Source: Amanita rubescens
Taxonomy: Eukaryota > Basidiomycota > Agaricomycetes > Agaricales > Amanitaceae
Assembly (NCBI GenBank): GCA_015039365.1
Contig: WION01000206.1
Span: 1 to 64,000 of the forward strand
DNA: 64,000 nucleotides
Direction of reading: 5' to 3'
Shown: piece by piece, positions 1 to 64,000 of the stretch
Position numbering within the stretch: the stretch's first letter is position 1
How the letters are laid out: each line of letters starts with the position of its first letter
Position numbers and translations under genes: made by a program
The notes under the pieces: model-generated
The model's database searches: none
Told to the model about the DNA's origin: nothing
The model's input: only the letters and a program-made list of their open reading frames with translations

Positions 1-2363
1 CAGATTCGTATAGCGTCTTCAGGGATCGCACGTCCAGATCTGCAATAGATTTCGCCCCGGACGAGACATTTCCAATAGGCGATCCCGTACGGAACCCCCG
101 CTGGCTATTAGCAAACTTGGCAGCCCGAACCTCTGGAGAAGGAAGGATATTCCACAGAGGCAAGAGGATGGATGTAACTTTAGCAACGTTCACATCAAGA
201 GGAACGTTGATCTCTACCGGAGGTAGAGGAGCAGGTGGCTGCGCAGGAGATTCAGTAAGACGCCTGTTGAGTTCAAGCGCCGTCATATCCCGAGCTCTCC
301 TAGCCTCCTCTAGTTCCATCTGTAAGGCTTCCCGCTTGTCTAAACCGCTTCGGATGTCGTTTTCCAGTCGTCGTCGCAGTAACGTCCACTCTTCTTCGGT
401 TTGTGCATGCATTTCCAGCTTGCTATGGACCTTTTGCAGATGGGAACCAATAGCTTGCACTAGTCCCGGCAGCGACGAATCCCTGGAGAAGAACGCAATC
501 TCATGTGCCTGCATGAGCTCATCCACGGCAGCGAGCCCATCCTCCAGCTCCTGGCCTGCTGCCCGCAAAATCTCCAAATCTTCTTCCTTCTGCCTCTCCA
601 GCTCTTCCTGTAGCCTAGCCAGGTCCTCCATCTTTTCATCCTGCACTGCAGCTCGCTCTCTTTCCCACTGTTCTCGTTCGTCTGACCAAGAATCCATGAG
701 TTTCTTGATCTCCTGCTCTTTCTGTTCCAGTTCGCTCTGCCTTTTTTCTATCTCTTCCGACAAAGCTTCTTCTAGTTGTATTGTCTCTTCCTTTTTTTCC
801 TCCAGTTCCCTCCGACTTTTCTCCTTCTCCTCAGACAAAGCATTCACCAGTTGTTTTATCTCCTCTTCTTTCTGCCCCATTTCGCTCCGACTCCTGCCCT
901 TCTCCTGCGCCAGTGCTTTCTCAATAAGAGCGGCTTCTCCATTCCGAGATTTCACCTCACTGAGTAGCGCCTCCAACTCCTCCACACGCACGCATCGCTC
1001 CTCCAGTCGTATTCGTTCCTCTTCCCATTGATTCCTGTCGTCAAGATGCTGCTGCTCGAGACTCTCCAACTTGGGCAACTCCCGCTCCAAAGCAGAAATA
1101 GTTTCCTCGGCACTTTGCAACTCCAACGTCATCGTCGTCTCTACCTCTTGCTTTTCCAAACGCAAGACGGACAACTCTCGTTGTAGCTCGGCTTGCTTCT
1201 TGCCCGCAGCCGTCAAAGCCTCGGTTGCCGCCTTTAGCTTCTCCTCTAGAGTAGTTATCTCTGATGCAGCAGCATCTGGCGTCCTCGCTCGTTTCGGAAT
1301 GATCGCATCGACATGTCCTGCAAACAAGTGTGCTCCGTCGAAACGAGTAGAGGTCGAAGCGGCCGACATCACTGATCTCGACGGGGATAGGGATGGTGTA
1401 CCGTTTTGGATGGGAGAGTTGTAGCCAGAGTCGCGAACGCTCTGTTTTGGCGCCAACTTTTTCTCCATGTTCCGCACTGAGAGGCTGAGGACGCTCGCAC
1501 GGTGCTCCATCAAGCGTCTATGCACCTCGTTGGCTCTGTGCGAGACACGCAGGAGTTCGGCTTGAGCAGTATCAACCCGCTTGTTCGCCGCTTCTAGTTG
1601 GTCCTCGGATCGCTTAGATACACTGTTGGACGAGTTCATCTTGACCAGTGACTTTGCAGCATCCCGTATTTTGGTCTCTAGAGCAAGCTTTTTGGTTGTT
1701 GCACTAAGGCGGGATTGCAGAACATGATGCTCCTGTAATAACCTAACTGTTAAATATAACACGGAGATGGAATGATTATAAATCCCTACGAGCCTTTTTA
1801 AGTTCTTCCACCTCTTCCGAGGTAAGAATATCGTATTCCCGGCTATCGACCATAGCCTCGCTAGCGAGCAGACTGATAATCAACTCATCGCGAGTATTGA
1901 GTAACGTCGATGATCGTTTCCAATCTGGCCTCAAGTCTACCTCGGTATCAACCTTGGGCACAGACTTTCTCGACAATAAACGGCTTAGGCCTATATGAGG
2001 TGACGATGATGGCGTTAGGGCGGGTGAACTAGTCCGAGTGCCATTCTGCTTTCCAGAGGTTGAAGAAATAGACGACGTCAAACTCCTCGTACGAGAATTA
2101 ACCTGGCTTTCGTTCGAGCTCTGTGGAGGTGCTTTCGGCTGTGGTTTTTGCTTCTTTACCAGTACCAGAGCGGGGGTTACTGAGGCGGGAGGACTGCCTT
2201 CAGGCAACGCATTGGTAGGTGGCCATGACGGGCCAGAATTTGGAGAGAATAAGCCTGGGCTTATCAGAGGCGGGTATCCGGAGTTGTCAGATAAATTGAG
2301 AGGGGTAGGTTGAGAGGAAGACGAGCCAGTCGCAGCGCTCAGGAACTTGCGGACACCATTCAT
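1..2363 (-). CDS. Usp1-domain coiled-coil protein, 3' end beyond the window
   Basis: The start at 2363 opens a Ser/Pro/Thr-rich N-terminus. It is followed by the segment RDELIISLLASEAMVDSREYD and SEEVEELKK, which I recognise as the core of the fungal 'Up-regulated during septation' (Usp1) domain. One 43-nt intron fits (about 1748-1790); the frame resumes at LLQEHHVLQSRL and then stays open to the window edge. The remainder is a long charged coiled coil with repeated E/K/Q heptads (about residues 250-650), so a rod-like structural protein is expected. In Schizosaccharomyces the domain name comes from septation-induced genes; the exact role here is inferred only. The C-terminus is missing because the gene runs off the left edge. 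It is divergent from mdm34, with 86 bp between the two starts. Confidence 0.82.
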
Positions 2364-2380
2364 GTGCAAGCTTTGAATGA

Positions 2381-2427
2381 CCCTAACCCTAATGTATGGC
2401 CACAAATGGGCATGCGCTAGGGTTAGG
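2381..2427. promoter_or_regulatory. Paired telobox-like TTAGGG motifs in a divergent promoter
   Basis: Two CCCTAA units in a row lie at 2381-2392. A TAGGGTTAGG stretch in the opposite orientation lies at 2418-2427. Together they form an inverted pair in the 86-bp gap between the Usp1-domain gene and mdm34. Such short interstitial telomere-like boxes are known binding sites for TRF/Tbf1-type Myb factors in fungal promoters; that role here is inferred. Confidence 0.45.
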
Positions 2428-2449
2428 ATTAGGTAATGAAGATCTTCTC

Positions 2450-4593
2450 ATGTCGTTCTCATTCAGTTGGCCTCACTTTTCAGACCAGTTCCATCATGAT
2501 GCCATTCAGATGCTCAATAACGCCCTTAACAAGGGAAGCAAACCCCCAGTTATCGCGGACAAGATTGAGGTAGTCGAGCTGCACATGGGCACTCAGGTAT
2601 GCACATGATTTCTGTCCAATACCAACCCGGTCTTGAATTCACCAGCCGCCCGAGTTGGAAATCAGAGATATCGGTGACCTTGCAGTGGACCACTTCCGTG
2701 GAATATTCCGTTTGACTTACGCTGGAGATGCTCACCTAGTGCTCAAGACTAAAGTTCAGGTACATTTTTCCTGCTCTCGTGCTATCTGGCCTCATGCGTA
2801 CTTTAGGCTAATCCACTCAATCATAAACAACCAGATATTCATCTTATGACCGGATCGCGTGGAATTCTCGCCGCAAAGCAGCCTCTGGTTGTTCCAATGC
2901 TGCTCCGCCTTTCACATTTCCGGTTGAGCTCATATGTTGTCCTTGTTGTTTCGAAGCAGAAAGGGATTACACTTGTATTCAAGACGGATCCACTCCAGAA
3001 CGTCGACATCAACAGCACCTTTGACTCCATCGGCGTCATACAAAAATTTATACAACGCGAAATTGAAGGCCAACTACGGCAAATGTTTCGCGAAGATCTT
3101 CCCGGATCATCCATCGTCTAAGTCAGCAGTGGGTCAGTCCAAAGTCGAAGCACCCTACTTGACGAAACGTCCTCCTTTATCAATGAGGCAACCGCAGGAC
3201 GCTGCATCTATGCCCGACTTATCGCATCGCTCCGGAATGTCGAACCTGAGTGTGGCGGCAGGCTCAGAGGCCTGAATCGGTTGGGGTACCGCGGCCACGG
3301 TCCATATCAGGAATGTCCTCCAGAAGTGCAAACAACCGAACGCCCAAGCCCGAGTTTTCCGCGGTATCCACCAGCAAGGCCAGCCCAACCACCGCCCAGC
3401 TAGACCCTTTTTCCGATATTGAAAACTATGATCCCACTTATGGCCTACGACCTGAAGGGCTCCCCATCAAGAGTGGCTTTCGGCACTTTAGCAGTTTGTT
3501 CACGCCAAATAATGGTCTTGCCGGACTTCAGGAGGAACCATCAGATGCGGATGCAGACGATGACGACGAGGTGACTTCGTTTGATATGGTCGATTGGATG
3601 ACACGGCGCCCGAGATGAGTCCGCCACCGAGCGTGGAGGAAGATCGAGAGACGGAATACGAGACTACTCCCGCTGTCGGCGGCGGAACAATTACGCGGCC
3701 GCGGATCATACATGCGCAGTCCAGGTCATCCCCGCCTTCGTTATCACCACAAGCATCCAGCTTGGGGCCTTTGAGTGCGGGCCCATCTATGACCTCGCGG
3801 CACTCGAGTCCCCTCTACAACCCGTATTTCTCCGAAGCACCATATTCAGCACCGCCTTTCCGCTCTAGCCATAATGATCCAGCTCACGACGAGCTTACAA
3901 GTCAAGTACCACCAGGCCCATTCTCGACGACATCTGAAGAAGTTTCTGTTTCTTCCCAATCCCGTTCTCGCCGACTGTCTGTTTCATCCATGACTTCTCA
4001 AGCTCCTTATACTTTCTCACCAGGGACATCCCCACCTAGCGAGTTTCCTTCTGCCACTTTATCAACTTCTCCTCCCAACAACCCCAAAATTGTCTTGCGC
4101 CCTTCACTTATGACTAATAGCATTCGTCATCTATCCACTCTCAGCCATTCAAATCATACTCTCTCCCCTTACACCCGGTCTCTTGCCCACTTTACGGTTC
4201 GCAGGCGTTCCTCCACGTCCGTTGACGACTTCGCTCTCTTCGGAACGACAGCCGGTAAAGGCGAAACGGAAGCGGACATATCGATTAGGCGGTACCAACA
4301 ACATGCAGCAGGCACAAAAAGATGGAAGGCTACCCGGGCCAACAACCACAACCGACCATGACGTGCCCACAACTCGTCCGTCATCACCGCCACCTCCCTC
4401 TGAATTTGACGCTTCGGACATGGACCTTTATTTCCGTTCTCACGACGACTCGGCACCTTCGAACCGCCAGACACCATCTGCTGTCCATCGTTTACGCCAG
4501 CGACACCATCTTCTGTTTTTACCCCGCCACGTACTCCTAGAAGCTAGCCGTTTATTCATAGAGGACTGTTGTACACGTATTCATTCTATCTAA
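2450..4593 (+). CDS. MDM34: Mdm34, ERMES complex subunit (reading frame interrupted)
   Basis: Exons 2450-2596, 2646-2759 and from 2807 encode a clear Mdm34 N-terminal SMP lipid-transfer domain. It starts [14 protein letters not shown], continues with [32 protein letters not shown] motifs, and ends in [17 protein letters not shown] and [15 protein letters not shown]. Mdm34 is the mitochondrial outer-membrane part of the ER-mitochondria encounter structure and works with Mmm1, Mdm10 and Mdm12. From about 3107 the conserved reading changes frame several times (near 3107, 3135, 3260, 3592 and 4200), although family motifs persist: [73 protein letters not shown]. No splice sites explain the changes. 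Either the assembly has single-base indels or this copy is a young pseudogene. The last exon end is approximate. Confidence 0.85.
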
Positions 4594-4719
4594 ATTACCC
4601 CCCTCCTCATCGTCTCGTATACTATTATACCAATATCGTACACTATATTGCATTGGGTTAGAAAGGAGTTCATCTATTTGTACAAATCCAATCAAAGCGT
4701 TAATCGAGTCCAACCCAGT

Positions 4720-7700
4720 TTACATGTTGAGCTTCATATCAGGCATAGCTGAAGGCATCAATGCGGGTGAAGAAGTACTAGCAGTGACTTCAAACTCATC
4801 GACTAAAAAACGTTCGTTACTCAGCGCATGACGAAAGAGCTACACAAAACGAAGAACAACGTACCATGCATACTTGGCAATCTACTCGTATTCAACCTCG
4901 TAGCCGGAGCCTGACGCAACTGCCTAAAATCATTAGCAACATACGTCTTGGTCAAACCTGTCGCAGCCGGAGACCTCAAAATTGCCGTTGGAGGTGAAAT
5001 CACTACGCCAAGCAGATCGGGGGTTTTGACACCCTTTGGCGTGGATGGCGTAGCTGCTCCGCCCTCCTCCTTCGTTTCGCTTTCCTGCTCTGCACCCCCA
5101 CGGTGATGGTGGTGGTGGTGGTGCCGTTTCAACAAATCTTCCACCTCTGCAAGAGACATTGAAAGTGTTTCGGGCAGCACGATCAGAGGAGGCACCTTGT
5201 CCGCTTCCTCTGACAAGTCTTTGACAATCATCTTCTCTCGAACGGTGGCCAATAACTTGGACTGTGGCTCGTGTGATGGGTTTGCTTGATTTAACAACAG
5301 AGCGCTTTCTATCGCGTAGCATAGCTGTGAGAAGGCTTTAGGTGCCAGGCCGTATAATAGAGTAGCTCGATCTTCATCGTCAACGCCTTTTTGATCCTCC
5401 TTGGTAAGCCATTCGAGTATCGCCAACACTTCCCCTGCTAACGTTGCATCTATGCTTGAATGTAGATCCGCCAGGGACGACAAGAAGCGGGCCAACTCAA
5501 ACCTCAAAGGATCCGAAGTATAGGACGGGGACGTCTGCTCTTTCAACATGGTGAGGATCTTCTGCATCGCATCAGAGAGATAGAGTCCCTCCAGTTGCAC
5601 CACCCTTAGGTATTCAAGCAACACGGATCGTTTCAGTCCTTCCCCGAACACGCCTACATTCTCCGCCAAAACTTTGACAATGTTCATCAATGGTTGACAA
5701 GTCACGTTGGCATCTAACAACGCCCCTAAACATTGCGTCAACGTCCTTGATAGATCATCTGTGGACGCGATTGCATCGATGCACCAAGCAGCTACGTCCG
5801 ACCGAGGCGTTATCAACTCGTGTAGCACACAAAGTGCCAGATAAACCTCGTGTTGCAAGACGATCCGTTGATCAGTCGACGACGACGACAAGTGCCCCGT
5901 TAGACGCTCCAATATCGTCAACGCATGCTTCAATTCTTCCGCCAGCAACCATTCTCCTATCCCAATCGTTCCCTGGTCCAACTTGATCAAACGTTTTAAG
6001 AGATGAACACGGTTCTCGACATCGAGAAGACGAGTGAATTCCTTGAGCTCCATCAACACGGTTGGTAGTACGAGAGTCACCCAATGAGATGGTTCTTCCG
6101 TCTCTGTTTCCGGGAGAGGCAGAAGAAATTCTATCATAGCATGAATTTGCAAGACATGATGAACTGGGTCCCTTCCACTGCTCCTCTCAGCATGCTTCAG
6201 CAGCGTCCCTAGAATAACTTCCGCGCCGAGCTTGTCTGGCTCAGCCGTAACCTCCGGCTCCGACAACGCACGCAAGAATTCTATGCAAGCTTGTCTAGCC
6301 TCTTGTGCAGCCACACACGCCGTATTACTTTGCGAATATTGCGAGTCCGCCATACCCGCACAAGCAAACACGTCGGCAATCCAAATTGTCGCCGTCCCCA
6401 GAGACCTAACATTAAGAGGAAACGCTACCGTCAACTTTCCCAACACCCGCAACAAGTCCTCGGAAGTTCGAATAACTGTTCCGTTAAAGCCTGGTTCACA
6501 GGCCCCGGATAGAGGTAACTGAGAAACGAGCGTTGAGATCTTGCGAAATCCCCATCACTATTTCGATTAGCCTGATATTCAAGTCTTGTTTTTGTTCAGA
6601 CCAGAACAAGTCGACTGCGTGCCATTCCCCTTCATCTTCCGCGTCTAGACTGTTCAGTAGGATGACAAGTGATACCCGCAGAGTCCTCAGTCGTCGTAGA
6701 GAAAGGGGATTATCGCTCTTGAACGCAATCTCTTCCAACGCGGCGGACAGTCCGTCTTCTGCTACCAGAGCCACCTTGCGCAGCGTGAGACGCTCTCCAT
6801 CCGCAATAAATGACAATGGAGGCTTCAGGGATAATATAGTTGATACCAGGTCATCGTGCAAAATTGAATGAGGTTCTTGCGCGAGGTTGACTAGGACACG
6901 CTCCGCCAGGGTACCGGAGTTCCGCGGAATCGCATTGTCTGATGTGATCCATCCCAACGGCGCGTGAGTTGTCGCAACAATAAAAGATGGTTAACGATCT
7001 AGTCATCATCGTCAGCGCCAGTGATTCAAAAAAAAAAAAAAAAAACTTACCTCTCGATAACCACTCACGTTTTGCCACAAGTGCAAAATAGCAAGAGACT
7101 GTTCCCGACACGCATCATGCCCTATGCTATCTGACCACGCCCAAACCGCCAAAACGCTGGAAACGCCCACAAAGGCTCTCACGAATGCTATAAATTCATC
7201 ATGCCTGACGGAACCTGTTTTCTCACTGAGAAGTAAGGGTGGCGTAATTTGGGAGGGTGGTACGGCAATTTCGGCAAGTTTTGCCGGAAGTACGTCGTGT
7301 ATGGTCATCGACTCGAGCCAGATGCCAAGAGATTGTTCACCAGTCCCAATATCTTTTAACAATCGGGCGGAATCGTAAAAGTTGCCGTGAGAATTGGAGA
7401 TGGCGTCTTCAAACAGTTCCCAACCACGTATTCGAGATGTCAAGCGGTTAATGGCATATTGAGTGTCCCTGTCAGTTCTGGGACCGTCCCTGGCTTCCCC
7501 CAATAGTTCGAGGAAGGCTGGGTCATTGAAGCGTCGTGCAATGTCTACATTGGCCGCAGCATCAAGTAGCCGATCGGTGTTTGCCTCGTCCAACACGTTT
7601 GCATCAAATACCATGTCAAGATCTAGGCTTTGCTGCTGTACCAGTTAGTTTATCCTCGCATAATAGTTTCTAATCTTACAGACCAAGAGGATCCTGGCCA

Positions 7701-8661
7701 TTTCTGGAAATTGAGACGCAGATATGCTGAGCAATTTTGCAATATAGTAAGCTTGGTCACTGTCCTGGTAGATGATTTAGACTGTGTGGCACATAAACAT
7801 TGATTCGATGACCTTGGGTCCAATCAAATCGGCGACCCTTGCAGCAAACGCCTCTAGAGCCTCAATCGTAGTATCTTCCGGTAGGGGCCTAGATAGGTTC
7901 TGCACAACACTCTCAAGATCAAAGGCTGTATCATCTCGGTCGATGTATGCGTGTAGATAAGGGAAATCTGGGTGGTCCCAATCATCATTCGATGGTTTTA
8001 GACAAAACATGAGGCGAATGACTAGCGATAGAGATGGTGATTCCGGCATAAGCAGCAATAGTGTTCTTGCAAGTGCCAAAGGGTCCGAAGAATTGGCAGG
8101 ATCCACTGCTTTCGTCAGTGGCACAGGTTCGGGCAATTGTAATGGCTTGGCGTCATACACGGGGGCGGGAGTGATGTCCGAAATGACATTGCCATATACC
8201 GCCAAGGACAGTTTCTGAAAGTCACCCTTGATAATCATGAGCCGAGTAGCATACTAGACTCGGTTATGAGGACGTGTTCCTGAGATATAAAATGAACGTA
8301 CCTCGGTGCCCATGTCAACCGAGAACTCGACGAGGCCGCCTGAGTAAGCGATGACAGAGGGGATTAGCTCATTAACGGGACGTTGTTTATCCTTGTTCGA
8401 CTGGGGATGGATTGGCTGTGCATTGAAAAAGACCTGGAGGTAGAATGCGGTTGGTTCGGTGGACCTGTTGAAATAATATATGAGATTAATAAACGAAATT
8501 AAATTGAGCGCTTACGCGATAATATCGGGAACATGTGCAAAAGGGTGTGCACCGGAAGGGAATATGCGAATTTCGGAGACGTGAACTGGAGCAGCAAACC
8601 TGACTGCAGCAAGTTTAGACGGAAGGTGAGGCTGAAGCGTTGACCAATGCAATAAAGGCAT
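4720..8661 (-). CDS. Virilizer-like protein (VIR_N domain), probable m6A-writer component
   Basis: The start at 8661 gives MPLLHWSTLQPHLPSK, then RFAAPVHVSEIRIFPSGAHPF and AFYLQVFFNAQP, the signature of the Virilizer N-terminal domain. In animals and plants Virilizer is the scaffold of the METTL3/METTL14-WTAP m6A complex in the nucleus. The rest (about 1000 residues) is helical, ARM-like sequence. A His7-8 run lies at about 5110-5130 and the C-terminus is Ser/Pro-rich. Supported introns are 8465-8515, 8254-8301 and 4803-4864, with less certain ones near 7765-7810, 7630-7680 and 6990-7045. The frame breaks at about 6958 (RQLTRR to GWITSDNAIPR) and about 6495 (SVTSIRG to CEPGFNGTVIRTSEDLL). Both fit small indels and neither fits a splice site. 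The stop at 4720 follows a short last exon ending MPDMKLNM. Confidence 0.75.
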
Positions 8662-8734
8662 GACGAAAGGTGTTTACGTGATAAATATTTAATTCTGCCT
8701 GCCCTATTTCTACCATCCGAAATACCTCCCTGCG

Positions 8735-9274
8735 TCATAATAGTGCTGCGGCCATTTCTTTGACATCACTGATGACCGCCATGAATCTCTGATACCCATC
8801 CTCTGTTGTAATGTCCGTATCCCACCTCTCTACTGGGACTGTGTCAGTATTGGAAGATGGCGCAATGTAGCTGGGAGTTAAACGGCTGGTTGCCTTGTCC
8901 AGGTGATAAAATGCAAGCCTTTGTCCCATGGCACTGACGCCATGAAGCCTATGTGTCGAGATGTCCTCGTAAAGGGCAAGAAATCTGGCCCTCATCTCCG
9001 CGTCTGTGTCGACTCTGGTAGAAATGAGGTCGATGTGGAGAGGGGATTTAATTTCAAGGAAGAAGACGGGCAGATCGTTCACTTCGACGACGTAGGTAAA
9101 GACGGAGTCCACCACACCAAGATCGGGAAAAGGGTACCGTGGCTCGACGTCAAAGTGATGTTCGGGGAAGCACACTGTATGGAGGATCTGGTAGAACACC
9201 CCGTAGTACTTGTTGTCGATGGGGGTGTCGTTGGGGATGCGAGCGAATTGGTCCAGCATGTATTGAGGCAACAT
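8735..9274 (-). CDS. Small protein with a possible PD-(D/E)XK nuclease-like core
   Basis: The frame of about 180 residues starts at the first ATG (MLPQYMLDQFARIPNDTPIDNKYYG). It has no intron inside the supported part. Its centre reads VVDSVFTYVVE, then VFFLEIKSPL: an Asp followed by E-x-K on adjacent beta strands, the pattern of the PD-(D/E)XK nuclease fold. I recognise similar sequences (NDTPxDNKYYG, FFLEVKPP, then a conserved Trp-Asp near the C-terminus) as a large, uncharacterised family in agaricomycetes. An upstream exon cannot be excluded, because the same frame stays open without an ATG to about 9370. It is tandem with the Virilizer gene, 73 bp apart. Nuclease activity is inferred from the motif only. 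Confidence 0.55.
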   Translation of the reverse strand: MLPQYMLDQFARIPNDTPIDNKYYGVFYQILHTVCFPEHHFDVEPRYPFPDLGVVDSVFTYVVEVNDLPVFFLEIKSPLHIDLISTRVDTDAEMRARFLALYEDISTHRLHGVSAMGQRLAFYHLDKATSRLTPSYIAPSSNTDTVPVERWDTDITTEDGYQRFMAVISDVKEMAAALL

Positions 9275-9530
9275 GGTCGGTCTGAATGTCTCAGACTCCA
9301 CGAAACACGGAGTCTTGAGTGATTGTATGCCGAGCGATATGACGCTGCTCTCTCTTCGTTGCTCTCATCTGGCCACAAATCCATGGTTTGCCTCCGAGGA
9401 TGAAGATGTAGCAGCAACCCGTATGGAATTCCTTGTGGTCCTGGAAGATCAGGTTAATTCAATGGGTTCTCTCTCCGATCATAGTGTCATTGTCATGCTA
9501 TTTTCCCAAAAAACCTGATTCATTTCCTAG

Positions 9531-9852
9531 GCCGTTTTTATGTTATTCGGTCAATGGGTTCGCGTCGTCAGACAAGGGATCAACGCCAAAAGAATGAACC
9601 AAAAGGGCCCGGGCAAACCAGCTTTACAACCAGGCGGAAGAACAGTTACTCCGAGTCGACTCATTGCTGTCGAGCATTGATCAACACCTTATAGCAAGAG
9701 CGGCCTTCCAGTGCAAGGCGTATGCCAGATCGCTCATGAATTGTGAGAGTCAAATATTGACAACCCAACAGCAGTCGCCGCAGAACGAGGATCTTCCGAA
9801 CTACTATGAAAAGCTGCACGAGATCGAAGGCTTATACTGGTACCGTCTCTAG
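9531..9852 (+). pseudogene. Isolated fragment resembling the FAT domain of ATR/Mec1 kinase
   Basis: After an acceptor-like TTTCCTAG the sequence reads FGQWVRVVRQGINAK. It then changes frame, and continues RANQLYNQAEEQLLRVDSL, ARAAFQCKAYARSLMN and DLPNYYEKLHEI before losing similarity and stopping at 9852. The string AAFQCKAYARxLMNxExQI...YYEKLHEI matches my memory of the FAT region of fungal ATR-type PI3K-like kinases. No kinase domain or further exons are nearby and the piece is about 100 residues, so it looks like a dispersed gene fragment. An upstream exon-like stretch at 9311-9471 ending at a CAG/GTTAAT donor may belong to it. Confidence 0.55.
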
Positions 9853-10306
9853 AGCGTCAGACGAGAGCACTGGACGTTGGACTTCTGCGCAAAGTTGCTG
9901 GGAATTACGATTACGAAAATCTCCTGATAACATATTGAATACCATCTAGGCTTGTTGCGCTGTCTTCGAGCTTTAACCCATCTAAATGTTTGGACTAGAT
10001 AACCACCTCTGATGACGGAAACCACATTTTGGAAAGGCCCTGACAGTCAAGCTTATTTAAAATGGAGTTACTATCGTAGATGTTTGAAATTTATATTGAA
10101 GTTTGCCGAGTTACCGGTTCCAACAGATCCGAGGGTTGAGGGAAAGAATATGTTATACAATTATTGAACAGTATGGACAAGTGAGAAATCACGGCTACTA
10201 GTATTACTATTAGTAATACGTGTGACGATTCATTCGGAAGTTTCCGCCCGCAGCTGTCACGTTCCTCCCCAAAAGAGAGAGGCCACAAATCCCGTTCGCC
10301 TCGAAA
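9853..10306. other. Intergenic, nothing recognised
   Basis: There is no convincing coding exon on either strand between the ATR-like fragment and ORM1. The stretch just before 10307 presumably holds the ORM1 promoter. Confidence 0.6.
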
Positions 10307-11220
10307 ATGAGCCGTCCAACCACCATCAAGCTCCCTCCTCCTATCGACATTGCAGCCGCCGCTGCAGCTGCAGCTGCTTCCCCATCTCTTAAACTATCTT
10401 CGCGCTCACGTCCTCGTAGTGCTAGCATTGTCAAGGTAGAAGAAGTAGGCGACCATTCCGTAGAAGAGGTTCTGGATCGCAGTGCTTACGCAAATATCAA
10501 TGCCGACTGGGTCAATGCAAAAGGTACTCCTATCCCTCACTTTTCCCAGATGCGCATTGCTCATTCGACTCCTAGGCGCTTGGCTAATGCACATCGTTCT
10601 CATCACCGGTGGGAAGATCATTATCGATACTCTGCCGGGAATGACGCAGCAAATCAGTTGGACGCTCGTCAACTTGATATATCTTGCAGTCTGTGTTTCA
10701 TACTCGCCATTTATAACTATTCACATTTTACAGCTGTCATATCTCATGTTCCACTGGGTCACCGGTATACCCTTCGAACGTGGCGTACATGCCGGCGCAT
10801 ATGATGACCTGACACTCTGGGAACAAATAGATGACGGTGCCCAGCATACGCCCGCAAAGAAGTGGTTATTCTCCGTTCCTATTGTTCTGTATGTACTTTT
10901 AGCAACCCTATTCTTGACCCCCTCTGACGCACTCCAGTTTCCTCGCCTCGACTCACTACACCAATTATAACCCCTGGCTCTTTGCTATAAATCTCTCAGC
11001 TCTCGTATTTGTGCTGATACCGAAACTTCCTCAGGTACGTCGTGGTTCCTTACGCCAACGTTGTTCTCATTTATCTCTTTCTTAGCTCCACCGCCAGCGA
11101 CTGCGTTTCCTGCCAAAGGAACCATCTGGAATAGCAACCCCCGTTACTCCAAGCTTCCCGTCATCCAGAGCATCGACCCCTGGCGAATTAGCGGATTTGT
11201 CCGAGTCACGTTTCCGCTGA
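10307..11220 (+). CDS. ORM1: ORM1/ORMDL family, regulator of serine palmitoyltransferase
   Basis: Five exons (10307-10523, 10576-10688, 10734-10888, 10938-11034, 11086-11220) join in frame to 238 residues. The order is an Ala-rich, Ser/Arg-rich N-terminus, then SIVKVEEVGDHSVEEVLD, NINADWVNAKG, AWLMHIVLI, IIDTLPGMTQQISWTLVN, YLMFHWVTGIPFE, YDDLTLWEQIDDG, FLASTHYTNYNPWLFA and LIPKLPQLHRQRLRF. These are the hallmarks of ORMDL proteins: ER membrane, four transmembrane segments, inhibition of serine palmitoyltransferase, sphingolipid homeostasis. The N-terminal serines correspond to the region phosphorylated in yeast Orm1/2. The second intron uses the donor GTCTGT. No frame defect is seen. The gene is convergent with MTD1. 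Confidence 0.95.
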
Positions 11221-11534
11221 CCGTGTGGTCACCTGGGTCCCTTCCCCCTTTATGTTGATGACGGACTCCCTGCCCTGCCTATTACCCAACTCACACCGGA
11301 ACATGGAACCCCTCGAAAATAATGATTGACCCCGAGCACCTTTCTCCCTCGAATGCTGTCTATGATGATTCCCTTCTTTGTATTTTACGTTTTCTGGGTA
11401 CATGGACTGCCAACTTGGCCCCTAAACTTGCTCATCTAGCAGTCCCTGACAAATTACTCTATACCCTATTATTGGGGGGAAGCCGTGGACGTGTGTTTAT
11501 AGCCTTGCAGACGTAGCCTATGGAATAAAACACG
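11221..11534. other. Convergent 3' flanks of ORM1 and MTD1
   Basis: This 314-bp gap lies between two stop codons on opposite strands. It presumably holds both 3' UTRs and polyadenylation sites. No gene is seen. Confidence 0.6.
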
Positions 11535-12915
11535 TTATTGAATACGAATGATCACGAGTTTGAAGTCATACAGGTTCCGCAAGAGCATCAGTATGGTCAC
11601 CTTGCCGACGGCAGGAATGTATATTGAAGCCTAACCATCAACCTCGTGTCAACTCTTTTTGTCCTTGGCACACACACACCTTATCGCGGACGTCTTTGTC
11701 AAAGTTCTTGTCCGCAGCAACGTTCACACAAATACATCCATCCTTGAGCCATTCCGTCTTGACTTTGTACGTCCCACTAGGCACAGCAGAAATAACTACG
11801 TCGGAAATCGCAAGACACTCTTGCAGCGTCAGCGTACTAGGGTGTGCGACGTGACGCCTGTAATACTTTCGTTTGGGCTCTGACGTTTCAGTTATGACGC
11901 GCGGACGCTTCGTGTATTCCTACATATGGACAGTTTAGTAACGGAGTTTGTGCATTTCATTCAAATACTAACCTGGATCGATTCGATATCTACGGACAAC
12001 ACGCGGGCGCCGTCATTAGCCAACAGAGCTGCCAGAGGTCTACCCACAACCTCCGATCTATCGATTTTCCATAAATACAAGAGCGAGTTTTTTTTTTCCC
12101 CGCACAACGACTCACCGGTTAATGACCGTTATTGTCTTTCCATATGCTCTATCGCCATAGGGTAAGAGTTTGTTGTACACCCCAATGTGTTCCAAACATT
12201 TCACGATCGCGAGCGGCGTGCAGGGTATAATAGACTTGACCATTCCCAGCGGGGGTTGTTCCTCATCTGCAGCCGTCGTCGTCGGCAATACAGATTCCAA
12301 CAACGCTTTCGGCTCCAAGTACCGAATACTTAAAACAACTGTCAATCACCCACAATGGAAGAAACTGAAGAAAAGACGAAACTTGTGGTATAAATTGTAA
12401 TGAAACTTGAAATGCAACCCTTCTACATCTTTGAAAGGAGAAACGAGCTATTTTTTTGTTTTTTTTCTTTCAAAAAAGACAATCGGTATGACACCACTGA
12501 CCTGTTGTAAATAATGGTCCTGTTGACCGCCAAAGATGGGATAGTACACCTACTCGCGATCGGAACAAAACATCACAAATACGAATAACGGCATAGCACG
12601 TACCATGATCCCGTCAACCAAATTATCATCGTTAGCCTCGATAATAGCTTCCTCAGCACCTTCTCCTTCCTGAAGATCCGACGAAAACGCCGCACCCGTT
12701 TTCTTGAGTACAAACTCGATCCCAAGCTCTTCACATTGTTTTTTCGTAAAATCCGCATACGATTTGCTAGGCGCACTCGAAGTGGAGAGGATCCCGACCA
12801 ACTTGGGTGCTCGCGTGCGTTGAGAGATGGATTGCTTCACTTCGTTTAAGAACGCCGCCGCGATGGGGTCAGCTTTGAGAAGAATCCCCTTTCCAATCGG
12901 GTCTGCAGGCGTCAT
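11535..12915 (-). CDS. MTD1: Methylenetetrahydrofolate dehydrogenase (NAD+)
   Basis: Seven exons (12604-12915, 12502-12549, 12383-12447, 12116-12328, 11973-12057, 11680-11919, 11535-11630) join to 352 residues. Diagnostic pieces are PKLVGILSTSSAPSKSYADFTKKQCEELGI, VYYPIFGGQQDHYLQQ, GLHFKFHYNLYHN, SIIPCTPLAIVKCLEHIGVY, GKTITVINRSEVVGRPLAALLANDGARV, CLAISDVVISAVPSGTYKV, CICVNVAADKNF and YIPAVGKVTILMLLRNLY. It oxidises 5,10-methylene-THF to methenyl-THF with NAD+ in cytoplasmic one-carbon and purine metabolism. The Rossmann segment is split by an intron at VINR/SEVVGRP. The 48-nt exon 2 is short. No frame defect is seen. Confidence 0.95.
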
Positions 12916-13020
12916 CGCAGGTTAACGGCGAAAATCGAAATGTGTTTCGGGTCAATCATAAGAAGAGAGATTTTTTTAAAGTGATCGTACATGATCTTAT
13001 CTTATCTGTGCAACTAATTA

Positions 13021-13934
13021 TTATATTCCGTTTGGCACCATGCCCGCCGAGTCGTCCACGGGCCCAGGTTCCTCTTCATTCTCTCTATCACCAACCATCT
13101 TATCATCCTCTTCCTCTTCCTTATCCAACAATTGTTTCGCCCGTTTCATAGCCTCAGCTTCACCAGAATAATGTCTTCCCCGTGCCCTCACAAACGCAGC
13201 ATGTTTCTCCGCAGCTGTCCCAACCAACCCAACAATCAGCACATCGAGCCTTAAAAAAACCCTGAGAACAACTCACCCTCTGGATCCATCTCCTCCCCTT
13301 CCTCAACTTCATCCCCAGCACCTTCCCTAGGCCCTCCTTCCCTCATCTCCCTCGTCGATTCCCTCGGTAAACTAAAACTCGTGCTCCGACTCGAACTCGC
13401 ACTACCCGACCTACCCGATGCCGGCCTTCCACCACTGCTAGAAATCGAAGTCCGGCGCGAAGACGGACCAGAGGTATCAGCGCCCGTTGACGAAACAGGC
13501 GACGAAGGTGGCGGAGATTCAGTTATATACTTGTTACCTAGATGTAGGTCCGGAATATCTAATTAAAAAATTAGGAGTTAATTGTGATGGGGAGAGAGAA
13601 AAGACTGGTACCTCCTTCCACTTCATCCGTCTCGGCGTTGTATCTAACATAAGGTGTCTTGGGTTCCGTTATCTTCATCAAACTGTCTTTCTGTATCTCC
13701 GTTAAAGCTAGATTCTCTTCATCCCATTGTAAACTGCTATAATAATATAAAACAAATCCATCAGAAACCACCATCGAAAAGAGAGGGGTAAACGAACTGA
13801 GATTGTTGAGAGTTTTGCGTGTGCGGCACGTTCTTGAGAATACCTTTTGGCTTTGGGTGTGAAGTCGATCTGTGTAACGGAATACCCGTCGGAGAGGAAG
13901 GGGAATGCGGGCGATGGTCTTCAGTCGTAGACAT
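13021..13934 (-). CDS. GLC8: Protein phosphatase 1 regulatory inhibitor 2 (Glc8-like)
   Basis: Four exons (13798-13934, 13612-13736, 13277-13558, 13021-13214) give about 245 residues. Motifs in order are PKGILKN, the PP1-binding start of inhibitor-2; [32 protein letters not shown], containing the TEPKTPY kinase target; DIPDL; a Ser-rich linker; and [23 protein letters not shown], the acidic PP1-contact helix. The protein binds and modulates the Glc7/PP1 catalytic subunit. Its Thr in KITEPKTPY corresponds to the GSK3/Pho85 site known in the family. After DIPDLHL the reading runs through a possible donor, so the linker could be alternatively spliced. It lies 105 bp downstream of, and tandem to, the MTD1 start. 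Confidence 0.92.
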
Positions 13935-14060
13935 GTCGGTAGATGATAGAAGTCTTAAAACTAAAAGTTTGGCAGCTCGAGTTCGGAAGTGATTGCTTTG
14001 CACTGCACCGTCCTATTATGGTAACAACAACAAGGTCCTAATACATACTAGTACTTAACA

Positions 14061-16924
<2,864 letters not shown>

Positions 16925-16971
16925 GTCGTAGATTAGAGTCGGTCACGCTCAGTTTCCTTTTTTGTCGCGGC
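16925..16971. promoter_or_regulatory. Very short divergent promoter
   Basis: Only 47 bp separate the SEC18 start codon (minus strand) from the start of the STIMATE-family gene (plus strand). Any core promoter elements of each gene must overlap the other's 5' UTR or coding region. No TATA box is evident. Confidence 0.6.
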
Positions 16972-18388
16972 ATGTCTTCTGCTCTCCCCTCACTCTTAGA
17001 CTCCCCTTCATGTCATTTACTCGGAAAAACAGCTCTGGTTCGTATTAACTGATATGGCGCGCTCATATATTCATCTTGGTTCTTTAGGTCGTTCAGGCCC
17101 TCTTGGGAATTCTGGTCTTGGCGTCTCTGCTTTACAAGAGACAAAGAGAGAGACCTATGCGACCATGGGATATATGGTATGCCAGGAATCTTTCATAATG
17201 TATCCATTTCACTAACACCGCCAAGGTTCTTTGATGTCTCAAAGCAAGTCGTCGGACAGTTGTTCGTTCACGGCCTCAACCTGCTCATATCCGATGCCGT
17301 CTCCCAACACACCTCAGGCAATGCTTGTGTATTTTACTTTTTGAATATCTTGTTCGATACAACGTTCGGCCAGTCTCCCCAATTTTGTACTAATCATCAT
17401 CAATACTGACTCATGAAACAGGCGTCGCGTTTATATATCTCACACTCCACGCGATCCATAACATGCTCTCGGATCATTTCCATCTCAAAGGGTTCGAGTC
17501 CGGCGTTTATGGAGATCCTCCTTCGTTTTTGTACTGGGCGCGGCAAGCCACCGTTTACGTTGTAGCCTTGACGACTATGAAACTTCTCGTCCTCTTGATT
17601 CTGATATGGTTCCCCGGTTTGCTCCCAATTGGAGAATGGTTACTTAGTTGGACCCATATTGGCAGAGGTGACTCCATTCAGGTTATCTTGTATGCTATTT
17701 CTCTTTTTCTCGCCCATGTCTCTGATCATCAATTTCTAGTGTCATGGGCATATTCCCGATTATGATGAATATCATCCAGTTTTGGATCATTGACTCCATA
17801 GTCAAGGCGCACGATAGCCATGTCATGCTTGAAGCAACCACGGATTCTCAACGAGCGGATCACGAACCGTTATTCGCTTCCCCGTCAGATGACGAAGACG
17901 ATGGCGGCCATGTCCCCTATGACGTTGAAAATCCTCGACCTCCCTCCCCTCCGCGATCTTTTCCCACCAACAGAAGAAGCCATTCGCTCGGCAAATCAGA
18001 TGCATTAGAGATTTTACCGGGTGACGATGTAAAGTCCACCCATGGCCCTACAGACCACCATTCTTATCCTCCAAGTTTAGCAAGCAGTTTTGCCTCGACG
18101 TCAACAAGGGCAACGTCCCCCAAGCCTGCAAAAAATCTTATAAAGGCTGCCAATCGACGGCGAAATGCAACTACCCCGCGTAGCGCCCACACTCCTTCAG
18201 ATTCCCACTCTATTCTTCAACCACAGCCTCGAATACCCCAAATAGCATCTGCAGCAAAGAGCCTAGAACTTGAAATCCGCGATCCTACTGCCGATGTTTG
18301 GTCGGACTCGTGGGATGATTCCGGCGATTGGACAGATGGAAAAGTTGAAACATTAAATAGTTCCACGACTGTCCGCTCGGCAACGTGA
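16972..18388 (+). CDS. STIMATE-family (TMEM110/YPL162C-like) vacuolar or ER membrane protein
   Basis: Exons 16972-17037, 17088-17176, 17226-17368, 17422-17689 and 17740-18388 join in frame. The sequence has several hydrophobic segments and the family pattern WFFDVSKQVVGQLFVHGLNL, LNILFDTTFG, FIYLTLHAIHNM, SGVYGDPPSFLYWARQATVYVVALTTMKLLV, GIFPIMMNIIQFWIIDSIVK. The tail is long, acidic and Ser/Pro-rich. In animals STIMATE promotes STIM-Orai activation at ER-plasma membrane contacts; the yeast relative is a vacuolar membrane protein of unknown role. The third intron starts GCCAGT rather than GT if the frame FG/VAFIY is kept, so it is a GC-AG intron or a base error. Confidence 0.82.
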
Positions 18389-18509
18389 TTGATCTACCTA
18401 TAAACATTGTACATTATCACCATTGTGGAATAATACTAGCATCCAATTAATAATACTGCAGGCGCCTTACACGTGCCATTAATTTTACCGGGTGACGCGC
18501 AGTCCGCTC

Positions 18510-20757
18510 ATGCAGCAGCCATCATCCACAGACGTCTCTCCCACCAAAACAAGCCCACCCGGGCGTGATTTCTCACTAGAAAACATCCTTGGTGAAAACC
18601 CCGAAGATGTCCAACACCCCAACGGCACGCAGGGTGAAGCTACGGGTTGGGACGAAGAATCTACAGAGCGGCCACTAGCAGAGGGTTTCTGTATAGAATG
18701 TGAAGGTAAAGCCCACTACCGTCCAATCTCCGGTAGTATAGGTAATGTATACTAAATGCTTAATTCTATTTCTGGCAGACCAACCTGCACAGATCTTGTG
18801 TGAAACGTGTTCCGAAGACGTGTACTGCGAAGTGTGCTTTGCGGCTCAACACAGGAAAGGATCGAGAAAACTTCATACGACTAGACCTGTCGTAGTTGGG
18901 AAACCGGAAAAAAAGGGAGGCGACTCGTCGGGTGCTCCCACCACCAGCGATTCGGACGCGGATGCGGTGAGTCTTGTGACCGAGTGATTGGGTTGAAGGT
19001 TGAATACGATAACTTTTTTTTAGATGGATGTTGAAATGGAGAAGGACGGGGATGAGAAGAAGGGCGAAGAAGTTGACGCTGAGGAAGATTCAGACGAAGA
19101 TTGGGAACGAGTGACTCCCGCTGCTGCTAGTACGACATCTTCGGTCGAACTTTCGCTCCCGGGAGCGCTACCCGTCGTCGGGAGCAGCGTGGGCGACTGG
19201 TTCTTCGAACGATCAAGATACATACCAATGCGTCTTACTTTCGGCGAGCGCAAGTACCTCCGACTTTTAGAAGCGGCGCTCACCGTATCAGAATATACCG
19301 ACAAAATTGATACCATCGGGTTTGGCCTATCCAAAGCGAAACGTATCGTGCAACAGATCCGGGAGCTCTGCGCTATCATGTCTGGCCTGCTTCTTTCCGC
19401 GGATTATAAACAAGGACAGGAATTATTCCAACATCGAGATTTTCAGGCGAATGCCGACTTTTACCAGACCGTTTTCGAGCTTGGAAGGCGGCATAAGATT
19501 ATGAATCCCGAAAAAATGCGGACTACGTATGGCAAACTCATTTATCTATTGCAGGTAGGAGTCGTGTCCTGCCGTCTTATCTTTATCTTATTTTCAACGA
19601 CAGGATAGCCAAACTCCAGAAGTCAAAGACCTCCTAGGTTTCAGCTGCGTCAAACCGATTAAAACGGTGTATTCCGTGCTCGAGGAGCACGATGCTCTAG
19701 ACGTTCTACGGGACGACCTAATCACGGTAGCGACAAAAGAGATCTACTCAGAAGGTCGCACTCGGCGGGAAATCCAACGCGATATAAGAAGCAAAGAACT
19801 CGCAATTGAAAAACTGTCGGCCAAGTACCAGCGAGGCGAGCTTTCGCAAGAACAGGTCCGGCAGTGCTTATACTCCATTGGAGATAATCACGCGTTTCTG
19901 CGCGCCAACCGCGATCCGTGCGAGCGCATGATCGAGTATCTAAAGGAATACTTCCACCCGACTCAAGCGAGGGATCAAAAATGCAGTTTGGCAATTCGGA
20001 GCGGGAGGAGCGGTGCGAGGCTTACGCACGATCATAGCAAGCAGTACGCGTACGTTCTTCAGAGTCTGACCCTCTGGCGAGAAATCCTACATGGTGAGTT
20101 TTGAAACGGAAACAATCCAATCGACGACTCGTCTCTAATCTCTTCCCCCGCAGATATGTTCCGTTTGTGGTCATTAGCGGAACAAGACCTGTTATCTGAA
20201 AACATCCCCTACCGACTCCGCGATACAGGCCAAGGACTTAACCGCGTCCAAGCGGCTCCCAAAACGTCTAGAATGATGCAGACTATACTCCAAAAATCGC
20301 AACGAAGCGTGGGGTCGTGGATAGGCTCCAGCGTTATACACATGGGCGATCACAACGTTCCCAACGCGCTCATGTTCATCGACAAGTACACCCAGATTTA
20401 TCGTATTTTGCTACCCATTTGCAATACGCTGTCGCAAATTCCGAAACTGGCTAACGTACCGGCGTTGAGGTCCTACATCGAAGACGAGTTTGGGCCAACG
20501 GAGAATCTCTATAGGGAGATCCTTGGAGATTTTTTCCGTCATGGGTTTGATGGATCGGGTGCCGATAATTTCTTTGATGCGGGTAGTTGTATTGATGGGA
20601 GGTTGACGAGTGCATGGAATTGGTGTAGTTCTTTGGAGAAGAAGAGGTATTTCCATGTTTTCTTGTTGACAGGTGAGTGCTTTGTGACCATCTTTTGTTT
20701 TATTTGCTCAAATAATGGATTTATATAGGATTCATGGGTTTTGATGGAGCTTGGTAG
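18510..20757 (+). CDS. B-box zinc finger / DUF2009 (UPF0652) protein
   Basis: Six exons (18510-18705, 18779-18966, 19024-19554, 19604-20093, 20154-20672, 20729-20757) give about 650 residues. Residues about 60-100 hold a B-box-like metal site (CIECEG, CETCSEDVYCEVCFAAQHRKGSRKLHTTR). The rest is the conserved DUF2009 region, with GERKYLRLLEAALTVSEYTDKID, RIVQQIRELCAIMSGLL, DFYQTVFELGRRHKIMNPEKMR, YGKLIYLLQDSQTPEVKDLLGFSCV and NVPNALMFIDKYTQ, ending FMGFDGAW. The family is widespread in fungi, plants and protists; its function is unknown to me. The start at 18510 is the first ATG in frame; the 3' exon is only 29 nt. Confidence 0.85.
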
Positions 20758-21111
20758 AAGGTTTGACTCTGATGTACAGTGTATTTTGGCAAATGTTGTT
20801 GAAATTGCACTACTCCAGCGTTGGGATTTGGCAAAGGGGTGTTTGAATTCATGACTTTGTTGTCAACATTAGCAGATTTAGGAAGGATTGTGCCCAAGTC
20901 ATTTCAGGTCCCAAGCAGGACACGCTTTGCAAAGTGTTACATGCATGTCACAATCAATGTCAGGCCAGTATTGGGGGCCCCCGGGCACCTGTACAAAACC
21001 TCTAATTAGAGGTGCACCAGCTAGTAGCCAGATTTAAGGCTTCTTTCAAATAGCATTTTTTTTTCAGGAGATTTGTGACAGGGGTGTGTTCCCACACTTG
21101 TTTGGCAGTGT

Positions 21112-21234
21112 TTTTGATGGGAAAATGATATGGGTATCATTGAACAGCATTTTTTCACAGATTTTGACAAGAAGCTTGGTTTTGATGGGAAAGTGATATG
21201 GATATCATCAGGCAGCATTTTTTTCACAGATTTT
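21112..21234. repeat. Two-copy direct repeat of about 55 bp
   Basis: Copies at 21112-21166 and 21180-21234 share TTTTGATGGGAAARTGATAT, then GTATCAT/GATATCAT and a CAGCATTTTTTTCACAGATTTTG tail, with a few differences. They are separated by 13 bp. Confidence 0.7.
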
Positions 21235-21553
21235 GTGTTACATTCATTTGCAGACTGTTAACTCAAGGCTAACAGGTACTGTGGGTTCCTCAAGGGAGTT
21301 CTGGCACTTAATTGCAAACAAAGATATAGAGGTGTTCTTGGGGAACAGGAGGGGTTACCCCAGGGTTTTTCAATGGAGTGGTACCCCTACCCCTACCCCC
21401 CAAAACCCCAGCCCCTTATGAGGGTCAGGAAGGGTTTACTGAGGGGTCAAGGGTCAAAATAATCCAGGGGTTTACCCCCCTGGAATGGTATGTACTATAC
21501 ATAGGTTTATATTATGTACATATGTTGAACAGTGTCCCACCCCTCTGCAATGT

Positions 21554-21578
21554 CATTTTCATTTTCATTTTCATTTTC
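21554..21578. repeat. CATTTT microsatellite
   Basis: Four tandem copies of the hexamer CATTTT. Confidence 0.85.
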
Positions 21579-21669
21579 CACATCCAATGCCCCCCAAGTT
21601 GACCATGACTGCAGTTACGGTTGCACTTTGTTGAACAAAGTTGTGGTTGTGGTCATACAAAATTGGTCT

Positions 21670-22010
21670 ATCTCCATGACCAGTCATAACCAGTCATTTC
21701 AGGGTCCAGATGACTTTGATACATCCACCCCACCAAATGCCTGTAACCCTTAGAATATAGTGTAATAACCCTTAGAATAATTGTAATAACCCTATCATTG
21801 CCAGGACATAAAAATACTCCACTGATCACAGCATCAGGATTGGCGGAAGTGACACATTGTAACCAGTCATGACCGGTCGCACATAACTGGTTGTAACCAG
21901 TCACAACTGCCAACCCCCAGCTCATGACTGAATATGACCGGTCATGTCGGTTGCGGTCACGGTTGTGGCAAATTAAAGAAATTCTGTGACCAGTTCAGTC
22001 ATGGTCATGG
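21670..22010. repeat. Cluster of palindromic TGACCRGTCA / AACCAGTCA motifs
   Basis: About ten variants of ACCAGTCAT, GACCGGTCA and GGTTGTAACCAGTC occur in both orientations within 340 bp, for example near 21680, 21870, 21895 and 21935. The spacing is irregular. It resembles the subterminal repeat region of a DNA transposon, but no transposase is visible. Confidence 0.45.
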
Positions 22011-22166
22011 CCATTAGGGCTGCACGACTTAACTTAACCTAACTTGGAAAGACTAGCTCCACATCAGGAAAATGGGTCCCTTTTTTTTTGCTTATTTAGT
22101 TATGTAAAAATATGAGGTCATCATCCTTCACATCATCCAATTTAACAATATCTGAGTCATTCTTCA

Positions 22167-22385
22167 CTAGTTTCTGGATATTCCATGCCCCCAAACACAG
22201 CACTGCACAAGTTCTTTACATAGATAAGTGCAAGGCCCTGTGGGAGGCATGAATTTCTTCCTCTCCCTCAACATCCTGTAAACAAGTTTGGGACTGCCAC
22301 CACTTGGACCAAAGAGGCTGGCATAGTAAAAGTTGGCTTCAATCTCAGGACCCCAGTACTTTACCCTCATGGATGCCATTTTCAA
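22167..22385 (-). other. Unrecognised open segment, possible exon or transposon fragment
   Basis: A frame of about 70 residues contains KYWGPEIEANFYYASLFGPSGGSPKLVYR and ends after an aromatic and Cys-rich stretch. In a neighbouring frame a further open segment continues (IQKLVKNDSDIVKLDDVKDD). I do not recognise it. It could be an additional 3' exon of the G-protein gene or mobile-element debris. Confidence 0.25.
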
Positions 22386-22992
22386 AGTGTTTTTTCCCAG
22401 TTTAATGCAACATAAAAATGATCACACACAAAGACTGGGTTCTGGAATTTCTACCAACTAGAATTTTATCTTGTCAAAAGTTCATGAAAATTGAATGCAA
22501 ATTACATAGACAAAGAGCATGTACATTAGTTGTTTATTCTCTCCAGCTGGATACTGGTACTGATGTAAATTTGACTTAACTGTGAGTGAACAAACAGTAA
22601 CAACATCAATGGTTGTACATTTGTTTTATTTTTACACTGTAACTTATTGACATCAAGTAACAGTCTTTATTTATTTATTGGTCACCTTCCTTGTGCTGTT
22701 TGTTAAAATCCATGAGTTCCCAATTGGCTGCAAGGTGATCCTTTCCACCAGAAACCAACCACTGTGACTGTTGTGCCAATAACCAAATATGATATGTATG
22801 TCTACATCAAAAAGAAAGTTTGAGACAGATCATGTATCAACAACCAAGGGGAAGTGCATATAAGAAGCAATCTATGTATGTATGCACAAATATACATATG
22901 TGAGCTCAATGCAAACACATGCAGCCAATAATCACCTGAATATCATGCTTTATATTTCACCCTGGCATGAATTGTTCATAAGTAGTGGATGA

Positions 22993-25900
22993 CTAGACAA
23001 CTGAGTACATACCATCAATGTCGGTTACCTGCCTATAGAGTAATGCCACAAGATGTTCATCACCAAACTTCAAGACTTGGAGGACATCAGGAGTAATGTC
23101 AATCTGCAGCTTCTGGTGCACATAGCCTTTTTGCTTGTATTGATCCAAGGCTTCTGTAACTGATGGAAGAAATGGTTTATTGATCCAAAAGGATAGCTTG
23201 GCAATGATAATCATTGCTTGAAGGTTTAAGCATAAATACTGTAAATGAAAAGGAATAATTTACAAACTAAGACTTGGCAATCAACAGCCTTGAAGTTCCA
23301 ACTGCATCAATTGTGTATGCCAAAAAAAAAGAACAAAATACCCTGATTTTAAAATTGCTTTGTTTGTCTCCAAACAGGGCAAAAAGTTCATGCTAGTTAC
23401 TATCAGATAGAGTAAAACATGCAATGTATCATCATACTTACCCACTAGCATTGAAATCTATATGAAGATCGATACCGTATGAACTGGCACCACTCACCTG
23501 GGAATCAAGGAAAGTGATATAAGTGAGAAGAATAATCACATAGGTAGAGGGGGTGAGCTAAAATTCAAAAATCTTACAATCTATTATCATGTAAAGGGAA
23601 GACATGGAAAAGATATGACAACATGCTCACTTTCTGATATACATAGAATGTAATATATATATCAAACATTTTTAAGTTGAGGGATGCTAAGAATGTAGGT
23701 CAGAAATGTACACTGTCACTCACATGCTTTTGAAAATTGAGGAAAAGATGTGATGAGACTGCCATTTGGAACAATATGCAATGTCACTCACAAGCTGTTG
23801 GTCATAAGAAAAGATGTGATGAAACTACCTGTCACAAAAATGAGTGATGTCACTTACTTGCTGTTGGTCATAGCAAAGAAGTACATTTCAACACAAAATT
23901 GAATGTGTAATACTTACTCGCTGTTGGTGATAGGAAAAGATGTGATGTGACTGTCTTTCACAAAAATGAGCAATATCACTCACTCCCTGTTGGCCATAGG
24001 AAAAGTGTGATGACTTTCACAAAAATGAGCAATATCACTCACTCGCTGTTGGTCATATGGAAAGATGTGATGAGAAGGCCTTCACAAAAAGGTACAATAT
24101 TGCTCACTCCCTGTTGGTCATACAAAAAGATGTGATGACTGCTAGGAGACTCCCCTGTGCAATCTCACTCACAAGCTGTTTGTCATACATAGGAAAAGAT
24201 GTGATAACTCAACTGCCTTACACAAAAATGTGCAATGCCACTCACAGCCTGTTGGTGATAGGGAAAGAAGTGATAAGGCTGACTGTCTTTCACAGGATGT
24301 GCATTGAATTTCACTCACTCTCTGTTGGTCATAGGAAAGGATGTGGTGTTTGAACTGCCTGCCATCATGAAAATATGCAATGTCACTCACAACCTGTTGG
24401 TCATATGGAAAGATGTGATGAGACTGCCATTCACAAAAATGTGCAACTGTCACTCACAGCCTGTTGTTCATGCAAAAGATGCAATAAGACCATTGCCTTT
24501 CAAAAAAATGCGCAATGTCACACACCTGCTGTGAAAAGATGTGATGAGGCTGCCTTTGACAAAAATGCACTATTCACTCACTCCCTGTTGATCAGAGGAA
24601 GAGATGTGATGAGGCTGTCTTTCACAAAAATGTGCAATGTCACTCACTGCCTGTTGGTCATAGGAAAAGAAGTGACAAAACTGCTGCCTTTTACAACAAT
24701 GTAGAATGTCATGATGACTCACCCCCTGTTGGTCAGAGGAAAAGATGTGATGAGACTGCCTTTCACAAAAGTTTGCAATGTCACTTACTTGCTGTTGCTC
24801 AGAGGAAAAGATGTGATGAGGCTACCTTTCACAAAAATGTGCAAAGTGCTACCCACAAGCTATTAGTGATAGGAAAAGATGTGATGAGACTGCCTTTCAT
24901 AAACATGTGCAGTCTCACTCACAAACTGTTGGTCATAGAAAAGGGTGTGATGAGACTGCTTTTCACAAAAACTTTGTGCAATGTCACTCACTGGCTGTTG
25001 GTCATAAGAAAACATGTGATGAGATTGCCTTTCACAAAAATGTTCAATGTCACTCACTTGCTGTTGGTCATAGGAAAAGAAGTGATGAAACTACCTTTCA
25101 CAAAAATGGCAATGTCACTCACAAGCTGTTGGTCATAGGAAAAGAAGTGATGAGACTGCCTTCTGCCTTTCACAAAATGTGCAATGTCACTCACTCCCTG
25201 TTGGTCATAAGAAAACATGTGATGAGATTGCCTTTCACAAAAATGTTCAATGTCACTCACAAGCTGTTGATCATAGGAAAAGTAGTGATGAGACTGTCAT
25301 TCACAAAATTGGGCATGTCACTCACTCCCTGTTGGTCATAAGAAAACATGTGATGAGATTGCCTTTCACAAAAATGTTCAATGTCACTCACAAGCTGTTG
25401 ATCATAGGAAAAGAAGTGATGAGACTGTCATTCACAAAATTGGGCATGTCACTCACTCCCTGTTGGTCATAGGAAAAGATGTGATGAAACTGGCTGTCAC
25501 AAAAATTGCAATGTCACTCACTTCCTGTTGGTCATAGAAAGATGTGTGGATGAGACTGCCTTCTGCCTTTCACAAAATGTGCAATGTCACTCACTTGCTG
25601 TTGGTCATAGGAAAAGATGAGACTGCCTTCCATAAAATGTGAAATGTGAGGCACTGACTTGCTGTTGGTCATAAGATTAAGATGTGATGACACTGGCTTT
25701 GACAAAAATGTGCAATGTTACTCACAGCCTGTTGGTCATAAGAGACTTGCTATTACAAAAAGGGGGAACATCACCCACAAGCTGTTGGTCATAGGAAAAG
25801 ATGTGATGAGACTGCCTTTCACAAAAATGTGCAATGTTGCTCACTTCCTGTTGGTTGTAATAGTAAGACATGTGATGCAACTGGCTATTGCAAAATCAGA

Positions 25901-28900
25901 CAATGTCACCCACAAGCTGTTAGTCATAGGAAAAGATGTGATGAGACTGCCTTTCACAAAATATGCAATGTCACTCACTGGCTGTTGGTCATTAAAAGAT
26001 GTGATGAGACTATCTTTCACAAAATTGGGCAATGTCACTCACTTCCTGTTGGTTATAGGAAAAGATGTGATCTGACTGGCTATCACAAAAAGATGCAACT
26101 TTGTCACCCACAACCTATTGGTCATAGGAAAAGATGTTATCTGACTGCCTTTCACAAAAATTTGCAATGTCACCCACAAGCTGTTGGTCATGGGAAAAGA
26201 AGTGATGAGACTGCCTTTCACAAAAAAGGGTAATATCACTCACTCCCTGTTAGTCACAGATAAAGATGTCATGAAACTGCCTTTCAACACAAATGTGTGC
26301 AATACAACTCACAGGCTGTTGGTCATAGGAAAAGAGATGGCCTTTCACAAAAATGTGTATTGACACTCACTGACTGTTAGTCATAAGAAAAGATGTGATG
26401 AGACTGTGCATGCCTTTCACAAACATAGGTAATGTCACTCACAAGCTGTTGATCACAAGAAAAGATGTGATGAGACCACCTTTCACAGAATTGTGCAATA
26501 TCACTGACATACTGTTGGTTATAGGAAATGATGTGGTGAGACTGCCTTTCACAAAAATGTCCAATGGCACTCACTCCCTGTTGGTCATAAGAATGGGTGT
26601 GATGAGATTGCCTGTAACAAAATGCGCCATGTCACTCACTCCCTGCCATTGGTCATAAGAAAACATTTGATGAGAGTCCCATTCACAACAATATGCAATG
26701 TTACTCACTCCCTGTTCATCATAGGAAAAGATGTGATGAGAGTGCCTTTCACAAAAATGTGCAATGTCACTCACTCCCTGATTATCATAGGAAAAGATGT
26801 GATGGGAAGACTGGCTTTCACAAAACTTTGTGATGTCACTCACATGCTGTTGGTCATAGGAAAAGATGTCACTGTGAGACTGTCTTTCACAAAAATGTGC
26901 AATGTCACCCACAACCTGTTGGTCATAGGAAACATGTGATAAAACTGCCTTTAACTAAAATGTGCAATGCCACTCACAAACTGTTGGTCATAGGGAAAGA
27001 TGTGGTGAGACTGCTTTTCACAAAAATGTGTAATGTCCACCCACTCCCTGTCAGTCATAGGAAAAGATGTGATAGACTGCTTTAAAAATGTGCAAGATCA
27101 CTGACATTCTGTTGGTCATAGGAAAAGATGTGATAAGACTATATTTCACCAAAATGTCCAATGTTGCTCACAAACTGTTGGTCACAGGAAAGGATGTGAT
27201 GAGACTGCCTTCCCTAAAAATCTGCAATGTCACTCACAAGCTGTTGGTCACAGGAAAAGATGTGATGAGACTGCCTCATTCAAAAAAAGTGTGCAACTTG
27301 AATATCACTCACTCTCTGTTGGTCATAGAAAATATGTAATGAAACTGCGTTCACAAAAATATGGAATGTAATTTACCAACTTTCAGTTGTAGGGAAAGGT
27401 GTGATGAGACTGCCTTTCAAAAAATGCAGTGTCACTCACAATCTGTGGGTCATAGGAAAAGGTGTGATGAGACTGCCTTTCACAAAAATGTGTACTGTCA
27501 CTCACAATCTGTTGTCACAGGACAAGATGTGATGAGACTACCTTTCACAAAAAGGTGCAATGTCTCTCACTTGCTGTTGGTTATAGGAAAAGAAGTGATG
27601 AGACTGCCTTTCACAAAAATGTGCAGTATCACTCACTCCAGCCTGTTGGTCATAGGTGTGATGAGAATTCCTTTCACAAAATGTGCATTGTCACTCACTC
27701 TAGGCTGTTGGTTATAGGAAAAGATGTGATGAGACTGCCTTTCTCAAGAATGTGCAATGTCACTCGCTGTCTGCTGGTCATAAGAAAATATGTGCTCAGA
27801 CTACCTTCCACAAAAATGTGCAATGTCTCTCACTGGCTGTTTGTCATAAGAAAGGATGTGATGAGACTACCTTTCTCAAGAATGTGCAATGTCACTCACA
27901 CTCTGTAGGTCCTAAGAAAAGATGTGCTCAGACTACCTTCCACCAAAATGTGCAATGTCTCTCACTCGCTGTTTGTCATAAGAAAGGATGTGATGAGACT
28001 ACCTTTGATACAAATGTACAATGTCACTCACTTCCTGTTGGACATTAAGGCAAGATATGATGAGAATGCCTTTCACAACATGTGCAATCACTCACAAGCT
28101 GTTGGTTATAAGACTGCCTTTCACAAATATGTGCAATGTCACTCACTCCCTTTTGGTCATAGGAAAATATGTAATGAGACTGCCTTTTGATGTCACTCAC
28201 CCCCTGTTGATCATAGGACAAGATGAGATGATACTGCATTCCACAAAAATGTCCAATGTCACTCACTCCCTGTTGGTCAGAGGAAAACATGTGTGAGATT
28301 GCCTTTCACCCAAATCTTTAATTTCACTTACACGCTGTCAGTCATGGGGAAAAATCCATAAGACAGCTTTTGAGACAAATTGTGATGTTACTCACAAACT
28401 ATTGGCCACAAGCAAACAATTGATAAGGTCACCTTCTGAATGGCTCAACCAACATGACATGCTGATAACCTCCTATGTTTATAGGAAACCATGTGATGTC
28501 ACTGCTTTTCACAAAGGCTTCAATATCACTTACAATCTGTAGAATACATAATGTGTCCAAATTGCCTTGCAGCAGAGTGGCCACTGGTATCACTCACTTC
28601 CTTTTGAAATAAAATTAGTACATTGCATCAGGAATCAGGAATCAATGCCACTGACTCTCTTTCGCCATAGCATTTCATATGATGGATTAACACCTCACAA
28701 AAAGTATCACATACATTCTGTTGGTTTTGCAGTTCCATGTGAAGAGGCTTTGAAAAGGAGAAATATTTACTGTCTGTTGTTTTGGGACAAGATGCAATCT
28801 TTATAAGCAGACATGAAGGAAGTGTCACTTACCTCCTGTTATTACACAAATGACATTTTGTGAGGCTCTCCTTTGGATAAAAGTATGTTACAGACTTTCT

Positions 28901-30780
28901 GTTGTTCATTGAATTATATCTGATGAACTGCACAAACATCAATGTTACTTACTTTCTTTAACTGGGTCAGATGTGGTGTGAGATACTGTTGTATTACTCA
29001 CTCCCTGTCCATGAGAAACTGCATTGACAAGCCTGCTTGTGACCATAGATTTACTCACTTTCTGTTGGTCATATGATGCACCATGGGATAATTTACCAAA
29101 AATCAAATTGAGTGATGTCACCCACTGCCTGTGGATCATGAGACAAGACCACTGATCACAAAAGGAAGCATTACTCACAAACTGTTGTCATGAGACAATA
29201 TATCAGATCTATGTTAGTTCACCCTTACCCACTGTTATTGATATCATTAAATCCTGCCACCAAACATATGGTGACAACTAACCTGTGTTTCACTCAGTTG
29301 TTTATTGGCCACCTGAAGCATGACTAATCTTGTTTTAATGTGAAGGAATTTGAGTGTTACTCACCTCCTGATGAATGTTTTGCAAAGTATTACCATTCCA
29401 TATGAAGGCCACCTACCTTCCTGTCCACCTATCACCATTTAATTTTCCTATGCTGATGAGCAGCTTGACAAAAATGCATACCCAGAAATGTGGAAATTTT
29501 GTAAATACTATGACAGTAACATCATTCCATGGCAAAGTTGGTTGGAATAAGGCCTGGTACAGAACATGTCTGAACAATGTCAAGGTTAGTAAGTGACATT
29601 TTTGAGTGTGACCCTCACTGAAGTGCAGATTTAACACAAAGGTCCAGATTATTCATCTGTGTTGAAACAAACAGCTCATGCATGATGTCATCATCTATTG
29701 CATCAGCAGTTTTCTGAGTTAATTCAGCACAATTCTTCTCTGGTAAATCCATGTCTATGAAACAACATCACTCCCATTTTCAGGAAGAAATCCTCATCAT
29801 TCTCACCTTCCAATTGCACATATGCCCTAGGAGGGTATTTGGCATTCAAAAATTTAGGAAGATAAACTTTCTGAAAAGTGATATCAGCATTTTCCCTGGC
29901 TCTCTCCCACTTATCTTCTTCCTTTGCATCAGTCAAGTTGATAAATTCACTGGCTATTTGACCATCAAACTTAGTGAATATAACCACCAAAGGAACTGTA
30001 AAGGAAATATTGACTAGTCAGTTCACTGTAGATTAGTACTTAAGTAGATTTTGGCCAATGGAAATGTGGTAAAACAATTCCTCTAACATGAACAAGATGA
30101 GATATAAATTCATTAAGACCAACCTCTGCCTGTCCCTTTATTGAAAAATTCAAGTTCTGCCTGTAAAATGGGACGAGGGCTGTCCATGGGTATGCAGTAC
30201 CTACAGGGATCTACATATGTCAACCAGTCATGTAAAGGAATAAATCAGATACCAAATTGCATGCAACTGATTTTTCAGCTCAGTTTCTGCAGACTTCTTC
30301 TCAATGAAATTCCAAGCAACCTCCAATTCATCAGCAGAACCAGATTCAAATCCCTGAGAGTCATGGAAAATAAAGTTACTCTCAGGGTATGTAATTTGAT
30401 GTTCAATATCATGTAGGCCTCTCTGTTATTAATGCATGTAAGTGGGCACATCCATACATTATGTATCATTAAATGCACCTCAATTGATGGCATCAGATGT
30501 GTTGCAGATGCTTCCAGTTCTTTGCCTACAGGAAACTCAATATGCAGAAGAAGCATAATGTTCAGCCTGACTTACCATCCTCATCATATATTGTGGGCTT
30601 TGTTCCCTTTGCTACACCACAAATCTTCTCAAGGATGGTTGTCTTGCCTGCATTAGCCCTCCCTATGACAAGGATACGAAAATGTGGGCATAGGTATTGT
30701 TCCCTGAGTATTTTAACATGTGTCTCATCTGTACCTGATGTATGTATACCAGTCAGATAATGGGAATACCAAGACATCAT
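22993..30780 (-). CDS. HSR1-like GTPase with an internal array of single-codon exons
   Basis: Conventional exons are 30576-30780, 30479-30525, 30253-30422, 30124-30200, 29772-29995, 29619-29734, 29482-29569 and 29417-29428. They encode a G domain: Walker A/G1 GRANAGKT, G3 HDSQGFESG, G4 TKFD. I recognise this as a common agaricomycete family (start MSWYSxYLxGIH, LCPHFRILVIGRANAGKTTI). Exon 29482-29569 ends KFPHFW in phase 0 and 29417-29428 adds four codons. Then follow about 89 three-nucleotide exons down to 23578, described separately. Downstream are a candidate exon 23442-23497, a TTT microexon at 23264-23266 and a last exon 23238-22993, which reads AKLSFWINKPFLPSVTEALDQY and KFGDEHLVALLYR and stops at 22993. 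The phase between 23442 and 23264 is unresolved: one extra nucleotide is needed. The function of the family is unknown. Confidence 0.7.
23578..24791 (-). repeat. Microexon array, block 5 (3' end)
   Basis: Triplets in transcription order: 24789 CAA; 24723 GGG; 24648 GCA; 24582 GGA; 24526 CAG; 24458 GCT; 24391 GTT; 24319 AGA; 24246 GCT; 24173 CTT; 24108 GGA; 24043 CGA; 23984 GGA; 23918 CGA; 23858 CAA; 23792 CTT; 23724 CAT; 23631 AAA; 23578 ATT. The last units (23724, 23631, 23578) have diverged intron sequence but keep donors GTGAGT, GTGAGC and GTAAGA and acceptors ending AG. Just beyond, at 23498, AG again abuts GTGAGT directly. That is either a zero-length site or the start of a 56-nt exon. 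Confidence 0.6.
24857..25916 (-). repeat. Microexon array, block 4 (most homogeneous, recently duplicated)
   Basis: Triplets in transcription order: 25914 CTT; 25845 GAA; 25779 CTT; 25726 GCT; 25659 CAA; 25595 CAA; 25522 GAA; 25457 GGA; 25392 CTT; 25326 GGA; 25261 CTT; 25195 GGA; 25123 CTT; 25058 CAA; 24992 CCA; 24923 TTT; 24857 CTT. Between about 25195 and 25475 a two-unit block of about 131 bp carrying GGA and CTT is repeated almost perfectly, so new codons have been added here by recent tandem duplication. Confidence 0.65.
25979..27174 (-). repeat. Microexon array, block 3
   Basis: Triplets in transcription order: 27172 TTT; 27106 AAT; 27045 GGA; 26978 TTT; 26913 GTT; 26844 CAT; 26775 GGA; 26709 GGA; 26640 GGA; 26575 GGA; 26509 TAT; 26443 CTT; 26371 TCA; 26313 CCT; 26244 GGA; 26178 CTT; 26112 GTT; 26043 GAA; 25979 CCA. 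The intron-like part reads, in pieces, GTGAGTGACATTG, CACATTTTTGTGAAAGGCAG, TCTCATCACATC and TTTTCCTATGACCAACAG. Occasional donors are GTGGGT or GTCAGT. Acceptor variants such as CTAACAG, CTGACAG and ATAATCAG all keep the AG. Confidence 0.65.
27238..28334 (-). repeat. Microexon array, block 2
   Basis: Triplets in transcription order: 28332 CGT; 28267 GGA; 28201 GGG; 28147 GGA; 28096 CTT; 28032 GAA; 27966 CGA; 27900 AGT; 27834 CCA; 27768 ACA (or CGA at 27764, because the donor here reads GCGAGT); 27699 CCTAGA (six nt, two codons); 27637 GCTGGA (six nt, two codons); 27571 CAA; 27506 ATT; 27440 ATT; 27377 TTG; 27313 AGA; 27238 CTT. Most donors are GTGAGT and most acceptors end CCAACAG, about nine nt after a TATGAC that can serve as branch site. 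Unit spacing is about 51-75 nt. The two longer exons are still multiples of three. Confidence 0.65.
28396..29428 (-). repeat. Microexon array, block 1 (5', most diverged units)
   Basis: Reading the minus strand, each unit is acceptor AG, three nucleotides, then a donor. After the 12-nt exon 29417-29428 the triplets (lowest plus coordinate and minus-strand codon) are: 29365 GAG; 29229 TGG; 29179 TTT; 29126 GCA; 29059 AAA; 29002 GGA; 28953 AAA; 28896 AAA; 28833 GAG; 28771 ACA; 28715 AAT; 28656 AGA; 28598 GAA; 28534 ATT; 28470 GAG; 28396 TTT. Donors vary here (GTGAGT, GTAAGT, GTATGT, GTCTGT, GTAAAT, GTCAGT, GTTATC) and spacing ranges from 49 to about 74 nt, so this block looks oldest. At 29283 an acceptor AG directly abuts a donor GTTAGT with no exon. 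Confidence 0.65.
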
Positions 30781-33549
30781 ATTGGATCACTCAATGAAAG
30801 TTCACTGGTGGTGTCTGCCATTACTAGCAATGGACTGTTTGATGGGAGTGGTGCAAGAGTGACTCTGAGCTCAGGAGAAAGTAGGGAAAGGAGTATTAAG
30901 TGTTTGGCTTGAGAATCAACTTGAAGTGTGTGTGCCAAAGCAAGAATTGTGTGGCTGGCTCAACAAAGAGGCAATGTATGGATATCCGGACTCAATAGGT
31001 CAATGACAGCTTGTATGGCCTCAACATACCAGTATGTGGAGCAATAGATGGTGCGTTGGGCTCGAGATTGTCGAGATCGATTGGTCCTTCCTTGAAGCAC
31101 GGGTGTCACGTGTGACAGTAATTCGAGTCAAGTTGACAGATAACAAATGGTTGTGTTTGGTCGATCTGAGTTGAGAGCGCGGAGTCCCGGTGAGTTCAGC
31201 GTGCAGGATGAAATGGTGGGTGTTGAGAGCGCTATATGTTCACGAGGTAGCAGTGTGACCCCCGAAACTGCTCACTTCTCCATTAGGCAACCTGGGCTCT
31301 TCTCACGCAGTCATGCCAACCACGCCACTCCGATCATCACAGTGATCTCAAGATGAAGGGTGCAATGGTGAGACCTGGTGCGACGCGGATGGTCAGATGG
31401 GCGCTACGCTTACGAAGGTGTGGCTGCCATCTTTCCTGCCAGTGGTAGACTGACCCCTACTTCAATGACAGGCCGCAAATCATCCATCCACACCATACAA
31501 TCGCCGCCCAATCGATCTCCATAAAAACGCAACAAGGCAAGGCAGGATAAGGTGAAGGTTGGCAAACGAAGCCGGGGATTGCAGTCCATAGCTTTAAGTC
31601 TATGTGAGAAAACTCACAGCAATAGATTCAGTCTATCAGTGAGAAAAAGGCTTGAAAATTCTAGACTTGTAAAACAAAAGTCTATTATTGTATGCTGAGT
31701 GGAAATCTGTGTGACTCAATAATTCTACTTCAAAGTCTATACTGACTACAAATGATCTAGCAAAGATTGCTGTTGTTTGACGAAAATTCATGGTAGGTGC
31801 CAGTAGGTCACATCCTGACTTGTCGTTGTCGGGTGCGAGTAAGAGAAAGTTAGGGTACGGGAGTGCTATTAAGGTCGTTAAGTTTGTTGTTGTCATCGGG
31901 TGCGAGAGGGGGTGAGAATTGGTTGTTTGACGAAAATCCTCCATGGTCGTCAATGTCGTCGTTGGGTGCGAGTTGAGAGGAAGACGGGTTCACGCTGGGT
32001 CTTCGTTAGCCTCACAGGGGGTGGGATGGGTGCTGTACGCACCTGGATAAGTTGGAGTGGGCAGTTTGGGGCTTTGTTCGGCACAGACGGCTGTTGGGGG
32101 CACCTGGGGCTTTCAAGGTGGGCTAGGGTGAGAGAGAGAGGGTCAACCCATGTTTCAAATACCCGTCGCCCACCTATCTCCTGTCGCTGGGTATTCGAGC
32201 CGTCTCTGAACGGCTAATCCCTTCTCCCCTCCAAAGCATGGAGAAACCCGCCCATTAACCGGGGACCAGTGCATACGGTCCCCACTTCCTATCTGTGACG
32301 ATCTGTGGTTGGCCAGCGTTGAAGTTCCATCGCGCTGTAACCCAACGATCAAGTTAGCGAACCGAACAGGACGAAAAGAAGAAAAGAAAAGATTAAAAGG
32401 GACACTGCACCTCCCTCATGCCCTAGCCACCTGTCTCGCGTTCCTCCTCTCATTCTTCCCTCGATCACTGCCATGAATGGATAGTATATGGTCAAAAGGT
32501 GGGGCCCTACCGTTGGAAAAACCTATCGTCAATTGCATGCAGCAGTCAGAGCGCCGTAAGCCATCCAATAGGTGATTGAGTCGATGTATGGCATAACCGT
32601 AGAGTCTGGTGCAGGGCAATATCACGGGTGCTGATGCGGATTGGTAAATGAGACGGCAACCCTGACCCTGACCCTGACCCGCACCCGTAGCTCAGTTCCG
32701 CCAATTATCGATATACTTCGATATCATTTTCTCCGATCCGCACAGCTCTGAGCCCATCGTGAAGCAGAGGGGGACGAAGTAGTAAGCGAAGCCGCTACTT
32801 TGCCTGTTCCGGTCATCTTGAGCTATAAATACTCCTTTATACTGCTACTAATGCTCTCGACTTATTCAGGATGGAATGACCACATTGTTGGAGCGGTGAC
32901 ACGAGACGAAGGTGAGTATACCACCGGAAGTTTACGTTAAGTGGCAAGCCGTAATACTAATTGTTCTCGTTGGTGGCATAGTATTGCAATCAGAAATTAT
33001 GTGTTGTCGAGGCGTTTGAGCGGATTCTACAACGTGAGACGAGAGACAATGACGGACTCCATCCCCACGCCTAACTTGTTATAACTTAGCAGCTTCTCCT
33101 GTTCAAACGTTCACTGATACCACGTTTTGTTGCTATGGATTATGCCAATGACGTGAGAGCCCGTTCGGGCCAACAGTGTTACCATTACGTCCTCTCTGGA
33201 GAATTCTACGTTGAAGACGAACGGCGTACCCTACTACCCATACCCGAGCGCTCGGTGCCATGGTCACACGATTGGCATAATAACATGTAATTCATGTGGT
33301 CTGTAGTTCGCGCTGTGTTTATATATTCATCACACTGACACTATCATTTCACGTTCAAACGCGGTGCCATGACAGCGAAGAAGCATTACGGGTCTGGTAT
33401 GATTATTACTAGATTTAATCTTAATATAGCCACCAGTGCACCAAGTATCCACTCGATGTACAGGAACGGATCGCGGCAGGGTCAGTCCCTTTATTTAAAC
33501 CTGGCAGGCAACTCGGAGTAGCCGTGTCCTCTTCCCATCCTATCTCAGG
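30781..33549. other. Gene-poor interval
   Basis: No exon that I can support on either strand. The left third should contain the promoter of the G-protein gene. Near 31800-31970 a phrase like GTCGTTGGGTGCGAG recurs three times. A run of four CCCTGA units lies at 32660-32680. The stretch from 33300 probably carries the sedolisin promoter. Confidence 0.5.
32660..32680. repeat. CCCTGA short tandem repeat
   Basis: Three and a half copies of a hexamer one base away from the telomeric CCCTAA unit, in the gene-poor interval. Confidence 0.75.
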
Positions 33550-36058
33550 ATGAGGCTCTTCTTCTTCTTTGTTCGCAGTGTGCTTATTCTCTCGGCTGCT
33601 GCGTTGGCGTACGCTGCGCCCCGCAGTACGGCCCATGTGCTCAAGGAGAGGGTTGATATACCCCGAGGATGGGTAGAACACAGCGTTCCTTCACCTGGTC
33701 ACATCATCTCCCTTCATATCGGTTTGCCTCAGCCGAACTTCCCCACGTTGGAGCGCCACCTGTATGAAGTCAGCGACCCCAATCACCACCGTTATGGAAA
33801 GCATCTTTCTAAAGAAGAGGTAGAGGAGCTAGTCGCGCCTCATCCAACCTCTCTTGACGCCATAAACGAATGGTTGGGAACTTATGGGCTTAGCGAAGAT
33901 GACATCGACCGATCCCCTGCTAAAGACTGGATTAACATTAACATTCCTGTTTCTCTGGTCGAAGAGATGCTGAACACCGTACGTTGCTATTTTTCGTATT
34001 CATGCTCATCCATTCAATCTCATATTATCAGAAATATAGTATCTACAAGCACGAGGAAAGCGGAGATTACCTTGTAAGGACCACCGGCTACAGCCTACCA
34101 CAACATTTGTACGAGCATGTCGATGTCATTCAACCCACGACGTCATTTGGGCGTTTCAAGAAGCAGGTTTCGACTCTTTCTATCGTAGAGGATGATACGC
34201 CAGAGATCCAGTCTTCTCAAGGTCAGATCGTTGACCCGGTGACCGGCATTGCCGTAGATGCCAGCTGTAATACAACGATCACGATTAAATGCCTGCAGCA
34301 GCTGTACAACGCTGTTGGATACCAACCCTTGGAAAATGGTGGGAACAGTTTTGGAATCACCGCGTATTTGGAACAGTATGCAAATATCCAGGATCTTCAG
34401 GATTTCTACCGCGAGCAACGGCCCGATGCCTTGGGTACCAATTTCACTTTCGTGTCCATTAAGGGTGCGTTTCTTCCTTCGTGAGCTAATGGATTACCGA
34501 TTTTTGACAACCTATCAGGTGGTATCAACCCTCAGAATCCGTCTGACGCTGGTCTAGAGGCAAACCTCGATACCCAGTTCGGATATGGACTTTCTTTCCC
34601 AACCCCGGTATATCCCCTTTCGCTCCTCGGTCAACAAAAGCTCAACTAACGTTGCAGAGGACATTCTGGTCCACCGGCGGTCGCCCACCATTTTATCCGG
34701 ACCCTCTTACTGTAAACAATACGAACGAGTTGAGTTTTCATTATTATTATCATTGGTTAGCATGTTAATAATCCCCTTAGGCCCTATGTCAATTGGTTGG
34801 GTTACGTGCTGAAGCAGGAATCTATACCCCTGGCTATTTCGAGTAGCTACGACGATGACGAGCAAACACGTAAGAGCCTTTCGCTCTTTTCTTCTCATAT
34901 CAACTCACTTTCCTTTCAACAGTTCCTCGTGGTTATGCAAGGAGGGTGTGCAAAGAGTTTGCCAAGCTAGGTAAGCTCGAACTTTTTTGGCCTTGTGCTC
35001 GCATTCTAATCATTACTAGGTGTTCGAGGTGTCTCTTTGATGTTCTCCTCCGGTGATTTTGGCGTTGGAGATGGAGATCCGAATCCTGCGACGCAGAAGT
35101 GCTTTACAAATACATATAGTGGTTTTGGTAACGTGACTAAATTCATACCCCTCTTCCCATCGACGTGCGTATTGCATAAAACATTTATCGGTCCATCATC
35201 TAACGCTTAGCCGCAGCTGCCCATAGTCAGTTATCCGCACCTGTAGTTATTAAACGCTTCCTCTAACCTTGATATCTCATAGTGTCACTTCTGTTGGAGG
35301 TACTCAAGATTTCCCTGAAATTGCCGTAACACGTTTTTACTCTGGTGGCGGTTTCAGCAACTACGTGAGTGCGGTGTTATTCACATATCAGTGGCAAGTG
35401 ACAGATCGTGGTATCTTAGTTTCCACGCCCGGCGTATCAGGACTCGCATGTGCAGGGATATCTAGGCAAATTGCCGGAGGGTCTCTATCAAGGGCTCTAT
35501 AACCCGTAAGTTTATATTACTCTACTCAACAGGCAAGTTTGAGCTAATAATGTTTATTAGGAATGGACGTGTAAGTCAGCCACGTAGTCTTTCCTCTCGT
35601 AAATATTAACTTCTGTAAAGGCAATCCCCGATGTAGCGGCGCAGGGTGACCATTACCGTATCTGGGTAGCAGGTAAGCCCGTGAAAATTGGAGGAACGTC
35701 GGCTTCCTCCCCAACATTCGCTGGCATCGTGGCTCTCCTAAACGACGCCAGGCTCCGCGCCAAGCAACCTCCCCTGGGCTTTTTGAACCCGATGCTATAC
35801 TCTAAACTATACATGGGCTTAAATGATATCACCGTCGGACACAACGCTGGTTGTGGCACGCAGGGTTTCAATGTAAGTCATCCGACTTTGTAGCAGGTGG
35901 GCATATCTGATGCGAGTTACTCTCTTAGGCAACTGTCGGATGGGATGCCGGTAAGCTTGCCAGTCTCTTCATTGTCCCTGCCTCACGATAGCCTTGTTCT
36001 AGTCACCGGCCTTGGAACGCCCAACTTTGGCAAGTTGAGAGAACTGTTGGGTGTTTGA
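33550..36058 (+). CDS. Secreted sedolisin (tripeptidyl-peptidase, family S53)
   Basis: Fourteen exons join without a frame break to 606 residues: 33550-33978, 34032-34464, 34519-34607, 34658-34728, 34781-34869, 34923-34970, 35020-35164, 35217-35225, 35283-35364, 35420-35505, 35561-35570, 35621-35872, 35929-35950, 36003-36058. A signal peptide (MRLFFFFVRSVLILSAAALAYA) precedes a pro-domain (HVLKERVDIPRGW, SDPNHHRYGKHLSKEEV). The catalytic Glu and Asp are in GLEANLDTQ, the oxyanion Asp in SSGDFGVG and the nucleophile Ser in GGTSASSPTFAG; the Ca site lies near the C-terminus. S53 enzymes remove tripeptides from protein N-termini at acidic pH outside the cell. Exons 8 (9 nt) and 11 (10 nt) are true microexons. 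Confidence 0.95.
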
Positions 36059-36148
36059 TAACACAACATCATCGATATCCAATGAGACTTACAATGGTAA
36101 TACAAAAGAACTCTATACATATGAGTAAAATGTTATTACTTGTTAACA

Positions 36149-37358
36149 TTATTTTCGCATTCGCTTCTTGAAGCGTTCCATAACCTGTGACACTCTCGTT
36201 ATACCTGACGTTCCTTCGTTGATAGAATTGAATTGAAGCTAGCTTACCAATTCATCCGTAGCCATCTGTGGCTTCTCATAGTGCGATTTCTTTGGCATGT
36301 CGTCCTGGGGTGGTAATCCCATAGCTTCAAGCTTCGCGTCTCGTAGAATGTCCGCATCCGATTTAGCCTTCAAATTCGGTCTATAAACTAAATAGCAATT
36401 ATCAATTACATCCAGTACAACAGAAAAAGATGATCATCACTCACATCGAGTAGCCACCAAATGCTCCTCGTCGTTAGCTACTGCCTTTCTACGTTCTTGT
36501 CGTTCCTCAGCCACTACTCGTTTCGCCTTCTCCGTCTCCTCTATATTCTTCAAACGCGCGCTAACCAAGCAAAATTCAGTCAACCATCCCACCACGAACA
36601 CGAGTAGGTCTACTTACTCCATTCCAAGATCTACCTCGGGTATCGCAGTCAGCATACTCATGCTAGTTGTCACGCTGCCTTCTTGAAGAGGCTTTGAATG
36701 TTCAAGTCCTCCACCTTTCCGACAGCTTGTACAGTTCTTCTTGAGGGTCATCCGGTCCCCCGTTTCCACCATCATCTTCACGGGGTCTACTCCGTATCTT
36801 GAGATTCTCTTCAATATATGCCATCCTGGCAAAACATCGTAAAGCGCATGACAAAGAAGAAGAAAAAAGACAAGACTAACGTACATGTGTTTATCAACGT
36901 CCAACGCATTCGTCTGTTGCGTAAAATTGTTGGACCGTATCACTCGTCTCGTTTTTATCGTCAAGTCTTCCATCTCACTGCAAACGTAAGATTGAGAGAC
37001 TGAGAATGCAAGCGGGGCGCATTGTACACATACTCTTCATCGTTATCCCGTACTCCTTTTTGCAAACCACCAAGTTCTCCCTTCCTCCCTAGCCCGCTTC
37101 TTCTTTTTCTTCTTCTTAACATCTCCTTTCTGAAGTTTAGTTACATCGATACCTTCCCTCGCTCTTCTTAGCTTTCTCAATTCAATTAGTTCTGCCAAAC
37201 TAAAGACGTGGATCAGGAACCGTAAAACATGGCTAAGGAACAACGTACGGAAGCTTCTCCTCCTCCTCGTTCTCCGGGACAGCGTCGTCTTTGTCTGCTT
37301 CCGGCGAAGACTCTCGCTCTCGAACGCGAGGCTGAGGACGGGTTCGTTTCTTGATCAT
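36149..37358 (-). CDS. Tls1/HCA59 (C9orf78-like) spliceosome-associated protein
   Basis: Exons 37249-37358, 37034-37199, 36885-36977, 36618-36825, 36445-36560, 36248-36387 and 36149-36184 carry the family signature: GIDVTKLQKGDVKKK, VIRSNNFTQQTNALDVDKHM, MAYIEENLKIRS, EGSVTTSMSMLTAIPEVDLGME, RLKNIEETEKAKR, FYRPNLKAKSDADILRDAKLEAMGL and the basic end VMERFKKRMRK. Fission yeast Tls1 and human C9orf78 bind the Brr2 helicase region of the spliceosome and affect specific introns. The frame shifts twice: near 37090-37120 beside a Lys/A-rich run, and near 36715 after LYKLSERW. Both look like single-base indels. The last coding exon is 36 nt. Confidence 0.85.
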
Positions 37359-37598
37359 TCGTTTCTGAACAAGGGTACAGGATGGTTACGTAAGGTAGTA
37401 GTAGAGAAAGTCCAAGAAATTAAATACGCTAGCATATGCATAGAACAAGTGAACAGAACATGCATGCGCCGATTTGGACTAATAGCCAGTTGGGAAGAGA
37501 GGTATATATATAATAACTCTACTCGTACACTCCCCGGTTGTCCTTGTTTATTTTGTTATATGTCGTTCGTTATATCCAAGAGGAGGCAACGGTTTTTT

Positions 37599-39129
37599 CT
37601 AGAAAGAAATTCGGAGCGTTTTCACTGAAGATTCGTTCTCGGTTGAACCGGGCGTAGGATATGCAATGAGTTCCGCACTCCTCGCCCTGTGCTCCAGTAG
37701 AGGCTCGTTCGTAGGGGATCCGCCAGACACAGGATGCTCCAAGCGCGTTTGCGTATCGTAACGCGTAAACAAAGATTCCGGCGCCCGAACGGTACCCCGA
37801 CGTAGCCGAGGAATCGGTTGACGTACACGTTCCCCGCTCATGTCTGCGCTATATCGTGTAGTTTCGTGATGATCGGGAGATGCGCTTCTTGCAGCAGATG
37901 TTAGGGGAACCCAAGTAGAACCCGACACGCTCGGTTCAAAGATGTACGTGAATCCCTCATCCGCACCATCACCATTCTGCGCATCACTGTCTTGCGAGCC
38001 CGCACTTCCCGCAGATTCGTGCGGACGATTCCGCCCGAATGGGAAGAACCGCCTAGTCGACGGACGCGGACCCCTCCCCACCTCTCTCTCTCGTGACTCT
38101 AGGGATCCTTCGATTCCTTCAGGCCGTGTACTTAATGCTTCACGAATACTCGTCCGTCGCCGCGAAGTAAAATCGTTAAAGTCCACCGTCCTCGAGCGGG
38201 ACGAGAGGCGTATGGATGGCTGCCTCCTCAAACCCCCAGGATTGGATGACCATGAATGACGGCCGGCCGCAGCAGGGCGAGTCATAGCATCTTCTGCAGG
38301 AGGCGATGGGCTACTTGTGAATACCCTCCTGGTGGGCCAGAATCCATAAGCGTCAAGCAAATCTTGGTTCAAACGTGCTCCATCCCCGTACGAGTCCAGA
38401 ACCGTGTCAAGATCTTCCTCGTCATCTTCAACATCCATTTCATTTGGTGGTGCGGACAAGTAATCAGAAAGGTTAACCGTCCTTCTCGCCGGAAAAGCTC
38501 GGCCAGGTCGCTCTCTGTATATCCGCAGTGGGGCAGCCAGGAGTCGCAGACTCTTAGCCGTTCGGTCCGAAATCAACCCCCGATCGTTCGTAGTGGTTCT
38601 CGTACGACGTTCTGCCATTTCCTGCAACCGTAAGAACCCGTGCGTTATGCATATCAACTGCAATGGCTCACTTTAATGAGGATATCTATGAAGGTAGTCG
38701 TAAACGAGTCGCCCGTGTCCAGGTCTTTTACAAAGTTCTCATACGTGATACTTGGCTCAGATCCGGACTTGTCCAACGCGGCACGCTGGATCGCACCGGT
38801 TCTGAAAAAAGTGGTGTCATTCTTATGGTCCTTCATAAAGCACACAAAGCATAGCGTACACTAGAGTTGTCATTTTGGCATGAAGAACGCTGTCGAGGTA
38901 ATTGGGAGTCCTGTAGAACCGTGTGAGCGGATTAGAACCGAATCCGGCCCTGCAAAACACACCATCGGCCCATTTTTTCTGTACACTACAGGTTGTTGGG
39001 GGAATAAATACTTGGACTGAAGTCGAATAAGGGTAGGAGGGCAGGTGAGGTAGCAGAGCTGGTTGAGGGTACGCTGAAGGCGGTGAAGGTCAGAGACAAG
39101 CCAGCGTCTGCCCACGGGTCAAAACACAT
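37599..39129 (-). CDS. Unrecognised, disordered C-terminal region; start uncertain
   Basis: The well-supported part is 37599-38622, which joins after an intron (38623-38671) to the exon ending SFTTTFIDILIK (38672-38836 or beyond). The upstream exon contains TTFFRTGAIQRAALDKSGSEPSITYENFVKDLDTGD. The long C-terminal exon is Arg/Ser-rich with acidic EDDEEDLD and no recognisable domain. Upstream coding-like sequence (FGSNPLTRFYRTPNYLDSVL) could belong to it from an ATG at 39129, but joining it needs either a 31-nt intron or a one-base frame change near 38832. A start at 38836 is the conservative choice. The ATG at 39129 would lie only 20 bp from the preceding stop. Confidence 0.45.
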
Positions 39130-39149
39130 GTCAACAAAGCTGTGGCTAA

Positions 39150-40997
39150 CTACGATGCTGTTCCGTCTTCCTGACCAGCTCCATTGGCCTTTGCCGCAGC
39201 TGCTCGCGTTCCTGCGCTCGCTGCAGCTCGGTCCTTATTCGTAAGAAGACTTTGGAAGAAATTCTGTAGTACTTCATGTTGAGACTGTCCAGTCGGGCTA
39301 GGTGATGCAATTGGCGATGTTGCTGTGGCTGGTCTCGAAATAGATGCGCCAAGACCAGCTGGGCGAGGCCCCGCGTTCGATGAACGCGGCCCAAGTCGGC
39401 GCCCATCTGCGTTCGTTGTACTAGAAGCCACAGGTGCCCCTATTCCTGTCTCCATGTCGGACAATGCACGGTCGACATTTGGCAAGCTGAAGCTAATACT
39501 CTGCAAAGGCCCAACAACACCCGCAAGATCTGCTGGGTTTCCAGAAGACGTTCGAGAGTCAGGCTTCTTTGCGTTCTCATCATAGTGCTTAGCTAGGAAA
39601 GCTTGTTCTGGCATCGGGTTGTTGAAGGGGGGTAGAGGGTGGGGCTATCGGAGGTTGAAATCATTTTCACGAAGGCAAAAATTATGTCTACGTACCTTTG
39701 GCCCTTGATCAGGAACGAGTATGGAATATAGCTTTTTCGCACCCGGTTCCTCGTCTGCTTGACTGACATCCAGATCACGCTCCCATGCTTCACCCCAACT
39801 CTTGGCGTCAAATCCATCTCTCAGCACGGATATCTTTCCCCAGCTATCCCATCCGGCGGGTACGACGATGTGATCACGGTCAAGTGTATTAGGCTTACGG
39901 TGAAAAGGAAAAATGTTGCGGGCGGGAGCTTGAGCATCAGTACCAGCAATGCCTGGCGACGGTGCAGGAGGCATGAATAATGAATGAAGCGCGTATTGCC
40001 GCAACACCTGCAATGTCGCAGGCAGGGGCGTCGTGTAGAATAAAGAAGCACCGTCTGCAGCCCCTTAACAAGTGTTTAAGTGGGAATAAACTCCACTTAC
40101 ACTTCAGACATATCATCCTCAAAACTTGCATTATACCATCCGTACGTTCTTCCCATGCTCCTCCTTTTCCCTTGACCATTCCTCCTATACCTGAGGCTCC
40201 AGCGGCAATGTCATGACCTTCGTCTATCAGGTCAGCCTTGGCGCATACAACTATGATTGGCACCCCAGCTGAATTGTGGGTAAGAGTCCCCGATCCGAGG
40301 GGTAATAAAGTATTTGACAGCGCGGTATTGGTTGCTGGCAATGGGTCAGCAGAGGGTTCCGTGTAATGTTGCCAATATGATTGTACTTGACATTCTGAAG
40401 CATCAATAGCCTGCAGACGTGACATTGGCGATAATACTTACATCTCTCGCAATTCTCTTCCCGTACGATCTGTAATTCACGCGCTCCGTCGCCCTTTGCC
40501 CACTTCTCTACCCATTGCAACCACGTTTGGAGTTCTTCCACAAATGACCAAGGACGCGTCCAATCTAGAACAATCACAACCAGCGTGTGTGGGAGAGAAG
40601 AACGAGGAGGAAGAAAGTGAGGTAACAAGGAAGTATATGCAGGCGCTGACGAAGGAATGGTATACACGGACAGTCGCGCCAGGGTATCTACAAAATACAA
40701 AGGTCATTACCACCTCCCAAGTAATTCATACAGATTGCACTCACCTTCATCACCTTCATCTCTTACATCCGCAAAGTCATATCCGATAGCAAAATCAGAT
40801 TTCTCGTCATCTTTACTCTGATCAATCGCAGATTTATGCAGGAGGGCAGCAGTAAGAGTAGATTTTCCAGACTTTGGCTGACCAAGGAGGAGAATCTGCT
40901 TTGAGGGGATTGCGCGAGTAGATGAGACGGAATCAAGGATAGAGGACCAAAGGTCGTGAGGTAACGGTTCAGGTGATGTTGGTCGAGAGTCGTTCAT
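39150..40997 (-). CDS. Cytoplasmic dynein light intermediate chain
   Basis: Five exons (40745-40997, 40442-40687, 40101-40385, 39696-40054, 39150-39644) join to 545 residues. The N-terminal half is a Ras-like fold with P-loop GQPKSGKSTL and the family segments GYDFADVRDE, HTLVVIVLDWTRPWSFVEELQTWLQW, LQSYWQHYTEP, GVPIIVVCAKAD and YGASLFYTTPLPATLQVLRQYALH. The C-terminal half is disordered and Ala/Ser/Pro-rich, with a short helix (HEVLQNFFQSLL) of the type that binds cargo adaptors. It is a subunit of the minus-end-directed microtubule motor. It is divergent from TIP41 across 98 bp. Confidence 0.92.
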
Positions 40998-41095
40998 GAG
41001 GACTTGAATGCCGAGCGGAGTTCTATTTCCAAGCCAGATAGTCCAAGCGGAGCTTAAATAAAGCTCAACGGGCTCGGCACGGGATCGCAACCTGC
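40998..41095. promoter_or_regulatory. 98-bp divergent promoter (dynein LIC / TIP41)
   Basis: Start codons at 40997 (minus) and 41096 (plus) face away from each other. No TATA-like element is obvious. Confidence 0.6.
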
Positions 41096-42140
41096 ATGGC
41101 TCAGTACCGCCTTCTTGAATCGCCCAACTCGCGCGAGATCCACGTCGGGGACTGGCTAATATCCGCTTCTACCAACCCAATATCAAGTGCTCAAGACTGC
41201 GATGAGCTGCAGGCTCATCTCGGCATTCCTCTTCCAGAGATGACGTTTGGTAGCAACTATCTCACTCTTCATCACCGTCCTACCTCATGGAAGTACACTT
41301 TCGATGCGAGGGGCGCGTTGGGTGCTGTAAAAAATGGCGAGCTAGGACCGGGAGATGGAGGCGTTAAAGTCGGCTATGCAGATAAATGGCTCCAGAGCCG
41401 GTGAGATAATCCCCCTCTGAGCGAGTTGCGGATTGATTTGACTGAGAAACAAGATAGGACGGACCCTTCTTCTTTGTTACCTATGCCAAAGACTGTAGTC
41501 ACTAAACCGTATGATTGGACGTATACAAGCACGTACCCTGGTCATGACTCGGAAAACGAGTCCCCCGCCATCAGATGGCGCGTTGCCGATCCAGAGGACG
41601 CGTCGCACGAGATTCCAATAGCTGAGCTTACCCGTCAAGATCCTATCCTCTTTTACGCCGAAATTCCTCTATACGAAGACGAACTTCACGACAATGGCTC
41701 ATCCGCCCTACTCGTCCGAATCGTATGTTTCATTTCTTTTTTACTCATAATGATGACCAAACCTTTCTAGCGGGTAATGCCATCGTGTATATTCATCTTG
41801 TCGCGATTTACGTTGCGAGTGGATAATGTCCTTTTTCGCACCTTTGACACCCGTATCTACCATTCTTTCAAGTCGGACCCGCCACTGATTATAAGAGAAA
41901 TGCGTGGCTGGGAAGCACCATACGAACGCGTCCGCGCAGTATGCACTCGTTTTTTTATTATACCACGCTTTTCTTATCGCGCCACAGCTATTACCGAAAC
42001 GCGATGATCTGACGCCGTTGACCGACCCAACATGGATAGCAAAGATCCTCAGTGAAATGCCGCGTCGTGACGATAATACAGGTTGGAGAGGCCTCGGTGC
42101 CCGAACTGAAATCATAGAGTTGAAAGAAGAGAAACGATAA
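41096..42140 (+). CDS. TIP41: TIP41-like TOR pathway regulator
   Basis: Exons 41096-41400, 41458-41722, 41771-41938 and 41988-42140 join to 296 residues. Family blocks are ISSAQDCDELQAHLGIPLPEMTFG, NGELGPGDGGVKVGYADKWL, KPYDWTYTSTYPGH, IPIAELTRQDPILFYAEIPLYEDELHDNGSS, VMPSCIFILSRFTLRVDNVLFR and KRDDLTPLTDPTWIAKIL. TIP41 binds Tap42/alpha4 and controls PP2A-type phosphatases downstream of TOR. The first intron was chosen because reading through would hit TGA directly after KWLQSR; removing 57 nt restores R-TDPSSLLPMPK. Confidence 0.94.
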
Positions 42141-42238
42141 TCCGTTTGTATCATTATATGGCATTCTAAATCCTGTAGAATACATGCAACAACAATGCGA
42201 GATGACTGACGGGAAGGAAAAGTATAGGTTCTTTTTTT

Positions 42239-43436
42239 TTACATTAGCTTTGCTTCTCTTTTTGTATGCTGAACTTGAGCCAGGCGTTGACTCCTGAGAG
42301 TCATATGTGTACCCGGCGCGGTTTTTTTGCTTGTAGTTGCCGGAGGTGGTGCAACAGAAGTTTGAGAAATAGATATTCTGGTTTCGTCTGACGCAAATCC
42401 AGGTATCCTAATATTGTGATTGCGCTCTATAAAAGAATGAACAGCAAGGAAATTCAGATAACTTTAGCACTCACCAAGATGAAGCTGAAGATCCTTGACT
42501 TCCAGCGTGTCACCACCTCGATGTCTCGCCAATCGACATGAAAAGTTCGTAACCGAATCAATGAACTCATCAGCGATGGATAGCAGAAGCTAGCACCGTG
42601 TCACATTCAGCACAAGATAAACGACACACGCAGCATATACTCACATCTTCCACCTCTGGCTCAATTTTCACATTCGGATCCACACTAGCCACCAAATCCT
42701 GAATAGTCCTCCGCATACTTTGGTGCCCAGGCGTATTCTTATTCCGTGACCTCGTATCATCCGACGCCAACGCACTTCCATCGTCCGAACGCGCAATCTG
42801 CGACGGCGTCCCCGACATTCTACCACTCGAAATACCACCAGACAGCGTAGGCCTCGGCTGCGGCCAAGTCGTAGGTCCAGGATTCGTCGTAGACAGCGTC
42901 TGACTTATAGCAGGCCAGAACTCTGCTGTTTTAGCAGACGTAAGCATGGGATCTGCCGGCGTTGTTTCCACGTTGGACTTGTATGGCGTGGTTGGCGTGC
43001 CAGTGGCACTTGCTGTAGGCTGTGTAGGTACAGTAGTAGTTGAGTAGGAGCAGTGGATAGCAGTAACTCACTTTGGCAGTCGTACTACCGGCAGTTGTTG
43101 TTGATGCAGCGTTCTGTGCCGGAAGTTTGTGTCGGTCGGCAAACTGCTTAATCTGCGACGCCATAGCGCGTCGATTCAGCTCCTACGAGCGATGCTGGTA
43201 TATCTCCACAGTACCTGAAGTATTTGCTGCTGTGTTAGCTTTCCCTGCTTTATGAGAGTCGCCATATTGGTGAGGAGCAGCTGTGCGACCCGGTCATTTG
43301 ATACGTTCTCTCCTGTTTGGTTCTTCAACAGGGCTCCCAGTACTCCAATCACATCTGAGGTGCCTGATGCATCAGTCGTAGTCGCTGGATTAGTCGGCGT
43401 CGCAGATGTCGAAGCTGTTGTAGAGCTTTCAGCCAT
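42239..43436 (-). CDS. TAF12: TAF12, TFIID/SAGA histone-fold subunit
   Basis: Exons 43215-43436, 43072-43182, 42645-43019, 42475-42589 and 42239-42426 give 336 residues. A Gln/Ser/Thr-rich N-terminus with a helical [16 protein letters not shown] segment precedes the histone fold: [70 protein letters not shown]. The latter half is an H2B-like fold that pairs with TAF4 in TFIID and Ada1 in SAGA. It is convergent with TIP41 and divergent from RRS1 (92 bp). Confidence 0.94.
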
Positions 43437-43528
43437 GATGAATGTTGTATGACTGAGAGCTTGTGTTTGCCAAAATCCACGGATACAAACAACTCCATCT
43501 CTGCTCGTTGCTTCAAATTCTTGCTGTC

Positions 43529-44685
43529 ATGGACGTATCCGACATCATAGCATCGCATGTGGCAAAATAGTGCGTATTTTGGGTTACAATTTACATGCGC
43601 TGAATATACCACAGCCAGGCAACAAACGTTGAAAAAGATGTACCACTTGATGTTGACCCAGGCTGTCTAGCCGTGACAGACTTGAATCCTATCGACGAAG
43701 AGAGCTACAAGTAAGTAGGAGAGGGCACGCTCCAACCATTGGCCTATTTTGACTCCAAAAAAAAGCTCTAATCTTGAGGACTATCTCAAAACACTGGCCC
43801 GCGACGGTACACAAGCCCTCATCAATGCCCTGTACTCTCTCCCAACTACATCATCCCCTGATGGATCATTAGCCAAACTTCCCCCACCTGTATACCAACT
43901 TCCACGTGCAAAACCTCTACCTAAACCCAAACCACCAACAAAATGGGAGCGTTTCGCCAAAGCCAAGGGAATCCAAAAGAAAAGGACAGAAAAGAAGGTA
44001 TGGGATGAAGAAAAACAAGATTGGGTCAATACATGGGGCAAAGGCGCAAAAAATAAGGAGACAGAAGACCAGTGGCTTACCGAGGTTCCCCGCAACGCCG
44101 GTGCGTTCATCGTTCATTAAAAAACTAGAGTATACTCATGGATTGGTTTGCAGATATCGATCACGATCCAAGAAAAGATGCTCGCGAAGAGCGCAAATCA
44201 AGAATTGCCAAAGACGAAAAACAGAAACAGCAGAACCTCGCAAAAGCTGCTACTGTACAGACCAACTCGAACTCGAACCTGCACCCGCGCGATGCACGCA
44301 AGCGTGAAATCGAACGGGGGCTCGCTCAGACACGTATTAGTACCGCCAGTATGGGCAGGTTCGATAGACAACTCGATGGTGAAAAGAAACCTCGTGGTAT
44401 CAAACGAAAGGCAAGTCCTATCCGTCCTTTTGCTGTTTTCTACAATGATGAATGAATGCCTAGTTTAACCCTGCTGAGGAATCTGCAGATGCAGAAAAGA
44501 AGTCTTCCTTGGCGCTACTATCCAGAATGGAAAGTGACGGGAGAAAGATGCGGAGAGAGCCTCAGCAAGACGACGTGGTTAACGTCCGTAAAGCTGTCAG
44601 GTTCGCGAGTAAAGGACAAGGTTCACTGGCTCTTGCAAGGAAAACAGATGGACGGGAAAGTAAAAAGCGGAAAGGAAAACGGTAG
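43529..44685 (+). CDS. RRS1: Ribosome biogenesis regulator Rrs1
   Basis: Exons 43529-43569, 43615-43710, 43766-44100, 44154-44410 and 44464-44685 give 316 residues. Motifs are DVPLDVDPGCLAVTDLNPIDEESY, LEDYLKTLARDGTQALINALYSLP, LPRAKPLPKPKPPTKWERFAKAKGIQKKR, KKVWDEEKQDWVNTWGKG and DQWLTEVP. The tail is Lys/Arg-rich. Rrs1 works with Rpf2 to load the 5S RNP onto pre-60S particles in the nucleolus. The intron after GIKRK starts GCAAGT, the canonical form of a GC-AG intron, and its removal restores the family-like acidic tail. Confidence 0.94.
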
Positions 44686-44781
44686 CGCTACAATGCTGAG
44701 AACACGTCTCTATTGGTCAATAATTACATGATCAGGCGAGAACCCGTAGTGTAAGGAGTCCAACCCAAGTCCCATGCATAC

Positions 44782-45880
44782 TTACTTGTTCGAGTCAAAC
44801 GGAAGCCTATCTAGCTTGGCTTTACCCTCATCAATCCACTCCTGCTTAACCAACTTTTCCCTATCCGCATAATATAGCCTGTACACTAGCTTGATAGTGC
44901 CTTCGCTGACACCCGCCACGGCACTGATGTCCCGCACCGACTTTTGCTTTCCCAACAAGTGACAGGTGAAATAGATGGCGCCACCAGCGATGGACACAGG
45001 ACTCCTCCCATCAGCAATCCCATGCTCGCGGGCGGCAACAATGATATCGTAACAGATGGATTGCACATTTGCTGGCAAATCCAAATGGTTGCAGTACCGA
45101 ACGAGGAGATTTTCTGGACCACTTGTAGTCGACGACGTATTGTTGGTCGTCGAAGAGCCAGGGCTCAAATTAAAAGCCTGCTCCAGTGCCTTATAGCACT
45201 GCCCAAGTACTTTTTTAGAGACATTAGTGAGATTGCATATCTCACGAAATGTTCTCGGAACGTGAGCTTGACGACACGCAATGAAAATGCACGCTGCGAT
45301 GACCGCGTCCAGCGGTTTTCCGCGCAGCAACTTTTCCTCGTCTGAGCGCTTGTACAGCTGCTTTGCGATGTCGCTTATCGTCTTTGGAAGTGAGAACTGG
45401 TCGCACCAGCTCGAAATGTCGCGGAAGGCAGTGAGCAGGTTACGTTCGGAACGTGAACTTTGCGAACGCGATGCCGCCCGCTGAAGTTCTTTTGCAATCC
45501 CAGAACCACCGTCACGAAAGCTGATGACGGTGTCCAGTTGCTCCATTCCCTCCATTAAAGGGTCTGTCGCAGCACCAACACGAGAAGGATCGTCTCCTTC
45601 GTCGTTTGCAAACGTCTAACAAAACCAAGAAGTTCTAATGACGCCCACCAAATGAGACAAAACTTACCCTCCATTCACTCCGCGTATCAACAATACGGTC
45701 TCCCAGAACCAATCCGCAGGTTCCACACACGAGGTCCCCACTACCAAACTCTTCAATGATGTTAGGGTTTGGGTCCCTACATTCCGGACAAATGAGTCGA
45801 ACGGCAAGGTCGGGCCCATAAGTCGGCTGAATGCTTTTCACAGGAGGCGCAGCTAGGGGGAAAGGCTGGGAGTAGGCCAT
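44782..45880 (-). CDS. SUA7: Transcription initiation factor TFIIB
   Basis: Two exons (45668-45880, 44782-45615) give 348 residues. The N-terminal zinc ribbon is CPECRDPN...[18 protein letters not shown], followed by SEWRTFANDE, the B-reader/linker. Then come the two cyclin repeats: [36 protein letters not shown] and then [60 protein letters not shown] bridges TBP and RNA polymerase II and sets the start site. The start at 45880 precedes AYSQPFPL; a longer in-frame ATG at 45898 is possible. It is convergent with RRS1 (96 bp). Confidence 0.96.
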
Positions 45881-46183
45881 TTCCACACAAAAAAGCAAGG
45901 TAGTAGTAGTAGTTCTGCGAGACTTTTGCGGAAGCAGACTAAACTGCTGTCCTTTGGGTCAAAAAGCACTGCATACAATATTATCTGTGGCCAGAGTATG
46001 TCATTCGTATTTACATACCAAATGACCGACCAGTATCTCAGCACACGAGTGGAACTGGGCTGGAAGCCACCGACAACGACAACGAGGAGTTGGCGGTTGC
46101 AGTGAGAGGCGCAACTGCACTTGCCCGTTGCGGACAAACAGCAGTGACTAATGCGCTGAGTCAGCCGTGGCTGTGTTGCTTCT

Positions 46184-46392
46184 AGTATTCTTTTTCCGTA
46201 ACGTAGTACAGTCACCTCCGAATCCGCTATACTCTCCATCGCTGTAGTTATCGTAGTGTCTATACCCCGTATATGACGCACTGTCGCTATATTCATGTTC
46301 AGACCCGGCACCGTTATGCCAACTATCGTCCGAATCATAGTCATCGTTGCGATAGGAAGGGTCCCCATAGCCTCCTCCGAGTCCAGCTGGTT
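46184..46392 (-). pseudogene. Truncated copy of the 3' end of the 50.6-52.0 kb gene
   Basis: Encodes YDSDDSWHNGAGSEHEYSD and YRHYDNYSDGEYSGFGGD, near-identical to the last about 65 residues of the gene at 50623-52042, plus shared flanking sequence (AGTATTCTTTTTCCGTAA). It lacks everything upstream, so it is a relic. The two copies lie in the same orientation about 4.4 kb apart and bracket the STAND/FunK1 block. Confidence 0.8.
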
Positions 46393-46516
46393 TGTAGCAT
46401 AGATCTGATGCGTTTATATCAACTTTTCTTCGACCACAGCGGTTTGCCAACCACTTGCTGATCCAAGGCTAAAACCCTCCACCTTTCAGGTTGCGGGGAT
46501 CATTAATGTTCCCTCG

Positions 46517-47688
46517 TTGAATGCACGTTTGATACACGTTCACATATATATGGATGACGTGCTGGCGAATCTCGTCTTAACCAGACTTCGTCTCTCCGTG
46601 CAAAACATTAAGATGTCGATGTTCGAAGGTTCTCAAAACTTCATCATAAATGGTAGCTATTTCATCAGCCAATCTGGTGAGGAGCAGTCAATCGATGACG
46701 GTTAGTTTAACGTGATCCCATGGTTAAGGGCCAGGAACTCAACACTTATTCCAACAGTTCTGGAGAGGCTGAAAGACGCCACTGCACCAAGAGTTACCCA
46801 TGCATCAATTGACCGTGCGTCGTATCCAGATATCAACATTGACTCCGGTCTGCTCCCTAAGCTGCTATCTCCGCGCTCAGACGAGCGCAGTGAGAAACTC
46901 TACTTCATCCATAGCATCGGTGCCTCGTACGTTCAAGCTTACGGGGAACATATAGTAAATCACTGTTCGCGGCCAGCCATCCTCCTCGCTAGCCTCTTCT
47001 TTCGTCGTCGTGGCCCGTCAGGTGTCTGGCCTGCCGACTACAGACGACTTGTCCCGACCATCGCTTATCAAATTTGCGCATCGCGCAGCTGTCCTCGACT
47101 CCTCGGAAGCTCAAAACAGAAATTCTGGGAGCTTTCTACATGGAACCTAATATTCCCGAGCAAACTGTGCATAACCAATTCCAAAAACTACTCATCTCGC
47201 CGCTTCGCAAGTTCTCTCAGGACCTCACCTCCACCCCCGTTATTATTGTCCTCGATTCAATCCATCATTGCGAAGATGTTAAACACATCATTATCCCAAT
47301 TGTTCAGGTGATAGACGAACTGCAGACCGGCGGACACCAAGTCAATATGAAGTTTGTCATCACGAGCGTTTCATATGATTACATTCTCGATATGCTCCGA
47401 AGACGGGTCTCCTTCCCTGTGTATTATCACCTCATCCTCCCTAACCATTACTTCATCCGAAGAACCTCCTTTGTCGTGCGAAACCTCAAATACAAGTTGC
47501 CTTACACGGTCCAACTCTTTGTTGACGTGCTACTGGTTGTTATATTGATTATATCATTGTGTGCATCCATCCCGTTCCTCCTTATATGCGCGGACTTGCG
47601 TGATGTGCCAATTTTACGCCGAACTTGGTCCGGACTCCGAACACAATTGTCACGCGTCTCCATTGAGCACACAAATAAAACCAAATAA
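46517..47688 (+). pseudogene. Degenerate STAND (NACHT-type) NTPase relic
   Basis: The N-terminal MSMFEGSQNFIINGSYFI and RLKDATAPRVTHASIDR are typical of mushroom NACHT proteins. A splice-like gap lies at about 46705-46757. Then come SLFFRRRGPSG and LVPTIAYQI, a frame change near 47070, and EILGAFYMEPNIPEQTVHNQFQKLLISPLRKFS with a Walker-B-like VIIVLDSIHHCED. The expected Walker A (GxAGxGKS) is missing where CSRPAILLASLFF sits, and the protein ends in a hydrophobic segment instead of repeats. An active NTPase is therefore unlikely. Confidence 0.65.
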
Positions 47689-47714
47689 AGTGGAGTCTAG
47701 TCGCCACTGGAATC

Positions 47715-50333
47715 ATGTCCGGCATCATACCTAGCATCGTAGCAAATGGCGACTCGCCAAAGAGGCTCAAGAGTAACAAAGCCGCCCCAATTCACTCCAA
47801 CGACGCCTTTATCAAAGAGCAGCTAGTCAAGGGGAATTTCTGTATCAAGACGAACTTCAGGAATAGCGCCGTGGCGGGGAAGGTTACCCAATCAAAGCCA
47901 TCAGCTTCGAATGGTCGGGGAAAGCCCATCGATTCTGCGTGGAATACACTCCGAGATGTTCTCAAGTCGTCAAAGAAGGAAAAGACGATTTATGCGCCGC
48001 TCTGTAGATTTCTGACTTTGCTCGCAAACAAGGAATTCTTGTTTATCCCCTGGGATCACAAGACTCAAGGCGAAGATGAACTATATCGACAGGACATTAT
48101 CGTCGTCAATGCTCAACCTGATGAAATAGATCGCTTTCTTAACGGCAAGCAAGCAATGGATCAGCTTCCCTCCGAGTTCACATATCATGAGGGTGGCAAA
48201 CTCAAACCGAGGATTCACTACTCCAACGTTCAAATGGTTGGAGAAGTCAAACCTGGTGTTGCACCCGAGTCACCGTTCGAAAATGCGGTACAGGTGTTAA
48301 AATACCTGTTCAGCGTCTCACGTTACCAACCTCAGCACGCCTCCCACATAGGCATCCTCGTTTACTGCGACGGTTTCTTTATCATCGACTACTATCCAGA
48401 TCAAGCATTCTTTTCTAAACTGTTCAAATGGGAAGAGAAAGACGCTGCATGGGAGGCTTTGCGATCTGCCATTGCTGATGTGCGGAGACGCCCTTTTACT
48501 ACGAAGCAGTTCGCGTCGATCAAGTCTTTGGATCGTCATGGTCTATCGCACTTACAGTTTAGTCTTTCGGGGGACTTCACCGCTTCTGACGCACAAGTTT
48601 ATCGACTGTTTGACCTTCACCGAGGACAGGGTTATCACCGCAACGCTTATGTCGGCATCGGAGTTCGCTCCGACATCGATGGGGAATTGAATCCAACCGA
48701 TTAGAAAGTAATCAAGCACTATTGGCATGATATGGGGCGACGCTTCAACGAGCTGGAAATTCTCAAAAAGATCCATTCACCGTCGTCAAAAAAGAAGCTG
48801 TGCACCGCAGGTATTGTCCGAGTAGACTTGCAGGAATCCATGGAATTGGGCGAGGATATCACGCCCACTCTAGGACAACCGGTTGAACGACAAAGCGTCC
48901 TCTTAATTATGAAAACGCTTGGAAGGGCCCTTGCAACTTGTCCATCGGTGATGAAATTTCTAAAGGTGATGTACGATCTAGTAGAAGGTAAGCACCTCGC
49001 GTATGGTTAGGTTTGAGAGGCCCATCGATGCGGTCAGTTCACCGGATGCTTGTTGAAGACCATGATATTCTCCATCGTGATATTAGCTGGACAAACGTGT
49101 TGATCGACACCATCCATTTAGAGGGAGACAACCATGATGATTTTTGTGGTCGTCCGTTTATTGATGCAATCCTGGGTGTTGGGTATGCCTCTCAGACGTC
49201 TAAGGATAACAGGATCTCAGACTCAAATTTAACGCAGGGAAAAAGCAAAGAAAGTGCATGCTACATTAGCGGACTTCGACTGTGCGTGCATCCTTGGAAG
49301 TACTAATAAGCTACGTGAACCACAAACTATTGGAGGCGAAATTACGGTACGTAATGGATCGTCTGCCAGGCGTAGGCTTACGTGTAAAAAGGGAACGCCC
49401 ATGTTCATCTCGAAGGCGTTGTGCTTGCTACCATCTAAGCTCAACCGTCTGACACCGCTGTTCGGTTGGGCTTGCGAGCAGGTCTTCCCGGGGGATCTTA
49501 CGGGCGTTCATCAGCGTCAACAAGAAGTGACCGCTTTCCTTCAAGTTGTCAGACAGCTTGATGATAATTACAAAGGTCCATCGATCCCACAGGTAGTAGT
49601 TCATACGGCCATGCACGACGCGGAATCGATCTTTTGGCTCATCGTACTTTTCTTCCTTCGAGCAAGCCCGAAGGGGTATGATCCCAAAAGTGATCCCAAC
49701 GAACCTAAACGGCGGCAGGCGCGCACCGATACCTTCAAGTCCTTTGCGAGAAATCAAATTGGGACAGTCCTGGACTCCAGAGGCACCCCCGAAATAGATA
49801 TGCTTCCTCCTCAACTTCATCGCTTCTGTGATATGTTGAGTCGCCTGGACCAGTACTTCTGTCGAGCCTGGCATGTCTTGGGGACCAGTGAAGGACAACA
49901 TCGCTTCCATGCTCACAACGCGCTCCAGTCTATCCTTTTGGCGGAGATCAAGAACCTTCAAGCCGATAACAGCGAGATCGAGATCAATCCTACTCCATTG
50001 GGAGTTGATGATAACCCCGCTTTAATACCTCTGTCGCAATCTTGCTTCAGCACAAAACGAAGTGCCCCCGATGAACCCGATGAACCCGCAGGCAGTCCAA
50101 AAACAAAGAAGCAAAAGGTGCTACATGGGAGTGCCGTGGGTGTTGCGGACAACAACTTGGAAGTGACGAGTAGTGATGATCCTGTACTGTCATCTCTCAT
50201 GTCCGCTATGGGCTGTGATCGGCGAAGCAAACTGTGGTTCATGGGTGACCGCGATTATGTCGAATATGCGTTTGTGGAAGGAGGATCAGAGATAGATCAG
50301 AAATTGGCTGAGCTGACGCAGAATAGGGCTTAG
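47715..50333 (+). CDS. FunK1-type fungal protein kinase with an in-frame stop codon
   Basis: Exons about 47715-48987, 49038-49180, then segments from about 49252, and from about 49396 to 50333. The N-terminal extension (YAPLCRFLTLLANKEF, VGEVKPG) and the kinase core with HRDISWTNVLI (catalytic loop) and LADFDCACIL (DFG-like DFD), then GTPMFISKAL and DAESIFWLIVLFFLRA, identify FunK1, an agaricomycete-expanded kinase family. The tail has a basic KTKKQKV patch. Codon 48702-48704 is TAG in the middle of an otherwise continuous frame (GELNPTD, stop, KVIKHYWHDMGRRF). Either this copy is a recent pseudogene or one base is wrong. Confidence 0.8.
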
Positions 50334-50578
50334 ATTGCGATACACAATAATGAGATGGATTCATTGTATTCTTTGTTACGACGAAGTTCGCCCGCCAGGA
50401 TTCTGCTGCCATGTAATGTAAGTGGCGGCTATTTCCGACGCGCGACTTGACAAGCCTGCGCAAACATAGTGGCCCCAGCACAGCCGAGCGGGGTGTGAAG
50501 CGGAGGCAAATATTTTGGCGCGCACGACATTCTCTTCGAGGCACACGCTAACGCTTATACAATTGAAAAACCTGAACA

Positions 50579-50803
50579 TAGTATTCTTTTTCCGTAAGTA
50601 ATGTACAGAAGTGCTGTATATCTTAGTCACCTCCGAATCCGCTATACTCTCCATCGCTGTAGTTATCGTAGTGTCTATACCCCGTATACGACCCACTGTC
50701 GCTGTATTCATGTTCAGACCCGGCACTGTTATGCCAGCTATCGTCTGAATCATAGTCATAGTCATCGTTGCGATTCCCATGATAGCCTCCGAGTCCAGTT
50801 GGG
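50579..50803. repeat. Second copy of the direct repeat bracketing STAND/FunK1
   Basis: Matches 46184-46392 with a few substitutions and small indels, and here forms the genuine 3' end of the minus-strand gene 50623-52042. Confidence 0.75.
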
Positions 50804-52042
50804 TAACGACCGGGAAAGTTAGAATCCCAATCCCCGTACCTCCTCTCTCCAGATCGATAGTCATTGCGGTCACCAAAAGAACTGGGATTGTTGTATTCCT
50901 GGAACTCGGAACGATAATTCTCGTCGGGATAACCTAATCCAGGCCAATCATCGTCCCGAGCCGACTGAGGAAAGTGCGCCATCCGCGGTGAATAGTACGA
51001 GCTGCGCGGGATAGGATAAGCCTCCCTTTGGTACCTCGTAGCACCCCGGGCCTCCCTTGCACCAAATTCATCCGCCGAAGTCCAGTCCCTCCTATTATTA
51101 CGAGTCGCCGTTGGATACCGATGTGCGTAGCAAGTTGTACAATTGCACAAGACGGGGACCCCCCTATCCCGGTCAAAAGTGTTGGCGGTAGCATAAGCAG
51201 TCTGACGTATCCTCATATCAACATACGGGTCTTCGCTGCGATAAAAGCGATATTCTCGCGAGAACGAATGATGATGACGGGGCCGAGTCACCGGACTGGC
51301 GCTACCAGAAGAAGAACCAGGCCATTGCGTTCGGGCCCATTGATATCGATGATCTCTGGAATAATCACCGCCGAATCCGCCATATCGGCCATGGCTGGGA
51401 GAGGGTAACCCAAATGTAAACGGCATTGCATTCATTGCGGGAGTAGGCGGCCCGTGTCGATATAATCCAAGGTCTCTAGGCGTCGCGGGGCCGAGAGCGT
51501 GTGGATGGGACTGATTGGAGGGGTAGGAAAAATCTCGCAGCCTTTGTTGTGAATCAATGGATTCCCAGGGTCCTCCTATACCTTGCCGTAGAGGAGATGC
51601 GCCAAAATCTCCTAACTCGCTGACGGTGTGTACACGTCTGCCGGGGCTTTCGTGGATGCTGCGGCTGCGAGCAGGTGATGGTGGAAATCGTGGGTCGCGC
51701 GTGCCATTCAAGTCACCTATACCTTGCCATGCGCCAGAATCTCCTAACTCGCCGACGGTGTGTACACGTCTGCCAGGGCTTTCGTGGATGCTGCGGCTGC
51801 GAGCAGGTGATGGTGGAAAACGTGTGTCGCGCGTCCCATTCAAGTCAAGACCGTCAAAAGCAGAAGTTAAAGATAGAGGCTCCTGTTCATGGTCGCGATG
51901 TGGTCTAAGCGAAGAAGACCTGTGGAAGTCTGTGGGTCTAGAGAATTTTTTATGAAAATGAGTGACGTGCACAAAAATAGAAATTGTATACGTTGTACCT
52001 GTTCGCTTGATCGTAGTCGGATCGATAGTACGGTGCTGACAT
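50623..52042 (-). CDS. Unrecognised Arg/Ser/Tyr-rich low-complexity protein
   Basis: Exon 1 (51999-52042, MSAPYYRSDYDQANR) joins across a 61-nt intron to a single long exon (50623-51937), 452 residues in all. It has a duplicated stretch (see 51603-51847), HHHSFSREYRFYRSEDPYVD, a short Cys cluster VLCNCTTCYAHRYP and a C-terminus of repeated Asp/Ser/Tyr (DSDDSWHN, YSDGEYSGFGGD). No domain is recognised. The acidic-aromatic, RG/RY-rich make-up suggests an intrinsically disordered, possibly RNA-associated protein; that is inference. Confidence 0.65.
51603..51847 (-). repeat. Internal tandem duplication in a coding exon
   Basis: Two copies of about 120 bp, at about 51603-51727 and 51729-51847, encode GTRDxRFPPSPARSRSIHES, then PGRRVHTVxELGD, with few differences, in frame with each other. 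Confidence 0.8.
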
Positions 52043-52514
52043 GAAATGACAGGTCTAGTATAGTCAAAATCTGGACACCAGTGATTGTGGTGGTCTTAGA
52101 GTGGCATTCAAACTAAAAACCTGACGCTTTCAACGAGGCAAGTGTTATATTTGTCTAGGGTGCGAAAGAAAACATTTTGCTTTAACGGAGAGGAGAGATA
52201 GAGATGAATAATGCATACTACAAGGCGAAAAAAAGGCTAATAAAATGTATTTAGTAGTGCTATTGTATCAATATGCAAGTAAAAGTGACACAGAGCAAAC
52301 GGATAGCCTACAGCAAGTTCTGCAACAGCAGTCATGAACCAGATGAAAAATGAAAAACGACTCGTGTGTGGGCAAAAAGTCATGATAATCGTGAAGGGAG
52401 ATGCGCATGTTATGTAGAATGTCTGATCAACGAGACAACCAAAGTACGACATGCAAGAAAAAAAGAAGCTTGTGGAACCAAAGAAAACCCGAATCAGCAA
52501 GAAAAGCGATTGAA
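52043..52514. other. Intergenic, presumed 5' and 3' flanks
   Basis: Between the start at 52042 and the stop at 52515 no exon is seen. It should contain the upstream gene's 3' UTR and the downstream gene's promoter. Confidence 0.5.
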
Positions 52515-54905
52515 CTAGTAATAGACTGAGCCCTGCGCGCCGCGAGGGTCAGACGAATACATGTCATATTGTCCGACTTGCGACATGTCCATATATGGGT
52601 AGTAACCGTACGAACCGGGATAGTAGTACGGCTGGTATGGCGGATAGGACAACATGTGTGGGTCCTGATGTTGTTGGTTGTTGATATCACCATTGACAAC
52701 CTGCCCCTCCCTGGATCCAGCGCCATTGTAGGGAGGAGAGGCTGCTGTCGTCAGTGATGGGAAAGAAGGTTGGCTTGACGAATCGCCGGATTGAAGAGGA
52801 CTAGAGACGCTCGGCGTCCTCGTAGCTGCCCCTGGTTGACGTTGGCCTTTCCTCGATCCTTTGAGATCAGGTTCATCGGATGGAGCACGGATTGAGATCC
52901 GTGTTTGACGTGGAAGAGAGAACAAGGGTGTTTCTGTCGTTGGTTCGATGAAACTGTTCATAGGTGGGGTATGGGAGGATGCTTGCGACATGAAATCGGG
53001 GGATATGGAAGAATGATGCAGATGCGAGGGAATGAAGGGAACAGCACCCGGTGTCAGATGCGAAGGCACCATGGGACGTGGTGTATACATGGGAGTCGGG
53101 GCAAGGTAGACAGGGCGGCCTGTAGCAAGTTCGTAAGGTACTCCATGAGCATTGAGAGCCACGCCGGGCGGCAGTGAAGGATAAGGATAGGTAGTTCCAT
53201 ATGCAGGAGACGGATGAGCGACTGGAGGCGGTGTGAAGACGGTTTGAAGAGGAGGGAGTGTTGGGCGCTGATCGCTCGTGGAGGGCTGTTTAGTCGAAGA
53301 TGGCTCTGACGATGGCTTCTTCTGAGCGGTTTCCCCATTCTTTGCCTGATCAGCGACCTGAGACTCGACCTGCTCGGACGAGACATTCCCCTGTCCTTGA
53401 TCGACAGCGGATGTCTTCTCCGATATAGTCGCCGGAATACTTGGTCCAGGTATGGGGATGGGAATGGGCGTGACAAGATTAGGCCGCACAGTGAAAATCT
53501 CCTCTAGAGATGCTTCCTCGACCGTTGTCAAAGACTCGATTACCTTCTCCGTTAGCGAGGCCTTTGGAATGCGAACGATGTGTGCCACCATCTCCTGCGC
53601 CTTGGCCTTTGACTGTGGCCACTTCCATTCAGTACCGGCTTGCCTGGCTCGTGGTAGAGCCTGAATGGTGTGAGCTTCGGAGCCTGCGAGCTTAACCTTG
53701 TATGAGGGCCCTTGACCCTTTCGTGGCTTTGTGGAAGCATCGAAGAAGAGGAAAGCTTCGTGTTGCTTCGTCCACATGAGCTCTGGCTTCATTGCATACC
53801 AGACTCTACCCTGAGAAAGGGTTATGTTGGAACGAGCTGGAGATGAAACAAGTCCACCACGAGTTGGGCCAACCCTACCACCTCTGCCTGCTGCAAACCC
53901 GCCTCTGGCACCACGCACACCGCGTGTCTGATTTGCTTGCGGCTGTTGTTGCAAAGAAGCACGCCGTTGCTCCTCTCTCCGCTTCATGTCTTCATAACCA
54001 TCGTGGGTCCATGTGCGCTCAATTGGAGGTAACTCTGGTGCATGGCCGTTGACATCGGCGTCATGAGGCGATGGGCTCTGACTGTGCCCTCCACGCACAC
54101 GGAGACCAAAGCCGCGGCCTCGGCCTCGGCTCTGCCATTTGCCCCTCCACCAGCCGCTCAGACTCCTCAGATCTTTATCTAGCAGGCGTTCGTCATGCCC
54201 CCAGAAACCTCCTACAGTCGGAACAAATGACGGATCATTGTCGAGGCGTTGCTGATATGCCTGACGCGCCGATTGCCCTAACGGCCTTTTCGAGGTTAAG
54301 GAGCGAGATCGGCGTGCAGTCGGTCGACTTTGATCAACGGCGTTTTTGCCATCTTCATAAGTCTCTGACTGGGGAGAGCGATCACGAGATCCATCCAGCC
54401 GCTTTTTCGATTTGCGAGAAAGTGGCCGAGGTGCATGACTACTGGTGATGGCATCGCTATGAAAGTCGGCGAAATCGATGACAGGCAGGTCAGCGGGACC
54501 ATGAGCGCTTTCCTCCATTACCATATCACCCCATGTAGTCGGTTGTGTGAAGAATGGCTGAGTGTTGTCGTCGATACGAGTGGGTAAGTCCTTGTTGTGA
54601 GAACGAGGGCTGTGACTGGTGGATGGGGTCAGAGGTCTTGAACGACCATCAACGACTGCTCCTTCTGACACGGGCTCTGTGTCTGAGTCGGAATCCGAGT
54701 CGATGGAAGAGAGGTCGTCTTCCGTTTCTGAGTCCGTGCCAACCTCCCTAACAATCTCATCATCGCTCTCTATCCCGGCCTGGCCCCTTCCTCGTCGTCT
54801 GGCAATCCTGGTCTTCCTGGGAGAGTTAGCATGACTGCGGCATTTACGAGCGGGAGGCTTGTCGGTTGTGCGGGAAGATGAAGGTGAAGTGGCTAGCGAA
54901 GACAT
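52515..54905 (-). CDS. Barentsz/CASC3 (Btz-domain) exon-junction-complex protein
   Basis: A single exon encodes 796 residues. After an Arg-rich, acidic N-terminus (DDEIVREVGTDSETEDDLSS), the segment DPSFVPTVGGFWGHDERLLD, DKDLRSLSGWWRGKWQSRGRG and RTWTHDGYEDMKRREEQRR is the Btz/SELOR domain. In animals this clamps eIF4AIII on RNA as part of the exon junction complex. The rest is disordered: RG-rich (GVRGARGGFAAGRGGRVGP), then Pro/Ser/Tyr-rich. The EJC is deposited about 20-24 nt upstream of splice junctions, which matters for reading the microexon gene in this window, since its exons are far too short to bind it. That link is only a remark on context. Confidence 0.85.
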   Translation of the reverse strand: MSSLATSPSSSRTTDKPPARKCRSHANSPRKTRIARRRGRGQAGIESDDEIVREVGTDSETEDDLSSIDSDSDSDTEPVSEGAVVDGRSRPLTPSTSHSPRSHNKDLPTRIDDNTQPFFTQPTTWGDMVMEESAHGPADLPVIDFADFHSDAITSSHAPRPLSRKSKKRLDGSRDRSPQSETYEDGKNAVDQSRPTARRSRSLTSKRPLGQSARQAYQQRLDNDPSFVPTVGGFWGHDERLLDKDLRSLSGWWRGKWQSRGRGRGFGLRVRGGHSQSPSPHDADVNGHAPELPPIERTWTHDGYEDMKRREEQRRASLQQQPQANQTRGVRGARGGFAAGRGGRVGPTRGGLVSSPARSNITLSQGRVWYAMKPELMWTKQHEAFLFFDASTKPRKGQGPSYKVKLAGSEAHTIQALPRARQAGTEWKWPQSKAKAQEMVAHIVRIPKASLTEKVIESLTTVEEASLEEIFTVRPNLVTPIPIPIPGPSIPATISEKTSAVDQGQGNVSSEQVESQVADQAKNGETAQKKPSSEPSSTKQPSTSDQRPTLPPLQTVFTPPPVAHPSPAYGTTYPYPSLPPGVALNAHGVPYELATGRPVYLAPTPMYTPRPMVPSHLTPGAVPFIPSHLHHSSISPDFMSQASSHTPPMNSFIEPTTETPLFSLPRQTRISIRAPSDEPDLKGSRKGQRQPGAATRTPSVSSPLQSGDSSSQPSFPSLTTAASPPYNGAGSREGQVVNGDINNQQHQDPHMLSYPPYQPYYYPGSYGYYPYMDMSQVGQYDMYSSDPRGAQGSVYY

Positions 54906-55225
54906 GTCTTTGCTATATAAGCGCCGTCAGAGACGATGAAAAAAAGAGAAAAAAAGGAAGATAAACCTTTGATTCTGTAAGATGGATGGATTCGGCGGCG
55001 AGCAAGGAGGATTTGTGAGCAAGGAGGCAAAGAAAGGGTCTTTATCACGACTGCGACTGTGGTTGGGCGCGGCACCGAACTTGCAGCGGCAAATTTTCAT
55101 TCTCCGACGGATGACACAGCCAACCGGCATTCGGCACTCCGCCTCCCGCGACTCGACATTAGATCGTCATGTTTTGCCCTATGCTCAATTTCAGTTCAGA
55201 ATGGGACGACGGCCACATGTTAAAC
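54906..55225. other. Upstream flank of the Btz gene
   Basis: No gene supported; probably the 5' UTR and promoter of the Btz-domain gene. Confidence 0.45.
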
Positions 55226-55380
55226 AAGTACCTCGCTTCTGGCGCCAGTGAGTACTGTAAATGCAGACAACAATGCGCGAACGAGGCACACCTCATGCGG
55301 CTGTAATTACCGTGTCTAGATTACTCGAGTAATTGCACGTTTTTGCATCCGACGACCGGTAACTATCTTATTCCCTGCGG
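55226..55380 (+). pseudogene. Relic of a THOC3/Tex1 3' end
   Basis: AGTACCTCGCTTCTGGCG here parallels the exon start at 58057 (YLASGG). ACAATGCGCGAACGAGG, followed by GCGGCTGTAATT, a TTACTCGAGTAATTGCA stretch and a CATCCGACGACCGGT-like tail, parallels 58428-58530, the last exon and 3' flank of the intact gene. The middle exons are missing. This is a decayed, partly deleted copy about 3 kb upstream of the parent. Confidence 0.6.
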
Positions 55381-55629
55381 CGAATTTCGTCTCGGCCACG
55401 TACCATTAGAATTTGTAAACTTAAAAACGTTGTCATTGCCGCACGACAAATACTGCGACTTAAACATGATTCCGCTAATTTCCACACCTGCACTTCCGTT
55501 CTATCGGCCAAAAAGCTCTGCTTTCGTAATTCCTCGTATCATGATCCCTTAAGTACGGGGAGCCTCAGGAGGAAGCTGTCCAGCCCCGCTGATCCGCTTA
55601 AGTAATGTTCCGTCCTTCTCCACCACGCG

Positions 55630-56969
55630 ATGGACCCATTGACTCCAGACAGCTTCAACCATTTCATGCAGCGCCTCTCTACAGGGAGAATCTATCACTT
55701 TGTGCACATTTATATTGCCTGAATTCCTCTAGTCAACTTACGCTTTGTTTCAAGGTCGACCAGAAACCCGATTCTTTTCATCCAAATCGAACCCACTCAT
55801 TGCTATGCCTTCACGGCATGCCTGACTCCTGGTAATACAGCCTCAACTTCATTGAGTCATTTTTGAGAAATCACCGCTAGGTACGGATGGCGGTACCAAA
55901 TCGGCCCCTGGGTTCGCAATGGAGCGCGGGTCATCGTTCCAGACATGCTTGGCTACGGTGGCACCGACAAGCCAAAGGACCCTGCCGAATATACTCCAAA
56001 GAAACTATGCGATGATCTTGTAGCTCTTCTGGATTTACTAGAAGTCAAAAATGCCGTTCGTATTTCTGAGATCATCCAACCTCAACCTCTCTGAAGCTAC
56101 GGGAAGGTTGTTATTGGACACGATTGGGGTGCCTTCACGGCCGGTCGTTTTGCTCTATGGTATCCCCATCGGATTTTGGCCTTGGTGATGTACGTCAATT
56201 TCAAAACACCTATTTTCATTGCCTTCAGCTGCGTCAAGGATAAGTCTTCCTTACACACCTCCTTCTCCTACCTATATCCCAGTTCAAGAAATCGCTAAAC
56301 GCGCTCCAAATCTTGGCTATCAAATGTATCTTGCTGACGCACGATCTACAGCTGACATTGAAGCTAACGCATGCTTCTTTCTAATTATAAGAACAACATT
56401 GACTGACGAAAGGTAGCTTGAACGATTCGTCGATATCGTATTCAAGCCTCCTGCATCCGGAGTTGATTTCACTCCACAAGGGGCATTTGAGAAAGCATTG
56501 AGAAGCGACGTAGACAGTTCATCCGTTCTGAATGCGAAGGTCTGGTTGGAAATTTCCCGTCTGCTAGTACTTACACCTGAACAGGAACGGTCATTCTATC
56601 TTGGTCACCTCGCGAAGGGCATGGAAGGACCACTCAACTATACTCGTACCTACAAGGCTCGTTACAACGAAGAAAAGGGTATTACCATGTCACCCGTCGC
56701 CTTCGATTCGCAAACTGATATTGTTTTTCTTAGATCTTCCAGCTAATCTCAACCCAGATTTACCAGTTCTTTTCATATGGGGTACTCAAGACCTCACCAC
56801 AACATCGTTTTTGATCACAAAGTCACACAAGTTCATACCCAGATTGCAGGACGTTGCGCTGGAAGGCATAGGTCACTGGGTAATGGTGGAAGCCAAAGAT
56901 GAAGTAACGGAGATTGTTGCTAGCTGGCTGAAACGCCTAACGTCCAGCTTCCCTCTCGGAAAGCTTTGA
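55630..56969 (+). CDS. Epoxide hydrolase, alpha/beta-hydrolase fold
   Basis: Seven exons (55630-55701, 55755-55831, 55881-56055, 56107-56189, 56245-56368, 56417-56678, 56734-56969) give about 342 residues. Landmarks are HGMPDSWYGWRYQI (HGxP oxyanion and WxxxR), RVIVPDMLGYGGTDKP, IGHDWGA with the nucleophilic Asp, ALVM, a cap region with QMYLAD, LFIWGTQD for the acid, and GIGHWVMVEAKDEV with the catalytic His. Such enzymes open epoxides to diols in detoxification or secondary metabolism. The intron after DIEAN begins GCATGC, so it is either a GC-AG intron or a mutated GTATGC donor. The start at 55630 gives MDPLTPDSFNH. Confidence 0.87.
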
Positions 56970-57038
56970 ATTGTGATACCAGATGTAATACTAGTACTTG
57001 TACCAATTGTTTGTTCATGCTTCTTTCTAAAACCCAGC

Positions 57039-58495
57039 ATGTCCAGTACGCCAATCCCTCCAAAAGATGAGATAGAAGAAATTCCTCCGCCAGAACGTCC
57101 GCCGTCGCCCCCGGCACACATGACTTTCGCAGCAAGGGGCGTCCATGTAGGAGACCCATTCCTCCGACCACCTCAAATTTACTCATGGACGTGGCGTCGG
57201 CCAATTCTGGGCATAGCCGCCAACTTTCTCTGCGTTCAAACCACGGGATTATCGACTGCCTAGTCAGCAAGCAATGACTCATGTAGCTTGGAGTTGTGAC
57301 GGGAAGAAACTCGCTGCTGTTGGTATTGATAAAATCACTCGAGTTTGGTCCCCAGAAAAGAGCGTAAGCCTGTTCTATTTTCTCCGCGCGTACTTTGGGC
57401 TCATGGACTTTTAGATGGAATTCCGCTCTGCGACTTCTTTCTCAGGTGGACATTCCGACGATGTTGATTACGTGTCCTGGAATCCGACCCATCCTGAACT
57501 CTTTTGTACTTCAAGTCAGAAAGATAGACGGATAATATTCTGGGACGCAAGACGTGAGTGTTGTTTCAACTGCGTCCATATGCTAGCTCACCCAAGTGCC
57601 GGTTCCATAGAGAGCCGCTACGTCCAACAGTGCTCACTCAAAGTGTCGCCGGTTCAAACATGTTATTCGCCGGACGGTAGATCTCTATTGTATACTTCTG
57701 CTGGAAACCAACTATTTTATATGACGTTGTGCAAGGATGGTGAGGACACGAAGGAGCAGTGGCGATTAATAGAGAGAGAACCTGTTCGTACCTTCTGACA
57801 TGGTGACTGACATGCAAAGTTTCTAACAGATTCGTTAGGTTTTTGGCTCGGCCGCTATTTTCAACCATGCCGGAGATGGCATTTTGCTGACGCACAATTC
57901 TGAACACGCTATCCGTGTTATGGACTTTCCTACTCTCACTGTATCCGAGAGTCCAGCAGCTCATGTGGGAGGTACTGTGGCTCTTGCGTTAGATCCGCGG
58001 GGAAGGTATGGAATCGTCTTCTAAGAGACGACAGAAGTGACCGAATTAGCATATAGGTACCTCGCGTCTGGTGGCCATGACTCGATCGTGAACCTGTTCG
58101 ACCTATCAGACTGGATATGCTCCAGGACTATTACTTCTTGCGAGTGAGTACCCAAGTACTCTTTCCCGTACATAGTAATGACATTACCCATCTAGATACA
58201 GCATAAATGCTCTGAGCTTTTCTTATGATGGTGAATATTTAGCGATTGCCAACGCGGGAACGTATATCGATATCGTAAGTGGTTACAAATTCCTGAGATT
58301 TCGCGTTTTGTAACGCTATTGCAGTCTGCCACAGAAACTGGCATGCCATTGCACCGCGTACCTGCGCTTGCTCCTTCGCCGACTGTGACTTGGCATCCGT
58401 CAAAATACGTGATTGCATATTGCGGACAAACCAAAATGCGCGAAGGAGGGCCGCCTCCTGTGGCTGTAATTAGTATGTTTGGGTTACTCGAATAA
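57039..58495 (+). CDS. THOC3/Tex1 WD40 protein of the TREX/THO complex
   Basis: Supported exons are about 57210-57363, 57415-57553, 57611-57783, 57839-58005, 58057-58143, 58202-58274 and 58325-58495. WD40 repeats read MTHVAWSCDGKKLAAVGIDKITRVWSPE, SGGHSDDVDYVSWNPTHPELFCTSSQKDRRIIFWDAR, CYSPDGRSLLYTS, VALALDPRGRYLASGGHDSIVNLFDLSDW, INALSFSYDGEYLAIANAGTYIDI and VTWHPSKYVIAYCGQTK. THO/TREX couples transcription and splicing to mRNA export. The 5' end is uncertain: an acidic Pro-rich N-terminus from 57039 (PPERPPSPPAHMTFAARG) must be joined to FKPRDYRLPSQQA by an intron ending near 57210 or after a frame change. Confidence 0.85.
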
Positions 58496-59251
58496 CTGCA
58501 TGTTTTACATCCTGCGATTGGTGACTCTTGTTCGAAGCTTTATGCTATGTCACCGGCATGTGAACGTGCGCAGCACTAGGGATGTTATTATCTTACTCAA
58601 GCCGTAATCGGAGAAGCTATATTTCACATGAGACGCCAGTACTATGACGTGGTCCATCATGCAGCCAAGACCGGAGGCAGCTATTCCCTGTCCGATCGCA
58701 GGGTTGTGCCAATACCGAGAATGCGATCAGTTCGAGGATCCAATGCCAATTCGGAGCAGCGCAACAGTATAAGGTGAATAACCCCGATGCCGCACCGACG
58801 CGCACTTAAGCGCTGTATTGAAGGCGCTGGGTGATAGTTAGCCACGTAGTCAGGACTCAATGGTCACTACTACATATAGCAAACCGATCTTCTACGGAAA
58901 CGTCATGACTCCAATGATGCCGGGGGCGTCGTTCCCCGTTTTTCCTGTAAGGAAAATACCTCGACATGAGGGCCAATATTGGACCATATGCTCCGGTTCT
59001 AGGACTGACCAAACCCGAACTTGGAGAAACGTGTTTGCAACGATGACAACGTACTCGGCATTGAAGGTATGAGGCATTGTCTACTATACACTTACCCATA
59101 TAGTTTGTCTGATAAATTACAGACTTCAAAGCGGTTGGACCTGGTTACAATATTCCTATTGGAGCCATACATGATTATGTCTAACCCAGCTACATCACAT
59201 TGGACCACTCTATGTCATTTAACCACTTCAGCTCCGAGATTTCCCAAGTTG
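58496..59251. other. Intergenic
   Basis: No supported exon. The first about 60 bp match the relic at 55226-55380, so they belonged to the duplicated THOC3 segment. Confidence 0.5.
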
Positions 59252-59634
59252 CTAGCAAGCGGTATCAACTCCATTGTCACAAGTTGTTCTGTCGTTATTA
59301 CAGGTGTAGTAGTGGTTGCTCGAACAATTAGCGTCGTTATTGTGGTTGCCGCAGAATTCGTCCCCTGGATTGAATCCGGCAGGACATCCGCAACTGGACT
59401 GTTGGCAATCCTGCGAGAGAGTTAGAAGCCCAAATCATAAGCATAGATGTCAATCCGTACACTTTGAGAAGAGCCAGAGACGGCGGGAGCCGCGCGGGCC
59501 ACAACGTTCGCAATCTGAGCAGCCATGGCGGCACCGACGAGGGTGAGGGCAATGATGCTAGTGAATGCAGTGAACTGCGCAAACAGGTGAGTTGACCATG
59601 ACCGTAAAGCTTAGAGCAGGAACTGTACCTTCAT
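59252..59634 (-). CDS. Small secreted cysteine-rich protein
   Basis: Exons 59629-59634 (only ATG AAG), 59461-59574 and 59252-59410 give 92 residues. A hydrophobic signal peptide (FTAFTSIIALTLVGAAMAA) is followed by a short spacer and a Cys-rich domain: DCQQSSCGCPAGF, FCGNHNNDANCSS, YTCNNDRTTCDNGVDTAC, with eight cysteines. This is the profile of fungal small secreted proteins, some of which act as effectors or cell-wall proteins; no specific function is claimed. The frame was chosen because it keeps all cysteines and ends at a natural TAG; the alternative frame through the same exon lacks them. Confidence 0.7.
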
Positions 59635-60505
59635 TGTTATAGAGCGAGCGAAGGTTCGAGTTCAAAATTAGGGAAAGATGCTTGCCTGAGGAACGAAGGC
59701 AAAATTCAAGCCTCTTTATCTTTTCAGCAGCGCCGTTGACTCCGGGGACGTGGGCGGCGACTCCTGGCCCTCTCTCGTTTGAGAAATGAGTATCCGCAGT
59801 CGCAAGGAGGGACTATGTATCACACTCATGGCATCGGAGGAGCCTATATTCGCAACAAGAGGATGTTACGCTGCCGTCATGAAATAAAGTTTAGTTATAT
59901 GACTACAGCGCCATGCCATTGAACAATGTGCGCGTACTAAGGTCGACCGGGCAAGGTTCAATGTATAGTAACCTTGGTATAGTAGCAGGCCAATACTTCC
60001 GGTCAGCCGTTCTCCGAGTATTAGACCGGATCCTTTTTCAACAATTTGTTCCGCGACTACAGGAGCATAAACAAAAATATCTTTCAGTTCGGAAATGACT
60101 GTTGTTACAAGTCCACCTCTTACTCGAGAAGGAAGTGTTTTATTCCGTTACATAGTATTTCGGCTCTTTTCAGCGATCCGAAAACCTCCCGGCCTGCAAT
60201 GGGAATAAGCATTGAACATTCCTATTCATGGTTGCGGTAGGCTACACGGTGTCGGCCCATGCAGGTGTTGGCTCGTCGAGTCATTCTCTGTGGTTCGGCA
60301 TGCCCATGAGGAACCATCTGCGGACGTGGATGAAATCCAAATAGTACGCATTCATCGGGATGGCCTCTCCCAGAGCAGCGTTACGCAAACTTGTACCTGG
60401 ACTGCGGGTTTGGGCATGCTGGGAGAGTCGAGACGGATAGCGCTGAATGAAAAAGCATTGGAGTTGCGACCGCTGACGGCCACAAGGTGACAAATCGCGC
60501 ACAGC
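59635..60505. other. Intergenic
   Basis: No exon supported on either strand. It includes the promoter of the small secreted protein. Confidence 0.5.
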
Positions 60506-61690
60506 CTAGGCATCGGGAAGAGAGACATAATAAAACCGACGCTCGCCTTCTTCCCCTTCCGCTTCGTCTTCTGATTCTTCATCGAATCCTTCCTCGCCAT
60601 TTTCTTCTTCGCCCCTGGTCTCTTCGTCGCTCTCCTCTTCCCCTTCAAGGCTTCACCGCCAATGATGGCATCATCGCCTATCCCTCCATCACTGGCTTCC
60701 TCCCCAAGTCCAGCACCCAGACCGCCCCACGCCACATCGAAATCATCTTCAAGTTATCCCCTCCTCGCTTCCTCTTCTTACTAGGTTTTCCTTCGCTCTC
60801 ACTCTCGCTTTCAACCTCCGCCTCTGTCTCTTGAGCTCAGCCTTCTCCAACGCTTCCCTCTGCTCGAACGTTAACTCTTCCCCGGTCTTTGTCCTATCCT
60901 TTGGCCTCGATCGCTTGTCAAAAGCTAGTTCTCGTACATGCTGATCATAATCCAGATCCTGGGATGCTAGCAAAAACTCATCTTCTGGCGTTTTTGGAAC
61001 GGATCGTTTGGGTGGATCCGATACGGCTGAATGAGCAGGGGGATTGGTTCGGGTGATGCATCACTGGCGGTGGTAGCAGCGGGCACCGCATATAGCAGAT
61101 CTCCGAGTCGTAGGGAGCTGAACTCTTTCGTCCAGTCTCTGACGAACGGTCCCCTTCTCTTCCTCCATTTGTCTGAGTAACTAGGTGAAACGAGATTTAA
61201 TGCTATCGTGATTCGTCATCACATACGTACTTTGTGTTCTTTACTCTTAGCAATCACTTCGGTCATAACTTCGGCTTTTGGTTTCTTCCTAGCAGGCTAC
61301 AGCGCGGTGAGGATGATCCAGCAAGAACCGCCAGCGTAAACGTCATACCTCTTCCTCCACCTCGTCTTCATCCTCATGTCCAAAACCTCCGAAATGCGTA
61401 TTTCGAACGATTTCCTTGTCGATTTGACCTGATGGTATCTAACATACCATTCTCGTCTTCCTCTACCCTCAACCGACGTCATCAAAGTCGTCCAAATTAG
61501 ACAAGCTTTGCCCATAATGCGTAAGCTCTTCGTCCTCCAAGTCGAAGGCAGAGTCTTTTACGGTTCGTTCCAACGTCCGTTCCTTGAGGCTCACAATATG
61601 GTCTCTCACCAAACCGCCGGTCAAGAATGAATTGACCGGTGACCCGACCCGGCGACTCGGTGTATTACCTGAGTGACGCTAAGATACCGC
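60506..61690 (-). pseudogene. Truncated NOP14-like fragment
   Basis: Pieces of the N-terminal part of Nop14, a nucleolar small-subunit processome protein, can be read in order: DRRFGER, SLKERTLER, AFDLEDEELTHYGQSLSNLDDFDDVG, QIDKEIVRNTHFGGFGHEDE, PARKKTKAEVMTEVIAKSKEHK, DYDQHVRELAFDKRSRPKDRTKTGEELTFEQREALEKAELKRQRRR and WGGLGAGLGEE, followed by an acidic stretch ending at a stop near 60506. The frame shifts several times, the extreme N-terminus is missing and the long conserved C-terminal half is absent. It is therefore a fragment, with a full copy presumably elsewhere. Confidence 0.6.
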
Positions 61691-63146
61691 TGTCTGCCTT
61701 TCGTCAACTCACGAGTAAGAAATTTCTCCCCAATTTCCAGTCATACAACGCTCCAAACCAGCGCTAGCCCTCAGACCACTACGACACATCCACCATCCAC
61801 CAGAGCCCTCGAGCCCACCATGAGACACGCCGTCACACCGTACACGCGCAAACAAATGTACGCGAAGCCCTCGTTTAACTTGATGATCTTTGAATTTCAA
61901 TAGGATTCCAATGGTGGCATTTCGTATGACTTGCTAGAAGATTACCCTGTCGTTATGACTACTACGCTTCACTGAACGGTGTTGCACTATGTAAGTATGA
62001 GAGACTACGAAACTTTTACGTCGCAGCAGGAAGAGATGGGCACTATGGTTATAACTCGGAAGGAGCCATCCACATACCCCTACGACTCCCCAACCGCATC
62101 CTGGCATCCATCGTCTTCTCAGCCATGCAGCGCGACGAATGCGACGAGGGTAGCGGTTACGGATTGCCAGCCTCCCCGTCGCCTCTTGAGGCCGCATCCG
62201 AGCCCGGCCTCAAGTTCTCTTCCTTCCCTTCGCAAGTAAATGCCCCTTCAAGCGGACCGAAATGCTGTTCTTATTCTCTACATGACTCGTTGGTCGACTC
62301 CGCAGGTCTTGATTCCAATGTTGAACACGCGTCTGCATAGCGCCACCCTGAGACAAGGATCACGCTGACACCAATGGCGACGAGGAGACGAAGGAGAATG
62401 GCAGTGGTAGTTTTCACGTTAGTGCGAGTTTTCTTCGGGGCACACTGCAGCGGGTGACGTGGTCATATTGTTGCCACGTTGGTGGGAGGAAAGCCGCCTT
62501 GCTAAGACTGGCCGCAGATGATACTCGCAGCTTCGGAGGCGCTGGGTATTGTTTTGCGAGAGCTTGAAAGGTAGACGGTCCCCTTGGGACTGGGGCAAAT
62601 AGCGATGCACGGTGACCGGCTGGACCAAGTGTTAAAGCAAGACGGATGCATTTTGGTTTGCTGTATGTATTATCACCGAGATCTTTGTCACCATTTCCGT
62701 CATGGGCCTCACGACCGGTATCTTGATTCGCGGCATTGCTTAACAATAACTTCCTCGTTCCTTCGCTGGCAGCTCCAACGAGTGTCAGACTGTCCTTGCC
62801 CTCGAGAGCTTCGAGATGCTTTCCAGACCCGTCCGTGACAACGAAATGCCACACGTATCTCACGACACGCTTCTGGATTGTCAGCATGGCAGTCTGTTTG
62901 AGCGAACACCAAAGTTGTTCCGAATCCAGACACGGCTCCGGAGCCCGCAGAACGTCAGGTGCATCAGACAAACAAACGTCTCTGATTCCTCCTCCCGCTA
63001 AATTAATTAATTATTGGCCAACACACATATATTGTGTCTCGTCGCTGAGTCAGGCTTGCCTCCGAAATTCCCAATCAATCAGACAGCTTCACCTCTCCAC
63101 GTCGTTTATAATACAGTGGATACATAGGCGGAGAGGCAAGGATAAA
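61691..63146. other. Interval with no recognised gene
   Basis: An open frame of about 185 codons on the minus strand (62971-62414, WHFVVTDGSGKHLEAL, SLTLVGAASEGTRKLLLS) resembles no family I know. It may be a relic or a chance frame. The rest shows nothing. Confidence 0.35.
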
Positions 63147-64000
63147 CTAGGATTGAGCCAGTTGTAACTTTAACGAATGCCAATTCTGCGCCTTCTTAGC
63201 GGGAAGGTTGAGCTTCGGTTGCGGAAGGATGGCTTTCTCGAATTCACATCGAACGCGGAAATTTGCCATCGCGCCTTTCCTCGCCGTGTTTGGTATTTTC
63301 ACCTGGAATTGGCATTCACCATCCAAGGACAACATCTGAGGTGCTTTCCATGTGAACGATATCTCACGGCCCTTTCCATACATTCCTTTGAACTTAATGC
63401 CCGTCGTGGTTGTACACTCCGTATCACTCCCAGTACTCGCTCCAGCACCGAAGGACCCCCCATGACCCCCTACGGTGGCCGTTGCCGAGATTGAGGAATG
63501 ATGGGTTTGCTTGATGGTGACTGGGCCCGAAGAGTCGACGGCAATGACTTTGTCAAACTTGATTGCGAGCGGTGTCCCGTGTCTCTCTGAAAAGTGGATT
63601 AGGTTAATAACGAGACACATATTGGCTCAACATTACCAAGGTCAGTAAACTGAATAACAAACGTAATTTGCTTAAGTGGGCCAGTCGAAATGCCGGCTGA
63701 GCCCTGGAAGTGGATAACTCTCAGATTCTTCTGTACCTCCCCGAGTTTGGCCATAAGCGTGAACGTGGGCTCAGCCTCACGCTCGACGCATAATACCGGT
63801 TCGTAATCATCGGAATTGAGAGGACAATCATGATAGTCCCTATCAAGCTGTGACTGAGGAGATCGCTTCTTCCAAAACAAAAGCTTTCGCCAAAATGACG
63901 ACGCTTCGACGGGGTCAAAAGATATGGAACTCTGCTCTGGGTTGTGCTGAGTACTGGGGCCGGGAGTAGAAATGATGTATGAGGGCGGCTTATCAGGGAG
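63147..64000 (-). CDS. Unrecognised protein, 5' end beyond the window
   Basis: Open from the right edge to a donor at 63636, then from 63586 to a stop at 63147; the intron 63587-63636 joins FTDL to ERHGTPLAI in frame. The upstream part is Pro/Ser-rich with a basic WRKLLFWKKRSP patch. The middle and end look beta-rich (FVIQFTDL, IKFDKVIAVDSSGPVTIKQ, EISFTWKAP, CQFQVKIP, ANFRVRCEF). The GHGGSFGAGASTGS stretch is a loop. I do not recognise the family. The N-terminus is missing. Confidence 0.55.

Follow-up and report, generated by a model that had tools for sequence, protein, structure and literature searches.

The window analysed here is a 64,000-nt stretch of contig WION01000206.1 from the Amanita rubescens (Agaricales, Basidiomycota) assembly GCA_015039365.1. 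On its minus strand, from 29367 to 23578, lie 89 tandem units, each composed of an intron followed by 3 nt (87 units) or 6 nt (two units, CCTAGA at 27704 and GCTGGA at 27642). An earlier note on this DNA had placed about 89 such units, two of them with six nucleotides instead of three, on the same strand within 23578-29428; both the count and the range are reproduced. The array belongs to a gene whose features are as follows.

30821-30791, minus strand: first exon, a guess.
30734-30576, 30525-30479, 30422-30253, 30200-30124, 29995-29807 and 29754-29619, minus strand: predicted G-domain exons, with the frame open through all joins.
29569-29482, minus strand: last ordinary exon before the array, ending ...FTKFPHFW in phase 0; annotated relatives break off here, nearby or earlier.
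29428-29417, minus strand: 12-nt exon VDRK (VDRE or VGRE in several paralogues, VGRD in the homologous protein P0007, VDRA in P0001).
29367-29365, minus strand: first single-codon exon, GAG (E), from the unit chain.
29312-29283, minus strand: 30-nt exon VANKQLSETQ (ANKQLSEAQ in P0007).
29231-28267, minus strand: 17 single-codon exons, W F A K G K K E T N R E I H F R G, a conserved motif with the consensus WFEQGKKETDREIKYDG.
28266-23578, minus strand: variable tail of 71 further units, 69 of 3 nt and two of 6 nt (27704-27699 and 27642-27637).
23740-28110, no strand assigned: tandem repeat reported by TRF, 66-nt period, 66 copies, 73% matches, part of the array.
23499-23496, minus strand: AG joined directly to GT, a zero-length exon after the last codon-exon, found by eye.
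23392-23342, minus strand: predicted downstream exon HELFALFGDKQSNFKIR, resembling PELFSVFGEHSTFFSAT of the homologous protein P0048 by eye.
23288-23264, minus strand: predicted 25-nt downstream exon AVDCQVLV (ATACQVLA in P0048, by eye).
23216-23013, minus strand: predicted C-terminal exon MIIIAKLSFWINKP..., with 150 scored genome matches.

The exon layout of the earlier note holds for the array itself and is extended at the 5′ end by the 12-nt and 30-nt exons; downstream, where it named an exon at 22993-23238, we place the last three exons listed. The counterpart of the 30-nt exon in another genomic stretch (L016) has 33 nt, an in-frame addition. The variable tail ends with the codons AAA (23633) and ATT (23580), a 'K.I' ending that by eye recurs in 15 of 34 chains, at their end or close to it. 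The AG|GT site that follows is a possible recursive splice point; by eye it occurs in five of the nine paralogues displayed (L013, L016, L034, L043 and L051) and is absent from L009, L017, L045 and L046.

Units were called as a dynamic-programming chain along the minus strand. This gave 92 candidates between 29367 and 23444, three of which were removed: 29312, which is read as the start of the 30-nt exon, 23497 and 23444. Two earlier chain settings, since replaced, had yielded shorter chains of 54 and 44 units. The 87 introns between units 2 and 89 range from 46 to 90 nt and 58 of them fall within 60-66 nt, the length class to which the earlier note had assigned most. Among the 3-nt units, GTGAGT donors are found in 45/68 core and 7/19 edge units and CAG acceptors in 64/68 core and 13/19 edge units, shares that arise partly by construction because the sites were chosen on splice score. 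The first 16 units of the window have diverged (mean identity 0.55, versus 0.74 in the core). All 88 units after unit 1 start in phase 0, and the 5,790 nt of the array include 273 coding nucleotides. Adding eight exons before the array and three after it, of which the first exon and a few joins are predictions, gives a model of 102 exons that translates without a stop into 497 residues.

The assembly appears to hold haplotype copies, and many genome matches come in pairs with equal scores. On contig C139, an apparent second haplotype of the locus, the last 17 units are found again; DNA identity is 98.8% across 3.2 kb (BLAST), and the residue is the same in 16 of these 17 codons, the one change being Q to R. 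A 68-residue C-terminal query from the window has a 100% identical match on the same contig.

The earlier note had called this a G-protein gene, and the predicted protein agrees with that description. Read by eye, it contains GRANAGKT, DSQG and TKFD, which we take to be the G1, G3 and G4 motifs of a TRAFAC GTPase of the MMR_HSR1 type. The Pfam model PF01926 (MMR_HSR1) scores 18.9 bits on it, below the Pfam cut-off of 21.9, and the same domain is precomputed for several relatives. When the predicted protein was scanned with Pfam from its start through the last array residue, only weak P-loop-type matches came up, and neither NACHT nor ankyrin. The structural model of the relative P0048 (mean pLDDT 80) shows a G domain and a helical C-terminal part and, between these two confident parts, residues 295-357 at pLDDT below 50; by eye it is this low-confidence segment that aligns with the array. 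The solved folds nearest to the P0048 model, which was used here in place of the window's own protein, are the immunity-related GTPases Irga6, Irgb10 and GM4951 and other TRAFAC GTPases, all at weak similarity. Tails in the A. rubescens arrays are rich in L, Q, R, G and E. A coiled coil was considered for these tails and rejected, as no heptad-like hydrophobic period was found in 27 of them. The simplest reading is that the array encodes a likely disordered, variable and length-tolerant linker between two domains.

Arrays of this type are found repeatedly across the genome, in a large family of G-domain genes. The unit pattern CAGNNNGTGAGTGACATTGC has 1,311 exact genome matches and its reversed control none. 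A 75-residue query taken from the two exons that immediately precede the array gave at least 150 scored matches (283 candidates) and the exon after the array at least 150 (213 candidates); both counts are lower bounds, include haplotype copies, and comprise matches not all of which were checked for an array. Unit chains were present in 29 of the 30 stretches fetched besides the window (L010 has none), a proportion that does not describe a random sample because the stretches were picked at pattern matches or between family exons. Complete-looking chains have 30 to 91 units, the 91-unit chain being L011 joined to the second-listed chain of L012, one array split by a stretch border. The deposited annotation seems to miss these arrays. 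An array peptide is found in none of seven annotated A. rubescens family proteins (P0002, P0004, P0018, P0020, P0036, P0046 and P0087); P0087 passes from FPHYW straight into the C-terminal part, and the other six stop short of the array or close to it. Since 0/7 of these proteins hold an array peptide, such families have probably been missed in other genomes too.

Three features of the array sequences bear on whether the triplets are codons. The 3-nt units of the window contain no stop (0/87); shuffles contain 2.84 on average and 2.9% of them also none, and the stop count of the window alone is weak evidence for codons. With the near-copies L037, L040 and L042 removed, the combined arrays hold 2 stops in 1,438 triplets, against a mean of 80 and a minimum of 60 in 2,000 shuffles. 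T is scarce as first base where it would create a stop, in 2 of 766 NAA/NGA triplets versus 149 of 506 NTT/NAT/NCT triplets (Fisher p 2.8e-63). Genome-wide, in one exact context, TAA/TGA occurs once, the six triplets AAA/CAA/GAA/AGA/CGA/GGA 714 times and TAT/TGT 26 times. Laxer settings with near-copies kept give 3 stops in 1,607 triplets, and a stop also lies inside four 6-nt calls, three in L017 and one in L042.

The spacing between introns is also constrained. A chain model that left every exon length from 1 to 12 nt unpenalised still called 3 nt for 1,593 of the 1,845 exons found in 31 stretches. Genome-wide, the distance from GACCAACAG to GTGAGTGAC is 3 nt in 1,210 cases; it is shorter (0-2 nt) in 17 and longer (4-12 nt) in 18, and reversed controls gave 0 throughout. 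By their listed spans, the 18 longer spacings comprise 11 of 6 or 9 nt and seven of 4 nt; 17 of the 24 spacings other than 3, 6 or 9 nt lie on a single contig, C749.

The motif WFEQGKKETDREIKYDG, written one residue per exon, was found at a threshold of at least 7/17 residues in 22 arrays from 31 stretches (19 without near-copies); the stretches that lack a match have a missing 5′ end, variants or merged exons, or no array. The window's motif agrees with the consensus at 11/17 residues and with any single paralogue at 6 to 12/17. Between paralogues, codon identity across the motif region is 0.855, versus 0.749 for introns and 0.381 for position-shuffled codons; as the excess of codons over introns is moderate, the motif is the weakest of the three codon tests.

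Intron-free relatives supply evidence of a different kind. The search for protein homologues gave 1,438, many of them Amanita proteins, of which 120 were listed; three of 24 records examined read through a window-type array peptide. These are P0001 (386 aa, 1,446-nt contig, ~58 array residues), P0007 (311 aa, 1,903-nt contig, ~41 array residues, the end of the array part being uncertain) and P0016 (378 aa, 1,494-nt contig, ~56 array residues), all from JGI contigs and 66-81% identical to the window's protein. Because the contigs are too short for the introns, they would be RNA-derived; they are products of related genes or species, not of the window's gene. P0007 reads VGRD-E-MANKQLSEAQ-WFEHGKKDTDKQIVYDG followed by ~23 more array-like residues, which is the genomic exon order. 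P0001 reads VDRA-VTNEQLSETK-WFEKGKKESDREIEYDG and 41 further residues, then VRFHF...PTSC. The single E codon is present in P0007 and not in P0001, which a difference of gene or isoform may explain. Aligned with 51 codons of the L050 array, P0016 shows 28 identities and a score of 150, against a mean of 18 (sd 8.6, maximum 53) in 2,000 shuffles. It then continues VCDIAQFSE; of all L050 introns the closest to this is the one that follows the matching codon, with the reading VCEMPQFSE. The end of P0001 (IVRFHF..PTSC) is likewise close to the read-through of the last intron in several A. rubescens paralogues. Since P0001 and P0016 end in apparent retained introns, splicing does seem to remain incomplete in places, and part of the transcripts may be unproductive. 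Other relatives (P0032, P0048, P0050 and P0063) run on into the C-terminal part. A database search with the array peptide alone returned one candidate and no match. The earlier proposal that the array is laid out for single-codon exons thus agrees with the stop counts, the spacing, the motif and the read-through proteins.

Two readings would dispense with codon-by-codon splicing. The array is a tandem repeat, and it could be a minisatellite within one long intron, its splice-like motifs a by-product and the mRNA joining 29569-29482 directly to 23392-23342; the frame indeed stays open with the whole array skipped, giving 392 residues. An untranslated repeat would, however, have no cause to avoid TAA and TGA exactly between AG and GT, nor to hold a 3-nt spacing, and the intron-free proteins of relatives carry such codons in order. 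We therefore consider a minisatellite very improbable. Still harder to credit is translation of the unspliced array into a tandem repeat of 22 residues. A 63-nt intron of consensus sequence does lack in-frame stops and reads VSDIAHFCERQSHHIFSYDQQ (its middle by eye), but only 179 of 1,581 introns are open in this way (26/87 in the window) and intron lengths fall in all three frames (365, 353 and 863). On these respective grounds we reject both.

We propose that the locus is a G-domain gene whose 89 intron-plus-codon units are predicted to be spliced singly into a variable linker of ~91 residues between the G domain and the C-terminal part, and we hold this to be very probably correct. For the window's gene itself we infer expression and complete splicing. 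Short introns would be recognised across the intron, which would make the size of the exon of little consequence. As each exon is one or two codons in phase 0, the gain, loss or skipping of a unit would keep the frame, with unequal recombination or exon skipping as possible routes. Because the units would be frame-neutral, the linker could vary in length and in sequence codon by codon. Such an arrangement might serve the fast diversification of a multi-copy, receptor-like GTPase. That the variation serves non-self recognition is a guess, drawn from the size of the family and from a parallel with NLR proteins of truffles.

How the array arose is a separate question, on which the relation between introns and codons is informative. 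L017 contains 41 identical copies of one 62-nt intron, and between successive copies stand CTA (13 times), CAA (12), CGA (7), CTT (2), CA (2) and CATT (1), with three longer gaps. In L009 one 53-nt intron occurs in 13 copies behind six different codons. Codons are nevertheless not wholly independent of introns: the codon is the same in 26% of 736 unit pairs whose flanking introns are both at least 98% identical, a figure close to a single-array result because the near-identical pairs are mostly from L017, versus 6.6% of pairs with introns below 70% identity. Neighbouring equal codons number 130 against 104 (z 3.0), an excess too weak to decide between unit duplication and insertion. Between L037 and L039 the codon has changed in 3 of 53 aligned units (4 of 54 by another pairing) and the introns by 1.1%. 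A large excess of codon over intron change in near-identical array pairs was set aside, as homogenised units cannot be paired by position.

Three accounts of origin were weighed; the first two are compatible with single-codon splicing as proposed above. The most conservative account of identical introns around different codons is that neutral concerted evolution (gene conversion and unequal crossing-over) homogenises the introns while selection at the protein level maintains or promotes codon differences. It draws on known processes, and the divergence of the first 16 units of the window relative to the core fits it. Yet 41 flawless 62-nt copies, with codons that vary chiefly at the middle base, would demand very short conversion tracts or strong selection per codon, and the tail peptides lack a regular pattern that would require it; we give this account somewhat less than an even chance. 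The exact intron copies in L017 and L009 also recall introner-like elements, known in fungi (PMC4457414), which might have invaded a normal coding stretch so that the codons are old and the introns young. Random insertion would leave many exons of 6, 9 and 12 nt, whereas spacings of 6 or 9 nt number 11 and those of 3 nt 1,210. By eye, moreover, 24 of 26 matches of one exact context lie between the family's upstream and downstream exons and the other two within 4 kb; with 26/26 in or near family exons, spread to other genes is not seen in that context. In L009 codons have also been duplicated jointly with their introns, as blocks (by eye), and an invasion by introner-like elements seems unlikely to us. 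A further and equally doubtful suggestion is that introns and codons evolve as two populations: one intron sequence would be copied or homogenised unchanged along an array whose triplets differ, the array acting as a codon-by-codon diversification engine for a repertoire of receptor-like GTPases. In one bold form of it, a new intron copy would arrive with a 3-bp target duplication and so add exactly one in-frame codon. Because the same intron flanks different codons, a comparison of strains offers a direct test of how intron arrays originate.

The earlier note took 3-nt exons to be known only as isolated exons and an array of this size to be undescribed. Neither statement survives comparison with the NACHT-ANK (nank) genes of Tuber melanosporum, for which 'dozens of 3 bp mini-exons' are reported in three papers that cite Iotti et al. 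2012 (PMC9815663, PMC4986451, PMC3689799); arrays of codon-exons are, on this literature, of a known kind. As reported there, the truffle genes resemble the present ones in forming a fungal multi-copy family with a nucleotide-binding domain and dozens of 3-bp exons per gene, and in allowing in-frame change of a region beside that domain. They differ in phylum and protein, being Ascomycota and NACHT-ANK where the Amanita arrays are Basidiomycota with a G domain, and on the Amanita side up to ~90 successive codon-exons come after a conserved 17-codon motif. Alternative splicing is reported there for the truffle mini-exons, whereas the Amanita arrays are known from genome and protein sequences.

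Microexons of animals and plants, such as a 3-bp exon in Drosophila homothorax (PMC7392893) and a single-nucleotide exon in Arabidopsis (PMC4674806), are likewise spliced at one codon or less, but as reported they are single exons, not long tandem arrays. Fungal introner-like elements share with the Amanita introns the presence of many near-identical copies in one genome; those elements multiply as invasive introns, whereas the Amanita copies are packed 3 nt apart in one family. Searches of open-licence PMC papers turned up none that describes arrays of this type in Amanita or elsewhere in the Basidiomycota, and none that reports the gene family, its size, arrays on this scale, a conserved motif distributed across single-codon exons, or identical introns around codons that differ.

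Long runs of single-codon exons probe the lower limit of exon size far more extensively than isolated microexons do. They also suggest that recognition by intron definition may be enough to deliver dozens of correct joins in succession. If the truffle arrays arose separately, which the differences in phylum and gene family suggest, the same device would have evolved twice in fungi for nucleotide-binding proteins.

Some arrays depart from the common pattern. Of the 17 spacings of 0-2 nt in the genome, 14 lie in the array at C749:2072-3957 (minus strand), which is perhaps decayed or out of frame. L017 looks broken, with spacers of 2 and 4 nt. In L043, TAA and TTG replace the two lysine codons at motif positions 6-7, possibly marking a pseudogene. 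L037 (minus strand, 3024 to 5880) and L042 (3393 to 5840) contain L039-like arrays interrupted by ~2.5-2.8 kb without units, possibly a mobile element, and in L009 a foreign-looking stretch at ~8700-9198 (by eye) lies between the array of the C8 copy and its C-terminal exon. The third base of the triplets is almost never C and rarely G (A 836, T 522, G 78 and C 2 among the 1,438), despite a GC content of ~0.41 across the window's array. Elsewhere in the window, 51597-51847 holds about two copies of a 132-nt repeat with 94% matches, unrelated to the array.
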